This document shows positions 1-54,924 of a stretch of DNA of 54,924 nucleotides, piece by piece. The notes beneath the pieces are model-generated. The model made no database searches, was not told the origin of the DNA, and was given only the letters and a program-made list of their open reading frames with translations. The stretch is taken from positions 1 through 54,924 of IMG/VR virus record IMGVR_UViG_3300026484_000313; one strand, given 5' to 3'. Source of the stretch: a virus. A program made the translations under genes and the position numbers. How positions within the stretch are numbered: position 1 is the first letter of the stretch; each line of letters opens with the position of its first letter.

Positions 1-1108
1 TTTTTTTGTTTTCAACTACAAAATCTCCGTTTGTATAAACTTCAATATATGCAAATCCATTGTTCCAATTATTTACAGGACGATATTCAGGAAATAGAGA
101 ACAAAGACAACCAACACTCCAAGCACCTAAAATTTCATTGTTTAATGTTCTGAATACATATTCTTGTGTTGTATGAAAATGTCCAAACACAATATTTGTA
201 AATGTTTTTAAAAAGAGTGTTCTAGCTACATTAACTACACTCCAAGATGTTTTGATTTCATTACCATGTAAAAATGCTAATCTTCCAATTTTAAAAGGTT
301 GATTATATTTATGAAGTAGTTCTTTGTTGTCAATCCAAATGATATCAAACTTATGAAATTTAAAAAGGTAAGGTATTTGCAAGACATCTAAATCCAAAAG
401 TTGCTTAGCATTTTGCATTAAAAATCGCTCTATTCTCTCTGAATGATTGCCTTTTATATAGTAAATTTTAGTTTTAGGAAATTGTTGTCTTAACCAGGAG
501 AGAAACTCTTTTATCATTTCTATTTCTTCTTTGAGTGTGTATTTTTCAACAGAGAGCCAATAGCTAATACTATCAAAATCTGCAATATCTCCACCTAAAA
601 TCAAAGTATCAATATTTTTATCTTTCAAGTAATCAACTGCAGAAATAATTGCTTGTTCATTATGTTGTCCTATGTGAATATCACACATAAATCCAATCTT
701 ATGTTCTATTTTAGCTTTGTTCTTTTTGTTATTAAAATAGCTTTCAATAAAAGCTCTAAATTTTCTAGCAAAATAACTATCATATTCTTGCTTGGTTTGT
801 TGAAGTTCATTTATAAGCTCTGCATCTACAAGTTCTTTTTTCGTATTTTCATCTTTAACAGTAGGTAGATTTAATTTTTTATCTGTATTTGACTTTTGAG
901 GCATTTGTGTTTGATTGTTTTTTGCATCATTTAACTTTTGATTGATTTCATCATAAATACCTAATCTTTTTAGGTAATACCTTAATAGTTGTGGATATGT
1001 GTTTAAGTATTCTGCGAAAGATTTAAAGGTGGGATTGGTTGTTTCAGAAAGGAAATTTTTAAGGGCTTGTTTAAGTTGATTTGGTGTTAGGTTAAATTTT
1101 CTCTCCAT
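1..1108 (-). CDS. Calcineurin-like metallophosphoesterase, cut by the window edge
   Basis: The gene starts at 1108 (ATG after AGGAGGGAAT) and runs off the left end, so only the first 369 residues are visible. About 130 N-terminal residues are charged and helical and may form a small DNA-binding region. They are followed by the metallophosphoesterase motifs in order: C-D-I-H, GGD, GNH, LHGNE and FGHFHT. These residues bind the two metal ions in phosphatases and nucleases of this family. The substrate is unknown: it could be a nuclease, a nucleotide phosphodiesterase or a protein phosphatase. It is distinct from the SbcD-like phosphoesterase at 24863. It is the last gene visible in the leftward operon. 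Family call is firm; function is open. Confidence 0.8.
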   Translation of the reverse strand, partial: MERKFNLTPNQLKQALKNFLSETTNPTFKSFAEYLNTYPQLLRYYLKRLGIYDEINQKLNDAKNNQTQMPQKSNTDKKLNLPTVKDENTKKELVDAELINELQQTKQEYDSYFARKFRAFIESYFNNKKNKAKIEHKIGFMCDIHIGQHNEQAIISAVDYLKDKNIDTLILGGDIADFDSISYWLSVEKYTLKEEIEMIKEFLSWLRQQFPKTKIYYIKGNHSERIERFLMQNAKQLLDLDVLQIPYLFKFHKFDIIWIDNKELLHKYNQPFKIGRLAFLHGNEIKTSWSVVNVARTLFLKTFTNIVFGHFHTTQEYVFRTLNNEILGAWSVGCLCSLFPEYRPVNNWNNGFAYIEVYTNGDFVVENKK

Positions 1109-1134
1109 CTATTCCCTCCTACACTTTATTTTAA

Positions 1135-1158
1135 TTGGCGGGCTTTAACACCCGCCAA
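1135..1158 (-). terminator. GC-rich intercistronic hairpin, possible weak terminator
   Basis: A perfect 8-bp stem (TTGGCGGG with CCCGCCAA) closes an 8-nt loop between the stop of the zinc-ribbon-like gene and the start of the phosphoesterase gene. No U-tract follows in the leftward direction, so it may be an RNA-stability or processing element rather than a terminator. Confidence 0.4.
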
Positions 1159-1164
1159 AATATG

Positions 1165-1449
1165 CTAATTCAGACTCAAATTATCTGTTAGCATCGCTAA
1201 GTTCTTGCATTTATTTGATGATTTGTTTTTGCAGTGATGAGATTTGAGGAATTCTATTCTAACTCCACAACGCTTGCAAGGTTCTACTAAAAATATAATA
1301 ACTTCATTTGTTTCTTCATTTTGCACCTTTATAAGTGCATATCTATTTTCTTCTTGTATAGTTTTTAACACATTGACAAAATTTTTAAACCAATTAAAAA
1401 TTTTGTCATTTACTTTTTGTTTTCCAAAAAGTACTGCAACATCATTCAT
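1165..1449 (-). CDS. Small zinc-ribbon-like protein, function unknown
   Basis: A 94-residue protein starting at the ATG at 1449. An in-frame GTG at 1458 lies inside the GGAGGTG ribosome binding site, so the later ATG is preferred. The second half holds C-x2-C (PCKRCG), then HHC and a further Cys (NKC), a spacing that could bind one zinc ion. The first half is helical and Lys-rich. It sits just after dUTPase in the nucleotide-metabolism end of the operon. I do not recognise the family; a nucleic-acid-binding or protein-binding role is only a guess. Confidence 0.6.
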   Translation of the reverse strand: MNDVAVLFGKQKVNDKIFNWFKNFVNVLKTIQEENRYALIKVQNEETNEVIIFLVEPCKRCGVRIEFLKSHHCKNKSSNKCKNLAMLTDNLSLN

Positions 1450-1466
1450 TTTAAACACCTCCTTTA

Positions 1467-2066
1467 TTATTTTATTCCAGTTGAACCAAAACCATTTATG
1501 CCTCTTTCAGAAGGGAACACTTTATCTAATCCTTTGTATAATTCTTCATTTATTACAAAATAAACAGTTTTGATATCATTTTTAGCAAATATTGTTTTAT
1601 GAATAATAGCTTGAGCTAATCTAGATTGTGCCGGAATTATCATTTTGCGTTTATCATCTGGTAAATATCTATAAATAATTCCTTTATAATTAGCTTGCTT
1701 AATAATACAACCATATTCAAAATGTAAGAGTAATGAAATATCTCCACGATAAGAAGCTTCTACTGTTCCAGGAGTATTTGCAAGCCTAATAGGTGTATTT
1801 AAAGAAACACCAGAACGAGGAACAATTGATAAATAATATCCTTGAGGAGCTACCCATTTTGCACCTGTTTGTGCCAGTATAGTTTCTCCTTCTTTAAGTT
1901 CTACAGGGAGCAGTGTTTTTAAATCAAACCCAGTATGTTTATAAAAGTCTAATTCTGGTAATTGACTTTCATTTTTAAATACAAATAAAATATCTGTGTT
2001 TTCATTAAATTCTTTTTTAATATCTCCTACACAAGAAAGATTTTTGATTACCTTAATTTCTACCAT
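1467..2066 (-). CDS. dut: dUTP diphosphatase (trimeric dUTPase family)
   Basis: Hydrolyses dUTP to dUMP and pyrophosphate, keeping uracil out of DNA and feeding ThyX. The five trimeric dUTPase motifs are visible in 199 residues: HTGFDL (about 44-49), PRSGVSLN (83-90), PGTVEASYRGD (99-109), PAQSRLAQ (145-152) and the C-terminal arm RGINGFGSTG (188-197). Two oddities: the motif-3 position usually held by the catalytic Asp is Glu103, and about 30 residues separate motifs 3 and 4, longer than usual. The start at 2066 follows AAGGAGGT and overlaps the end of the upstream gene by 14 bp, suggesting coupled translation. Confident in family. Confidence 0.92.
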   Translation of the reverse strand: MVEIKVIKNLSCVGDIKKEFNENTDILFVFKNESQLPELDFYKHTGFDLKTLLPVELKEGETILAQTGAKWVAPQGYYLSIVPRSGVSLNTPIRLANTPGTVEASYRGDISLLLHFEYGCIIKQANYKGIIYRYLPDDKRKMIIPAQSRLAQAIIHKTIFAKNDIKTVYFVINEELYKGLDKVFPSERGINGFGSTGIK

Positions 2067-2307
2067 CTCTATCTACCTCCTTACAGTTATTTATTATAAA
2101 TTGTTTTGTATTTGATTTAAATGCAAACATAAGTGTGATATATAAAATCCAAAAAGCTAAAACAGTCTTTGGTGAGTAGATTATTTTAAAATTAAAAATT
2201 GCATCAATTGCCCAAAATACCATTAAAGGAACAATTAATATTATCACAAATATTAACAAAAGTAAAGTAAGAATGTCAAAAATTGAATTTTCTCCATACT
2301 CAAACAT
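2053..2307 (-). CDS. Small membrane protein, two predicted transmembrane segments
   Basis: An 84-residue protein with one long hydrophobic stretch at about residues 10-36 and a second at about 49-63, ending in a short charged tail. The start at 2307 has a GGAGGTAAT site just upstream, and the end overlaps the dUTPase start. No family recognised. It lies between the dNMP kinase and dUTPase genes, but nothing in the sequence links it to nucleotide metabolism. A host-membrane or superinfection role is possible but unsupported. Confidence 0.6.
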   Translation of the reverse strand: MFEYGENSIFDILTLLLLIFVIILIVPLMVFWAIDAIFNFKIIYSPKTVLAFWILYITLMFAFKSNTKQFIINNCKEVDRDGRN

Positions 2308-2309
2308 AA

Positions 2310-3023
2310 TTACCTCCTTAAGTTTAATTTTGCTAAAATACCTACAATCTCATTTAAATCAGGAGAATATTTGTTCCCTTTTCTAACAACTTCCAAATTT
2401 ACATTCAAATCATCAATCAATATTTCTGAAATATGATTGTGTGTTTCTTCTACATCAGAGCTAATTCGTATTTTATATACTTTAAATACATCTTTTGTAA
2501 AATTTGCAACTATTTCTAAATCTTCGTTAGGAAATCTAAAATCATCAATAAATACATAATCTACACTATTTTTCAAATTAAATATTTGACGAACAATTTG
2601 ACGCACAAAAAAGCTTTCATCTATTTTTCTGATAATATCAGTTCCTATTAATTGTGCTAATTTTCTAAATCCTTGCTTATATTGCTTAAAATTAAAATAG
2701 CATTCATACCCTATTAATAAATCCTCTCTCAATTCATTTATTAATTTGTTAATAACATCTAAATCAATATATGTTTCACTTTTAACTAAAAATTCTTGTA
2801 ATGTTTTTTGCAGTTCAGCTAAAAATTCAAAAAAATTTAAATAGTGTTTTAATGGTTTAGTTCCTTTTTGGACTCCTAAATAATTTCTCAAATATGTTTT
2901 TAAAGGAAGTGCAAAAGACAAAAATGCAGATGAAAATCCTAAATCTGATAATTTCTTTGAAAGTTGTCTTGCTAATGTGGATTTTCCTGCATTTGCCTTA
3001 CCTGTTATTTCAACTACTACCAT
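2310..3023 (-). CDS. Deoxynucleoside monophosphate kinase-like protein
   Basis: Probably phosphorylates dNMPs to dNDPs, complementing ThyX, dUTPase and the ribonucleotide reductase. The 237-residue protein begins MVVVEITGKANAGKST, a P-loop at residues 8-16, and later has FIDDFRFPNE, which matches the conserved DxRFPNE-type motif of phage dNMP kinases of the T4 gp1 kind. The ATG at 3023 is chosen because GGAGGTGTAAA lies directly upstream. A longer reading frame from 3104 would overlap thyX and has no ribosome binding site. Specificity for particular bases cannot be read from the sequence. Confidence 0.8.
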   Translation of the reverse strand: MVVVEITGKANAGKSTLARQLSKKLSDLGFSSAFLSFALPLKTYLRNYLGVQKGTKPLKHYLNFFEFLAELQKTLQEFLVKSETYIDLDVINKLINELREDLLIGYECYFNFKQYKQGFRKLAQLIGTDIIRKIDESFFVRQIVRQIFNLKNSVDYVFIDDFRFPNEDLEIVANFTKDVFKVYKIRISSDVEETHNHISEILIDDLNVNLEVVRKGNKYSPDLNEIVGILAKLNLRR

Positions 3024-3045
3024 TTTACACCTCCTACATTTTTGA

Positions 3046-3699
3046 TTATTTAATTGACAAATCTTGTTTAAGTAAAGATATAATAACGGGACAATATGGT
3101 TCAATTAATTCTAAGATAGCTTTTGCATATTCCCTAATTTCCTTTTGAGCATGTCTATCAAATCTTACCTTTAAAAAGTTTATAAGACTTCTTAAATTAA
3201 CTTGCCAGTAAAATTCGGTATAAAGTCCAAGAGGTAATATAAATCTTGCAATTTCCTTTCTAAAACCTTTTTGCAAAAGTGTTTCATAATAATCAAATAT
3301 TTTTTCAAGTAATGTATGTGCATAATGATAGTAAATATTTCCTTCTGTATCTTTCAAAAATCCCTCTAATTCTTCAGGAATATATACATCATCAATACTA
3401 GCTTTTGTGTATCTTCTACTAAGTTCTTGATATGAACCTATTCTATGTCTGAACCACTGACGAGCTATAAAAATAGGACATTTAACTTTAAATGTAAAAT
3501 TAACAAATTCAAATGAAGAAGTGGGATTACCAGCGTGTTCTTTATATAATCTTTTTAATAACTCTGTTTTCTTACTTTCAGGAAGATTTGTTTTGCCATA
3601 ACAAATAGATGCTACTTCTAAAATCACATCTTCCTTATCGGCTCTCAATAGTTTTACATACCCTTTGTCTAACACTTTTTTTTCTGCTAACGTTTTCAT
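3046..3699 (-). CDS. thyX: Flavin-dependent thymidylate synthase
   Basis: Makes dTMP from dUMP using FAD, NADPH and methylene-tetrahydrofolate. The 217-residue protein holds the ThyX signature RHR-x7-S: R84-H-R86 followed by IGSYQELSRRY. The conserved RQWFRHR context and the later FDRHAQKEIREYA helix, which binds substrate in this family, are also present. Length is typical of ThyX. The start at 3699 follows AAGGAGGTAAG. With dUTPase, dNMP kinase and NrdAB it forms a full phage route to dTTP. Confident. Confidence 0.95.
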   Translation of the reverse strand: MKTLAEKKVLDKGYVKLLRADKEDVILEVASICYGKTNLPESKKTELLKRLYKEHAGNPTSSFEFVNFTFKVKCPIFIARQWFRHRIGSYQELSRRYTKASIDDVYIPEELEGFLKDTEGNIYYHYAHTLLEKIFDYYETLLQKGFRKEIARFILPLGLYTEFYWQVNLRSLINFLKVRFDRHAQKEIREYAKAILELIEPYCPVIISLLKQDLSIK

Positions 3700-3705
3700 T
3701 TTAAC

Positions 3706-5670
3706 TTACCTCCTTTCAAGTTTTATTTTATACTTACCTATCTTTTGTTTGTTATTTATTAACAATATCTCTTCATCTATTTCAACATCTTCTTCCTCTA
3801 TTATATCATAACTTACCTTATATTTCAAGGATAATCTCTCTAAAAGAGCTAATAAATCTTCAATATATCCTTCACAAACTATTTCTGCATCATTTTGATT
3901 AATTACCATACTACTAATTTCCAAAGAATTTCCCCAAGAAACACCTATTTGTTGTTCAATAACAAAAGGTGCTTTTATAAAATCTTCAAAATATCTCATA
4001 TAATACTTTTCACAGAACAATTTCATATAAAAGATGATATCAAAAAGTTCATCTAATTTTGTATCAACAATAATACTATCATGCACAGAAGCTACTATTT
4101 TTGATTGATAACCAAAATCCTTTAAAAATCTCCAAAATTCTTTGATAATTACAAGAATTGTTTCAGAAGCAGTTGATTGTATTGGGAAATTCTGTGCATA
4201 TCTTTTAACTTTATTTTCATCAGAAACAAACAACTCAGGAGCAATTTTTATTATTCTCTTTAAAGGAGTTTTAATATATCTATTTTGTAAAACAGATACA
4301 TGTTGTCTTTGTATCCAATTAGCTACACCTTTGAATTCTTCAAAAAATTTATTTAAAATCTTTTTAGCTTCTTCTATATCTATACCTGTATTTTGTGCAA
4401 ATGTTTTAGAAGACATTCCGTAAAGAACTGCTAATACTAGTTGTTTCATTTTATTTCTCAAATCTTTTGGAACTTCATCATAAGGAATGTTATATACAAC
4501 AGAAGCCATTGTTTTATAAATATCTTTTCCATCTTTATATACTTGTATTAATTTTTCATCTCCAGAAAGAGATGCTATTGTTCTGGGCTCTGCTTGGCTG
4601 TTTTTGACTACAAATCCATTAGCAATAAATAAATGATTTCCTGACACTGATAAATCATAAACTTTTTGTCTTCCTAAATATTTTGTAGATTTTATTTTGT
4701 CAAAAAATAATGCATCTAAAGTTTTAAATGTTCCCTCATCAATTGATTTCATTGCTACATAATAACCATTATCTATAATATCCCCCATAGTAGCTAATAC
4801 ATATTTACCTTCATTATTAATGCACATAAATTTGTGATTTAAAGTGCATTTAATTTTAAATCCCTTTTCTGTTTCTATTTCATAAACATCTCCATATCCT
4901 CTATCCACAATACAATAAACATCAAGCCATTCACCTTTATCATTTAAAACCTTATCCTCTCCAGGAATAACTTTTATTAATTCTTTCCAACCTTTGTCTG
5001 TATAAACTAGAGTATCAGGAGTGAGACAGAAATCAGCTGATACAATAACTCCGTCCTTCCACCTACTTTCAATTAATCTTTTAAAGTTTTTATTAAATTC
5101 ATTACGAGAACCTAATGTATGGAAATATGAACTTAATCTCCCTGTTTTTGTTCCGCATATATTAAATGCAGTTCTAAATATCCAATTGTCATCTAATTCT
5201 TTAGGAATGCTATTTACATAACTTAATAATGCTTTGCTAAAAAATCTAAATTCTTTAAGTAATTCTAAAAATCTCCTTGCTTCTCCATCGTGCTTTTGAA
5301 TATATTCATCTAAATATTTAGTTGAAAATGAAATCAATCCAGACTTTGTTTTGTAAAGCGGTTTTATTCTCAATATTTTTGCTAAATCATTTAATTGTTG
5401 TGTTGATTTAATATTAAAATCTTTACCATATTTCTTTTTAAATTTCTTTACTGCCTCAAGCTCATTTATTTCATTTAAAATTTTTACAATTTTCTGTTCA
5501 ATCAATTTCTTTAGTCTATTAAATTTTTGCTCATTTATCTTAACCCCATTTACTTGCCAATCTGCTATCATTTTGACAATATCTGAATAGTGATTGTAAA
5601 TAAATAAATTCTTATTGTCTAAATTTTGTCTCAACCACTTTTTTGTTTTTCCAAGAGGATTTACAAACAT
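3706..5670 (-). CDS. Family A DNA polymerase (polymerase domain) interrupted by a mini-intein
   Basis: Replicative polymerase of the PolA type without its own exonuclease domain; the exonuclease is the adjacent upstream gene. The precursor is 654 residues. Residues 1-214 hold the thumb and the TGRLSS motif (176-180). Motif A (VSADF/SQAEPR) is split by an intein at residues 215-357. After the intein come the fingers helix (RNKMKQLVLAVLYG, motif B region) and motif C (ASVHDSIIVD). Removing the intein leaves about 511 residues. The start at 5670 follows GGGAGGAGCAAA and overlaps the exonuclease gene by 10 bp, so the two are probably made in step. Without splicing the catalytic motif A Asp would be separated from its context, so splicing is likely essential. 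Confidence 0.93.
   Translation of the reverse strand: MFVNPLGKTKKWLRQNLDNKNLFIYNHYSDIVKMIADWQVNGVKINEQKFNRLKKLIEQKIVKILNEINELEAVKKFKKKYGKDFNIKSTQQLNDLAKILRIKPLYKTKSGLISFSTKYLDEYIQKHDGEARRFLELLKEFRFFSKALLSYVNSIPKELDDNWIFRTAFNICGTKTGRLSSYFHTLGSRNEFNKNFKRLIESRWKDGVIVSADFCLTPDTLVYTDKGWKELIKVIPGEDKVLNDKGEWLDVYCIVDRGYGDVYEIETEKGFKIKCTLNHKFMCINNEGKYVLATMGDIIDNGYYVAMKSIDEGTFKTLDALFFDKIKSTKYLGRQKVYDLSVSGNHLFIANGFVVKNSQAEPRTIASLSGDEKLIQVYKDGKDIYKTMASVVYNIPYDEVPKDLRNKMKQLVLAVLYGMSSKTFAQNTGIDIEEAKKILNKFFEEFKGVANWIQRQHVSVLQNRYIKTPLKRIIKIAPELFVSDENKVKRYAQNFPIQSTASETILVIIKEFWRFLKDFGYQSKIVASVHDSIIVDTKLDELFDIIFYMKLFCEKYYMRYFEDFIKAPFVIEQQIGVSWGNSLEISSMVINQNDAEIVCEGYIEDLLALLERLSLKYKVSYDIIEEEDVEIDEEILLINNKQKIGKYKIKLERR
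4600..5028 (-). other. Mini-intein (143 residues) inside polymerase motif A
   Basis: Residues 215-357 of the polymerase precursor. It starts with Cys in CLTPDTLVYTDKGW (block A). Block B follows as a G-x-V-Y-E-I-x-T-x-x-G stretch ending in TLNHKF, with the TxxH-type histidine. The end is VYDLSVSGNHLFIANG (block F) then FVVKN, followed by Ser as the +1 extein residue. No LAGLIDADG or HNH motif is present and the length suits a mini-intein, so it cannot home by itself. The usual penultimate His is Lys here, a variation known in some active inteins. The flanking residues rejoin as SADF-SQAEPR, the expected family A motif A. Confidence 0.93.
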
Positions 5671-6869
5671 TTTGCTCCTCCCTCATACATTTTAATAAAT
5701 TCATTTTTTAAGTGTTTGTATAATTTGTATGTGTATATTGTATCATAACAAGCATATTCATACAAGATGTTTTCAGGGATATCCTTAAAAGATTTAAATT
5801 TTTTAAGTGGTTCATCCCAATCTTGCACTCTAAACAAAATCTTACAAAGTTCTTTTAACCCAAGCTTTTCAGTAATTGATTTATTATATACAAAATGTGC
5901 TAATACCTTTGTATCTATAACTTCAAAATTATAATGTGTTATAAACTTATCCCTAAATAAGAATGTAAAATCAAAAGGAAGGTTATGTCCTATTATCTTT
6001 TTATTTTTTACAAGATTATCAAATAACTCTTTAATCTCTGTCAGTTCTAGCTCAGACAAATTTCTTATAGAGAGATAATAAGCTTTATTTAAATGAGGAA
6101 AATACAGAGAAATACCTAAAAGCACATCTGTAAAATTAGTAGAACCAGTTTCAATATCTAAAACCATATACTCAAAATTTTGCTTCAACATATCTTGCAA
6201 GAATTTTACAATATCCTCTTTTGTGTTTAAAAGTATTTTGGGAATTTCTTCTTCTTGCACTTGAAGTTCATTTTCAATTTTCAAGATAGTTTCTAATCCC
6301 TTTCTCAAATAATCAGCATATTCTCTAATAATAAGTGTTTTTCGTGGATCAACTAAAGGAATTGCCAGAAACTTCTTTTTTTGCTTATTCTTTTCTAAAA
6401 CTAAAGATTTATACTTAAAAATATGATTTTTAGGTTCAGAGAGGTTAAGAATTGCTTTACAAACATATTTTCCAAAACATAATAAAATTGTATTTTCTTG
6501 AGCTAAATCAAATAGTTTGTTAAACAAATGCCACTTACAAAAAGAGATGCGTTTCTCAAGAGTTTCTTCTTTTAACTCAAACTTATAATGCTTTGATTGT
6601 TTGCAAGAAATAAGATAAATAAGCCCAATTTGGGATTTTGGTATATTTTTAATCTGCAAAAGATAAGAATACACAAGATTAAATCTTGGTTCTTGTTCTA
6701 ATGCTCTTAATACTTCAATCTCATCTTTATAAAGCCAGTCAAATATAAAAATATATTTTGCTTTTGATAAATTAATAGGAGCTACATATCTTTTCTCTAA
6801 AGGTAAAGATGATGATTTTGTAATAGGACATTTAGAACATACTTCCTCAATAGAATATTGAATTCTCAT
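5661..6869 (-). CDS. UDG-fold-like domain fused to a DEDDy 3'-5' exonuclease (polymerase proofreading subunit)
   Basis: 402 residues in two parts. Residues 1-190 resemble family 4 uracil-DNA glycosylases: Cys11-x2-Cys14, Cys89 in ISCK, Cys111 and the ILLCFGKYVCKAIL strand-helix match the Fe-S cysteines and core of that fold. The usual GEAPG catalytic motif is not seen, so glycosylase activity is doubtful. Residues 230-395 are a DnaQ-type exonuclease: D238-I-E240, D300 in GHNLPFD, and Y372-x3-D376. Translation is coupled to the polymerase gene (10-bp overlap), so the two probably form a split polymerase I-like enzyme. The exonuclease call is strong; the UDG-like call is by motif pattern only. 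Confidence 0.85.
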   Translation of the reverse strand: MRIQYSIEEVCSKCPITKSSSLPLEKRYVAPINLSKAKYIFIFDWLYKDEIEVLRALEQEPRFNLVYSYLLQIKNIPKSQIGLIYLISCKQSKHYKFELKEETLEKRISFCKWHLFNKLFDLAQENTILLCFGKYVCKAILNLSEPKNHIFKYKSLVLEKNKQKKKFLAIPLVDPRKTLIIREYADYLRKGLETILKIENELQVQEEEIPKILLNTKEDIVKFLQDMLKQNFEYMVLDIETGSTNFTDVLLGISLYFPHLNKAYYLSIRNLSELELTEIKELFDNLVKNKKIIGHNLPFDFTFLFRDKFITHYNFEVIDTKVLAHFVYNKSITEKLGLKELCKILFRVQDWDEPLKKFKSFKDIPENILYEYACYDTIYTYKLYKHLKNEFIKMYEGGAKCL

Positions 6870-6893
6870 AACTTTCCTCCCTACTTTTTATTT

Positions 6894-8168
6894 TTACTCA
6901 TAATCATCAACTACTAACTCTTCAAATTTACATCTACTTAAATCAACTTTTAAAGGTATTTCAACTCCAGATATTCCTCTTCTTGCCATATCAAGATATA
7001 AAACATAATTATCTGCTGAATATCTATTTATAGATGTTAAACTCCAACATTTATGTATTTTCATTGCAGAATGAGAAACATCAATTGCTTTCATAATTTT
7101 ACCTTGTTCTAATTTATTCCAAGCTTCTCTTCTTGGTTGTGCAAATGTAAGAACTGGAGCATTAAATTTGTCAGCCAATTTAATCATATCAGAGTAAATA
7201 ACTCCTGCATTTTCATACATACTTCCTGTATCTTTAGTTGGATTAAGTAAATCATCATAATCAATAATTATGAGCCCAATATCAAGATTTTCTTTAAATA
7301 AAAGTCTTCTGATATACATAGAAATATCTAAAGTTGTTATAGTATTATTCGGATAATGTTTAATATAAAATGGAACTAAGTTTTTAATTCTATCTCTAAT
7401 ATCTTTAGGAGCTTCTTTGATAAGATATGATTGTGGAATGCCTGTAATTGCAGAAACATATTTAATAAATACATCTTCTTCTTTAAGCTCCAGAGTGATA
7501 TGAATAACTGATTTATTTAACTGTGTAAGCACATAAGCTCCAAAAAATGCTCCTAATGTTGATTTACCTGTTTTTGGCATTCCCATAAGCATATGAACTT
7601 CGCCTGAACCAAAACCGCCATATAAACACTCGTTTAATTTTTTGAAAGGAGTTGGTATTATATTTCCTTTGCTTTCATCATACTTTTCTTGCAACTTTTT
7701 AAATGCTTCATCTACATTTTTATTTGTTAATCCATCTCCTTCTATTTTTAACAGTTCTATCTCCTCTAATTCTTTATATATCTTTCTAAAATCAAACTTT
7801 CCTTTTTCAATATCTTTTGCAGTTTTTGTTATAAATTCTATAAGCTTTAAATTTTTTAATTCAGATAAGATAACTTTTAAAAGCTCCTCATCATCTAAAA
7901 TACGAGGAGTTGAATATATCTCATCTATAATATCTACATACAAATCAAACTCTTCTGAATTTTTGATTAAATCTATTAAAACAGGTTTTTTGATAACCTC
8001 AAAATCATACTTATTGTGTATATAAAAAATCCCTTTGATAAGCTCTTGAATTAATTTGTCAAATAATTCCAAACCACCTTTTTTTAAGTATTTATAAACA
8101 AGCTCCCTATTTTCTTTATTTTCTACTAAAAATTTGAGAAATTCAATCTGCATATCTCTGCTAAGCAT
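6894..8168 (-). CDS. DnaB-like replicative helicase
   Basis: Hexameric RecA-fold helicase expected to unwind the fork and work with the Toprim primase encoded just upstream. The 424-residue protein has a helical N-terminal region (1-150), Walker A GMPKTGKST (196-204), Walker B LIIIDYDDLL and a later QPRREAW segment that fits the H4/sensor region. Spacing follows the DnaB/SF4 pattern. The start at 8168 follows AAGGAGGGAAGTT. No intein is present. Confident in the helicase family; loader requirement is unknown, and no DnaC-like gene is evident. Confidence 0.88.
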   Translation of the reverse strand: MLSRDMQIEFLKFLVENKENRELVYKYLKKGGLELFDKLIQELIKGIFYIHNKYDFEVIKKPVLIDLIKNSEEFDLYVDIIDEIYSTPRILDDEELLKVILSELKNLKLIEFITKTAKDIEKGKFDFRKIYKELEEIELLKIEGDGLTNKNVDEAFKKLQEKYDESKGNIIPTPFKKLNECLYGGFGSGEVHMLMGMPKTGKSTLGAFFGAYVLTQLNKSVIHITLELKEEDVFIKYVSAITGIPQSYLIKEAPKDIRDRIKNLVPFYIKHYPNNTITTLDISMYIRRLLFKENLDIGLIIIDYDDLLNPTKDTGSMYENAGVIYSDMIKLADKFNAPVLTFAQPRREAWNKLEQGKIMKAIDVSHSAMKIHKCWSLTSINRYSADNYVLYLDMARRGISGVEIPLKVDLSRCKFEELVVDDYE

Positions 8169-8194
8169 AACTTCCCTCCTTTTTATGTTTTATA

Positions 8195-9154
8195 TTAATA
8201 CTCTTTTGCTTGTTTCATTATACCAAGAAATTCTTTTTCTGTCAATTCATTAACATCTTTTTTTCCTTGTATATCACATATAAATACCTTATTTACCCCA
8301 TAATCTTTCAACTTCTTTGCTATACTTTGCTTTTCATTCAAACTAACATCACTATCTAATGCTAAATAAATTTTATTAAACCTAGATAAATACAATAGTT
8401 GATATCGTGAAGGTATTTTTGATAATATAGCAAAAGAAGGAAGTCCTGTATATTTATGTGCAGAAATAGTATCAAATATACCTTCTGTTAAAATTGCAAC
8501 ATCTGAATTTAATTTATGAAAATAATCTAATGCAAAAAACCCTCTTCTTTTACCTAAATTCAAATATCTAAATGTGCTTTTACCTGTAATATCTCTTCCC
8601 ACCAACATAACTACCTTATTGGATAAATTCTTAATTAAAAATACAACTCTATTTTGAAATTTATCCTTGCCTTTCTTAATCTGAAATCTTTGAATATCTT
8701 CAATATCCGCATTTCTTTTTTTCAAATAACTTACATAGTTATAATCATTTAAAACATCAATATCCTCATAATACTTATCAAATTCTTCATTAATTTCAGT
8801 GATTGTTTTGTCCAGTCTTTGAAACAAATTCTCAATTCTTTTTACAGTAGCCTTAAATTCAGAATGAATATCAATATCAAATAATTCTTTTATATATTCA
8901 TGCAGTTCTGGATAATCTTGTTTTAATGTTAAAACACGCTCACCTTGATTGTATTTAGAATATGTTAAATAAATAAGATAAGTTCTATCCTCATCATCTT
9001 TTTGTTTCAAAAAAGTGTTATAAAAATCCAAAACTTTTTCCAATGGAATGTTAGATATAGCACAACTACCAGCAAAACGAAATAAAAAATTAAATCTGTT
9101 CCCTTCACAATAATTATCCATAACCTCTTCTATGAGCTTCTCTTTACTTTGCAT
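8195..9154 (-). CDS. DnaG-type primase core (Toprim) protein
   Basis: 319 residues. The region 140-200 has the bacterial primase core layout (YLKKR..IEDIQRF then RVVFLI, VGRDITGKS, RYLNLG). It is followed by the Toprim acidic residues: E224 in ILTEGIFDT and D267-S-D269 in LALDSD. No N-terminal zinc finger is seen, and the first 100 residues look like a PriCT-style helical region. The ATG at 9154 is chosen because GAGGTATATA precedes it; an upstream in-frame start at 9193 lies within the nuclease gene without a site. The start overlaps the nuclease stop by 11 bp. It probably makes primers for the DnaB-like helicase complex. Confidence 0.82.
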   Translation of the reverse strand: MQSKEKLIEEVMDNYCEGNRFNFLFRFAGSCAISNIPLEKVLDFYNTFLKQKDDEDRTYLIYLTYSKYNQGERVLTLKQDYPELHEYIKELFDIDIHSEFKATVKRIENLFQRLDKTITEINEEFDKYYEDIDVLNDYNYVSYLKKRNADIEDIQRFQIKKGKDKFQNRVVFLIKNLSNKVVMLVGRDITGKSTFRYLNLGKRRGFFALDYFHKLNSDVAILTEGIFDTISAHKYTGLPSFAILSKIPSRYQLLYLSRFNKIYLALDSDVSLNEKQSIAKKLKDYGVNKVFICDIQGKKDVNELTEKEFLGIMKQAKEY

Positions 9155-9869
9155 TATATACCTCACAAATTGTTTTATACATACAAAATTCACATTGGTT
9201 ATTTTTACAATTTTTGTAATTACTAAAATCTAAAATTAAGTTTCTAAAACTATCAATTGCATTAACTATGTGCTTTTCCATTTCATCTTTTTGATATACA
9301 GAGAAAGAATAAAGTTTGATAAATTCATTTGAAAATTTGTAATAATTGTAAAAATACACAAAATTAGCTTTATCCTGGAAATTGCTGAAAAGAAGATACG
9401 AATAAAACATTCCTTGTGTTTTATAACTGCTCTTATAATAAGGTGAATTATATGCATACTTAAAATCAATTACATTAATAGCATTATCTACAAAATAAAA
9501 CAAATCCAAAATGCCGTAAATTTGATAATCTCCTGCTTTAGCTTCTAACTTTTCTTCAGAATAAAGGAAATCTTTTTTAAAATTAATTTTGAAATTTGAT
9601 CTAAGTGCTTGTTTTGTTAAATAAACATCAAACGCAAACTCACGCTCATTAACATCAAGTTTTTCACCCTTAATTACTTTTGATATTGCAGAATGATAAC
9701 TAATACCTTTTTTGACGAATTCAGATTTCAAATCAAGTCCTTTTACATATTTGTAATAAAAACTGATTGGACATTTGATTGTTATTAAAGAGTAAGTATA
9801 TTTATCACAAGAAAGTAATTTTTGAGTATTTTCAGAATAAACCTTACTGAGAAATGAATTTTTACTCAC
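9144..9869 (-). CDS. PD-(D/E)XK nuclease of the Cas4/RecB type with Fe-S cysteines
   Basis: 241 residues from a GTG at 9869; the GTG follows AAAGGAGGATAATC, which overlaps the end of the helicase gene. Residues fit the Cas4/AddB nuclease family: CPISFYYKYVKGL near the start (C33), H59, D122 in GILDLF, D135-F-K137 in VIDFKYA, and a C-terminal cysteine cluster C221, C226-x2-C229, C235. C33 with C226, C229 and C235 could hold a 4Fe-4S cluster as in Cas4. It probably trims DNA ends in recombination-dependent replication together with the neighbouring SF2 helicase. No CRISPR genes are nearby, so this is not a CRISPR adaptation protein. Confidence 0.85.
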   Translation of the reverse strand: MSKNSFLSKVYSENTQKLLSCDKYTYSLITIKCPISFYYKYVKGLDLKSEFVKKGISYHSAISKVIKGEKLDVNEREFAFDVYLTKQALRSNFKINFKKDFLYSEEKLEAKAGDYQIYGILDLFYFVDNAINVIDFKYAYNSPYYKSSYKTQGMFYSYLLFSNFQDKANFVYFYNYYKFSNEFIKLYSFSVYQKDEMEKHIVNAIDSFRNLILDFSNYKNCKNNQCEFCMYKTICEVYNAK

Positions 9870-11391
9870 GATTATCCTCCTTTAAAAGCTCCGCCTGCTG
9901 TTTAATTAAGTTTAAAAATGTTTCTTTATCAGAAATAACTTTATAATCATAAAGCTTAAACAAACCCTTTCTATATTCTGATTGTCTTTGAAGATAAATA
10001 TGTGTATTGTCATAAAAATCCACTATAAATGCAACTTTCTTTTTATCAGTTCTTCTCAAAACTCTCCCTATTCTTTGGAATATCTTAATAATTGACTTTC
10101 CAGCAAACCCTAAAATAAGTGCATTAACACTAGGAATGTCAAAACCTACATCTAATACTTGACTTGCAAATAAATGCTTTATTGTTCCATCTTCAACCAT
10201 CTCTCTAACTTTGTTGTAATCTATATAAACATTCTTCCAACTACCCCACTTATATTCCATTCCTTGTGATGCTCCAAATACCACTAAAGTCTCTTTTGCT
10301 ATCTCAGCTGGAAGCATTTCTACAAGATGTTTAATGTGTTCTTTTTCAATTGAAAATGTTAAAGATTTTAATCCATACATATGAAAAGTTATTATCCAAT
10401 CAATTATCTTTTTATTTCTTACACTATTTTTAATAATGAATTTTTTAAAACAAGTTCTCCAATTTTGGAATGTCAAAATTTTATTATTTTTTGTTTTAAG
10501 TTCTTCAAAATACACAACAGGGACAGCTAAATAACCACGCTTGTATAAATCTTTTGCGGTTATTTCTATAATTGGTTCCCCAAAAAGAGAATAGGTTGCA
10601 AAGTCTTCATAATTAGGAAATAGAAAATCTCCAACAGTTGCAAGAGTATTGATTTTATAATTAAGTAATTGAAGTTTCTTTTTAAAACCAAATAATCTTC
10701 TAAAAAGTGTTCCAGTAAATCCCAAATCATACTTTATATCTGCAACACTGTATAACCTCTTTTCAAACTCCATAAACATATCAGATTGTTTTGAATGTGC
10801 TTCGTCCCAAAATATTGCTTGATATTTTTTAAGTATTGTTTTATCTAATTTTAAAAGTGAATGAATGGTTCCAACAAGATACTTGTTAATTTGCTTTCTT
10901 TCACCATTAACAATACCTGCTTCAGAAGGGAATAACTCATTTAAAAGAGAATAAAATTGTTCAGATAGAGCTTTTGTTGGAACTACAATAATTGAAGGCA
11001 GTTGCAAATGGTGAATAATAGATGCAATTATTAAACTCTTTCCTCCACCTGTAGCTATAGCTATAACACCATATTTTCTTTGTAATGCTCTTTTAACTGT
11101 TTCAATTTGATAGTCTCTTAATACATAATTCCCTACTTTCTCTCTCACTTGAATATCTTCATTTAAATTGCTATAAAAATCTGGTAATTGATATTTATGT
11201 CTTAAATATGTATTTTGTTCTATAAATTGCTTAACAAGCTCATAAGTTCCTATATAATACAAATCATTATATTTAACTTGTTTAATTTGTTCTCCTGTAT
11301 TATAACAAGAAAACTTTTCAAACAACAATTGTAAATTCTTATCATTTACTTTTACAAATTTCCCTACTTTTTCTATTTGATTTGTAAGCAT
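9862..11391 (-). CDS. SF2 DNA helicase, UvsW-like
   Basis: 509 residues with the SF2 motifs in order: LRDYQIETV (Q-like region, about 91-99), Walker A ATGGGKS (113-119), VVPTKAL (Ia), FWDEAH (DEAH box), GFTGTLFR (motif III) and the C-terminal LDVGFDIPSVNALI and FQRIGRVLRR (motifs V and VI). In T4, UvsW unwinds branched DNA and R-loops and helps switch replication from origin-dependent to recombination-dependent. RecA-like, gp32-like and gp46/47-like partners are encoded in the same genome, supporting that role here. The start at 11391 follows GAGGAGGTAGG. Confident in the superfamily; the exact T4 equivalence is inference. Confidence 0.85.
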   Translation of the reverse strand: MLTNQIEKVGKFVKVNDKNLQLLFEKFSCYNTGEQIKQVKYNDLYYIGTYELVKQFIEQNTYLRHKYQLPDFYSNLNEDIQVREKVGNYVLRDYQIETVKRALQRKYGVIAIATGGGKSLIIASIIHHLQLPSIIVVPTKALSEQFYSLLNELFPSEAGIVNGERKQINKYLVGTIHSLLKLDKTILKKYQAIFWDEAHSKQSDMFMEFEKRLYSVADIKYDLGFTGTLFRRLFGFKKKLQLLNYKINTLATVGDFLFPNYEDFATYSLFGEPIIEITAKDLYKRGYLAVPVVYFEELKTKNNKILTFQNWRTCFKKFIIKNSVRNKKIIDWIITFHMYGLKSLTFSIEKEHIKHLVEMLPAEIAKETLVVFGASQGMEYKWGSWKNVYIDYNKVREMVEDGTIKHLFASQVLDVGFDIPSVNALILGFAGKSIIKIFQRIGRVLRRTDKKKVAFIVDFYDNTHIYLQRQSEYRKGLFKLYDYKVISDKETFLNLIKQQAELLKEDNRE

Positions 11392-11412
11392 TCCTATTCC
11401 TACCTCCTCATA

Positions 11413-11784
11413 TTATTCTTCATATGGAAGAATTTTATCAAAACTATCTTCATCTAAAATATCTTCTACCATTTTAGCTATAGACTTTACATTTTCATAT
11501 ATTTCAGGATTTGTTAAATCAATATGTGCATTTAATTTAAATTGATTAAAATCATAAGACTTATCAGAACAATTTATTTGAATGAAACCATCTTTGTAAT
11601 CAGGATAAATTGTAAGTAAAACTTCAATTTCTGTTGTTGAAGTTGTATCCAAAAATTTGATTAAATAAACTAACGCTCTTCCAAACTTATCCTCTCCACT
11701 TGCTTTAGAAACATTTGCAATTTCAAATAGTGGATTATCTAAAATTTCATTTAAAACTGTGTTTATAGATTTTGTAAAAATCAT
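11413..11784 (-). CDS. Hypothetical protein, 123 residues
   Basis: Acidic protein with mixed strands and helices and no recognised motif; the last 25 residues are rich in Asp and Glu. The start at 11784 follows AAGGAGGTGGGTA. It lies between the gp32-like SSB and UvsW-like helicase genes in the leftward operon, so a replication or recombination accessory role (loader or mediator) is possible from context alone. A GC-rich hairpin precedes it at 11812-11834. Nothing in the sequence identifies a function. Confidence 0.6.
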   Translation of the reverse strand: MIFTKSINTVLNEILDNPLFEIANVSKASGEDKFGRALVYLIKFLDTTSTTEIEVLLTIYPDYKDGFIQINCSDKSYDFNQFKLNAHIDLTNPEIYENVKSIAKMVEDILDEDSFDKILPYEE

Positions 11785-11811
11785 TACCCACCTCCTTTAA
11801 ATTTATAAATT

Positions 11812-11834
11812 GGCGAGGGAGTATATCCCTCGCC
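11812..11834 (-). terminator. GC-rich perfect hairpin after the SSB gene
   Basis: An 8-bp perfect stem (GGCGAGGG with CCCTCGCC) around a 7-nt loop lies just after the SSB stop codon. In the leftward direction it is followed by AATTTATAAATTT, a weak U-rich tail. It may act as a partial terminator or 3'-end protector that raises SSB output relative to downstream genes, in line with the separate SSB promoter at 12575-12603. Confidence 0.5.
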
Positions 11835-11839
11835 TCATA

Positions 11840-12532
11840 TTAAAAATCTACATCTGCTATATCATCTAAAGAAATTGATTTTGGTTCCTCACTTTGATTT
11901 TCAATAGATTGGTTTGTTTCATCTTTACTAGTTGGTAAAATTTCATCACCCAATTCTGCAATTAATTTGCTATAAAGCTCTTCCAATGCCATTTCATTTG
12001 CTTCTGTGAATTTGATGACTTTTTGCAGATTGTAATACTTTTTATTATCAATGATATCATCTAAATCTACTTTATTATCCGCTCCTAATATAATTCTGTC
12101 TATTTTTCCGTCTGCATTTCTTGTTAATTTGAATTTAATTGGTATAAACTCTTCAATTTCTTCCCAATAAGCAAATGCTAATCGCCCTAATTGTCCAGCA
12201 TCTCCATAAATACCTATTTCTCCATTTGCAACCACATTATAATACATTCTTAATCTTGCTCTGTAATTCTTAAGCTTGTCATAATGTTTGTTTATTAATT
12301 CACAAACTTTACAATCTAAATTGAATGATTTAGGACAATAAATTGTCTTTTTATACCAATGTGCTTGTAATTGACGCCATATCTCATCATTTACAGGTGG
12401 TAATAAAGTTAAAATAATTTTTTCTCCTGGATTGGTTGGGACTTTTACCCAATTAACCTTTGTTTGTTGATTTTCTTTAAATAGAACATTTTTAAATGGG
12501 TTGTTCTTAACATCATACTTAAATTCTGCCAT
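11840..12532 (-). CDS. gp32-like single-stranded DNA-binding protein
   Basis: 230 residues. The start (KNNPFKNVLFKEN) and ILTLLPP strand match the entry to the gp32 OB fold. H58, C66, C74 and C77 form an H-x7-C-x7-C-x2-C set like the zinc site of T4 gp32. The C-terminal 40 residues are Ser, Glu and Asp rich and end SISLDDIADVDF, a typical acidic SSB tail for docking partner proteins. A close copy of this tail motif occurs at residues 45-54 of the protein at 17478. It has its own promoter (12575-12603) and a hairpin after its stop, suiting a protein needed in high amount. The start at 12532 follows AAGGAGGTAG. Confidence 0.82.
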   Translation of the reverse strand: MAEFKYDVKNNPFKNVLFKENQQTKVNWVKVPTNPGEKIILTLLPPVNDEIWRQLQAHWYKKTIYCPKSFNLDCKVCELINKHYDKLKNYRARLRMYYNVVANGEIGIYGDAGQLGRLAFAYWEEIEEFIPIKFKLTRNADGKIDRIILGADNKVDLDDIIDNKKYYNLQKVIKFTEANEMALEELYSKLIAELGDEILPTSKDETNQSIENQSEEPKSISLDDIADVDF

Positions 12533-12574
12533 AACTAACTACCTCCTTTTTATATTTTATTTTTGTATATTTTA

Positions 12575-12603
12575 ATTATACCATAAATTGTGGAATTATG
12601 CAA
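12575..12603 (-). promoter_or_regulatory. Sigma-70-type promoter for the SSB gene
   Basis: On the minus strand TTGCAT, a 17-bp spacer and TATAAT, with TG one base before the -10 box (extended -10). The -35 box overlaps the stop codon of the RecA-like gene. It gives the SSB gene its own start inside the long leftward operon. Confidence 0.75.
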
Positions 12604-13573
12604 ATAATTTTTCTTTTAATTCTTGCAATCTTGAGTTTAATTTTTTCTTAAAAAGTTCATTAACATTGCAATAATATTCATACACTTTGTATTTTATTAT
12701 ATCTAGCAAATTTTTATGCTTATCTAGATATTTTTGTAAATCTTCTGCATTTCTAACTTTAAACTCAACATCAAAATCTTCAAATTTAAATTGATACCAA
12801 CCTGCACTGCCTTTTACGCCAAAAAGCTCTTTAATTACATACAAATATGTTTCCATTTCATCTACAATCCCTTCCTTGATAAAAACTGGGAATTTAATTG
12901 CAGGAACTACTTTATTCTTTACTGCCTCAACTTCAGAGATAATACCATATATTTGTTTAACTCCTAAAGAAACTTTTTCTATTCTTTTTAAAGTATTTAC
13001 TTTCATTCTTACAAGAGATGCATATTTTATTGCTCTACCACCTTTTGACTTATATCCTCCCACCATTGTTTCATATATTTGATTTGCAAAAATAATTGCA
13101 GAATTAGATTTTGACAACAACGGAACCAAATATTTCATAGCTCTTGAGATTACCCTGCTTTCTTCAGCAATACCACCAGAAAAATTAGATTTTGTTTTGA
13201 ATTGATTTTCAGTTAAACAAAAACCAATAGTATCCCACACAATTAAACAAGGTTGCTTTTTTAAATATGCTTTTTCTAATTCAGAAAATATGAACTTAAA
13301 ACCTTCTTCTAAAATGTTGGTTTTGAATAAAGTAAATTTTTCTTCGTCAAATGTTCCACCTTGTCTTTGAAATTTATCTTCATCAAACACATACTCACTT
13401 TCAATGTGAATATATCTTACATTATTTTGTTGTGCTTTAACTCCTAAATACATTGCTACTGCAGACTTACCTGTGCTTTCTGTTCCAAAAATTTCATAAA
13501 CGGCGGAAGGGTAAATCCCTCCGCCAAGAAGAATATCTAAAACAGTGTCCTTAACAATAGGTTCATTAAACAT
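12596..13573 (-). CDS. RecA/UvsX-like recombinase
   Basis: 325 residues with the RecA ATPase core: Walker A GTESTGKS (30-37), Walker B LIVWDTIGF (about 111), and SNSAIIFANQIYETMVGGYKSKGGRA, which matches RecA loop L1 / motif 4 with NQ. It lacks the long RecA C-terminal domain and ends in a coiled Lys-rich helix. It should form filaments on ssDNA with the gp32-like SSB and start recombination-dependent replication. The start at 13573 has GGGGGTTTAAA, a weaker site than its neighbours. A GC-rich hairpin lies in the coding sequence at 13501-13525. RecA versus RadA/UvsX subtype is not settled. Confidence 0.87.
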   Translation of the reverse strand: MFNEPIVKDTVLDILLGGGIYPSAVYEIFGTESTGKSAVAMYLGVKAQQNNVRYIHIESEYVFDEDKFQRQGGTFDEEKFTLFKTNILEEGFKFIFSELEKAYLKKQPCLIVWDTIGFCLTENQFKTKSNFSGGIAEESRVISRAMKYLVPLLSKSNSAIIFANQIYETMVGGYKSKGGRAIKYASLVRMKVNTLKRIEKVSLGVKQIYGIISEVEAVKNKVVPAIKFPVFIKEGIVDEMETYLYVIKELFGVKGSAGWYQFKFEDFDVEFKVRNAEDLQKYLDKHKNLLDIIKYKVYEYYCNVNELFKKKLNSRLQELKEKLFA

Positions 13574-13606
13574 TTTAAACCCCCTTTTTTATTTTGTGCT
13601 TTTTAC

Positions 13607-13634
13607 ATTATAACAAATCTTCATCAATTGTAAA
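13607..13634 (-). promoter_or_regulatory. Sigma-70-type promoter for the RecA-like gene
   Basis: On the minus strand TTTACA, a 16-bp spacer and TATAAT with TG one base upstream of the -10 box. It overlaps the end of the ParB-like gene, about 35 bp before the RecA-like start codon. Confidence 0.6.
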
Positions 13635-14435
13635 AGCATCTGCTCCTAAATTGCCAGAATTTGAACTCAATAATTGATTTAATCTCTCTTCTACAAGCTT
13701 AACAGCTTCTTCAAAGCTACAATCTACATTTCTTTGACGCTTAAAAGGATTGATTTGAGATGCTAAATATTGAGTTGCCTCTAATGAATTCATTCCACTA
13801 TCAATTAATCTTTGTCTTGCCTCTACAAATTTTTCATAAAGATTTAACAACATATCAGCATATTTTTGTCTTTTTTGATATGCTTCAGTTAAAGAAGTGT
13901 TCATAAATTTATCAACTTTTTTGAAGATATTATAGAATGCAGAACCAGAAAATCTTGCTAATTTCTCATAAAGAAGTCCAAATGTAATGTATATAGGTTC
14001 TTCTATAATATCTATAAGTTCCTCTTCTAAAAGATTTGGTTTCTTTTCCATAATATCTCTATAAACCTTTAGAGCTTGAATGGATTTGTCTTTAAGAGAA
14101 AGTGCTTTTTCAATGTTTAATTTTAATACAGCCATAGCATCATCTTTGCTAATAATTACAACTGGAATAGGACTATCTGGATTTGTTAAAAGCTCTCTCA
14201 ATGCCATTAATCTGTGTTGTCCATTAACCACATAATACTTATCACCTTCAGGATAAACAATTAATGGATCAATAAATCCAAGAGAAGAAATTGATTTTTG
14301 AAGATTTCTTATATGTTGTTGAGAAAGTTCCCTTTGATAAGGTGAGATTTCCAATTCAGATGCAGGAATTAAACCAAAAGCAATGTCCTTACCGAAAATC
14401 GGTTCTTGATAGGTGAATTTGATTACCATAGCCAT
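13608..14435 (-). CDS. ParB/sulfiredoxin-fold nuclease-like protein
   Basis: 275 residues. The N-terminal 100 residues match the ParB N-terminal domain: IPASELEISPYQRELSQQHIRNL, GFIDPLIVYPEGDKYYVVNGQHRLMALREL, with the G-x-H-R box at 72-75. That box binds nucleotide in ParB and serves as the catalytic site in related nucleases. The rest is helical with no clear HTH. Phage ParB-like proteins have been linked to DNA nicking, methylase partners or transcription control; nothing here decides which. The ATG at 14435 is chosen because GGAGGGAAGTAAG precedes it; the longer frame from 14453 starts upstream of that site. No ParA gene is visible nearby. Confidence 0.78.
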   Translation of the reverse strand: MAMVIKFTYQEPIFGKDIAFGLIPASELEISPYQRELSQQHIRNLQKSISSLGFIDPLIVYPEGDKYYVVNGQHRLMALRELLTNPDSPIPVVIISKDDAMAVLKLNIEKALSLKDKSIQALKVYRDIMEKKPNLLEEELIDIIEEPIYITFGLLYEKLARFSGSAFYNIFKKVDKFMNTSLTEAYQKRQKYADMLLNLYEKFVEARQRLIDSGMNSLEATQYLASQINPFKRQRNVDCSFEEAVKLVEERLNQLLSSNSGNLGADAFTIDEDLL

Positions 14436-14461
14436 CTTACTTCCCTCCTTCATTTATTTTA

Positions 14462-14491
14462 TTTATACATTCTCTCTTATTCCATTGTAAA
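14462..14491 (-). promoter_or_regulatory. Possible weak promoter for the ParB-like gene
   Basis: On the minus strand TTTACA, an 18-bp spacer and TATAAA. It lies within the last codons of the upstream gene and the 27-bp gap before the ParB-like start. Plausible but weaker than the other promoters. Confidence 0.35.
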
Positions 14492-15263
14492 TTGTATATA
14501 AATTTTCAAATTCTGTCAAATCATATAGCTTTTCAACTCCAAGTGCTACATTTTTTGTATAAATTTTTATAATTCGTTCATCTATTTTGTTTTTATCAAA
14601 ATCTTCAAAATAAACTGATTTTATTCCTGCAAGACTTGTTAAATATTCTAAAGCTGATTTTAACATATGAAAATCATTTACCCAACCGCAAACTGAAAAA
14701 ATATGTTTCTCTTTAATTGTGTAAAATTCAACTTTAAAAAAGATTTCATCTACATAAACTCTTAAAATGTAAGGTAAATATGTTTTTGTGCCCCTAAGAT
14801 AAAGTCCAATGATTTTTACTAATTTCACCATTAACGATGGATTAGGAAAATCTATCAAATCTAAGTATTTGTTAATTTTTATTCTCTTTTGTTGTTCATT
14901 TACAGGAATATATTCTGTATTACCTGTAGCTTTCACAAAAACTGATTGCTCAGATACTAAAACCCAATGATTGTAGATAAATACAGGATAGAATGTTTGA
15001 GAAAAGAATTTGCTAAAATTGAAAACTTCCTCAAAATTGTTTCTTATGTAATTTGCTTTATGTTTTACATTTTCATAAAAATCTTCGTCTTCAAATTGGA
15101 AATCAATATATCTAGCTTGACGCCTTTTAATCTTCTCTTCTAAAAATGGAAGAAGATATTGTGCAAATCTTTTAAAAGCATTTTTAGCTGAAACTACTTC
15201 TTCTGGAAATAACAATTCTACAGCTTTTTCACAAGTTAAATCGAATGGATTTATGTTTGGCAT
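14463..15263 (-). CDS. Unknown protein, paralogue of the next gene (family copy 2)
   Basis: 266 residues, no known motif. It clearly resembles the 277-residue protein encoded at 15290. A 23-residue block at 188-210 (IFSVCGW..DFHMLKSALEYLTS) lines up with 182-204 of that protein, and an N-terminal block (IKRR...FEEVFN, about 46-83) lines up without gaps with IKAR...KLFD. Both have aromatic-rich strands before the shared block. They appear to be an ancient tandem duplication. As the second gene of the leftward operon it is probably made early. The start at 15263 follows GAGGAGGTAGG. Confidence 0.65.
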   Translation of the reverse strand: MPNINPFDLTCEKAVELLFPEEVVSAKNAFKRFAQYLLPFLEEKIKRRQARYIDFQFEDEDFYENVKHKANYIRNNFEEVFNFSKFFSQTFYPVFIYNHWVLVSEQSVFVKATGNTEYIPVNEQQKRIKINKYLDLIDFPNPSLMVKLVKIIGLYLRGTKTYLPYILRVYVDEIFFKVEFYTIKEKHIFSVCGWVNDFHMLKSALEYLTSLAGIKSVYFEDFDKNKIDERIIKIYTKNVALGVEKLYDLTEFENLYTIYNGIRENV

Positions 15264-15289
15264 AGCTTCCTACCTCCTCTAGTAAATTT

Positions 15290-16123
15290 TTAATACAAAT
15301 TATACTCTTCTTTTAGTTCATTTGTCAAGACTATTTTCTCAATAAATGTTTTGTTATACCAATTAATGTGCTCTTTTATATCTGCAAAAGTGAGTAAATA
15401 ATCATAACCTAACTTGCAATTCACAAGGTAATATTTGTAGATAAATGAATTCAGAAGAGAGTTTATTAAAGCTTCGTCTTGTTTGTAATAGTAAGCATAA
15501 ATGAAATAATCAGATGAAAGGAATTCAAAAGCTGATTTTATAAGATGAAACTTATTTTGAAATCCGCCAAATGAAAATACTTTTTTGCCAAAATAATCAA
15601 ATATGGTAATGTAATAAAAAGAACGATTTGCAAAAATTTCAAAATCAAATAAAAATTTTGATTTTAACCCTCTAATGAGCTTTTCAATTCTATCTTTCAA
15701 AATCAAAATATTAACTGGACATTGCTTTTCATAAAATACTTTCTTATCAATTATTGTTTTTATGTAATCATGCAAAGGACTTGTATAGGTATCTTCATTT
15801 ATCAAATAAAATTTTTTAAGATGCAGAGAGTAGAATTTTGAAATTATTCTGAATTGAGTGTTAGAAATAATTTGGTAAATTAAATCAAAAAGTTTGTTCA
15901 TCATACTTATAAAATTGTGTTCAAAATTAGGATAATCCTTGATAATTACATCTACATCTAAATCAAAAGCAACATCTGTCCAGTTTCTAGCTTTTATTTT
16001 GTCAATGATTTGTTGCAAACATTCCATTCTGTAATTGCGATATAAATCAATAACTTTCTGAGGTTGATAATCTAATGAAGAATTCATTTGAAGCTCTGAT
16101 TTGAAATATTCTGTTCCGGACAT
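15290..16123 (-). CDS. Unknown protein, first gene of the leftward operon (family copy 1)
   Basis: 277 residues, no known motif. It shares two blocks with its neighbour at 14463: KVFSFGGF..KFHLIKSAFEFLSS (181-204) and an N-terminal block beginning IKAR (about 43-80). The protein is rich in Tyr, Phe, Ile and Lys and has no signal peptide or clear membrane segment. Being the first gene next to the 1-kb control region, it may be the earliest product of the left arm: a host-takeover or origin-associated role is possible but unproven. The start at 16123 follows GTAGGAGGTGTAAT. Confidence 0.65.
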   Translation of the reverse strand: MSGTEYFKSELQMNSSLDYQPQKVIDLYRNYRMECLQQIIDKIKARNWTDVAFDLDVDVIIKDYPNFEHNFISMMNKLFDLIYQIISNTQFRIISKFYSLHLKKFYLINEDTYTSPLHDYIKTIIDKKVFYEKQCPVNILILKDRIEKLIRGLKSKFLFDFEIFANRSFYYITIFDYFGKKVFSFGGFQNKFHLIKSAFEFLSSDYFIYAYYYKQDEALINSLLNSFIYKYYLVNCKLGYDYLLTFADIKEHINWYNKTFIEKIVLTNELKEEYNLY

Positions 16124-16193
16124 CTTATTACACCTCCTACGCAGAATAATTGATTTTATTCCTTCCTGATTTACACTTACATCTTAATCTATA

Positions 16194-16275
16194 CAAAATG
16201 CTAAATTTTGCAACCAAAATTTGATTAAATCTTAAAGTATTTTGCTAATTTCATACAACAAAATGCTAAATTTTT
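16194..16275. repeat. Pair of 16-bp direct repeats near the left-arm start
   Basis: CAAAATGCTAAATTTT occurs at 16194-16209 and again at 16259-16274, 65 bp apart, just upstream of the leftward operon. Partly related TTTTGCTAAT sequence lies between them. They could be operator half-sites or origin iterons; there is no further evidence. Confidence 0.5.
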
Positions 16276-16300
16276 GATAAATCATTACATTTCTTAATCT

Positions 16301-16391
16301 TACAATTTTTGGGAAAAATATGTTCTAACTTATTGAATTACTTAAAGTTTCGGTTTTTTCACTATAATAATGTGTGTGTATAAATGTAAAA
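16301..16391 (+). repeat. Intergenic element copy 1 of 3
   Basis: About 92 bp with TTGGGAAAAA at one end and TTCGGTTTTTTCA then CTATAATAATGTGTGTGTATA at the other. The two boxes start exactly 40 bp apart in all three copies. It contains a TATAAT at 16363-16368 but no -35 box at the usual 17 bp; TTGAAT lies 24 bp upstream instead. Confidence 0.85.
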
Positions 16392-16578
16392 AAATTTGAT
16401 TGACTATCACTAAAAATTATGTGTTTGAACAATTAATTGATTTGTAGCACATTTTAATGCAAACATAAAATTAAACTTATAATAATATGCTCACAAATGC
16501 AGATAAATTGAACATAAGTGCAATAATTAAGCTAATTATGCTTAAAATGTAGGCAATTGATTGAATACCAATGATTTA

Positions 16579-16670
16579 TCAAAATTGGGAAAAATATATT
16601 GTAAGTTGTTGTATCACAATAAGTTTCGGTTTTTTCATTAAAATAGATGTGTGTATAAAAGTATAAAAAA
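16579..16670 (+). repeat. Intergenic element copy 2 of 3
   Basis: Same layout as copy 1, in the same orientation. TTGGGAAAAA and TTCGGTTTTTTCA start exactly 40 bp apart, followed by GTGTGTATA and AAGTATAAAA. The -10-like sequence is weaker here (TTAAAAT instead of TATAAT), so the conserved part is not simply a -10 box. Confidence 0.85.
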
Positions 16671-16910
16671 ATCAAACTAGCAGGTTAGGTGTAGGTGTGA
16701 GATAAGCATTAAAGATTTGAATTAATATTTGAACAAAATATTTGTAATGACAATAGAATAGAAATTTGATAAATAAATTCAAATAAAATATTGCCAAGAT
16801 AATGTTAAATATAAAATAATATCAGCTATTTAATTAATTCATCACAACCAAATTCAGTTAAAAACCTATATCTGTAGCAAATTGCTAATAAACAATTGTT
16901 ATTCAATTAA

Positions 16911-17003
16911 TTACAATTTTTGGGAAAAACATATCGTAAATTATTGTGTCCCAATAACATTCGGTTTTTTCACTATAATAATGTGTGTATAGAAGTATAA
17001 AAT
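16911..17003 (+). repeat. Intergenic element copy 3 of 3
   Basis: Same layout and orientation, with TTGGGAAAAA and TTCGGTTTTTTCA starting 40 bp apart, TATAAT at 16974-16979 and GTGTGTATA after it. It lies immediately before the standard promoter at 17028, so it may regulate right-arm transcription. Confidence 0.85.
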
Positions 17004-17027
17004 GAGCAAAATTTAAGCTAAGATTTT

Positions 17028-17056
17028 TTGCAAAATGTTCAAATATGTGTTATAAT
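17028..17056 (+). promoter_or_regulatory. Sigma-70-type promoter for the rightward operon
   Basis: TTGCAA, a 17-bp spacer and TATAAT, with TG one base before the -10 box. It lies about 60 bp upstream of the first rightward start codon, giving a short leader with AAAAGGAGGTAAAG before the ATG. Confidence 0.8.
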
Positions 17057-17118
17057 CAGATTGACAGAAATATTTGAGTGAATAAATTAAAAATAACTTT
17101 AAAAGGAGGTAAAGAGAG

Positions 17119-17481
17119 ATGAGAGTAGTTGAGCCATTGGTTGAACCAGAATTAAAGGAAATATTTGAACAAGAAGGATATAAAGCATTAGCACAAATAA
17201 AAGCAGAATTTGTATATGATCCAGAGCTTGGTAGTGTAGCAGAATTTGAAACTGAGAGAGATTTAATTGCATATGTTTTCTTACGCAATCTACTTGCAAT
17301 CTACACATATGCTTCTGGAATGAATAGAAGAGCACTTATTAGAAAGTTAGAAAGACAAATATTAAAACATGCAAGAAAAATTGGAGAAGAAGCATTTATA
17401 AGACAAGTGATTAAAGAAGGGAAAAGATTTTTTAATAAATATCTTAGAGATGAAATAACAAAGGAAGGAGGTGAGAGATGA
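17119..17481 (+). CDS. Hypothetical protein, 120 residues, first rightward gene
   Basis: Highly charged and mostly helical. The second half (about 72-115) is strongly basic with a RALIRKLERQILKHARK helix, which could bind nucleic acid. There is no known motif. The start at 17119 follows AAAAGGAGGTAAAGAGAG, and the stop overlaps the start of the prim-pol-like gene by 4 bp, so the two are probably translated together. As the first gene behind a strong promoter it should be an early protein. A DNA-binding helper for the next protein is a guess from context. Confidence 0.65.
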   Translation: MRVVEPLVEPELKEIFEQEGYKALAQIKAEFVYDPELGSVAEFETERDLIAYVFLRNLLAIYTYASGMNRRALIRKLERQILKHARKIGEEAFIRQVIKEGKRFFNKYLRDEITKEGGER

Positions 17482-20141
17482 TGAAGGGAAGAGCCGAGAC
17501 AACCCACACAGGAGCTAACCTTCAACTCAACAACTCCTGTGATGGGTTGCTCAATAGAAATTATAGTTCAGAAAATTCAAAAATCAAGTCCCAAAGTGAA
17601 AATTTTGCAATCAGTTTAGATGATATTGCTAACATTGATTTATTTGATGGAGAAGAAATTAGCGAGTCATCAAGTTTAAATCAATATTATCTTTATGAAG
17701 AAGAACAAGAGCTTCATAAATACTCTTCTGAAAAACCATACTTCTATTATGACTATGTTCCTGGAGAAATTAAAGAACAAGTTAGCAACTATGAAAAACA
17801 AGTTGAGTTTTTATATGACAGAATTAGAAATGAGCCATTCGGGCTTGGATTTTTAAGAAGTAAAGTTAAATACAATAAAGAAACAGGAAAACCAACAAGA
17901 TTTTCTGTTAGAAAGCATTATAATATCAATCCTTTCTCAAAAGGAAATAAGCTTTCTAGACAGTTTAAAAGAACATTAGCTAAACTATATATCAAAAAAA
18001 CTCCTTTCAAAGAAGTTGTTCTTAAACTTAAAAAAGATGGGATTATTCCTGAAAACACACCATTTAGCTTAATTAAATCAAGATTTTATAAATTTGCAGA
18101 AAAGCTAACACATTCTACCTCTGATTTATATTATGGAATTGGTTATGTTAATCCAATGTATTTTGATAAAGATGCTCCTGAAACAAATGTAGGGTTAGGA
18201 GCGGTTTTGAAAAAGAATTCAACAATTTTAGAATACTTTATATTTTCAACAAATCCAAACAATTTTACAACTACATTTTTATACTCTGGAATTGTATCTG
18301 GAGATTGTTATGGTTATCCACCTAGATTTCCAGTGTATCCAAGAAATGCAGAGACAGCTTATATCCACAAGAAATCTTCTTATGTTATCTTTATTCTGGA
18401 TATAGATGTTTCAGATAAAACAAAAGATGGTAAAAAAGTTCTCAATCCTGAAAAACAAAAATTCGCAATTTCTTTCATTCATAAGCTAAAAGATATATTT
18501 AACAATGTATTTGTAAGATATTCAAGAAGCGGAGTTAATTATCATGTATTAATAATTGTTAAATTTGATGAACTTATTAACAATAAAACACTTTTTGTAA
18601 AGCAAATTTACAAACTAATGGAAGCTATGTCAGTTGTTGTAAATATTTTACCTTATGATAAAAATGTATTTGATTATGCAAGATTATTTTTTGGTTCTCC
18701 ATATCCATTTGTTCCTGTAAAATTCAAAGATGCTGAACCTGCAAGCACATTTGCACCAAAATTTGTAAAAGCAGTTGAGGAATTTGTAGAAGAATACAAA
18801 GACAAATTTGAAGAAGACTTATCCTCTTTAAAGAAAAAAATCAGAGAAGTTTATAGTTATATAATGAGCTCTGGAAATCAAAAAGAACTTGATAAAAGAG
18901 TTGAAAATGTAAAATATGAATACAAAATCAGAGATTTAGAAATCAAATCAATGAAGAGATTAAGTGCTAAAGATTTAGCATTAGAAAACCCAACAGAAAA
19001 AGATATAATTAATAGATTAAATAAATTTAAAAAAGCATTGTTGAGAAAGAAAGAGAAAATATCCTTCTTTAATGCATCTTTTGAAGCACTAAAATACATA
19101 GGTGCTGATGTTTATCTTTCAAAAAATGGAGATTATTACAAATTTAGAATATCTCCTAATGAAAACACTCCTTATGATGTTTATTTGTATTATGATGATG
19201 TTAGATACTTTTATTTACAATCAGAAAACTCTATCAGACATTTTCCAGAACACATTATTTATGTAAAACTTTCAAATGGTAAGACAACAATAGTTATTCC
19301 TTACTCTGAATATAAACACAATCTACACAAATATAACAAATATACATCTATTAGATATGTTATCCCTAACTTTTACTTTGATGTAATTCTTAAAACACTT
19401 ATTAAAAACTTTTATAATCTTGATGTTGAAGTAGATGTGTTAAAGTATATTGCATCTAGAATAAGCAGAAGATATTATGCAATTTTACAATCTTTAAAGG
19501 AAGAGCTTCTTATTAAGAAAGCTGAGCACGATGAAGGCAAAATAGATAATATTACAATTGATTTAAAGCGTTTCGGTGGAAAATCTGACAGATATTACTC
19601 AGGATTAACAGATTTAGTTAATTTAATCACTTCTTCTATATTCCCTGAAGAAATTTTAGGATTAAAAATAGCTTATTGTTCAAGAACAAGCTTTGTAGTT
19701 GAAGTTGTCTCTGATAAGGGATTTGAATTTTTATATAAAACACTAAGCTTTATGCAAATGCCATTACTTGTTAATTCTTATGTATTTGATGATGCAATTT
19801 TACAAATAAATGATAAACTTGATAATGAGATAATGAATTTTGCTTATAGAATTTATAGAAAATGGAAATTAGGAGCTGTAGCAACTTCTCTTGGATATAA
19901 TCCTAGATATTTACAACATATTTTTGATATTTTAGCTTCTGGATATTATAAAGCGAGTTTAGATGAATTGTCATATGATAAGTTATTCTTGTTATTTTTA
20001 GCAGGGAATAAATTGCAATATTGTTTTGATGAAGAGGTTAATAAAACTGGAATTGTAAAATCATTAGTTCAACTTTATAAGAGAATTTTTGGAAAAAATG
20101 TTTTTGAAGTTGAGTATGATGAATATAGACTTGTAGCTTAA
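17478..20141 (+). CDS. Large replication protein with an AEP (prim-pol)-like core
   Basis: 887 residues. The region 300-410 carries three motifs in the order seen in archaeo-eukaryotic primases: an acidic pair D308-I-D310 after a hydrophobic strand, SRSGVNYHVLI with H356, and DYARLFFGSP (D399, R402). This suggests a primase or prim-pol, but identity is by motif layout only. Residues 45-55 (ISLDDIANIDL) copy the acidic tail of the phage SSB, hinting at a shared docking partner. The C-terminal 480 residues are unrecognised; a segment near 830 (GAVATSLGYNPRYLQHIF) could be a small DNA-binding helix pair. The start has GGAAGGAGGTGAGAG before ATGATG; either ATG could serve. Primase or replication initiator are both possible. 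Confidence 0.6.
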   Translation: MMKGRAETTHTGANLQLNNSCDGLLNRNYSSENSKIKSQSENFAISLDDIANIDLFDGEEISESSSLNQYYLYEEEQELHKYSSEKPYFYYDYVPGEIKEQVSNYEKQVEFLYDRIRNEPFGLGFLRSKVKYNKETGKPTRFSVRKHYNINPFSKGNKLSRQFKRTLAKLYIKKTPFKEVVLKLKKDGIIPENTPFSLIKSRFYKFAEKLTHSTSDLYYGIGYVNPMYFDKDAPETNVGLGAVLKKNSTILEYFIFSTNPNNFTTTFLYSGIVSGDCYGYPPRFPVYPRNAETAYIHKKSSYVIFILDIDVSDKTKDGKKVLNPEKQKFAISFIHKLKDIFNNVFVRYSRSGVNYHVLIIVKFDELINNKTLFVKQIYKLMEAMSVVVNILPYDKNVFDYARLFFGSPYPFVPVKFKDAEPASTFAPKFVKAVEEFVEEYKDKFEEDLSSLKKKIREVYSYIMSSGNQKELDKRVENVKYEYKIRDLEIKSMKRLSAKDLALENPTEKDIINRLNKFKKALLRKKEKISFFNASFEALKYIGADVYLSKNGDYYKFRISPNENTPYDVYLYYDDVRYFYLQSENSIRHFPEHIIYVKLSNGKTTIVIPYSEYKHNLHKYNKYTSIRYVIPNFYFDVILKTLIKNFYNLDVEVDVLKYIASRISRRYYAILQSLKEELLIKKAEHDEGKIDNITIDLKRFGGKSDRYYSGLTDLVNLITSSIFPEEILGLKIAYCSRTSFVVEVVSDKGFEFLYKTLSFMQMPLLVNSYVFDDAILQINDKLDNEIMNFAYRIYRKWKLGAVATSLGYNPRYLQHIFDILASGYYKASLDELSYDKLFLLFLAGNKLQYCFDEEVNKTGIVKSLVQLYKRIFGKNVFEVEYDEYRLVA

Positions 20142-20154
20142 TTTGTGTTATAAT
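20126..20154 (+). promoter_or_regulatory. Extended -10 promoter for the HTH gene
   Basis: TAGACT, a 17-bp spacer and TATAAT with TG one base before it. The -10 region has the same TGTGTTATAAT sequence as the promoter at 17028. It spans the end of the preceding gene, about 35 bp before the HTH start codon. Confidence 0.6.
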
Positions 20155-20187
20155 ATACCTATACAGATTATAAAGGAGGTGTAGGAG

Positions 20188-20640
20188 ATGTATATTTTTA
20201 ATTTAGATCCTAAAGAACTTAGAAGCTTTTTTAGATCAGCTATTTTAAAAAAATATGATACACTATATAATGCATCTGTTGAGTTTGGAAAAGATGCTTC
20301 ATATTTTTACACAGCTTTAAATAAAAGAAGACCGAGACTATTTTTAGTTAAGCAAATTAAAGAATATGCAGATTTTTTAGGATATGATGTATTTATTTTA
20401 TTTGTTCCAAAAAATAAAAGTGAGAGATTTAAAAAAATAGCAGATAAATTAGTTAAAAAGTTCAACTCTAGATTAGAATGGCAAGAAAAAGATACTAATA
20501 TTTCAAATAAACAAGAAGCTCAAAATTCTTCCTCTGAGCAAAATTTATCAATGGCAAAAGAGTTAATACAAGCAATATATAGCAAAGCTAAAAGATTAAA
20601 TGAAGAACAACAACAAAAGAATGTTAATGTAAAAGCATAA
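20188..20640 (+). CDS. Putative HTH DNA-binding protein
   Basis: 150 residues. Residues 1-70 look like an XRE-style helix-turn-helix (YDTLYNASVEFGKDASYFYTAL then RLFLVKQIKEYADFLGYDVFI), with a strand after it. Residues 90-125 are a Gln, Asn and Ser-rich linker, and the end is a basic helix with EEQQQK. It has its own promoter and an AAAGGAGGTGTAGGAG site. It is a candidate regulator of the divergent arms or of the RNR genes; a replication-initiation role is also possible. The HTH call is by pattern, moderate confidence. Confidence 0.55.
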   Translation: MYIFNLDPKELRSFFRSAILKKYDTLYNASVEFGKDASYFYTALNKRRPRLFLVKQIKEYADFLGYDVFILFVPKNKSERFKKIADKLVKKFNSRLEWQEKDTNISNKQEAQNSSSEQNLSMAKELIQAIYSKAKRLNEEQQQKNVNVKA

Positions 20641-20655
20641 TAAAAGGAGGGAGAA

Positions 20656-23088
20656 ATGACAGGTATTGAAGTTGTAAAAAGAGATGGAAGAAGAGAACTT
20701 TTTAATCAAAATAAAATAATTAAAATGTTCAATTTCTGTAAAGAAGGATTAAATATTGATGAAAAGAAATTCTGGGAAGAATTCCAATTCAATCTTAAAA
20801 ATGGTATAACTACACGAGAAATTCAACAAGTGTTAATCTCTGTAGCAAATAAATTATCAGCTTTGGATATATCTAGAATTAAAGATTATTCAATTTTAGC
20901 AGGAAGATTGTTTTTATTAGATTGGATAAAAGATTTTAGACTACATAGAGAAAATGAATATAAAACAATGACTGATGATTATGGATTTTTTAGAAATGCA
21001 AATGATTGGATAAGACATATACAGAAATATGTAAAGTTAGGAATTTATGATAAAAGATTATTAAAGATATCAAATGATGTTTTAAGAAAGTTATATACTT
21101 GGTTGAAAAAAGAGCAGTTTAATTATGATTATAACTTTCCTTATTTTCTTTGGAATGCTTTTTACTATCAAATTAGGAAATTTGCAAAATCTTATATCAC
21201 AGTTTATAACAACAAACCTATTGAGAATTTTGCAGAAGCACTTTTATTGATTAGCATTTTAGGATTTTATCCCGATTATTTTGAAGATAAAAGTAGGTTT
21301 ATGGAGAATGTAAAGAAATTTTGTAAATATTTAATGGATATGGTAGTTATTCCTGCAACTCCTCAGCTTGCAAATCTTAGAAGGGAAAAAGGCAATCTTT
21401 CTTCTTGTAATATTCTTGATATTCACGATAATTTGGAAAGTATAATGTATTCTTATTGGCAAATTGGAAACATTTCTAAAAACGGTGGCGGATTAGGGAT
21501 TTATTTGGGAAGAATAAGGGCACAAGGTAGCTATTTTCAAGGAAACAAAGGTAAAGCTAACAATATAATGCAATGGTGTAAGATATTAGATGATATGTTA
21601 GTAGCTATTAATCAAGGTGGGCGTCGTTCTGGTGCAGGAACAGTAGCTTTACCTGTATGGCATCTTGATATTTTAGATTTTATTTCAATGAGAAACCCTC
21701 TTGGTGAAATTCGTATGAAAATGTTCAATTTATATCCTCAAGTAATTATTCCTGATTTATTTATGAAGAGATTGAAATCTGATGGTGATTGGACATTAGT
21801 GGATCATTATGAACTTAAAATGAAATATAATATTGATTTAATTGATTGTGTTGGCGAAGAATTTGAGCAAAGATATGTAGAAGCAGAGAAATTGGTTAAG
21901 CAAGGTAAGGTGAGAGGGAGAGTTTATAAAGCAAGAGAGATATTTAGACAAATTATAAAAAATATTTTAGCATCTGGAATGCCTTATATATTCTTTGAAG
22001 ATAATGTAAATAAAAATTCTAATTATTTACAAAAGATACTTTGTGGAAATTTATGCCAAGAAAATTATTCACCTTTTGAAAATACAAATCCTGAAAGATA
22101 TAAACCTAATGAAAAAATAGATAAACTTGGGTATGTTCATTCTTGCAACTTATTATCATTAAATCTTCCTGCGTTATACGAAAAAGGGATATTGTTTGAT
22201 AATTCAAAATTGGAAGAGCTTTTAACTTTAGTTGTTAGATATATGGATAATATTTTGGATATAGCAGGACACCCAATTGATGAGATTAAAAGACATAACA
22301 AAGATTATAGAACTTTAGGTATTGGGTTTATAGGTTTAGCTGATTTAATGGTAAAGTATTCTTTGGATAACCAAAAATTATTAGTATATAGAATTACAAA
22401 TAGAAATATTGATAAAGAAGAGCTTTTTGTTTTTATTAAAAAAGTATTTGGTAGAATAGCATTTTATAGTATAAAAGCATCTGTTGATTTGGCAAAAGAA
22501 AGAGGAAGTGCTAAGATGTATGATAAAACGAAATGGAAAGAAGGTGTAGTTTTAGGAAGATTTTATCTAGGAGATGATTTAGACACTGTTTTTGAAGTTG
22601 ATGAAAAGCAAATTTTAGAGTTAAAGCATAATTTAGAAAAGTATGGTATTAGAAATACAATGCTTTTAAATTGCCCGCCTAACACTTCAACATCGTTATA
22701 TGCAGGGACAACAGCTTCTATTTTCCCTCCATTCAATTTAATCCAAACTGAAAAGCAATCTTCAGGAATTTATGTGGTATTTCCAAGGTATGTTCAAGAA
22801 GCACAGTTTTATTATGATGAATATTCAAAATTTACAGAACAAGATTTGTATGATATGATAGAAATTGTGTCTTTTATTCAGCAATATATAGATAGCGGTA
22901 TATCTTTTGATTACCCAATTAACATTCGTGATGGATATATTAGTCAAGAAGATGCACCAAGAGTTTTAGGACAATTTATTTACAATGCTTGGAAGAAAGG
23001 TATTAAAGCATTGTATTATGCAAGAATAGTTGCAAAGGATTATTCATCTATGAAAGATGAAAGCACTTGTGTTAATTGTGCTAATTAA
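20656..23088 (+). CDS. nrdA: Ribonucleoside-diphosphate reductase, large (alpha) subunit
   Basis: 810 residues. Reduces ribonucleoside diphosphates to deoxy forms with the beta subunit encoded next. An N-terminal ATP-cone is present (VVKRDGRRELFNQNKI). Catalytic residues: C251 in LSSCNILD, N465-L-C467-x-E469 (thiyl radical Cys with Asn and Glu), and C497 in VHSCNLLSLNL. The radical-relay tyrosines appear as KALYYAR near the end, and the C-terminus CVNC supplies the shuttle cysteines. All key residues are intact, so it should be active. The start at 20656 follows AAAGGAGGGAGAA. No thioredoxin or glutaredoxin gene is seen nearby, so host reductants are probably used. Confidence 0.95.
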   Translation: MTGIEVVKRDGRRELFNQNKIIKMFNFCKEGLNIDEKKFWEEFQFNLKNGITTREIQQVLISVANKLSALDISRIKDYSILAGRLFLLDWIKDFRLHRENEYKTMTDDYGFFRNANDWIRHIQKYVKLGIYDKRLLKISNDVLRKLYTWLKKEQFNYDYNFPYFLWNAFYYQIRKFAKSYITVYNNKPIENFAEALLLISILGFYPDYFEDKSRFMENVKKFCKYLMDMVVIPATPQLANLRREKGNLSSCNILDIHDNLESIMYSYWQIGNISKNGGGLGIYLGRIRAQGSYFQGNKGKANNIMQWCKILDDMLVAINQGGRRSGAGTVALPVWHLDILDFISMRNPLGEIRMKMFNLYPQVIIPDLFMKRLKSDGDWTLVDHYELKMKYNIDLIDCVGEEFEQRYVEAEKLVKQGKVRGRVYKAREIFRQIIKNILASGMPYIFFEDNVNKNSNYLQKILCGNLCQENYSPFENTNPERYKPNEKIDKLGYVHSCNLLSLNLPALYEKGILFDNSKLEELLTLVVRYMDNILDIAGHPIDEIKRHNKDYRTLGIGFIGLADLMVKYSLDNQKLLVYRITNRNIDKEELFVFIKKVFGRIAFYSIKASVDLAKERGSAKMYDKTKWKEGVVLGRFYLGDDLDTVFEVDEKQILELKHNLEKYGIRNTMLLNCPPNTSTSLYAGTTASIFPPFNLIQTEKQSSGIYVVFPRYVQEAQFYYDEYSKFTEQDLYDMIEIVSFIQQYIDSGISFDYPINIRDGYISQEDAPRVLGQFIYNAWKKGIKALYYARIVAKDYSSMKDESTCVNCAN

Positions 23089-23116
23089 TTTTTAATAAAA
23101 TAAAAGGAGGTGTGAA

Positions 23117-24220
23117 ATGGTAAGTAAATCTCCCAAAATCTTCAATCCTTCTGGAGATGATAATTTTAAAGATTTAATTTGGAATGATAATGTTGTAGAA
23201 AAATATTCAGGATTAGCAAATTTAAATTTAAATAAACATTCTTATGCAATTGAGTGGATTAAAGGCAGTATGGCAATTTTATGGCGTCCTGAAGAGATTT
23301 CTATGTCAGATGATAAAAAACAATTTCCAGATTTAGATAAGGATATACAAGATACTTTTGAGTATATTATTTCGTTTCTTATCCTTCTTGATAGCATTGT
23401 TCCAAACAACACTTCAACTTTAATTAGAGTATTTTGTGATGAGGAGATAAAAACAGCATTGTATTGGCATACTGCTATTGAGGCATTACATAGGGAAAGT
23501 TATCAATATATTTTAAAATCAGTTTTTGGTGAAGATGACAAGAAAATAAATGAAGTTTATTATAAGTTTAAACATTATGAACCTCTTATGAAAAGAAATT
23601 TGGCTATCACAAAGGATTTTAATGTGTTAAATGAACTTGTTAATAAAGGAATTGTTTCTGATGATATTAAATCATTATCTTATCGTCAAGAAACATTTCA
23701 AAGAGCTATATTCCGAGCAATGATTACTGATTTTATAATAGAAGCAATTGTGTTTTTTATGGGATTTAATACTTTTCATGTTTTTGCATATAAGCTAGGT
23801 GTTTTACAAGGTTCAAATCAACAAATTCAACAGATTAGATTTGATGAGGAAAGACATGTTCCTTTATTTGCATATATCTTAAAGGAATGGAGAGATAGAG
23901 GATATTATTATAATGAAGAAGAGATAAAAGAGATGGTTGGAAATAGTGTAGAAACAGATATTTACTTTTATACAAATGCTATAGCTAATTCAATACCTTT
24001 AATGACTGAACAAAACATTAAAGATTATATAAAAACATTAGCTAATAGAAGATTAGAGTTGTTAGGTATTTCCCCAATATTTAATGTAAATAGAAATCCT
24101 TTTGAAGACATTGAGAAATTGTTAAAACAAGATAAGACATCTTTCTTTGAGACAGGAGCTATAGATTACGCACATATTCCTGTATCAGAGGAGCATATTA
24201 ATAAAATCAATTTTGATTAA
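23117..24220 (+). CDS. nrdB: Ribonucleoside-diphosphate reductase, small (beta) subunit
   Basis: 367 residues, helical ferritin-like fold. Metal ligands fit the class I pattern: D92 in ILLDSIV, E122-x2-H125 in IEALHRESY, E209 in IIEAIVFF, and E244-x2-H247 in FDEERH. Y129 sits four residues after H125, the place of the radical tyrosine (Y122 of E. coli), so a class Ia-like radical is expected. It follows nrdA after 28 bp with AAAGGAGGTGTGAA. The last 40 residues should contain the tail that docks on NrdA. Confident. Confidence 0.94.
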   Translation: MVSKSPKIFNPSGDDNFKDLIWNDNVVEKYSGLANLNLNKHSYAIEWIKGSMAILWRPEEISMSDDKKQFPDLDKDIQDTFEYIISFLILLDSIVPNNTSTLIRVFCDEEIKTALYWHTAIEALHRESYQYILKSVFGEDDKKINEVYYKFKHYEPLMKRNLAITKDFNVLNELVNKGIVSDDIKSLSYRQETFQRAIFRAMITDFIIEAIVFFMGFNTFHVFAYKLGVLQGSNQQIQQIRFDEERHVPLFAYILKEWRDRGYYYNEEEIKEMVGNSVETDIYFYTNAIANSIPLMTEQNIKDYIKTLANRRLELLGISPIFNVNRNPFEDIEKLLKQDKTSFFETGAIDYAHIPVSEEHINKINFD

Positions 24221-24226
24221 GCATAT

Positions 24227-24255
24227 TTGACAGATTTTTAATTTTATGTTATCAT
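24227..24255 (+). promoter_or_regulatory. Strong sigma-70-type promoter
   Basis: Consensus TTGACA, a 17-bp spacer and TATCAT with TG one base before the -10 box, in the 70-bp gap between nrdB and the next gene. It should drive the 24291 gene, the gp47/gp46-like pair and possibly the packaging genes. Confidence 0.8.
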
Positions 24256-24290
24256 ATAGTTAGATAAAAATTAAAAAAGGAGGGAGAAAG

Positions 24291-24848
24291 ATGAAAACAG
24301 TATTTCCTGAATTACATGAAACCATCTGTGTAGGGATTTTACAAGATGAGCTTAAGTATTTTGAACCTCATTTCAATTTATTTAACAAATTCAAAATCAA
24401 TTATGTGATGTTATCAATTAACAATATAATTGCAGATATTCTCATTTTCTCTGGATTATACCCAGACAATTCTTATAGAGATAATTTTGTTTCTGCAATT
24501 CAGTCTGCATTAGCATTTTATAAGATAGATATAACAAAAGATGAAGTAGAGCGTTTGTTAGATAAACAAAATAGATTTGAGGAATTTGTTAAGTATTTAA
24601 GAAAAAAGTTTGGCGAGAAGTTATACAACATTGTTGAAAAGCAAATTTTCGCATTAAAACCTTTTGTTGATTTAATTATTATTTACGATTTGGAAAATGA
24701 AGATGAATTTAAGAAACTTAACTTGAATTATTTACTTACAACAAAAAGAGATGCTTTTAAAACTTATTACATATGTGAGCATAATCCAGAAGATAGTATT
24801 AGATGGTTAATTCAAGATATAGTTGATCCTCTTGAATTCGGAATTTAA
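24291..24848 (+). CDS. Hypothetical protein, 185 residues
   Basis: No recognised motif. Mixed helices and strands; residues 127-137 (FVDLIIIYDLE) form a strong strand ending in acidic residues, and the C-terminus is acidic. The start at 24291 follows AAAAAGGAGGGAGAA. It is first behind the consensus promoter at 24227 and lies between RNR and the SbcD-like gene, so it could serve nucleotide metabolism or recombination. There is no P-loop, so a kinase is unlikely. Confidence 0.6.
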   Translation: MKTVFPELHETICVGILQDELKYFEPHFNLFNKFKINYVMLSINNIIADILIFSGLYPDNSYRDNFVSAIQSALAFYKIDITKDEVERLLDKQNRFEEFVKYLRKKFGEKLYNIVEKQIFALKPFVDLIIIYDLENEDEFKKLNLNYLLTTKRDAFKTYYICEHNPEDSIRWLIQDIVDPLEFGI

Positions 24849-24862
24849 TGTAGGAGGTGATT

Positions 24863-25861
24863 ATGAAGGGATTGTTATTTTCTGATATACATTTCAAGTT
24901 AAACTCTTCTTGCCAGCCACTTAACAGAATAGTGGCTGGCACTTCTATTACTTTAGAACTTAAAAGAGCAATTGATAGTGTTGATTTTATGAAAGAACTT
25001 GTAAAAAAATATGCAAGGGAATTAGATTTTGTAGCTTTTTTAGGAGATTTATTTCATTCTTTAAATAAGAATTACAATATAATTTTTTATTATGCATTTC
25101 AAAAAATGCAAGAATTGTATCAATTATGCAGAGATTGTGGATTGAATTTTGTAGTTGTGGCAGGTAATCATGATTATGTCAGTGAAAACAAATTTCTTAC
25201 CGATTTATTGCCTAATGATAATTTGAAACTTGAAAAACAAGGTATTAAAGTTGTAAATTATACTCAAGAATTCTCACCTGAATTTTATAAGTTGCAAGCA
25301 GATTATATTTTAACTCATAATGAATTTAAAAATTTGAAATTTAATAAACAAATAGTATCAAAGGAAGGCTACTCATCTAAATTAATTAAACAAGTTAAGT
25401 ATAGTATATTAAATGGGCATTATCATATGCATCAGAAATTTCAAAATATAATATGTGTAGGTTCTGTGTATCCACAAATTCCTTCAGAGCAATCTGATTT
25501 TCACGGAGCAATAATTTTTGATTTTGATAAAAATGAGATTTATAAGAAAATACAAAATGATAAAGTTTTTTGGTTTAAGGAGTTAAGACAAGAAGATTAT
25601 GATATAATAGATTACAAAGATAGATATATTCTCATTCTGCATTTTAATCCATCAAGGGATTATATTGAATTTCTGCAGGAGGAAGGTATTTTGTATCAAA
25701 TCAGTCCTAAGATACAAAGATTTACACAAGCTAAGCGAAACAAGCAAGATGATGTTGAATATATTATTGAGAATAATTCTGATACTCGTCAATTTATTGA
25801 GCTTCTTAAAAATCAATATCCTAAATTTAGCACACTTTTTGATAAGTATTTAAATATATAA
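24863..25861 (+). CDS. SbcD/Mre11-like nuclease (T4 gp47-like)
   Basis: 332 residues. Metallophosphoesterase motifs in order: FSDIHF (D8, H10), FLGDLFHS, AGNHDY, THNE and LNGHYHMH. With the SbcC-like protein encoded next it should form an SbcCD/gp46-gp47 complex that resects DNA ends for recombination. The start is the ATG at 24863 after GTAGGAGGTGATT; an in-frame GTG six bases earlier lies in the site itself. Coding sequence 24911-24941 contains a perfect GC-rich 11-bp inverted repeat, translated as a short Cys-containing insert (SSCQPLNRIVAGTS). Confident in family. Confidence 0.9.
   Translation: MKGLLFSDIHFKLNSSCQPLNRIVAGTSITLELKRAIDSVDFMKELVKKYARELDFVAFLGDLFHSLNKNYNIIFYYAFQKMQELYQLCRDCGLNFVVVAGNHDYVSENKFLTDLLPNDNLKLEKQGIKVVNYTQEFSPEFYKLQADYILTHNEFKNLKFNKQIVSKEGYSSKLIKQVKYSILNGHYHMHQKFQNIICVGSVYPQIPSEQSDFHGAIIFDFDKNEIYKKIQNDKVFWFKELRQEDYDIIDYKDRYILILHFNPSRDYIEFLQEEGILYQISPKIQRFTQAKRNKQDDVEYIIENNSDTRQFIELLKNQYPKFSTLFDKYLNI
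24911..24941 (+). repeat. Perfect 11-bp inverted repeat inside the SbcD-like gene
   Basis: TGCCAGCCACT, a 9-nt loop and AGTGGCTGGCA, starting 48 bp into the coding sequence. It is far richer in GC than the surrounding DNA and would form a stable RNA hairpin early in the message. Confidence 0.8.
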
Positions 25862-25882
25862 AACACAAAAGGAGGGAGTTTG

Positions 25883-27475
25883 ATGAACTTTTTAAAATTG
25901 AAAGCTAAGAATTTCTTATCTTATGATAAATTAGAATTTGAATTTAAAAAAGGTGTTCATCTTGTAATAGGTGAGAATAGAGATAGTAATATTGCAGAGA
26001 GCAATGGTTCTGGTAAATCAGCATTATTTGAGGCAATTATTTATGTTTTGTTTGGAAAGGCATTTAGAGATATAAAGCGAAGAGGTAGTGCTGGAACAGG
26101 CGTTGCTTTAGAATTTGAGCTTAATAATAATCATTACAAATTTATCAGATATTATAATCACGCTAAGTATGGAAATAGATTATTTATTTTTATGAATGAA
26201 GAACAAAAGGTTTTTAGAACAAAAGAGGAGCAAGAAATTTTCCTTAAAAGATTATTACCTATTTCTTTTAAGCAATTTATTTCTTCTGTAATATTTGTGC
26301 AAGGATTTCCTGTTAGAATTTCTACAATGTCTCCTTCTGAACTCAAGAATTTCTTTTTGGAGTTTTTAAACATTGATTTTGACAAAATATTAAAACAAGT
26401 GAAAAAGGATATTCAGCAGTTAAAATATAATTACAAAACAAAGTTAGCAGAATATCAACACATTCTTTCAAAATTAAATATGGTTAAGGGTAAAATTGAT
26501 TTAATTAAGGAAGAGCTTGAAAAGATAAATATAAAGGAATTGGAAAGATTAAAAAGTCATTTTGAAGAAGAATTTAAAAAGGTAGATACTGAAATAAAAC
26601 TTATAGAAGCCAAAATAAAGAAGTTAGTGGAAGAGAAGGCAACTCTAGAAAATGAATACAAAAGAATTCAAACTCTTATTTCTCAAGGTAAGTGTCCTTT
26701 TTGTGGTTCAAAAATTTCATCTGAAGGATTGGCTTGTCATTTAAAAGAAATAAAAGATAGATTGTTATTAATCAATAATTTATTAGATGAATATAATAAA
26801 GAGAAAGAGACATTGGTTTCTTCAAAATACGGTTATATAGATGCGATAAAAGATAAACAAGTAAAAATTCAGCAATATGAAGAAAAGTTAGAATTGTTAA
26901 GAGAATTTGAAAATAATTATCAAGAATGGGAGCAAAAAGCTAAAGAGTTAGAAAAGCAAATTAATGATTTAGAATACAACTTAAATCTTTTAGAAGAATT
27001 TTATTCTGAATTACTCCCTTCTGGTTCTATAAGAGCATTTATTTCTAAACAATTTGTGGATATTTATAACAAATTGTTGAATAATATTTTACAGTGCTTA
27101 TATTCAGAATTAGCAAATGTTAAATTAGTTTATAGAAATAATGGAATTGAGATAGAAGGTGTGAATTATAAAAATCTTTCAGGTGGAGAAAAAAGAAGAT
27201 TGGATTTTATTTTTCAACTTGCATTTAGCGATTTAGTTTATTACATATTTGGATTTAAATCTGATTTGTTAGTGTTTGATGAAATATTTGATAATTTGGA
27301 TTTAAGCTCATCAATAGCAATAATTGATTTTGTGAAATCATATTTTGGTGATGATAAGAAAATCTATTTTATAACTCATAACAATGATTTAAAAACAATG
27401 TTTGATAGTGTTATTAAAGTAGTTAAAGAAAACGGAGTTTCAAAACTAGATTTAACAAATTACAGAGGTGTATAA
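25883..27475 (+). CDS. SbcC/Rad50-like ATPase (T4 gp46-like)
   Basis: 530 residues. Walker A NGSGKSALFE (41-50), a coiled coil split by a zinc hook CPFCGSKI near residue 270, then the ABC signature LSGGEKRRLDFIFQLAF and Walker B LLVFDEIFDNLD, ending with a switch His in FITHNND. Short for Rad50, typical of phage gp46. It partners the SbcD-like nuclease encoded just before. The ATG at 25883 is chosen over TTG at 25880 because it sits six bases after GGAGGG. Confident. Confidence 0.92.
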   Translation: MNFLKLKAKNFLSYDKLEFEFKKGVHLVIGENRDSNIAESNGSGKSALFEAIIYVLFGKAFRDIKRRGSAGTGVALEFELNNNHYKFIRYYNHAKYGNRLFIFMNEEQKVFRTKEEQEIFLKRLLPISFKQFISSVIFVQGFPVRISTMSPSELKNFFLEFLNIDFDKILKQVKKDIQQLKYNYKTKLAEYQHILSKLNMVKGKIDLIKEELEKINIKELERLKSHFEEEFKKVDTEIKLIEAKIKKLVEEKATLENEYKRIQTLISQGKCPFCGSKISSEGLACHLKEIKDRLLLINNLLDEYNKEKETLVSSKYGYIDAIKDKQVKIQQYEEKLELLREFENNYQEWEQKAKELEKQINDLEYNLNLLEEFYSELLPSGSIRAFISKQFVDIYNKLLNNILQCLYSELANVKLVYRNNGIEIEGVNYKNLSGGEKRRLDFIFQLAFSDLVYYIFGFKSDLLVFDEIFDNLDLSSSIAIIDFVKSYFGDDKKIYFITHNNDLKTMFDSVIKVVKENGVSKLDLTNYRGV

Positions 27476-28218
27476 TGGAGCTAAAAGATGTGTCAAATAT
27501 TTTATACTCTGAAGTTCAAAGATTTATAAATGATATTCAAGCAGTAAAGGAGAGAAATGATTTATCAAAGTTAGAAAAGCAATACAATTTTTATATGTAT
27601 TATCTTACACTTCTTAGAGCAATTTTAAATACATTTATCTTGATTAAAACTGAGTTAAAACTTTTAGCTTCTGTAGATGATATGGAAACTCAAGAATTAA
27701 TTAATGTATATAAGGCAACTGCTAGGTATTATAAAGATGTATTAACTGTTCATATGAGATTTATTCCTCAAACAGAATTAGATAGCGAAAAATTAAAAGA
27801 ATTAGAGCAAGAGTTTGAAAAATATAAAGATGAAAATGCAGGTATCTTAATTAGAAAAATTTTAGAGCATCATATCAAAGAGTTATCTAAAATGGCACTT
27901 TCATATATTAATGAAATTAAAAATTACAAACCTGCATCTTATTTAAGATGGAAACACGAACAATCATTTATTACTATGTTAGATAAATTATATGAAGCAG
28001 TGAAGCTTTATGATAGTTTAGGTGAAGAGGAAATTCAAGAAGAAGTATTAATGTCTCTTGAAGATGCACTTCTTCTTTTAGAACAATGTAAAAAAGATTA
28101 TGAAGTGATGGAACAAGAAGTAGATGAGAATTTTAAGAAAATGCAACTTGTTAAAGCAGGATTATCAAAAGACAATCAAAATGAAAAAGATGAAGACGAA
28201 GAGGATTTAGATGAGTAG
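27475..28218 (+). CDS. Helical coiled-coil protein upstream of the terminase gene
   Basis: 247 residues, nearly all helix, with a very acidic tail (NEKDEDEEDLDE). No HTH or known motif. Its start overlaps the SbcC-like stop (TAATG) and its end overlaps the terminase start by 8 bp, so it is translationally coupled to both. The place just before TerL is where a small terminase subunit usually lies, and an all-helical acidic protein would not exclude that. However, no DNA-binding domain is visible, so it could instead be a recombination accessory protein. Confidence 0.6.
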   Translation: MELKDVSNILYSEVQRFINDIQAVKERNDLSKLEKQYNFYMYYLTLLRAILNTFILIKTELKLLASVDDMETQELINVYKATARYYKDVLTVHMRFIPQTELDSEKLKELEQEFEKYKDENAGILIRKILEHHIKELSKMALSYINEIKNYKPASYLRWKHEQSFITMLDKLYEAVKLYDSLGEEEIQEEVLMSLEDALLLLEQCKKDYEVMEQEVDENFKKMQLVKAGLSKDNQNEKDEDEEDLDE

Positions 28219-29614
28219 TTTAACATTAACTCCTGAACTTCAGAAGGAATTAGCACATTATAAGATAGCAAAAGAGCTTGTAGAAAATCCAATCTTTTTT
28301 ATTGAATATGTGTTTGGTGAAAAGCTATGGAAGAAGCAAAAAGAGATAGCAGTTGCTCTAAAGAAATATAAAAAAGTTGCTGTTTATTCTTGTTATGGAA
28401 CAGGGAAATCATTTATTGCATCTCGTCTTGCAATTTGGTTTCATCAAACACACCCTAATTCAATTGTTGGAACAACAGCACCTTCATTTAGACAGGTTAA
28501 AAATGTTATTTGGAGAGAAATTCATACAGCTTATCAAAAATCCAGAATAAAATTGTTAGGAGAACCTACATCTGTAGAATGGAATATTAATCGTGGTAAA
28601 TGGTATGCTGTTGGAGTATCAGCTAGAAATATAGATAGTATGCAAGGTGTTCATTCTGATTATATATTAGCAGTTGTAGATGAAGCTTCAGGTGTTCCTG
28701 ACGAGATTATATCTGCAATGGAGAGTTGGGGAGCAGGTGGAGAATTTTATTGTCTTATGATAGGTAATCCACTTCGTCCTACTGGTAAATTTTATAAAAC
28801 ATTATTTGATCCAACTTTTTATAAAGTTAGAATTTCAGCATTTGATACTCCTAATTTCACAGGAGAACCTGTTCCTGAGTCAGTTAAAAAGAAACTCATC
28901 AATCCTCAATTTGTTAGAGAAATAGAGTTAAAGTATGGAAAAGATAGTGCATTTTATAAAGTAGCAGTTTTAGGAGAATTTCCAGATGCATCTTCAGATA
29001 GTTTATTCAATGTTAAAGATGTAGAATATTGTATGCAATTAAAACCTGAAGATGTATATCAATACAACGATGACATTTATATTACTTGTGATCCAGCACG
29101 ATTTGGTTCAGATGATACAGTTATTGTTGTTTGGAAAGGATTTGCTACTTTAGATTATTATACTTATAATAAAATAGATTTAACAGAACTTGCTGGTAAA
29201 ATACTCAATCTTGCTGATAAGTTTAAAGCAAAACATATAATTATAGATACAGTTGGTTATGGTGGTGGATTATATGATTTATTAAAATCAAAAGTTAAAA
29301 ATAAGAATTTTAGAGTATATTCTGTTAATGCTTCTGAAAATGCATTTGAAGAAGATAAATATCACGATATTAGAACAGAGATGTATTTTAATTTGGCAAA
29401 TCTTGTTAAATCTCGCTCTGTAAAACTTCCAAATGATGAACGCCTCAAAGAGGAACTTATGGTAATGACATATGGTTTTGATACATTTGGTAGATTTAAA
29501 TTAGTTAGCAAAGATAAAATAAAAGAAAGAATTGGGCGTTCTCCTGATTTTGCAGATGCAGTAGCTTTGCGTTTTGCAGTTCTCTCTCAAAAAATTGGTG
29601 TTGCATTTATTTAA
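28211..29614 (+). CDS. terL: Terminase large subunit
   Basis: 467 residues. DNA-packaging motor: ATPase with Walker A CYGTGKS (61-67), Walker B ILAVVDEAS, followed by the GNP coupling motif (MIGNPLRPTGKFY). The C-terminal RNase H-like nuclease has TCDPARFGSDD, IIIDTVGYGGG and SPDFADAVAL acidic residues. Start at 28211 with GAAGAGGAT upstream. It should cut and pump DNA through the portal encoded next. The mode of packaging (cos or headful) cannot be told from this protein by eye. Confident. Confidence 0.94.
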   Translation: MSSLTLTPELQKELAHYKIAKELVENPIFFIEYVFGEKLWKKQKEIAVALKKYKKVAVYSCYGTGKSFIASRLAIWFHQTHPNSIVGTTAPSFRQVKNVIWREIHTAYQKSRIKLLGEPTSVEWNINRGKWYAVGVSARNIDSMQGVHSDYILAVVDEASGVPDEIISAMESWGAGGEFYCLMIGNPLRPTGKFYKTLFDPTFYKVRISAFDTPNFTGEPVPESVKKKLINPQFVREIELKYGKDSAFYKVAVLGEFPDASSDSLFNVKDVEYCMQLKPEDVYQYNDDIYITCDPARFGSDDTVIVVWKGFATLDYYTYNKIDLTELAGKILNLADKFKAKHIIIDTVGYGGGLYDLLKSKVKNKNFRVYSVNASENAFEEDKYHDIRTEMYFNLANLVKSRSVKLPNDERLKEELMVMTYGFDTFGRFKLVSKDKIKERIGRSPDFADAVALRFAVLSQKIGVAFI

Positions 29615-29636
29615 TTATATTTTAGGAGGATATAAT

Positions 29637-30968
29637 ATGTCTGAAGCAACTAAGAAGACTTCTAATATAGAGAAGAAAGTTGGAATGTTTATTAAAGATT
29701 TATCAAGTGCGATTTCTGGAGCTATTACCAGACAAGGTTTATCAGAATATAAGCAAGTTAATAATTATCAGTTATTAACTGAAGGTTCTTATTCAATAAT
29801 TTTTGCAATTGTATCTAAAATAGCTGAGACAGTAGCTTCTGTTCCTTTTAAACTTTTTAAAAATGGTAAAGAAGTTAGTGAGAATGATAAAGTATATAAA
29901 CTTTTAATGCAACCTAATCCTATCTCTTCTTGGTATGATTTAATATATACAGCACAAATGCAGATTGATTTAACAGGAGAGCGTTATTTTTATTTTGCAA
30001 AAGATAGATTAAAAAAGATTAGAGAAATCTGGGTTATTCCATCTTGTTATATTGAACCTGTTATAGACAACAATATTCTTATTAAAGAATATAAATTGCA
30101 TGGTTTTCAAAAAGAAAGCTTACCACCTGAAGATGTTGTGTTTGATAGATATCCTTCTTTAACATCAATGGTTCGTGGAATGTCTCCTTTAGAAAAAGCC
30201 GTTTATGAATATGATATACATCTTTATACAAAAATGTATATGAAGAATTTTTATAAAAATGGTGCTGTTCCTCAAGGAATACTTACAACAGAGCAAAAAT
30301 TAACAGAAGACGATATAGAAAGAATTGCAAGGTTATGGACTGAAAAATATGGTGGTTTATCAAACTCTTGGAAAATAGCTATTTTATATGGTGGTTTAAA
30401 ATTTGAACCTATCTCTATCAATCCTGCATCTAAAGATTTTATGGAACAAGCAAATTGGAGTAGAGATGATATATGTGCAATATACAAAGTTCCTCCTGGA
30501 CTTTTAGGATATTCTCAACATTTAACAAAAGCTTCTGCACAAGTATATATGTCTATGTATATGAGAGATTGTATATTACCTAGAGTTAGAAAACTAGAAT
30601 TTTTATTTAATCAAAGAATACTTCCAAGAATAGCACAAGGTTATACAATAAAGTTTGCTAACCCTGTTCCTGAAGATGAGGAACTTAATGTATTAAGAGC
30701 AAAGATAGGTGGGCTTTATGGTGTTTTAACAATTAATGAAATAAGAAAATTACTTGGATTTGAACCTCTAAATGATAAGATAGGTAATGAACTTGTAGAA
30801 CCTCTCAATCTTCCACAAGGAAGAAAACCTAAGAAAGAAGATGAAAATAGCAAAGATAATTCCACAAATTTTGAAATAAAAGAACTTTTATCTTTTTTGA
30901 GAGAATATGAAGAATTTCTCAAATTACCTTCTGAAGAGGAATTTAAAACAAACAGGAGAGATAAATGA
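29637..30968 (+). CDS. Portal protein (HK97 type)
   Basis: 443 residues. Typical HK97-family portal features: an N-terminal FxLFKNG-type strand (VPFKLFKNGKEV), LLMQPNP, LTGERYFYF, GMSPLEKA and MKNFYKNGAVPQGIL, then VPPGLLGYS and the long TKASAQVYMSMYMRDCILPRV helix of the crown/stem region. Start at 29637 follows TTTAGGAGGATATAAT, and a longer in-frame reading from 29574 would overlap TerL without a site. Forms the 12-subunit ring at one capsid vertex for DNA entry and tail joining. Confident. Confidence 0.93.
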   Translation: MSEATKKTSNIEKKVGMFIKDLSSAISGAITRQGLSEYKQVNNYQLLTEGSYSIIFAIVSKIAETVASVPFKLFKNGKEVSENDKVYKLLMQPNPISSWYDLIYTAQMQIDLTGERYFYFAKDRLKKIREIWVIPSCYIEPVIDNNILIKEYKLHGFQKESLPPEDVVFDRYPSLTSMVRGMSPLEKAVYEYDIHLYTKMYMKNFYKNGAVPQGILTTEQKLTEDDIERIARLWTEKYGGLSNSWKIAILYGGLKFEPISINPASKDFMEQANWSRDDICAIYKVPPGLLGYSQHLTKASAQVYMSMYMRDCILPRVRKLEFLFNQRILPRIAQGYTIKFANPVPEDEELNVLRAKIGGLYGVLTINEIRKLLGFEPLNDKIGNELVEPLNLPQGRKPKKEDENSKDNSTNFEIKELLSFLREYEEFLKLPSEEEFKTNRRDK

Positions 30969-31630
30969 ATTTAGAGCAGTATTATATAGATGTATATAAA
31001 GCAATTCAAGAACCACTGTTTGATTTTATGTCTGATATTTCTCATTATTTTGATTTATTAAAGCGTAGATATAAGCATAGATTGCTTAGAAGATTACCTC
31101 TTGAATATGATTTAAATTATTGGACAGATAAATTTCAAAAGATATATTTAAAAAATTCTGAGAATTTCATTAAGCTAGCAATTGAATTTTCAAAATTCCC
31201 TGAAAAGTATTATAAATCTATCTTGACAAATTTACTTTTTAACTATACTTTCAAATATGTAATTCCTATTAGCACTTACATTTCAAGAACAAATTATAAA
31301 CTTTTGAATAAACTTCTTTTAAAGGAAAAATTAACTTCTGAAGAGGTAGATAGAGTATTAGATTTTTATAATGGGTATTTCAGAACACAAATTATTGCAA
31401 TTACAGAAGGATTTAGGTTGTTTAATTATTTTTATTTGTATTGCAATTTTTATAAAGGAAATAATGTGAAGGTATTTATAGCTCCTCTTAAAAATAAATG
31501 CAAAAAATGTGAGATGTTGGATAGAACACGAAAGTATATTTTAGATTATTTTGTGGTAGATAATGAGATGTATTTGCACCCACCAATTCATGTAAATAAT
31601 ACAGCACTTATATATTGTTATAAAGAGTAA
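30965..31630 (+). CDS. Minor head protein, SPP1 gp7 / Mu gpF-like (tentative)
   Basis: 221 residues, mostly helical. The C-terminal segment KCKKCEMLDRTRKYI followed by YLHPPIHVNNTALIYC resembles the end of phage head morphogenesis proteins, where a C-x2-C-x2-L/MD turn is followed by P-P-x-H. Its place, overlapping the portal gene by 4 bp, is exactly where that protein is usually encoded. In SPP1 the protein binds the portal and is injected or helps DNA release. Moderate confidence. Confidence 0.6.
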   Translation: MNLEQYYIDVYKAIQEPLFDFMSDISHYFDLLKRRYKHRLLRRLPLEYDLNYWTDKFQKIYLKNSENFIKLAIEFSKFPEKYYKSILTNLLFNYTFKYVIPISTYISRTNYKLLNKLLLKEKLTSEEVDRVLDFYNGYFRTQIIAITEGFRLFNYFYLYCNFYKGNNVKVFIAPLKNKCKKCEMLDRTRKYILDYFVVDNEMYLHPPIHVNNTALIYCYKE

Positions 31631-31641
31631 GGAGGTGTTTT

Positions 31642-33180
31642 ATGGCAACTAAAAAATTAAATGAACAAGATATAAAACTTGTAATTAAGAAACCAGATGA
31701 TAATCAAAAAGGATTTGTTATTGCTTTTGTTTTAAGAAAAGATGAAAATGAAAAGCAAGCTCAAAATGCAGAGACAAAATCACAAGCAAATACAGAACAA
31801 ACTGCAAAAAGAACTTATAGATTTGTAGCAACCTCTGAGATTGTAGATAGAGATGGAGATATAATGCGTGTAAAAGGAGCTATTCTTGATAATTTCTTAA
31901 AAAATCCAGTTATTCTTTTTGCACATAAACAAGATACAAAACCTGTAGGTAAGGCAGTTAATATTGAGGTAGCAAATGATAGAATTTATGTTGATATTGA
32001 GTTTGCAGATACAGAAAAGGCTAAAGAAGTTGAATATCTGGTTAAAGAAGGATATTTAAATGCAGTTTCTATAGGATTTTTACCAAAAGCAGTTGTTTAT
32101 AGAGATGATTTTAACATAATACAAGATTTAGATCCTGAATTCTATGCTAGACATCAAGCAGATTTAGAAAAAGCAAATAGAGTTATTTGGGAATGGGAAT
32201 TACTTGAAGTATCAGTTGTTCCTGTCCCTGCAAATCCAGATGCAATTGCAGTATTTAAAGCTTATGGTATAGATAAAGCATATGAAATTAAAAAAGAATT
32301 TGTAGAGAAGAATGGTAAAATAGTAGAAGTTAAAGAGCTTATTCCTATTGATTTATCTGATTATGAAGTTAAAGCTGTTCCTAATAAACACCCTGCAAAT
32401 ATGAAATATGATGACAAATCACCTTGGGATAAAACAATTGCAATTAAGACACTTAGAAAATGGGCATCTAGAGATGGTTCTGGTAGAAAAGAAACAATTG
32501 ATTGGAATAAATATAAGATGGGATTTGGTTGGTATGATGCTAAAAAACCTAATGAATTTACATCTTATAAATTTCCTCATCATTGGGTAAAAGACGGTGA
32601 TTTTTATTGCGTTTGGAGCGGTGTTAGAACAGCTATGGCATTCTTAATTAGATTGCATTCTACAGGAAGATTAACAATTCCTGAACAAGATGCTAGAAAG
32701 TTATATAAACATCTTGTTAAGCATTATAAAGAATTTGGAAAAGAACCACCAGAATTTAAACAAATGTCTATTTTAGAAGCTATGGAATACAATGAAGAAT
32801 TTGGAAAAATCTTTTTAGAAGATGCAACTACTGAAGAGCTTGTAGAGATTACTAAATCATTAATAAAGGCTAAAAATGAGCTTGAAAAAGCAAAAGAAGA
32901 ATTAAATAATTATAAAAAGCAAATAGAAGCACTTGAAAAAGAATTAAAAGAGCTTAAATTACAAATCAAAGAGAGACAAGTAGATAACAATCAAACTCAA
33001 GTGTCTCAAAATAAAGAACTTGAAAAGCAAAATGATACTCAAAAACAAATAGAAAAACACATACAAGATGCTATTTCATCAGGAATAATCCTCTCAGACG
33101 GAAGAATTATCACAAGCAAAGAACAACTTGAAAGTCTTGCAAAATCTGTGTCAGAAATTATTAAATCTATTATAGATTAA
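31642..33180 (+). CDS. Prohead protease with extra central domain and coiled-coil scaffold-like tail
   Basis: 512 residues, longer than a plain HK97 protease (about 200). Residues 55-215 hold the U35-type protease: RFVATSEIVDRDGDIM, NPVILFAHKQDTKPVGKA (catalytic His), LNAVSIGFLP (catalytic Ser) and WELLEVSVVPVPANP. Residues 245-370 form a second module (SPWDKTIAIKTLRKWAS, YKFPHHWVKDGDFYCVWSG, HLVKHYKEFG) often found after phage proteases. Residues 410-455 are a coiled coil like the HK97 delta/scaffold. A protease-scaffold fusion explains the lack of a separate scaffold gene. Start follows AAGGAGGTGTTTT. Confidence 0.88.
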   Translation: MATKKLNEQDIKLVIKKPDDNQKGFVIAFVLRKDENEKQAQNAETKSQANTEQTAKRTYRFVATSEIVDRDGDIMRVKGAILDNFLKNPVILFAHKQDTKPVGKAVNIEVANDRIYVDIEFADTEKAKEVEYLVKEGYLNAVSIGFLPKAVVYRDDFNIIQDLDPEFYARHQADLEKANRVIWEWELLEVSVVPVPANPDAIAVFKAYGIDKAYEIKKEFVEKNGKIVEVKELIPIDLSDYEVKAVPNKHPANMKYDDKSPWDKTIAIKTLRKWASRDGSGRKETIDWNKYKMGFGWYDAKKPNEFTSYKFPHHWVKDGDFYCVWSGVRTAMAFLIRLHSTGRLTIPEQDARKLYKHLVKHYKEFGKEPPEFKQMSILEAMEYNEEFGKIFLEDATTEELVEITKSLIKAKNELEKAKEELNNYKKQIEALEKELKELKLQIKERQVDNNQTQVSQNKELEKQNDTQKQIEKHIQDAISSGIILSDGRIITSKEQLESLAKSVSEIIKSIID

Positions 33181-33216
33181 TTCTATAAATACTAATTCTA
33201 AAGGAGGAGATTGACT

Positions 33217-34374
33217 ATGGCTAATGAAGTTAAAAACACTAACACTACTAATACTTCTGAGAGAGTTGAACTTACTATGGAACAATTCAAAGAACTCATT
33301 GCAGAAGTTGTAAAGAAAAACCTTGAAGCTTTAGGAATTGGTAAAGTTGAAAAAAATCATTTAATCAATCCTGAATTAGAACAAAAGAATGTAGATTACA
33401 CAAAAATGTCTCCAGCTCAAAGATTAAAAACTTTTGTAAAAGGACTTTTATTCAGAGATTATGAAGTTGTAAAAGCGTTAGGTGGAACTCCTGATAGTGC
33501 TGGTGGATATCTTTTACCAGTTGAATTTAGACAAGAAATTATTAAAGAGCTCCCTAATGTAGCTGTTGTTAGAAGATTTGCAACTGTTATTCCTGCAAAA
33601 ACTAGAATAATTGAAATTCCAAAGATTGTTTCTAAACCTATGTATTCTTGGGGAGCTGAAAATACTGCTTTCCATGAAAGCGAACCTGTTTTCGGACAAG
33701 TTAGATTTACATTAAACAGACTTGATATCTTTACAGCTGTATCTAAAGAATTGCTTGCTGATGCTGGAGTTGATGTTGCTCAACTTTTAAGACAACTTTT
33801 TGTAGAACAATATGCAGACGCAGAAGACGAAGCTTTTACTGAAGGAGATGGTTCTGGGAAACCATTAGGATATAACAAAGAAGCTAGTATAACTGCTATA
33901 GAAGCAAAAGGAGATGGTTCTTTACCTATTTGCTATGATGATGTTGTAAAACTCTTTCAATCTTTACCATTTAAATACAGAAGTAGAGCAATCTTTATAA
34001 CCTCTCCAAGAGGAATGGAACTTTTAAGAAAAGTTAGAGATGCAGTAGGTAATCCAGTATTTACTGATGTTAGAGCATTAGAATTGCCATCTATTTTCGG
34101 AAGACCAGCAATTGAAAATGTGCATCAAGTTGATGAACTAGTAGATCCAGACGGCACACCAAGTTCTGGAGATGAGTATTATGCAGTAAATATTTATTTT
34201 GGAGATTTCAAAAATTATTATATTGTAGATGCACAAGAATTCGGAATTGAAGTAACTGATCAAGGAGATGCATTCAAATACAACCAATACTGGTTCAAAG
34301 CATACAATAGAATTGATGGTAAGGTAGTTCTTCCTGAAGCATTTAGAAAACTTGTTGTTAAAGTTCCAGTATAG
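33217..34374 (+). CDS. Major capsid protein (HK97 fold)
   Basis: 385 residues. HK97-type features: a charged N-terminal region that may act as delta domain (to about 95), then DSAGGYLLPVEF, the N-arm and spine region, YSWGAENTAFHESEPVFGQVRFT, SKELLADAGVDVAQLL, AEDEAFTEGDGSGKPLGY and the A-domain with FITSPRGMELLRKVRD. The GG before YLLP may mark where the neighbouring protease cuts. The ATG at 33217 fits GGAGGAGATTGACT; a TTG six bases earlier is less likely. A UUCG terminator hairpin follows. Confident. Confidence 0.95.
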   Translation: MANEVKNTNTTNTSERVELTMEQFKELIAEVVKKNLEALGIGKVEKNHLINPELEQKNVDYTKMSPAQRLKTFVKGLLFRDYEVVKALGGTPDSAGGYLLPVEFRQEIIKELPNVAVVRRFATVIPAKTRIIEIPKIVSKPMYSWGAENTAFHESEPVFGQVRFTLNRLDIFTAVSKELLADAGVDVAQLLRQLFVEQYADAEDEAFTEGDGSGKPLGYNKEASITAIEAKGDGSLPICYDDVVKLFQSLPFKYRSRAIFITSPRGMELLRKVRDAVGNPVFTDVRALELPSIFGRPAIENVHQVDELVDPDGTPSSGDEYYAVNIYFGDFKNYYIVDAQEFGIEVTDQGDAFKYNQYWFKAYNRIDGKVVLPEAFRKLVVKVPV

Positions 34375-34377
34375 TCT

Positions 34378-34399
34378 AGGGCGGGCTTCGGCTCGCCTT
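34378..34399 (+). terminator. UUCG-loop terminator after the capsid gene
   Basis: GGCGGGC, loop TTCG, then GCTCGCC, a 7-bp stem (one G-U pair) with the very stable cUUCGg loop, followed by TTCATTTTATTTTTATTT. It starts 4 bases after the capsid stop, so it should partly stop or protect the capsid message. Confidence 0.75.
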
Positions 34400-34429
34400 C
34401 ATTTTATTTTTATTTAGGAGGATAGTCAT

Positions 34430-35410
34430 ATGGCAATATTTACAAGACAAACTCTAGTATTAGCTAAATTAGAAAGCACTTATGGTGTAGATGCAAATCC
34501 TACTGTAGATGATTACATTGAAGTATTTGATGTGAATATTTCTCCTAATATGGAAACAGTAAATAGAGATCCTTATAGACAAACATTATCTCCTGTTGCA
34601 TCTCTTCCTACAAAATTTTCTACTGAGTTGTCTTTTACAGTTGAGCTTAAAGGTTCTGGATTGGATAGTAATGGTAGTGTTAGATACCCAGCAATTGGTA
34701 AATTGCTTGAAGCTTGTGGATTTACATATGAAGAAGAAACTGACTCAACTACTGGATTAACTACAAGTTATAAATTTAAGCCTATATCTAGAGATTTTGC
34801 TTCTATGACTTTTTATGTGTTTTTAGGAAATATTTTATACAAAGTTGTTGGAGCTAGAGGTTCAGTTCAAATTCAACTTGAAGCCAATCAGGTTCCTAAA
34901 CTCAATTTCAAATTTTTAGGTAAATTTATTACTCCTGAAGATGTTTCTTCAATTCCTACTATACCTGATGATGTTTTAAAATTATTCCCAACTCCACATA
35001 TTGTTAAATGTGTGAATTTGACAATGGATAGTTATGCTCCAGTTCTTTCTGCATTTGAAATTGATATGAATAATGATTTAACACAAAGAGATGATTTAAA
35101 TTCTTGCACTGGTGTTGGAGAAATATTAATAACAGGAAGAAAACCACAAGGTTCTTTAAACCCAGATATGTTTAATGCATCTAAATATGATGTTTGGACT
35201 AAATTTATAAATTGTGAGCCTGTATCTATACAAGGAAGTATTGGTAGAAAAAGCGATGGAACTTATGATGCTGGAAATGCTGTTGATATAGTTATTCCAA
35301 ATGCTGTAATGGACAAGATTGGAATAGGAGATAGGGATACAATTAGAATTTATGATATTTCTTTTGTAGCAACTGGAAATGACGATGAAGTTCAAATTAT
35401 TTTCAAATAA
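34430..35410 (+). CDS. Tail tube-like protein
   Basis: 326 residues, beta-rich. The start LAKLESTYGVDANPTVDDYIEVFDVNISP matches the opening of the phage tail tube family often seen as K-x-S-T-Y-G-x-D-x-x-P. Repeated strand pairs and the FDVNISP...RDPYRQTLS pattern fit a tube or tube-like protein. It lies directly after the capsid, before the connector genes, which is unusual because tube genes usually follow the connectors. A capsid decoration protein is the alternative. Start follows TTAGGAGGATAGTCAT. Confidence 0.65.
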   Translation: MAIFTRQTLVLAKLESTYGVDANPTVDDYIEVFDVNISPNMETVNRDPYRQTLSPVASLPTKFSTELSFTVELKGSGLDSNGSVRYPAIGKLLEACGFTYEEETDSTTGLTTSYKFKPISRDFASMTFYVFLGNILYKVVGARGSVQIQLEANQVPKLNFKFLGKFITPEDVSSIPTIPDDVLKLFPTPHIVKCVNLTMDSYAPVLSAFEIDMNNDLTQRDDLNSCTGVGEILITGRKPQGSLNPDMFNASKYDVWTKFINCEPVSIQGSIGRKSDGTYDAGNAVDIVIPNAVMDKIGIGDRDTIRIYDISFVATGNDDEVQIIFK

Positions 35411-35425
35411 TTGTGGAGGATAATT

Positions 35426-35671
35426 ATGGCATATGTTTATACTTATTTGGTAAATCGCCCAATAAATCTAGATGGAGTTAATTATCAACAAGGAGATACT
35501 TTTACAACTCAAAAGGATTTAACAAATCATATTTTTTATCAACTTGGGTATTTGAAACTTATAGACAAAAAAGAACTTGCAAATAAAACCACAAAAAAAT
35601 CTACTAAAAAAGCAAAATCTAAAAAATTAGATAACTACGAAACAAAAGTTATAAAAGGAGAAAATAAGTAG
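35426..35671 (+). CDS. Small hypothetical structural-region protein
   Basis: 81 residues. The first 50 form a small strand-rich unit (YVYTYLVNRPINLDGVNYQQGD), and the rest is a very Lys-rich tail (TTKKSTKKAKSKK). The ATG at 35426 is chosen because GTGGAGGATAATT lies just before. It sits between the tube-like and connector genes. Similar small proteins in phage head-tail regions are usually of unknown function; the basic tail could touch DNA. Confidence 0.6.
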   Translation: MAYVYTYLVNRPINLDGVNYQQGDTFTTQKDLTNHIFYQLGYLKLIDKKELANKTTKKSTKKAKSKKLDNYETKVIKGENK

Positions 35672-35684
35672 AAGGTAGTTAGAG

Positions 35685-36236
35685 ATGGATTTAGCAACTC
35701 TAAAACAAATTCTTGGTATTGATGCAACTGATACAAGTTTTGACACAATTTTAAATATCTGTATTGATAGTGCTAAAAAAGTTGTAGAAAATTATATAGG
35801 CACTAAGTTGTCAAAACAAACTTATACTGAAATTCGTAGAGGCAATGATGATTATGTGATATATCTTAAAAAAGTTCCTGTCATAGATGTTGTAGATGCG
35901 TATGTAGGAACTTCTCCTGATTTTGCAGATGCAGAAAAGATTACCAGTAATATTTTATTATTAGATAAAAAAATTGGCAAAATATTTTTCAAAAATAACA
36001 TCTTTTATAGCACTTCTTACTATAAATTCATTTATTCATATGGATACGATACAATTCCCCAAGATATTGATTATGCACTTTATTTAATTGCAATACATTT
36101 ATATAATTCATTTGATAAAATTAAAGATGGAGCTTCCAAGATACAAACCCCAGATGGCACAATTTGGTATTCTCAAGACTTCATTCCTGAACCTGCAAAA
36201 TCAATTTTAGATAAATACAAAGTGGTATCTATATAA
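35685..36236 (+). CDS. Head-tail connector protein, gp6/gp15-like adaptor
   Basis: 183 residues, mainly helical at both ends: LKQILGIDATDTSFDTILNICIDSAKKVVENYIG, then a strand-rich centre with KVPVIDVVDAYVG, and IDYALYLIAIHLYN near the end. This layout (DLK..L.I...D..I...I..A...vE.yi) is typical of the adaptor ring that binds beneath the portal in SPP1/HK97 type phages. It is placed before the other neck genes, which fits. Moderate to good confidence. Confidence 0.7.
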   Translation: MDLATLKQILGIDATDTSFDTILNICIDSAKKVVENYIGTKLSKQTYTEIRRGNDDYVIYLKKVPVIDVVDAYVGTSPDFADAEKITSNILLLDKKIGKIFFKNNIFYSTSYYKFIYSYGYDTIPQDIDYALYLIAIHLYNSFDKIKDGASKIQTPDGTIWYSQDFIPEPAKSILDKYKVVSI

Positions 36237-36237
36237 A

Positions 36238-36882
36238 ATGGTAATAAGTAATGAATTTGATTTAAAAGGTTATATTAAAGTTCTTGAAAAAATTATACAA
36301 AATTTAGATAATAAAATTTATAAGAAGGTAATGACAGATCAGTTATTAAAAGAATATAAAGATAGACTTGTAGGATTATTGTTTAAAAAGTTTTCTTTAA
36401 ATAATCTTACTCATGCAACTTCTGTATCAAATCCTTATAAAGAATTTCCTAAAATTAAATGGCAAAAGTTTGATATTCAATTAAATACCATTACAGGAAC
36501 ATATAAAAAATCAATTCAAATTATAAAAGTAGCAAAAAATAAATTTATGATTTTTACAGATGTAAAATATGCTTCTGCCATTGAATTTGGAACAATAATT
36601 AGAGCTAGAAAAAGATCTTACCTCGCTGTTCCTCTTAATCCTGAATTTTATAAGACATCTCCTACTAAACATAAATTAATTAAAGTAAGAAAGATTTTGT
36701 ATAAGAAAATTGCAAAAAATAAATATAAACCTGCTTATTTACTTACAAAACAAGTTAAAATAAAAGCTCATTATTCTTGGAAAAAGTTTAGCAAAATTGC
36801 ATTTAAAAAATACATTTTAAAGCAATTGCAAGAAAATTATTATAATACTATTGGAAAATGGTTGATAGGAGAGGATTTGTAA
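36238..36882 (+). CDS. Neck / tail completion protein, HK97 gp10-like
   Basis: 214 residues, basic. The central IFTDVKYASAIEFGT followed by RSYLAVPLNPEF resembles the conserved YAxxxEFGT and 'FLxxP' parts of the HK97 gp10 / virion morphogenesis family. Starts two bases after the connector gene's stop (TAAAATG), so translation is probably coupled. It probably joins head and tail together with the terminator protein encoded next. Moderate confidence. Confidence 0.62.
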   Translation: MVISNEFDLKGYIKVLEKIIQNLDNKIYKKVMTDQLLKEYKDRLVGLLFKKFSLNNLTHATSVSNPYKEFPKIKWQKFDIQLNTITGTYKKSIQIIKVAKNKFMIFTDVKYASAIEFGTIIRARKRSYLAVPLNPEFYKTSPTKHKLIKVRKILYKKIAKNKYKPAYLLTKQVKIKAHYSWKKFSKIAFKKYILKQLQENYYNTIGKWLIGEDL

Positions 36883-36883
36883 T

Positions 36884-37309
36884 ATGGCAGTAAAAACAGA
36901 AATCATAAACAACTTAATCAAAAAATTCAAGGATTTAGGCACATTTAAAGTTGTTGAAAGAGGTATAGAAAAAATTTCAAATTATAAAAAGTTATATTTT
37001 CCTGCATTATTTATTAATTCTTACAAAACAGAAAAGAATGATAGTTTATCTGGATATCAAAGACAAGTTAGAAAATTATATCTAGCTTTAGTGATAGTTG
37101 AACAAACAAAATCAGATTATTATGAGCGTCTAGATGAGCTTGAAAATACTGTAATAAATTTTATTGAAAATATATGTCAGCCAACAGATATACATTCCAA
37201 TGTTTTAAAAATAGAATATATTGATAGTGAAGAAAAAATTAACGACGAACATCTTGATGGACTCATTTCTATTACTATTTTAATTACTATAGATTATTAT
37301 GAAAATTAA
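36884..37309 (+). CDS. Tail terminator-like protein
   Basis: 141 residues. Alternating helix and strand with a long YFPALFINSYKTE strand, KLYLALVIVEQT strand and a final DGLISITILITIDYYEN strand, the layout of gpU/gp17-type tail terminators. It follows the gp10-like gene by one base and precedes the tail chaperone pair, the usual place. Its role is to cap the tube and fix tail length. Call is by fold pattern and context. Confidence 0.6.
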   Translation: MAVKTEIINNLIKKFKDLGTFKVVERGIEKISNYKKLYFPALFINSYKTEKNDSLSGYQRQVRKLYLALVIVEQTKSDYYERLDELENTVINFIENICQPTDIHSNVLKIEYIDSEEKINDEHLDGLISITILITIDYYEN

Positions 37310-37330
37310 CGAAGCGAAGGAGGAGTAGGT

Positions 37331-37609
37331 ATGTTTCAGAAAGAAGTAGAACTTTCTACAGGAGAAAAAATCATTGTAAAACCATTAACTTGGAAACAAA
37401 TAAAACAACATAGATTACTTTCTTTACTTACAAATATTGCTAAAGAAGTGCAAAATCAAGGAGAGAATGCAGTAATTCCAATAGATGAGGATTTAATTGA
37501 TAAAGTTGTTAGATTAGTTATAGGTCCTAAAGTAGATGAACTTCCATTTGAAGATGTATTAAAAATATTTAACACCGTTATAGAAATTACATATCTCCCC
37601 CAGAACTAA
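37331..37609 (+). CDS. Tail assembly chaperone, short form (gpG-like)
   Basis: 92 residues: FQKEVELSTGEKIIVKPLTWKQIK opening, then a helical region. This opening matches phage tail assembly chaperones that bind the tape measure. It lies just before the tape measure gene and overlaps, in the -1 frame, a second open frame that runs on to 38034. A CTCCCCC run at 37595-37601 and a long hairpin downstream suggest that a fraction of ribosomes shift to make a longer product. The start follows GGAGGAGTAGGT. Confidence 0.75.
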   Translation: MFQKEVELSTGEKIIVKPLTWKQIKQHRLLSLLTNIAKEVQNQGENAVIPIDEDLIDKVVRLVIGPKVDELPFEDVLKIFNTVIEITYLPQN

Positions 37610-37648
37610 AAAGGGAAGTTGAGGTGGCTTTCCGCCTCAGCTTCTCTT
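37594..37648 (+). promoter_or_regulatory. Probable programmed -1 frameshift signal
   Basis: The reading frame passes ctc-ccc-c (37595-37601), where tRNA on CCC can slip back onto CCC. A 17-bp stem (37611-37627 with 37632-37648, three G-U pairs, loop CTTT) begins about 10 bases later, right spacing to stimulate a slip. The -1 frame is open from 37573 to 38034. The heptamer is not a classic X-XXY-YYZ site. Confidence 0.7.
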
Positions 37649-38034
37649 CTTCTAATTCACAATTCCCTTCCTGTAAAGATTGTATAGAAAAAAAGTTGTA
37701 TAAGGAGCGTAATTGTTCAGGTAATCTTTTTGATTTAAAACCTGTAATTCGTGATAAAGATTATTATATTATTATTGATAACAAATTTAAAATAAATTAT
37801 TGTCCTAATATTTTATTTGCTAAAGAAGATATTCAATTTTTATTATCTATTTATGCATTTTTTGAGAGAGGGTTTTTACCATTTGAGGGAAGTATTTTAG
37901 ATCAACCTTATTGGGTTATTGAACTTTTTCAAATGCTTAATATAATAAAAGCAGAGCTAGAAGAAAAAGAGCTTAATTCCGGTGCTCTTCAAAATTCTAT
38001 AGCTACTACATCTAATTTCTCCTCTATGAGGTAA
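37600..38034 (+). CDS. Tail assembly chaperone, -1 frameshift extension (gpT-like part)
   Basis: Downstream part of the long tail chaperone, read after slipping near 37600; the fused product would be about 234 residues (90 + 144). It begins PELKREVEVAFRLSFS and holds a cysteine set (SCKDC, RNC, NYCPN) that could bind zinc. An independent start at GTG 37624 is possible, but it lies within the hairpin stem and has only a weak site. The final bases overlap the tape-measure ribosome binding site (ATGAGGTAATTT). Frameshift rather than independent start is inferred from frame, hairpin and gene position. Confidence 0.7.
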   Translation, partial: PELKREVEVAFRLSFSSSNSQFPSCKDCIEKKLYKERNCSGNLFDLKPVIRDKDYYIIIDNKFKINYCPNILFAKEDIQFLLSIYAFFERGFLPFEGSILDQPYWVIELFQMLNIIKAELEEKELNSGALQNSIATTSNFSSMR

Positions 38035-38039
38035 TTTAA

Positions 38040-41000
38040 ATGGCTTATGAAGTAAAAGTTGTTTTAAATCTAGAAGACAATGTTAAAAAGAAGTTAGAAA
38101 AAGTTTTACAAGATTTTAAGCAATTAGAAAGAACATTATCAAAAGTTGCAAATACATTTAATAAAATAACAAAGTCTTATGATAATTTAGCTTCTTCATT
38201 TGATAATTTAAATAAAATTATGAGTTTTACACAAAATAAGGTTTCTTCTGTATCTAAATCAGCTCAAAGCATAGCTGATAGATTAAGCAGAACATCTCAG
38301 GAAATAGATAAAACTTCTTCTAGTTTGCAAGCATTTACTAATATTTTAAAGAAAAATGAAAATGTAGTTGGTAATGTGAATACAGCTTACGAGCAATTTA
38401 TTAGCAATTTGAAAGAATTTTGGGATAGATTTGGTGCGGTTGCTGTTGCTTTTACTATTCTGTATAGGCTATTTAATTTAATTGAAAATGCAATTTCATC
38501 TGCAACAGATAGAATAATTCAAGGTATTCAATATTTTGATGATTATACATCTGCAATTAATAGATATGCTTTAATGTTGAAATTAGCAGTAAATAATGCA
38601 CTTTCATTCAGTCAAGCATTGAAATTAGCAACTGATACAATAAATGCTGTTAGATTAGCATCTCTTAATGCTTTAACTGGATTTCAAGAAGTAATTACAG
38701 GTTTAGATGAACTTGCACAACAAGGAATTTATATTTCCTCTGCACTTGCTAAACCATTTACAGATTTTGTAGATTTAACAGTTATGATTGCTCAAACAAC
38801 AGGTTCTACTTTATTGCAAGTAAGACAAGAGTTATCTGCTTTAATGACTGGTTCTGCAAGAGCATCTAACCAAATGGTTAGATTTCTTAAAAATTTAGGA
38901 ATGACTGACAAGCAAATTAAGGATTTATACAACAAACTTTTATCTTTGGATAATCCTTCAAAAAGATTTGCACAATTAATTATTTATCTTGATAAGTATA
39001 TTTCCCAATTTAAAGATAATTTATTTAACCTCAATTTTGATAGAGCAGTTAATAGATTTTCCAACTTGATAAATATTTTATCTTCTTTCTCAATTCAACT
39101 TGTGAATTTACAAAGAACAGGGAAAGCATTTAGCAATGTATTTGCTAAGATATTTAATGATTTATATCAGCGTTTTATCAATGTAGATATCTATAAAAAG
39201 ATAAATAAATTACAGCTTCAAATGTATCAAGCAATTATTGATGGTAATTTAACCACAGCTAAAGCTTTATTTGACAAAATCCAAAAATTACAAGCCCAAT
39301 TATTCACTCCTGAAGCTAAAACTTACATAAAAGATATGGCACATTTATACAATTTACTTGCAGATGCTCTTAAAGGAGTTGTAGCAGTTTTAGGAGCTGT
39401 TATATCATTTCTTTTAAAAGTTATTAGATATATAGATATCGTTTATCAAGTTATTAAAAAATTAGTTAGTATTTTATACGATGCTAATCCTGTATTAAAA
39501 ATATTTGTATCTATATTAGGACAAGTTTTAAGCACTGTTTTACCACTTGCAACTGCAATGTTTATTTTATATAAATCCGTTAGATTAGCTACAAATGCTC
39601 TTATAGCTTTTTATACATTGGGAGCCACAAGATTATTACCTTTATTAACAAGAATTAGAACAGCAATTGCAGGTATAGGAGCTGTTTTATCTGCTGAATT
39701 CTTACCTGTAATAGCTGGATTATTAACAGTAGTTGGTGGAATTTATGGTGCATTAAAAATAACTGGAAAATGGGAAGGAGTTAAAGACAAAATTGTTTCT
39801 GGTTTAAGAGAGATTAAAAACGAAATAGCAGAATTATTTGGATTTGGAGAAAAAGATATAAATAAATTATTTGGTAAAGGAGATTTTAAATCTTTAGTTG
39901 AAGCATTAGAGAGTGGTAGGGAAAATTTTGAAGCAATTATCAATTCTTACAAAGATTTAATAGGTAAATATAAAAGTGTTATATCACAATTACAGACTTT
40001 AGGTGTGGATAAAGTTTCTTACACTGCAATATTACCACCTCCTAGCACTTTTGAGAAGTTTAAAGCTTTTATGTCTAATATCAAAAAAGTTGCGAAAGAT
40101 ACATTTGATTTGGGAACTATAAATGTTATTCCGAAACTATCAATTGTAATAGATAAATATAAATTATTACAAGATGCAATTAATAAGACAGAGCAAGCAA
40201 TTAAGAGACTTATAAAAGGTTTTGTTGATGGTAAAGTTGATTTAAAAGAATTTAAATTTGAACTTTATGATTTGGTTTTACAATTATATTCTTTGAAAAA
40301 ACAATTAATTTTGTCTAAGTTAGGGTTTGATAAACTTTTAATGAAGATTGAAGATTTTAAAGCAAGTATTAATAATTTAAAAGTTGATAATCTTGATAAT
40401 GTAATTAACCAATTCAAATCTTTAAACAGCAAAATTAAACAAGTGTTAAATGAACTTGCTGGGAAAGATTATTTATCAAATGAATATTTGAAGCTTAAAA
40501 AGAAATTTAAAAGTTTATCTCAAAGTTTAGCTTCAGGATTGAGATCTGTTATAGATACTTTAAGAACTCAATTTAAAGATTTTAAAACTAAAGGTGTTTT
40601 TGATGAAAAAGAATTTAATAAATTACTCATAGATATTATTTTGGTTCAAAAAGCAATTTCAAAACTCAAAAACACTCCTCTGGAAAGCTTATCTAATAAA
40701 TTGCAAATGCAATTAAATATTTTAAAACAAAATATTATAAATTGGAGAATTACAATTAGTTTAGTAAATGAATTTAGAAATAAGATTGATGAGTTAAAGC
40801 AGAAATTAAAGGAATTATCAGATAACTTTAATAAAGGCATAAAGTTATCTGTATCTTATCAAGAACTTATAAATGCTAGAAATACATTAGCACAATTAAT
40901 TCAAGAAGCTGAAAACGGTAAATATGCTAAGTTGAAAATATTTGATGTTAAAGATATTAAGCAAGCTAAAAGACTGTTAGATGAATATGATAGAAAAATT

Positions 41001-41624
41001 AAAGAAATCCAAGAGCAAACAAAAGGCGGACAAGCTTTCTTTGATGTATTTAAAAAATATTCAGATAGAATGTATTTACAAATAAAAATGACAAAACAAT
41101 TTGCTCAGACAGCATTACAAACTATTAATGCTTTTGAACAGCAAACTGCTAATATTTTATATGATGCATTTACAGGAAGATTGAGAACTTTTAAAGACTA
41201 TGCAAATGCTTTATCTAATGCTTTATTACAAATTTTATCTCAAGTAATAGCTAAAATGATTGTTGCTAAAACTATCTCAGCTATAGTAGCAAGTGCAAAT
41301 GGAAATGTGCTTAAAGGTGGAATTAAATTTTTTGCAAATGGTGGAATTGTTAGAGAACCAACTATAGGTGTTGTTGGAGAAGGAAAATACAACGAAGCAA
41401 TAGTTCCTCTTCCTGATGGAAGACATATTCCAGCAATTGTAAAAGCTCCACAGCAACAACCAGTGCATAATAATATAGTTTTACAAATCCAAGCTATAGA
41501 TGCTCAATCAATTGTTGAATTTGAGCGAAGAACTGGAGCTATTTCTGGAATTGTTAGAGAAGCAATTACTAAAGATATGCAAAATAACGGAATGATCCGT
41601 CGTAGTATAAAATCATATTTTTAA
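38040..41624 (+). CDS. Tape measure protein
   Basis: 1194 residues, the longest complete gene. N-terminal coiled coil (about 1-120), hydrophobic segments near 135-150, 440-465 and 480-580 that may cross the membrane on DNA entry, long helical repeats to 1080, and a C-terminal GGIVREPTIGVVGEGKYNEAIVPLPDG segment typical of tape measures. At about 1.5 angstrom per residue, the family rule, it suggests a tail near 180 nm. Its place after the chaperone pair is diagnostic. Confident. Confidence 0.92.
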   Translation: MAYEVKVVLNLEDNVKKKLEKVLQDFKQLERTLSKVANTFNKITKSYDNLASSFDNLNKIMSFTQNKVSSVSKSAQSIADRLSRTSQEIDKTSSSLQAFTNILKKNENVVGNVNTAYEQFISNLKEFWDRFGAVAVAFTILYRLFNLIENAISSATDRIIQGIQYFDDYTSAINRYALMLKLAVNNALSFSQALKLATDTINAVRLASLNALTGFQEVITGLDELAQQGIYISSALAKPFTDFVDLTVMIAQTTGSTLLQVRQELSALMTGSARASNQMVRFLKNLGMTDKQIKDLYNKLLSLDNPSKRFAQLIIYLDKYISQFKDNLFNLNFDRAVNRFSNLINILSSFSIQLVNLQRTGKAFSNVFAKIFNDLYQRFINVDIYKKINKLQLQMYQAIIDGNLTTAKALFDKIQKLQAQLFTPEAKTYIKDMAHLYNLLADALKGVVAVLGAVISFLLKVIRYIDIVYQVIKKLVSILYDANPVLKIFVSILGQVLSTVLPLATAMFILYKSVRLATNALIAFYTLGATRLLPLLTRIRTAIAGIGAVLSAEFLPVIAGLLTVVGGIYGALKITGKWEGVKDKIVSGLREIKNEIAELFGFGEKDINKLFGKGDFKSLVEALESGRENFEAIINSYKDLIGKYKSVISQLQTLGVDKVSYTAILPPPSTFEKFKAFMSNIKKVAKDTFDLGTINVIPKLSIVIDKYKLLQDAINKTEQAIKRLIKGFVDGKVDLKEFKFELYDLVLQLYSLKKQLILSKLGFDKLLMKIEDFKASINNLKVDNLDNVINQFKSLNSKIKQVLNELAGKDYLSNEYLKLKKKFKSLSQSLASGLRSVIDTLRTQFKDFKTKGVFDEKEFNKLLIDIILVQKAISKLKNTPLESLSNKLQMQLNILKQNIINWRITISLVNEFRNKIDELKQKLKELSDNFNKGIKLSVSYQELINARNTLAQLIQEAENGKYAKLKIFDVKDIKQAKRLLDEYDRKIKEIQEQTKGGQAFFDVFKKYSDRMYLQIKMTKQFAQTALQTINAFEQQTANILYDAFTGRLRTFKDYANALSNALLQILSQVIAKMIVAKTISAIVASANGNVLKGGIKFFANGGIVREPTIGVVGEGKYNEAIVPLPDGRHIPAIVKAPQQQPVHNNIVLQIQAIDAQSIVEFERRTGAISGIVREAITKDMQNNGMIRRSIKSYF

Positions 41625-41649
41625 TTAACAAATTTGCAGAGGTTATTAG

Positions 41650-42216
41650 ATGTTAGTATATCCTGAATATCCATTACCAAATACTCCAATAAAATGTATA
41701 ACAATACATGATATACTTAAGAGTGAGATTTCTTTTGGATTTACATATAAAAGAAGACGAAGTTTTAGAAGAAAAAGACAGTTTATTTTATCATATTCTT
41801 GGCTAAAACCTAACGAAGTTGAAATATTACAAAACTTTTACAATGAAGTTCAAGAAAGTGATGGATATTTTTACTATATATCTCATACAAAATATTCTTG
41901 GAAAAATGAATATGTTGCAAAAGTAATTGATACATCTGTTATTCAATATGAACTCCCATTATATAAATGGGAAGAGTTAATTATTTATGTTAATGGTGTG
42001 GAAGTATATGATTATGAAATCATAAATAGCTATCCAAGAGCAGTTGTTAAGTTTAATTCATCTTTGAATTTAGGTGATTTAATTACTTGCTCTTTTAAAA
42101 ATGCAAATGTATGTTTAATATGTGAGTTTGATGAAAATTCTATGGGATTAGAACATTTAGTAGCTGGTTATTCTAATATTGGAGATTTAAAAATAAATGA
42201 AGTATTAAATTATTAA
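41650..42216 (+). CDS. Minor tail protein after the tape measure (distal-tail-like)
   Basis: 188 residues. FRRKRQFILSYSWLKPNEVEILQNFYNEVQESDGYFYYI resembles the start of tail proteins that read 'x-F-x-x-x-x-x-x-L-x-x-F-Y-x-x-R-x-G'. Its second half is beta-rich. The N-terminal part is similar to residues 25-80 of the protein at 43433, so the two may share an ancestor. The location right after the tape measure suggests the distal tail or tip. The exact family is not certain. Confidence 0.6.
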   Translation: MLVYPEYPLPNTPIKCITIHDILKSEISFGFTYKRRRSFRRKRQFILSYSWLKPNEVEILQNFYNEVQESDGYFYYISHTKYSWKNEYVAKVIDTSVIQYELPLYKWEELIIYVNGVEVYDYEIINSYPRAVVKFNSSLNLGDLITCSFKNANVCLICEFDENSMGLEHLVAGYSNIGDLKINEVLNY

Positions 42217-42227
42217 AGAGGTATAAA

Positions 42228-42704
42228 ATGGGAATACAAATTACTGTTGGTTCTGCGGTTTTAGAAAATCTTGCATCTAAAGATTTATCTAATGTGCCTA
42301 ATAATGATTTTTTAAAAAAGATTTTAGATGTTGATGGGCAAGGAAGTGGATTAGATGCAGATTTAGTTAGAGGACTTCCTGCTGATTTCTCCGCAAATTT
42401 ATCTGAAAGTGGCTATCAAAAATTACCTAGTGGTTTAATTATACAGTGGGGAATTTATGATACACTTACAAATACAAGTGGAAGCACTGCAGAAGGCTCA
42501 GTTTCATTTCCCATAGCTTTTCCTAATCAATGTTTCCAAGTAATTGCAAATCCTGTAAATGTCCCAAATGATGTTTGGGGTGCTGTTAGTGTTCGTATAG
42601 TTTCTGTAGATACTTCATCTTTTACTTATAACATAGATACAACAGATCCAAATCAACACATTACAAAGAATGTTAGAATAAGATATATAGCAATTGGGTA
42701 TTAG
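42228..42704 (+). CDS. Tail fibre tip-like protein with gp53-type C-terminal domain
   Basis: 158 residues. Middle segment GSGLDADLVRGLPADFS is the SGLDAD-type connector of fibre proteins. From about residue 66, YQKLPSGLIIQWG, VSFPIAFPNQCFQVI and the final VRIRYIAIGY match the beta-sandwich found at the ends of many tail fibres (lpSGliiQWG ... sFPiaFp ... iAIGy). Without a long shaft it may sit on another fibre or tip. It is followed by a fibre-assembly-like gene. The same GLDAD motif occurs in the protein at 47293. Confidence 0.72.
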   Translation: MGIQITVGSAVLENLASKDLSNVPNNDFLKKILDVDGQGSGLDADLVRGLPADFSANLSESGYQKLPSGLIIQWGIYDTLTNTSGSTAEGSVSFPIAFPNQCFQVIANPVNVPNDVWGAVSVRIVSVDTSSFTYNIDTTDPNQHITKNVRIRYIAIGY

Positions 42705-42713
42705 GGGGATATA

Positions 42714-43421
42714 ATGGCAAAATATGTAGTTTTAGATGAAAAAGGATTTCCTAAAGCTTTTTATGACTCTAAAATTAATAATTACATTCCCTGTAATGCT
42801 ATATTAATATCTGAAGAAGTATGGAAAACTTTAATTGAAAATCAAGGGAAGGTTGTTTATTTTAAAAATGAGATAATAAATATTGAAAACAAAATATGGG
42901 ACGAACAAAATAAAATATGGAGAGATAAAACAGAAGAAGAGCTTTTAGAAGAAGAGAGATATAAAAAATTAATTGAATTAGATATACTAACAACTAATTA
43001 TATTTTAAAAAATTATTCTGATGTAAAGCAAAAATCAGATTTGGCAGATAAAGAGTATTTTGGAGCCGCTTTGTTAATGGCAAATCCAAATTATACTACT
43101 GATGAAATTTATAGAAAAGTTGGTGAGTATGCAAATCAATTATTAGATAATTTTTATAAGGAAATTCAAGAAGGAACTGAACATTGTCCAGCAATTATTT
43201 TAACTAAATTTTTAGATGAGATTTTACAAAAGTTGCCTGAAAGTGAAAGATTTTATTGGGAACAATTAATTAAAGTTGGTGTTAGAACAGCTTGGGTTCA
43301 ATTAGTAAAAGATAAATATAGAAAGTTAAAAGAACAAATATTAAATATATCTACTTTAGATGAGTTGAAATCTGTAAATATAACAGAAGCAGATTTTCCA
43401 TTATTTCCTAAATTCCAATAG
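42714..43421 (+). CDS. Fibre assembly-like (Tfa-type) protein
   Basis: 235 residues. The start YVVLDEKGFPKAFYDSKINNYIPCNAILISEEVWKTLIENQGK follows the tail fibre assembly pattern (strand, GF.xAFY, IP..AI.IS...W..L). It continues with a helical acidic second half (KSDLADKEYFGAALLMAN...). Such proteins help fold or trim the fibre encoded next to them, here the gp53-like protein. Stop-to-start gap is small and the site is GGGGGATATA. Moderate confidence. Confidence 0.65.
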   Translation: MAKYVVLDEKGFPKAFYDSKINNYIPCNAILISEEVWKTLIENQGKVVYFKNEIINIENKIWDEQNKIWRDKTEEELLEEERYKKLIELDILTTNYILKNYSDVKQKSDLADKEYFGAALLMANPNYTTDEIYRKVGEYANQLLDNFYKEIQEGTEHCPAIILTKFLDEILQKLPESERFYWEQLIKVGVRTAWVQLVKDKYRKLKEQILNISTLDELKSVNITEADFPLFPKFQ

Positions 43422-43432
43422 GAGATATTTAA

Positions 43433-44407
43433 ATGCAATACTTTCCTACTGATATAAATCCTACTGAAGAAAATAGAAAAATAATACAAAATATAGCATA
43501 TATAGAACTCGGGTTTAATAATTTATCTAAAGATCATAAGGACAAACTTTTACAATTTTATTCCGCAAATAAAAATAACTTGTTCTACTACATCACAAAA
43601 AATAAATACACTTATACTATATACGATGCTTTTGGGTATATAAATGAACCAGATTTTATTATTGTAAATGATGAGAAAAACGAAGTTAGTAATTTATATG
43701 TAAATGATACAATTAAATTTATAGGTTGGGATAGAGAAATAGTTTTTACTGACTCTAATACAATCAATCCTCCATTCACATTGTTTGTGGAGCAATTATT
43801 TTCATCTGGCAATGTAAATTATCTAACTATAAGTAATTCAGATATTAAAATTAAAATAAATCAAGAAGATGAAAGATTTTTAGCAATTTCTGTAGAAACT
43901 TCTTCATTTAAAGAAACAAAGAGAATTCATCTTAAAAAGACAATTTTAAAAGTTGCAAATACAAAAATAGAAGAGATTTTATATGCACTTTGTATTACAA
44001 ACGATGTTATATTTTTTGCTCATAATGGCAATTGTTCCAAAATAAAAATAAATTCTAAGGCTAATTTGAATAACCTTGATGTTTATTCAAACATTAATAT
44101 TTTAAATTTTCTTTTAATTAACAAAATTACAGATGAAGAGTTTTTAGGTAAATTTTTATACCCTATTGGATACACAGTTCCATTTGTTTTAGATGAGCTT
44201 AACAATGTTATATATCTGCTTGGATATAATAAAATGTATATTTATGGGCGTATAAGGTATATAGCACATTTTGCCAAAGATGTTGTTGTATTTTCTTCTG
44301 GTGAAGATAATTTTCTTTTGAAAATGTATTTAAAAGAATTTGAAAAACACATTACTACAAAAGATAGTAAATTTGATAAATATACTTATAATGATTTATG
44401 GGGTTAG
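43433..44407 (+). CDS. Tail tip-region structural protein
   Basis: 324 residues. Residues 20-80 (LGFNNLSKDHKDKLLQFYSANKNNLFYYITKNKYTYTI) resemble the N-terminal block of the 41650 product. The rest is strand-rich with no known motif, and residues 215-310 contain Leu, Ile and Tyr-rich segments like a structural sheet. It lies between the fibre-assembly-like and hub-like genes. Probably part of the tail tip; not recognised in detail. Confidence 0.55.
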   Translation: MQYFPTDINPTEENRKIIQNIAYIELGFNNLSKDHKDKLLQFYSANKNNLFYYITKNKYTYTIYDAFGYINEPDFIIVNDEKNEVSNLYVNDTIKFIGWDREIVFTDSNTINPPFTLFVEQLFSSGNVNYLTISNSDIKIKINQEDERFLAISVETSSFKETKRIHLKKTILKVANTKIEEILYALCITNDVIFFAHNGNCSKIKINSKANLNNLDVYSNINILNFLLINKITDEEFLGKFLYPIGYTVPFVLDELNNVIYLLGYNKMYIYGRIRYIAHFAKDVVVFSSGEDNFLLKMYLKEFEKHITTKDSKFDKYTYNDLWG

Positions 44408-44410
44408 AAT

Positions 44411-44935
44411 ATGATTTCAGAAGAGATATATGAACAATTTAAAAAAATTGTTGCTGATATATGTTTTCTTTTAGAAATGGAAATAACAAATACAGATAAT
44501 TCTAAGAAAACGGTTTATTATACTTCTTATGATATTCCTGTAGTTGATATAAATACAAATGTGGTTTATCAACCTTTTGCATTTGATATAGAAAATTTTA
44601 GTTATGGTTCTGATTTGTCTATAGATAATTTAACAGTAAAATTGGATAATACTAAATTACAACAGGTAGGGATTTTTTTAAATAAGGATCAAAGAGGAAA
44701 TAATGTAAAAGTAAAGTTGGCTATATTAAATGAATTTGGTAATGCAATTGCAACTTTGGAATTTTTCTCTGGAAAAATCTCTTCTGTTGAAATAAATGAA
44801 AAAGAAGCAAGGATAACTATAAAACATGATTTGTTATTTTGGAATAATAGGACATTAAGAATTCACACATATGATTTATTTCCTAATCAAAAAGATTTAA
44901 ATAATACTACACTTATGAAGTGGGGTAGAAGTTAG
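44411..44935 (+). CDS. Tail tip protein, hub-like (DUF2163 / gpL-like, tentative)
   Basis: 174 residues. Pattern YYTSYDIPVVDINTNVVYQPFAFDIENFSYGSDLSIDNLTVKLDN, then DQRGNNVKVKLAIL and LEFFSGKISSVEI resembles tail proteins in which 'yyt...g..Y.p......' leads to a 'dlrG..V.v......G.v' domain. It precedes the gpJ-like gene with a weak site, TTAGAAT. Likely anchors the tip to the tube. Moderate confidence. Confidence 0.58.
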   Translation: MISEEIYEQFKKIVADICFLLEMEITNTDNSKKTVYYTSYDIPVVDINTNVVYQPFAFDIENFSYGSDLSIDNLTVKLDNTKLQQVGIFLNKDQRGNNVKVKLAILNEFGNAIATLEFFSGKISSVEINEKEARITIKHDLLFWNNRTLRIHTYDLFPNQKDLNNTTLMKWGRS

Positions 44936-44937
44936 TT

Positions 44938-47283
44938 ATGGGTTGGTTTAGTAAAATAACACATTCAATTGGTAAATTTTTTAGTTCTACAGTAGGTAAA
45001 ATAGTAAAGATAGGATTAGAAGTCGCAGCCTTAGTTGCATTAGCAGTTGGAGCTACAGTTGTAGCTGCAGTTATTGGACTTGGTTTAATGCTTGTTGGTT
45101 ATTGTGAAGGTAAGTATTTAGAAGATAGTGCCCAAAATATGGATAATGATATTGAAAATAATGGGCATTTATTGAATACATTAGCAAATGTAAATAACCC
45201 TATTCCTCTTTTATATGGAACAGTTAGGGTAGGTGGAAATGTAGTTTTTCAAAAGACGGCCGGGGAAAAGAATAAATATTTATATAGAGCAATGACTTTA
45301 GGAGAAGGAAGATTAGGAAAAATTCACAATATTTTAATTGATGATAAACCTATTACTCCTGCAATTTTAGTTAAAAAAAGCAATAATGAATGGGTATATA
45401 AAATAATTTCAAGTGATATAAATGCAGTTAAAGTTACTTGTAAGTTAGGTGGAGTAAAAGATTTTGAGGTAAATAATGCTGTTATAAAATTAGGACAATC
45501 AAAGGAAATTGGTAGTTATGTTTATGATGAAAATGAAGGTTGGTTTTTTCTAGCTCATACTGTTCGTGTAGTAAATATAAAAGTATATGCTGAATTTTTT
45601 AAAGATGATCACGGGGATTTATATCTTAAAGTGTATATAGTTGATTTATTAGGTAAAAATAACATGCATTTTAATAATGTTATAATTACTTCATATTCTA
45701 CAGATAACGGAAATACTTGGAATGTATGTAAAAAAAAGTATCTAGATAAATTAGATATAATCTATTTTGATGGTGAAAATTTATATAAATTAGATAAGAA
45801 TGTTAATAAAACATTTGAAGATAATTGGATACTTATTGATTGCAATGACAACTTATTTAAAGAATTTGTTGATAATGGATTTATGGTAGAAACTTATAGT
45901 GGAAGTGATAAATACGAAAAAGCTTTTAATATGTTAAGAGAAAGACATGTTGGATTATTATTAGTTAAATTAACTTATGATAGCAAAGTTTGGACAAATA
46001 TACCAACTATAACAGTTATTATAGATGGTAAGCAAGCATCAACTCCTTTTAATAAAAAAGTTCATACTTTAAAAAATCCAGTTGAAGTTTTATATGATTA
46101 TATGACTAATCCTACATATGGATTAGGATTATCTGTAGATAGGCTAGATTTAATCTTAGATAATAATGGTATCGCAATTGATGGTAGTTGGAAATTGTGT
46201 TATGACTATTGTGAGCAGAAAGGTTTTAAATTTGAAGGTATAATAAAATCAGGTAAAGTAATAGATATTATCAAAAGAATTTTAAATCATTTTAGAGGAG
46301 AAATGGTTTATTATTTTGGAGTGTTTGGTATTATTTTTAAAGATTTACCTGTGGAAATTCAGAAAGGATTAACTTATCCTGATGTTATAGAAATAGAAGA
46401 GGGTAATCCTTCATTTACAGTTAATTATCCTGACATAACCACAATGTATGATCAAGTGGAAGTTTCTTTTATAGATCCAGCTCTTAATTATAAAGTAAAT
46501 AAAATAAAAATACCTGAAAATCCTAAAACAGATAAACAACCTAATAGAACTACATTATCTCTTTATGGTTGTGATTATCCTCAAGCTAAATTACTAGGAA
46601 CCTATTTCCTTGAAAGAAGTAGATTAGGTATTACAGTATCTTTCATAACTTCTCATAAATATATAGATTTACAATTAGGACAAGCATTCAAATTAACTAA
46701 TAAGGCTTGGGGAATTGAAGAACAATGGTTTAGATGCACTTCTATTAAACCTACAATTGATGGAAAATTGCAAATTTCAGCAATAATAGAAGATGAAAAA
46801 TTATATGATGATGTTTATGAACCTTATGTATATGATATAGATTTAACAGAATTTTTATCTCCGTTTGAGTTATTACACGCAAATGTAAGCAGTATCAATG
46901 CATTAAGTATTAATAACGCAAAATCATATGTAATTTCTTTATTTAATTCTACTGGATTAAAATATTATAGTATTGCAGAACCTTCAGACTCAGATGGATA
47001 TGTATCTAATAATACTGTTGTTATATACCCAAAATCTTCAGTAATATTTACTGTTGATATTTCAAATCCTGATGGTTCAGCTCCATCAAAATTTGCAATT
47101 GGTGTAGTTCCTAATGTAAATACGGTTAAATTATATTATTCTTATGATAAATCTAATTGGATTTCTTATAATCAAGAGTCTATAATAAATAATAGTTCAG
47201 GAAATAAAAAAATATATGTGAAAATTGAAAATATAACTAATGAACCTATATTTATCAGTAATTTAGTTGTAGTCCATGAATAA
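44938..47283 (+). CDS. Central tail tip protein (gpJ-like)
   Basis: 781 residues. The N-terminal 20-55 is hydrophobic and glycine/alanine-rich (IGLEVAALVALAVGATVVAAVIGLGLMLVG), as in many tip proteins. Then come PIPLLYGTVRVGGNVVFQ, MTLGEGRLGKIHNILID, the NPVEVLYDYMTNPTYGLGL block, FKFEGIIKSGKVIDIIKRIL and TTMYDQVEVSFIDP, which follow the phage tail tip attachment family order. The C-terminus has beta-sandwich domains. It forms the central hub and spike that touches the host. Confident in family. Confidence 0.82.
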   Translation: MGWFSKITHSIGKFFSSTVGKIVKIGLEVAALVALAVGATVVAAVIGLGLMLVGYCEGKYLEDSAQNMDNDIENNGHLLNTLANVNNPIPLLYGTVRVGGNVVFQKTAGEKNKYLYRAMTLGEGRLGKIHNILIDDKPITPAILVKKSNNEWVYKIISSDINAVKVTCKLGGVKDFEVNNAVIKLGQSKEIGSYVYDENEGWFFLAHTVRVVNIKVYAEFFKDDHGDLYLKVYIVDLLGKNNMHFNNVIITSYSTDNGNTWNVCKKKYLDKLDIIYFDGENLYKLDKNVNKTFEDNWILIDCNDNLFKEFVDNGFMVETYSGSDKYEKAFNMLRERHVGLLLVKLTYDSKVWTNIPTITVIIDGKQASTPFNKKVHTLKNPVEVLYDYMTNPTYGLGLSVDRLDLILDNNGIAIDGSWKLCYDYCEQKGFKFEGIIKSGKVIDIIKRILNHFRGEMVYYFGVFGIIFKDLPVEIQKGLTYPDVIEIEEGNPSFTVNYPDITTMYDQVEVSFIDPALNYKVNKIKIPENPKTDKQPNRTTLSLYGCDYPQAKLLGTYFLERSRLGITVSFITSHKYIDLQLGQAFKLTNKAWGIEEQWFRCTSIKPTIDGKLQISAIIEDEKLYDDVYEPYVYDIDLTEFLSPFELLHANVSSINALSINNAKSYVISLFNSTGLKYYSIAEPSDSDGYVSNNTVVIYPKSSVIFTVDISNPDGSAPSKFAIGVVPNVNTVKLYYSYDKSNWISYNQESIINNSSGNKKIYVKIENITNEPIFISNLVVVHE

Positions 47284-47292
47284 GAGGGCAAA

Positions 47293-47928
47293 ATGATTAA
47301 AGGTGCTGTAGATGGGATTGCTAGTTCTAACCATACTCACTCTCCTTTAGACATAACTCCACAAGGGAAGAGCTCTGGATTAGACGCAGATAAAGTTGAT
47401 GGATATGATGTTGATGATGCTTTAGACACTGGAGTATTATGGACTGCAGATAAAATAAAAGATGAACTTTCTAACAAAATGAATATATCTACTTATGATA
47501 CTGATAATGATGGAGTTGTAGAAAAAGCAGATTTTGCATCTACATCTGGAAACGCGGATACATTAGATGGAATGCACGCCTCAGATTTACTAGATAAAAA
47601 TACATATGATACTAATAATGATGGAAAAATTGATTTTGATGCTCTTTCCAATGATGGACTGATAAAAATAAATTCTGACTATACTTTAACTGAAAATGAT
47701 TTTTGTGTATTAGTTGATGCTTCCACATCTGAAATAACTATAACTTTACCTAAATCTGCATTAATAGGAAAACAATTTGTTATTAAAAAAATTGACAATT
47801 CTTCAAATGCAGTAAATATAGTTATAGACAGTAATACATATATAGATGGTAGTTTGTCCTGCACTTTAAATAATCAATACGATTTTATAAGAGTGATTTA
47901 TGATGGAAATAATTATTATAAGATTTAA
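47293..47928 (+). CDS. Tail fibre protein with calcium-binding-like repeats
   Basis: 211 residues. Holds SSNHTHSPLDI, GKSSGLDADKVDGYD, then two EF-hand-like loops TYDTDNDGVVEKADFA and TYDTNNDGKIDFDAL separated by GNADTLDGMHASDL. The pattern is common in phage tail fibres, and D-x-D-x-D-G loops may bind calcium. The C-terminus is beta-rich (ITITLPKSALIGKQFVIKKI). It follows the gpJ-like gene directly and is probably a short fibre on the tip. No assembly gene adjoins it. Confidence 0.75.
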   Translation: MIKGAVDGIASSNHTHSPLDITPQGKSSGLDADKVDGYDVDDALDTGVLWTADKIKDELSNKMNISTYDTDNDGVVEKADFASTSGNADTLDGMHASDLLDKNTYDTNNDGKIDFDALSNDGLIKINSDYTLTENDFCVLVDASTSEITITLPKSALIGKQFVIKKIDNSSNAVNIVIDSNTYIDGSLSCTLNNQYDFIRVIYDGNNYYKI

Positions 47929-47936
47929 GGGTAAAA

Positions 47937-48185
47937 ATGTTGAATTTTAAGACACTAATTAGTGATGATGGAAGAAATGTATCTATAGGAAGAACATTGA
48001 CTTGGCTTTTTACTTTTGCAATATTATATATGTATATTAAATCAGGAAACGATGTTCCTTCCAATATCGTATTTATTTATGTTTCTTTACTTTCCTATAA
48101 TTTATTTAAAAAACCTCTTCCCATTTTAGAGAAATATGTTGAGCAAAAATCAAAAGGAGTTAGTAATGTGGATAATAATAAGTAA
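47937..48185 (+). CDS. Small membrane protein, candidate holin
   Basis: 82 residues with two hydrophobic stretches, about 17-35 (RTLTWLFTFAILYMYIK) and 42-57 (NIVFIYVSLLSYNLF), a short basic middle and a hydrophilic end. It precedes the spanin and endolysin genes, so it is a good holin candidate. It has no family-specific motif, and the second membrane protein at 49199 is a competing candidate. Its end overlaps the i-spanin start by 20 bp. Confidence 0.5.
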   Translation: MLNFKTLISDDGRNVSIGRTLTWLFTFAILYMYIKSGNDVPSNIVFIYVSLLSYNLFKKPLPILEKYVEQKSKGVSNVDNNK

Positions 48186-48540
48186 TATTTTAAAATTCAA
48201 AAATCTATATTTGTATATAACAATTTTTTTAACCATTCTTGGAGTTATATATTTTTATAAGTTTAAATTAAATTATTTAGAACAAAATTACAAAAACTTA
48301 GAGCATAAATATGAAATTTTGTATAATAATTATAAAGTTTTAAAACAAAGAAGCGAGGAATTAAATCAGAAGTTATTAATATTTAAAGAACAACAAAAGA
48401 AAATTGATGCAATCATGCAGAAATCTAAACAACAACAAGAGGAAGTTAAAAAAATTATTCCAAGAAATAAAGCTAGGATTTCCTATGATGAGCAAAAGAA
48501 AGTTATTAATTATCTTAATTCTATTTTCAATGATAATTAA
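48166..48540 (+). CDS. i-spanin-like (Rz-type) protein
   Basis: 124 residues. One N-terminal membrane helix (about 14-30, YLYITIFLTILGVIYFY) and then a long coiled coil (LEQNYKNLEHKYEILYNNYKVLKQRSEELNQ...), the layout of inner-membrane spanins. The ATG at 48166 has AAAGGAGTTAGTA upstream; an earlier in-frame ATG at 48136 lies inside the holin-like gene without a site. The next gene, starting inside this one, encodes a lipoprotein, which is the classic partner. The two should span the periplasm and fuse inner and outer membranes at lysis. Confidence 0.68.
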   Translation: MWIIISNILKFKNLYLYITIFLTILGVIYFYKFKLNYLEQNYKNLEHKYEILYNNYKVLKQRSEELNQKLLIFKEQQKKIDAIMQKSKQQQEEVKKIIPRNKARISYDEQKKVINYLNSIFNDN

Positions 48541-48820
48541 TTCTTGCTTTTATCAGCCTACAGTAAAAGAGAAGGTAATTTATATAACTCCTTCTTATTG
48601 TGTTAAACCACCAAAACCAAAGTTCAAAAAACTTGATCCAAATTTAGGTTTAACAAGTTCAAAAAATTTAAGTATTTTAATTAACAATATTATAGAGTTA
48701 AAAACTTACTCTGAATTATTAGAAAACACAATTGAGTGCTATGAAAAACAAATTAAAAAATTTAAGGAGTTGCAAAATGATACTAACAAGCAAAACAGAA
48801 TTAGAAAAATGGATAAATGA
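48485..48820 (+). CDS. o-spanin-like (Rz1-type) lipoprotein
   Basis: 111 residues. The start is basic (MMSKRKLL), followed by a hydrophobic stretch and lipobox I-I-N-S-C at about residue 20, so signal peptidase II processing and an outer-membrane anchor are expected. It continues with a Pro- and Lys-rich segment (VKPPKPKFKKL), then a helix. It starts inside the i-spanin gene in another frame, overlapping by 56 bp. AGGATTTCCT lies just before the ATG. A longer frame from 48404 is less likely. Supports a Gram-negative host. Confidence 0.65.
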   Translation: MMSKRKLLIILILFSMIINSCFYQPTVKEKVIYITPSYCVKPPKPKFKKLDPNLGLTSSKNLSILINNIIELKTYSELLENTIECYEKQIKKFKELQNDTNKQNRIRKMDK

Positions 48821-49181
48821 TTATGGAATACAATATTTTAAAGCAAGTGAGTTTATTTGTCCTTGTTGTGGCAAGGTTAAAATAGATACAGAATTAATTT
48901 TAAAATTAGAAGATTTGAGACATTTGTATAAAAAACCTATAAAAATTACTTCTGCATATCGTTGTCCTAAACATAATAAAGAGGTTGGCGGCAAACCCAA
49001 TTCAGAACATTTATTAGGAAAAGCTGTTGATATTTATATTGATAATTCAAAAGACAGATATAAAATAATTGAGCTAATATTTTCCTATAATATAGGATTT
49101 AGAAGAATAGGTATTGCTAAAAATTTTATACATTTAGGTATTTCAAGTAATCACCCGCAAGATGTTTTGTGGTTATACTAA
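48777..49181 (+). CDS. M15A peptidase endolysin
   Basis: 134 residues. Zinc ligands of the D-Ala-D-Ala carboxypeptidase family: H78 in NSEHLLGKAVD with D85, and H119 in NFIHLGI; S-x-H-x-x-G-x-A-x-D is the signature. YRCPKHNKEVGG precedes it, as in the family. An extra CPCCGK cluster at 28-32 is common in phage copies. It cuts peptides in the cell wall at lysis. The ATG at 48777 is chosen because TTTAAGGAGTTGCAAA lies just before; an upstream reading would overlap the o-spanin. Confident. Confidence 0.92.
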   Translation: MILTSKTELEKWINDYGIQYFKASEFICPCCGKVKIDTELILKLEDLRHLYKKPIKITSAYRCPKHNKEVGGKPNSEHLLGKAVDIYIDNSKDRYKIIELIFSYNIGFRRIGIAKNFIHLGISSNHPQDVLWLY

Positions 49182-49198
49182 ATTTGAGGTTATATTAA

Positions 49199-49516
49199 AT
49201 GCCTTTAGATGAGATAATTGTAAAAGTAGTAGATAAACACCCATATCTTTCTATAATCTACTTTTTTGTATTTGGAACAGGTTTAGTATTTGGGATCTTT
49301 TGGACAGGGAAATTCTCTATTAAAATTTTTGAATTATTAACAAAAAATAGTAATGGAAAAGCTAAAGGAGAAGATGAAACTAAAAAGAAGTTGGAAGAAA
49401 TTTATTTCTTAATAAAAGAAGCAGAAAAGAGAGGCATTGCAACCTCTGAAACTTTAAGAAGAATTGAAATAGATTTAAAAATAATTCTTGAAAAATTAAG
49501 GGGTAAAGGCTTATGA
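49199..49516 (+). CDS. Small protein with one membrane segment, lysis region
   Basis: 105 residues. One hydrophobic helix at about 17-37 (LSIIYFFVFGTGLVFGIFW), followed by a charged helical tail (EETKKKLEEIYFLIKEAEK type). Starts 17 bases after the endolysin stop with GAGGTTATATTAA. It may be a second holin or an antiholin-like protein; the single membrane helix would fit a class III type. No family match. It overlaps the next gene by four bases. Confidence 0.5.
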   Translation: MPLDEIIVKVVDKHPYLSIIYFFVFGTGLVFGIFWTGKFSIKIFELLTKNSNGKAKGEDETKKKLEEIYFLIKEAEKRGIATSETLRRIEIDLKIILEKLRGKGL

Positions 49517-50274
49517 TTGGTTGTAATTCAAAATGTTCTTCTGATTGTTTTGTAGATAAAATAACAGCACATTTAAAATCATACCCAACGGAATTATTTA
49601 ATATTATAGACTCTAATAAGATACTGAAGGTATCTGAAATTACAGTCAGAGCAAGTCAAGTAGAAGAACAAATTAATCAGTTGTTGTATTCTATTTTAAT
49701 TGAAATGAAATATAGTTCAACAAAATTCTCCATTGAAGCATTTAGTATTATTGATGAAAACTTTTCTTTATGGCAATTGTGGTTTAAAGAAATTACTTTG
49801 TTTCATAAAAATTTAATATGTAAGAATATTAAGTGTCAGTTTTATCCTGATGTTCTAATATCTTTAGCTATAGAAATTAAAAATACATATACAAAAAGAT
49901 TAGAACAATTTAAATTAGGGCAATTGTTTTTAAAAGCACATGAACAAGTATTTCAAGAGTTTTGTCAAAATTTACGCAAGTTTTCTTTAAACAATGCAAT
50001 TGAGGAAAATATATTTGAAATAGGAAGATATTTACTTATCAATTTAGAGACATCTATTGCAGAAGTCTTATCAATAGACTCATTTGAACGAGGAGAAAAT
50101 ATTATATATATCCTTCCCAGAGTTGTTAGATTAAAATTAAATTACATAAAACTTATTTGGAATTTATACAAAAAACCGTTTAAATTAAAATTCTTCACTT
50201 TTGATGCTATAATTGAAGAAAAGGTAATGAAATTAATTCAACAAGCTAATTTAGAAGATTTTTTAATAAATTAG
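49513..50274 (+). CDS. Hypothetical protein, 253 residues
   Basis: Helical, with several Cys at the start (GCNSKCSSDC). Middle stretches such as EEQINQLLYSILIEMKYSS and SIEAFSIIDENFSLWQLWF are amphipathic. No recognised motif and no signal peptide. It starts with ATG overlapping the previous stop (TTATGATTGG) after AAGGGGTAAAGGC. It sits between the lysis genes and the permuted NlpC/P60 protein. Function unknown. Confidence 0.55.
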   Translation: MIGCNSKCSSDCFVDKITAHLKSYPTELFNIIDSNKILKVSEITVRASQVEEQINQLLYSILIEMKYSSTKFSIEAFSIIDENFSLWQLWFKEITLFHKNLICKNIKCQFYPDVLISLAIEIKNTYTKRLEQFKLGQLFLKAHEQVFQEFCQNLRKFSLNNAIEENIFEIGRYLLINLETSIAEVLSIDSFERGENIIYILPRVVRLKLNYIKLIWNLYKKPFKLKFFTFDAIIEEKVMKLIQQANLEDFLIN

Positions 50275-50289
50275 ATGTAGAGGTTGAGA

Positions 50290-50808
50290 ATGGCAAAACT
50301 TTATTTTTTAGCTAGCAAAGGTATATCTTTAACATCAAGAATTATAAGATGGTGGCAATTTGGATTTCCTTATACTCATATAGCTATAGTTTTAGATTTA
50401 CAAAATAAATGCAATCCTTTAGTTGCTGAAATGTGGTGGGACGGATTAAGAATAGGATACTTTTATAAAACACATACTTTAGGAACCCATTTTGCAGTTT
50501 ATTCTGTAAATGTTGATGATAAAAAATACAACAAATTTAATGAAGAACTTAAGAAAATAATTGATAAAAATCCAAAATATGATTGGCTAGGTATTTTAGG
50601 ATTTCCATTAAGAAGCAAGGATATTGAAAATTCAAATAGATTTTTTTGCAGTGAATTAGCATTTTATTTATGTCAAAAATCTGATATTAATCTTCTTATT
50701 AATACATATCCTTCTGAAGTTTCTCCAAGATTGTTTTTAAAATCTCCATTATTGCAATTTGAATATTATTATAATGGCAAGAAAATTTTAAATTCAGAGC
50801 CTAAATGA
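50290..50808 (+). CDS. Permuted NlpC/P60-like (YiiX-type) hydrolase
   Basis: 172 residues. The pattern fits permuted papain-like enzymes of the NlpC/P60 group: FPYTHIAIVL supplies the His (H30) and NRFFCSELAFYLCQK the catalytic Cys (C120). These enzymes cut peptide or lipid-type bonds in the cell envelope. The ATG at 50290 is chosen (AGGTTGAGA before it); a TTG at 50284 is also in frame. Neighbouring the adhesin gene, it may aid cell-surface entry rather than release. Moderate-high confidence in family. Confidence 0.72.
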   Translation: MAKLYFLASKGISLTSRIIRWWQFGFPYTHIAIVLDLQNKCNPLVAEMWWDGLRIGYFYKTHTLGTHFAVYSVNVDDKKYNKFNEELKKIIDKNPKYDWLGILGFPLRSKDIENSNRFFCSELAFYLCQKSDINLLINTYPSEVSPRLFLKSPLLQFEYYYNGKKILNSEPK

Positions 50809-50829
50809 CAAAACTTGGGGAGGAACATA

Positions 50830-53800
50830 ATGAAAGCTTCTAAAGGTGAATGGATAAATCTTCTTGAAGCTAAAACAGAAACAAAACCAGCCTTTATTAT
50901 ACAATTAGACAATCCTAATTCTCAATCTTATAATGATATACAAGTTTGTTTAAATATAACAAATGACTCAAAATTTGATTATTTCTGGACTAATATATTA
51001 GATACTAATTGTTCAAATGTAAAATTTGTAGATCCTAATACTGGCAAGGAGCTTCCTTATTGGATTGAGGAGATAGATACAGCAAACAGAAAAGCAAAAA
51101 TCTGGATAAAACACCCTAAGATATTAAGTGGCAATAATAATTATGTATATTTATATTTTTTCAAAGATAAAGTTAATTCTCCTGATGGAAATGCTGTATT
51201 TGAATTTTTTGATGATTTTGATGGAGCAAGTTTAGATACAAGTAAATGGCAACTTAGTGGACATGTTTCTACTTATGTAAGAAATTCAATTTTAACAATA
51301 CATCATATAGGATATAGAGGTTGGGATACTTATATATATACAAAAAATGAAGTTAGATTAGATAATACAATTACTAAAATAAAATTTAGACAAATAAACA
51401 CATATATAAGAGTTCCAGATTTTAGAACATTAAAAGGATATGGTGGTTGGGTTGGTTGGAGCGATGGTTATGAACATCACAGGGTTTATTTTGACGGTAG
51501 TTATAAAGAAGGAAGTCAATATATAGGAGGCTCTACTAATTGGGAATATTTTGAGTTTATTACATTGAATAATAAAACTATAACAAAATTTAGAAATGAA
51601 ACTTTAACTAAAACAGGTTCGTATCATGATAAAATATTTGATAAACTCAAGATAGGAGATGGAGACGATTATGGAACTGATAATGATGCATTACAAGTAG
51701 ATTGGATTTATGTTGCAAAATATTTTAAAAACGAAATAAAAATTTATGATGCATATGTAAAAGATATAAATATTACAGCACCTCAAATACAAGTTATAGA
51801 CACAACTCAAACACTAGATATATTTAAGGACGGCTCTTGTATAGCTTGTTATACCTTTGACGGCAATGCAAATGACTTATCCGGTAAGTATAATGGAATT
51901 TGGCATAGTAATGAGCAATATGATACAGGGAAGTTTGGAAAAGCAAGTAAATTCATTGAGAAAGATTATTCTCAATATATTGAAATCCCTGTTAAAATTT
52001 TGAATGAACTTAAAAATTCAGAATTCTCAATTTCTGTTTGGATAAAACCAGCGACAAGTATGACACAAACTCGTTCATATAAAAGTGGAACAATAATTCA
52101 ATTTGCACAATGCGGAAGTTGTGGTTGTTGTGGAAATAGTATAATTTTATTAAATGAATATCCTCCATATGGACTTGGAGTAAATGTCGCCGACTCTCCT
52201 TGTGGAAAAGGAATTAGATGGAGTATGGATAAAATTATAGAGGCAAATAAATGGTATCATATAGTTTTAACCTCTGAAGCTATTTATTTAAATGGAAAAA
52301 AGCTAGGAAGTTGGGATAAAAAATTATTTGGAGATAGACTGGATAGAGTAAGAATAGGAAATTGGTATTGCACTTGTTCTTCAAGCAACTCTTGTCATAC
52401 TCAAAAATATTCAGGATTAATAGATCAAGTCCGTATTTTCAACCGTGCTTTAACAGAAGAAGAAATACAAATACTTTATAATGAAAAAATTGAAAAAACT
52501 ATTAGTGTGTTTGTTCCTTATATAAAAGATAAGATTATATTTACATATCCTATGAATTCTGATGACATCAATAGATTAAGCCCTTATAAAAATCTCGTGT
52601 TATCAGACTCAAATGGGCAATCTTACAACATTGTTTCACAAATAATTGAAAATAATGAAAAAATATCTAAGTGGAGTATTAATGAAATTGACTCCAATTT
52701 TGAACCTATAAATGCTTTTTGTATTAAAGATGCTTCACTGTGGGTGTCAGATGTTATAACATCAGATTTTGAAGCTACTGAATGTCAATTAACTTTAACT
52801 GAGAAACTAAAAGAAATTAATATACTCAAATCTAGTGATTTTTCTTCCAATCAAGTTATAGACACAACTCAAACACTAGATATATTTGGTGATGGAAGTT
52901 GCATAGCTTGTTATACCTTTGATGGCAATGCAAACGATTTATCCGGCAAGTATAATGGAACTTGGCACGGTAATGAACAATATGATACAGGTAAATTCGG
53001 TAAGGCTGCCAAGTTTGATGGTAGTAGTTATATCATTGTTTCCCCATCCCCAATTAAAAATTTAAAATCAGATTTTTCTATAACTTTTTGGTTTAAAACC
53101 CAAAATACTTCTTCAGGATTGCATAGAATTTTTAGTCTTACTAATAGAAGTTCTTATGCTGATGAAAGGTTATATTCTATTTATTTAGATGGAGAGCAAT
53201 TAAAATATTGGTTTGAAAGTGATAGTGATTATGATCATATAACAACTATATTAGAAAAAGTTAATTTAAATCAATGGTATTTTGTAGTTCTTTCAAAGCA
53301 AGGAAATATAGCAAATATTAAAGTTTTTGATACATCTAAGTTATTGAATAATATTAATGTAGATACAAGTGATGTTTATTCTAGAGGTGTTGATGAACTT
53401 AGTTTTGGAACTTTATATGTAAATGATTATAAAAGATATGATGAATTTTATACAGGATTAATAGATCAAGTTCGTATATTTAGTCGTCCATTAACAGAAG
53501 AAGAAATACAAAAAATATATAATGAACAAGTCTTAAGTAAAAAACCTTCTCTCTCTACACTTTACAAAACAACAAATACAGTTTTAGCTACAACTGATGA
53601 AATTAAAAAAGGAGAAGAAATAATCCTTTATAATAGAAAAGATGGTTTTAAAAGAGGTTGTATTAAAAATGTGAATGTAATTACTTTATCTGCTTCCGAA
53701 CCTCAAGACACAACCCAAACACTAGACATTTTTGGTGATAATTCTTGTATAGCTTGTTATCCTTTTGATGGCAATGCAAATGACTTATCCGGTAAGTATA

Positions 53801-54924
53801 ATGGAACTTGGCATGGTAATGAACAATATGATGTAGGTAGATTTGGTAAGGCTGCGAAATTTGACGGTAATAGTTATATAGAAATAGCTGGAGATATACA
53901 TCAATATTTTACAACTGGTAAAAGCTGGACAATTAGTTGTTGGTGTAGATGGAATAAGTTTAATTATTGGAGTAGGGTTTTAGATTTTAAAGCATATATT
54001 TTAATCACAAATGAAAGCACTTCAAATAATTTAGTAATAGAACATTTCCCAGATGGAAAAAACTATAATTGTATTAAATTGAATAATTTTCTTCAACTTG
54101 GAAAATTATATCATATCGTTATTTCCTATGATGCTAATAATGATAAATATTATTTATATATAAATAATAAATCAATGAATTTTTCTATATCTAGAAGTTC
54201 TACTTCTCCTAATTCTCCTATAAATGCATTTGGCAAATCTTCATGGTATCAAGACGCCCTATTTGAAGGATTAATAGATCAAGTTCGTATATTTAGTCGT
54301 CCATTAACAGAAGAAGAAATACAAATTCTTTATAATGAAAAAATTAAGTCAGAAGGTTCTTCAGAAGGAAAATACAACATATATTTGGGAGACATTTCTA
54401 ATTTTGGTTTAACATTACCTCCTTTGAAAGCATATAAAGCCCCTACAAGAGCTTATTTATTATTAGAAACTTCTTCTGACAGATGTATCTATGAAAATAT
54501 AGTTTTAGACTCAAATACAATTTTAAATTCAACTAGTTATTCATTTCAATTTGTAGATACAAAAAAAGATTTATTGAGAATTGGAGATAAACTTATTGTA
54601 AATGGGAAAGAAGTATATATTAAGGATTTAAAATACGATAATTCTACTTTTACATTTACAATTTATGTTCCTGATATAGGTGAAAAAATTAGAAATGTTA
54701 TAATTCCAGATAGATTTAATTTTCTTAAAGAAATTGAACATATTTCGTTCAATCCATATTACAAAGGTTGTTTAGATATTAGATATAAACCACTTAAGAA
54801 AAAAGGAAAATACGCAATGATAAGATTGGAGGGTGCAAAAAATAATGAGATAAAAGAAATTAATTTAGAGTTTAGAAACAAAGAAAAATATAAACTACCT
54901 GTCTATAAAAAAATTGATTTACAC
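50830..54924 (+). CDS. Large tail adhesin with DUF2341-like start and three LamG-like repeats, open at the window edge
   Basis: At least 1365 residues, no stop in the window. It begins after GGGGAGGAACATA. Residues 20-300 fit DUF2341: a strand-rich opening (AFIIQLDNPNS), then GKELPYWIEEI, VYLYFFKDKVNSPDGN and FFDDFDGASLDTSKW. Three concanavalin-like domains follow (residues about 322-556, 676-901, 959-1171). Each starts DTTQTLDIF...SCIACY.FDGNANDLSGKYNG and ends with GLIDQVRIF...LTEEEIQ. The cores between differ widely, while the ends stay nearly the same. The first domain holds extra cysteines (CGSCGCCGNS, CTCSSSNSC). It is probably a receptor-binding fibre that recognises surface sugars. 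Confidence 0.8.
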   Translation, partial: MKASKGEWINLLEAKTETKPAFIIQLDNPNSQSYNDIQVCLNITNDSKFDYFWTNILDTNCSNVKFVDPNTGKELPYWIEEIDTANRKAKIWIKHPKILSGNNNYVYLYFFKDKVNSPDGNAVFEFFDDFDGASLDTSKWQLSGHVSTYVRNSILTIHHIGYRGWDTYIYTKNEVRLDNTITKIKFRQINTYIRVPDFRTLKGYGGWVGWSDGYEHHRVYFDGSYKEGSQYIGGSTNWEYFEFITLNNKTITKFRNETLTKTGSYHDKIFDKLKIGDGDDYGTDNDALQVDWIYVAKYFKNEIKIYDAYVKDINITAPQIQVIDTTQTLDIFKDGSCIACYTFDGNANDLSGKYNGIWHSNEQYDTGKFGKASKFIEKDYSQYIEIPVKILNELKNSEFSISVWIKPATSMTQTRSYKSGTIIQFAQCGSCGCCGNSIILLNEYPPYGLGVNVADSPCGKGIRWSMDKIIEANKWYHIVLTSEAIYLNGKKLGSWDKKLFGDRLDRVRIGNWYCTCSSSNSCHTQKYSGLIDQVRIFNRALTEEEIQILYNEKIEKTISVFVPYIKDKIIFTYPMNSDDINRLSPYKNLVLSDSNGQSYNIVSQIIENNEKISKWSINEIDSNFEPINAFCIKDASLWVSDVITSDFEATECQLTLTEKLKEINILKSSDFSSNQVIDTTQTLDIFGDGSCIACYTFDGNANDLSGKYNGTWHGNEQYDTGKFGKAAKFDGSSYIIVSPSPIKNLKSDFSITFWFKTQNTSSGLHRIFSLTNRSSYADERLYSIYLDGEQLKYWFESDSDYDHITTILEKVNLNQWYFVVLSKQGNIANIKVFDTSKLLNNINVDTSDVYSRGVDELSFGTLYVNDYKRYDEFYTGLIDQVRIFSRPLTEEEIQKIYNEQVLSKKPSLSTLYKTTNTVLATTDEIKKGEEIILYNRKDGFKRGCIKNVNVITLSASEPQDTTQTLDIFGDNSCIACYPFDGNANDLSGKYNGTWHGNEQYDVGRFGKAAKFDGNSYIEIAGDIHQYFTTGKSWTISCWCRWNKFNYWSRVLDFKAYILITNESTSNNLVIEHFPDGKNYNCIKLNNFLQLGKLYHIVISYDANNDKYYLYINNKSMNFSISRSSTSPNSPINAFGKSSWYQDALFEGLIDQVRIFSRPLTEEEIQILYNEKIKSEGSSEGKYNIYLGDISNFGLTLPPLKAYKAPTRAYLLLETSSDRCIYENIVLDSNTILNSTSYSFQFVDTKKDLLRIGDKLIVNGKEVYIKDLKYDNSTFTFTIYVPDIGEKIRNVIIPDRFNFLKEIEHISFNPYYKGCLDIRYKPLKKKGKYAMIRLEGAKNNEIKEINLEFRNKEKYKLPVYKKIDLH
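51793..52497 (+). repeat. LamG-like domain repeat, copy 1
   Basis: Encodes residues about 322-556 of the adhesin. Its start (DTTQTLDIF) and end (GLIDQVRIF from 52414) closely match copies 2 and 3, while the centre is distinct and carries clustered cysteines. Confidence 0.85.
52855..53531 (+). repeat. LamG-like domain repeat, copy 2
   Basis: Residues about 676-901. The 5' part matches copy 1 closely, and the 3' part from 53455 is identical to copy 3 over more than 50 bp. The middle is unlike either. Confidence 0.85.
53707..54343 (+). repeat. LamG-like domain repeat, copy 3
   Basis: Residues about 959-1171. Start motif DTTQTLDIF and end block (from 54268) repeat again, with a different core. 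Nearly identical ends argue for recent duplication or gene conversion. Confidence 0.85.

Follow-up and report, generated by a model that had tools for sequence, protein, structure and literature searches.

How a phage DNA polymerase comes to carry an extra domain inside its own catalytic motif, and why the phage keeps it, is the question raised by this locus. The window, meaning the whole 54,924-nucleotide stretch of virus record IMGVR_UViG_3300026484_000313 that was analysed, holds a 654-aa precursor ORF at 3706-5670 on the minus strand, which the original prediction read as a family A DNA polymerase with a mini-intein in motif A. The sequence comparisons reported here make it very probable that the element is a class 1-type mini-intein in motif A, likely the descendant of a homing intein that lost its LAGLIDADG endonuclease. 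The features on which the argument depends are as follows.

5661..6869, minus strand: separate 3'-5' exonuclease ORF, upstream of the polymerase ORF (PF01612, E=2.6e-13)
5029..5670, minus strand: 214-aa N-extein with the first part of the polymerase domain; its last residues are SADF, which include the catalytic Asp213 of motif A
4600..5028, minus strand: mini-intein, 143 aa, precursor residues 215-357 (matches to PF14890, TIGR01445, TIGR01443 and 7cfv)
5026..5028, minus strand: intein Cys1 codon, predicted first-step nucleophile
4600..4605, minus strand: block G codons, penultimate Lys142 and terminal Asn143
4597..4599, minus strand: Ser+1 codon, predicted second-step nucleophile and also the motif A Ser of the polymerase
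3706..4599, minus strand: C-extein, remainder of the family A polymerase domain, 297 aa plus stop (PF00476)

The insertion and its host polymerase

Translation of 4600-5028 on the minus strand gives CLTPDTLVYTDKG...YDLSVSGNHLFIANGFVVKN, a 143-aa element running from CLTPDTLVYT to GFVVKN and flanked in the 654-aa ORF by IVSADF before and SQAEPRT after. The absence of an intein-profile match at this position had been named beforehand as a result that would speak against a mini-intein, and three models were found to match it above their cut-offs. These were the Pfam model PF14890 Intein_splicing (E=1.6e-15, 57.7 bits vs cut-off 35.8) and the NCBIfam models TIGR01445 intein_Nterm (42.2 bits vs 24.5), which starts at intein residue 1, and TIGR01443 intein_Cterm (31.8 bits vs 15.6), which ends at intein residue 143. 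Because the profiles exceed their cut-offs with exact ends, a chance motif match is ruled out, and the assignment of a mini-intein to 4600-5028 is borne out. Additionally, the top sequence match among solved structures was another intein (7cfv, E=7e-9). No further intein matches were found in the whole window, leaving the polymerase intein as the sole match.

The exteins match the family A DNA polymerases (PF00476, E=3.8e-58), with the motif A and motif C aspartates at Asp213 and Asp531 in precursor numbering, and the C-extein holds Ser+1, the remainder of motif A (SQAEPR) and motif C (VHDS). Alignment of the C-extein to Taq begins at S612, and to Klenow chains at residue 384, which we take to be S707 of E. 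coli Pol I. This alignment confirms that the site lies in motif A, as proposed, and in Taq numbering puts the insertion between Y611 and S612, a single residue beyond D610, the catalytic Asp of motif A. The motif A strand belongs to the polymerase palm, and an interruption there would imply an inactive enzyme. Since the insert follows residues equivalent to Taq D610-Y611, it is a sound inference that the polymerase precursor would be inactive before splicing.

Joining the flanks without the intein gives a computed length of 511 aa, which agrees by sequence with the spliced length of about 511 residues that had been expected. This product would be the polymerase part only, because the exonuclease half is a separate ORF in this phage. 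The exonuclease and polymerase ORFs share 10 nt, and GGGAGGAG lies ahead of the polymerase start ATG; perhaps the two polymerase-half ORFs are translationally coupled. Exonuclease and polymerase are fused in the closest relative described below (one ORF of 1308 aa at locus L006, vs two ORFs in the window phage), and the split in the window phage looks like a real gene fission. As a separate observation, the N-terminal region of the exonuclease ORF (5661-6869, minus strand) resembles a uracil-DNA-glycosylase-type domain by eye, with no family match confirming it, and the polymerase of another virus, at locus L044, matches PF03167 over cut-off.

Splicing residues and the penultimate lysine

The catalytic set of the intein consists of Cys1, Thr62 and His65, Asp125 and His132, Asn143 and Ser+1. 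Block B is Thr62-Leu-Asn-His65 (TxxH), block F holds Asp125 and His132, and the only class 1 catalytic position that is off-consensus is G6, where Lys142 replaces the usual His. The pattern is that of class 1 and not class 3, because Cys1 is present and there is an Asp at F:4. A class 3 intein would have no nucleophile at residue 1, a Cys at F:4 and the WCT triplet, and was ruled out by Cys1 and by Asp125 at F:4. A reading as a BIL was also ruled out, given that the C-terminal Asn and Ser+1 are present as in inteins, whereas BILs lack a +1 nucleophile (PMC4031507).

These residues are strong grounds for predicting that the 654-aa precursor splices itself. In the proposed mechanism, Cys1 would attack the Phe214-Cys1 bond with the aid of Thr62 and His65 of block B and Asp125 of block F, and the N-extein would then pass to Ser+1. 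Asn143 would cyclise with the aid of His132 of block F, with Lys142 standing where His is usual, and the exteins would be ligated to give SADF-SQAEPR in a 511-aa polymerase subunit.

The one departure from consensus had been pointed out before, and the intein does end in Lys142-Asn143. About 5% of functional inteins carry a penultimate residue other than His, and restoring the His helps some inteins and harms others (PMC4031507). Some mycobacteriophage class 1 inteins have a penultimate Gly, Lys or Ser, and the one that was tested with a penultimate Gly spliced completely whereas its His mutant was slow (PMC5050341). Because the Gly form spliced fully and the His form more slowly, the missing penultimate His does not mean slow splicing. 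Cyclisation of Asn143 could nevertheless be slower with a Lys at G6. The Lys-Asn ending is also found in a viral polymerase intein (locus L042) that keeps its HNH domain, so the Lys is not tied to loss of the homing endonuclease (HEN) or to domestication. A further case is the UvrD-like helicase at 5219-6058 (minus strand) of locus L025 in IMGVR_UViG_3300010339_000008, with a 280-aa intein-like insert that ends VVVKN^CQ and has a penultimate Lys. Shared with L042, L025 and mycobacteriophage inteins, the penultimate Lys of the window intein is not exceptional.

A relative with an endonuclease and the persistence of the element

When IMG/VR was scanned with the window intein, one contig was found, IMGVR_UViG_3300026512_000011 (G001), with the matching intein in its polymerase at locus L006. 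This intein occupies the same site (SAD[FL]^C ... N^SQAEPR), is 78% identical in amino acids over the splicing domain and is also without the penultimate His, having Ser where the window has Lys. The two differ in size, as the relative's intein is 401 aa and carries LAGLIDADG_3 in the extra part of the protein (27.7 bits vs cut-off 22.5), while the profile search matched no endonuclease family in the 143 aa of the window intein. The earlier description of an element without an endonuclease thus stands.

The two phages are largely collinear in gene content, and the identity of the splicing domain (0.78) is the highest of their shared sequences, the other gene pairs lying at 0.27-0.66. The first 70 residues of the intein are 0.91 alike. 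Where residues are identical, codon identity reaches 0.71 in the intein and is mostly 0.50-0.65 elsewhere (binomial p ~0.009 for the intein vs a baseline of 0.59), and it is also high, at 0.69, in the N-extein, which adjoins the intein. No clear co-conversion tract was seen around the insertion between G001 and the window. The high likeness of the inteins fits homing transfer after the phages diverged, a reading for which the codon signal is weak and to whose evidence constraint could contribute. By the Nei-Gojobori method dN/dS is about 0.24 in the intein and 0.36 and 0.68 in the flanks, with synonymous sites strongly diverged, and the value of about 0.24 indicates that the splicing domain is under purifying selection.

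The same dN/dS value, together with the open frame and the other catalytic residues, which are all intact, bears on whether the element is dead or merely cleaves. Lys142 would then impair step 3 and leave the polymerase in separate or unspliced pieces that work as fragments or not at all. His at G6 is indeed missing, and the polymerase gene has already been split once, into exonuclease and polymerase ORFs. However, cleavage within motif A would disrupt the active site of the palm, and the roughly 5% of functional inteins that lack His at G6 (PMC4031507) show that the residue can be dispensed with. We regard a dead or cleaving element as very improbable.

The relative also bears on a possible artefact, in which a chimeric assembly, or the joining of some other Hint-type domain (BIL or hedgehog-like) to a polymerase, produced the locus. 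In favour of this reading, the virus record of the window comes from metagenome data. However, an independent contig has the same element at the same position with diverged flanks, the frame is kept over both junctions, and Ser+1 and the C-terminal Asn are as in inteins and not as in BILs (PMC4031507). This explanation can be given almost no credence.

A functional mini-intein of homing origin remains the preferred reading, and the window copy is best read as the HEN-deleted form, with the direction taken from the homing-cycle model, as two sequences cannot polarise the change. In that cycle, mini-inteins are the expected end after HEN loss (PMC8966425). The intein would have reached its site by homing and would persist because precise removal is rare, and the need for an active polymerase would lead selection to keep it splicing.

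The original prediction went further in suggesting that splicing could act as a timing or environmental switch. Such a domesticated element would splice slowly or conditionally (through Lys142, redox or temperature) and so delay the polymerase until a given stage of infection. The insert adjoins the catalytic Asp and would almost surely leave the precursor inactive, penultimate variants do alter the splicing rate of a mycobacteriophage intein (PMC5050341), and no endonuclease remains to drive spread. However, in that same mycobacteriophage intein it was the change to His that slowed a Gly form that spliced completely (PMC5050341), the HNH-bearing L042 intein has the same Lys-Asn end, and NpuDnaE, among the closest inteins in sequence and fold, is also without the penultimate His. 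Mini-inteins are in any case already expected as the end of the homing cycle (PMC8966425). The data gave no support to the switch, which we consider unlikely, and the homing cycle, with a HEN-bearing relative at the same site, accounts for the element.

Some other features of G001 were observed along the way. A 1125-aa ORF at 44439-47813 (L021), by eye an anaerobic ribonucleotide reductase (NrdD), contains two additional intein matches, of which one is large and the other small. Additionally, adjacent ORFs of 346 and 290 aa at 39954-41848 both resemble the ThyX-like protein of the window (3046-3699), suggesting a tandem duplication.

Motif A in other viruses and comparison with known inteins

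The proposed comparison of related phages showed the site both with and without an insertion. The site is filled in G001, L039, L042 and L044 and empty in L002 (SCDFSQQEPR), as well as in L003 and L013-L017. Inteins at the D[FY]^SQ point were found in L039, in L041, L042 and L043 (near-identical inteins on three contigs), in L044 and in Streptococcus phage vB_SagM-GXN1, and HNH_3 scored over cut-off in those of L039, L042 and L044. The junction pattern ANG...N^SQxE returned no polymerase intein, whereas a looser pattern recovered them. A search with the L042 intein, with a junction check on 49 loci, gave no motif A polymerase intein beyond the three known contigs, and two genome-contig scans gave no cellular relatives of the polymerase or the intein.

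The other motif A inteins are larger than that of the window (288-472 aa vs 143 aa) and only distantly like it. The L042 intein is 28% identical to it over 119 residues, the GXN1 intein gives short matches only, and the L044 intein has Cys+1 where the window has Ser+1. The GXN1 intein (472 aa, L004 2663-4078) lies at the same motif A site in a polymerase gene that is unannotated in its record, ends in Gln rather than Asn, and matches TIGR01445 and TIGR01443, with an HNH-like stretch visible by eye only. Since these inteins are so remote from that of the window, the site has been invaded repeatedly or a very long time ago, and the distribution indicates that motif A is a recurrent intein insertion site. 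Few stretches of the gene are as conserved as motif A, which would make it a durable homing target and the insertion point one of the usual kind. A bolder reading holds that unrelated lineages (LAGLIDADG, HNH and HEN-less) converged on motif A in viral family A polymerases and that, in the HEN-less form, the penultimate Lys sets the pace of splicing and thereby makes replication in this phage wait for it; we think it improbable.

Two other viral polymerases were noted at this stage. Bacillus phage Adastra was rejected as an intein case, as its polymerase is interrupted by an annotated intron with a homing endonuclease gene and its motif A is intact. In Microcystis phage Mvi-JY20 (L005 3229-3627) an intein-like insert of 133 aa, with intein profile scores below cut-off, interrupts a polymerase annotated as a hypothetical protein; its position, GRCSS^SSPN, is a second family A polymerase site.

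The open-access literature records phage inteins in PolB, terminase, RNR and dCTP deaminase, and bacterial PolA is named among the intein hosts in a review (PMC5874633). No description of the motif A intein site was found in the open-access papers searched, and no claim of first discovery is made. With this locus a phage family A polymerase joins the known intein hosts, and the two collinear phages, with a HEN-bearing and a HEN-less copy at the same position, form a pair that exemplifies a late stage of the homing cycle. Distantly related HNH inteins occur at the same motif A point as this matched pair. The element is also a compact natural intein without the penultimate His that could be used in splicing assays.

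AlphaFold2 models of the intein had low confidence (mean pLDDT 65 with 2 sequences and 60.5 with 11), especially in the C-terminal block, and have no bearing on active-site detail. The listed Foldseek PDB matches of these low-confidence models were inteins and a few hedgehog autoprocessing domains, which have the same fold, and the best was NpuDnaE (TM 0.63-0.65 with the second model, mean pLDDT 60.5); at this model quality they are suggestive of a Hint fold. In sequence and fold together, the best solved matches are NpuDnaE (4kl5), Spl DnaX (7cfv) and NpuDnaB (4o1r). NpuDnaE shares the lack of the penultimate His and is naturally split; all three differ from the window intein in host protein and site and have low sequence identity to it. 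The mycobacteriophage class 1 inteins with a penultimate Gly, Lys or Ser are likewise phage-borne, but they are hosted by TerL, RDF and other proteins and several keep the endonuclease (PMC5050341). Compared with these systems the window intein is of an ordinary type: a mini-intein that interrupts a phage replication enzyme at a catalytic site where inteins recur, and that has a HEN-bearing sister.
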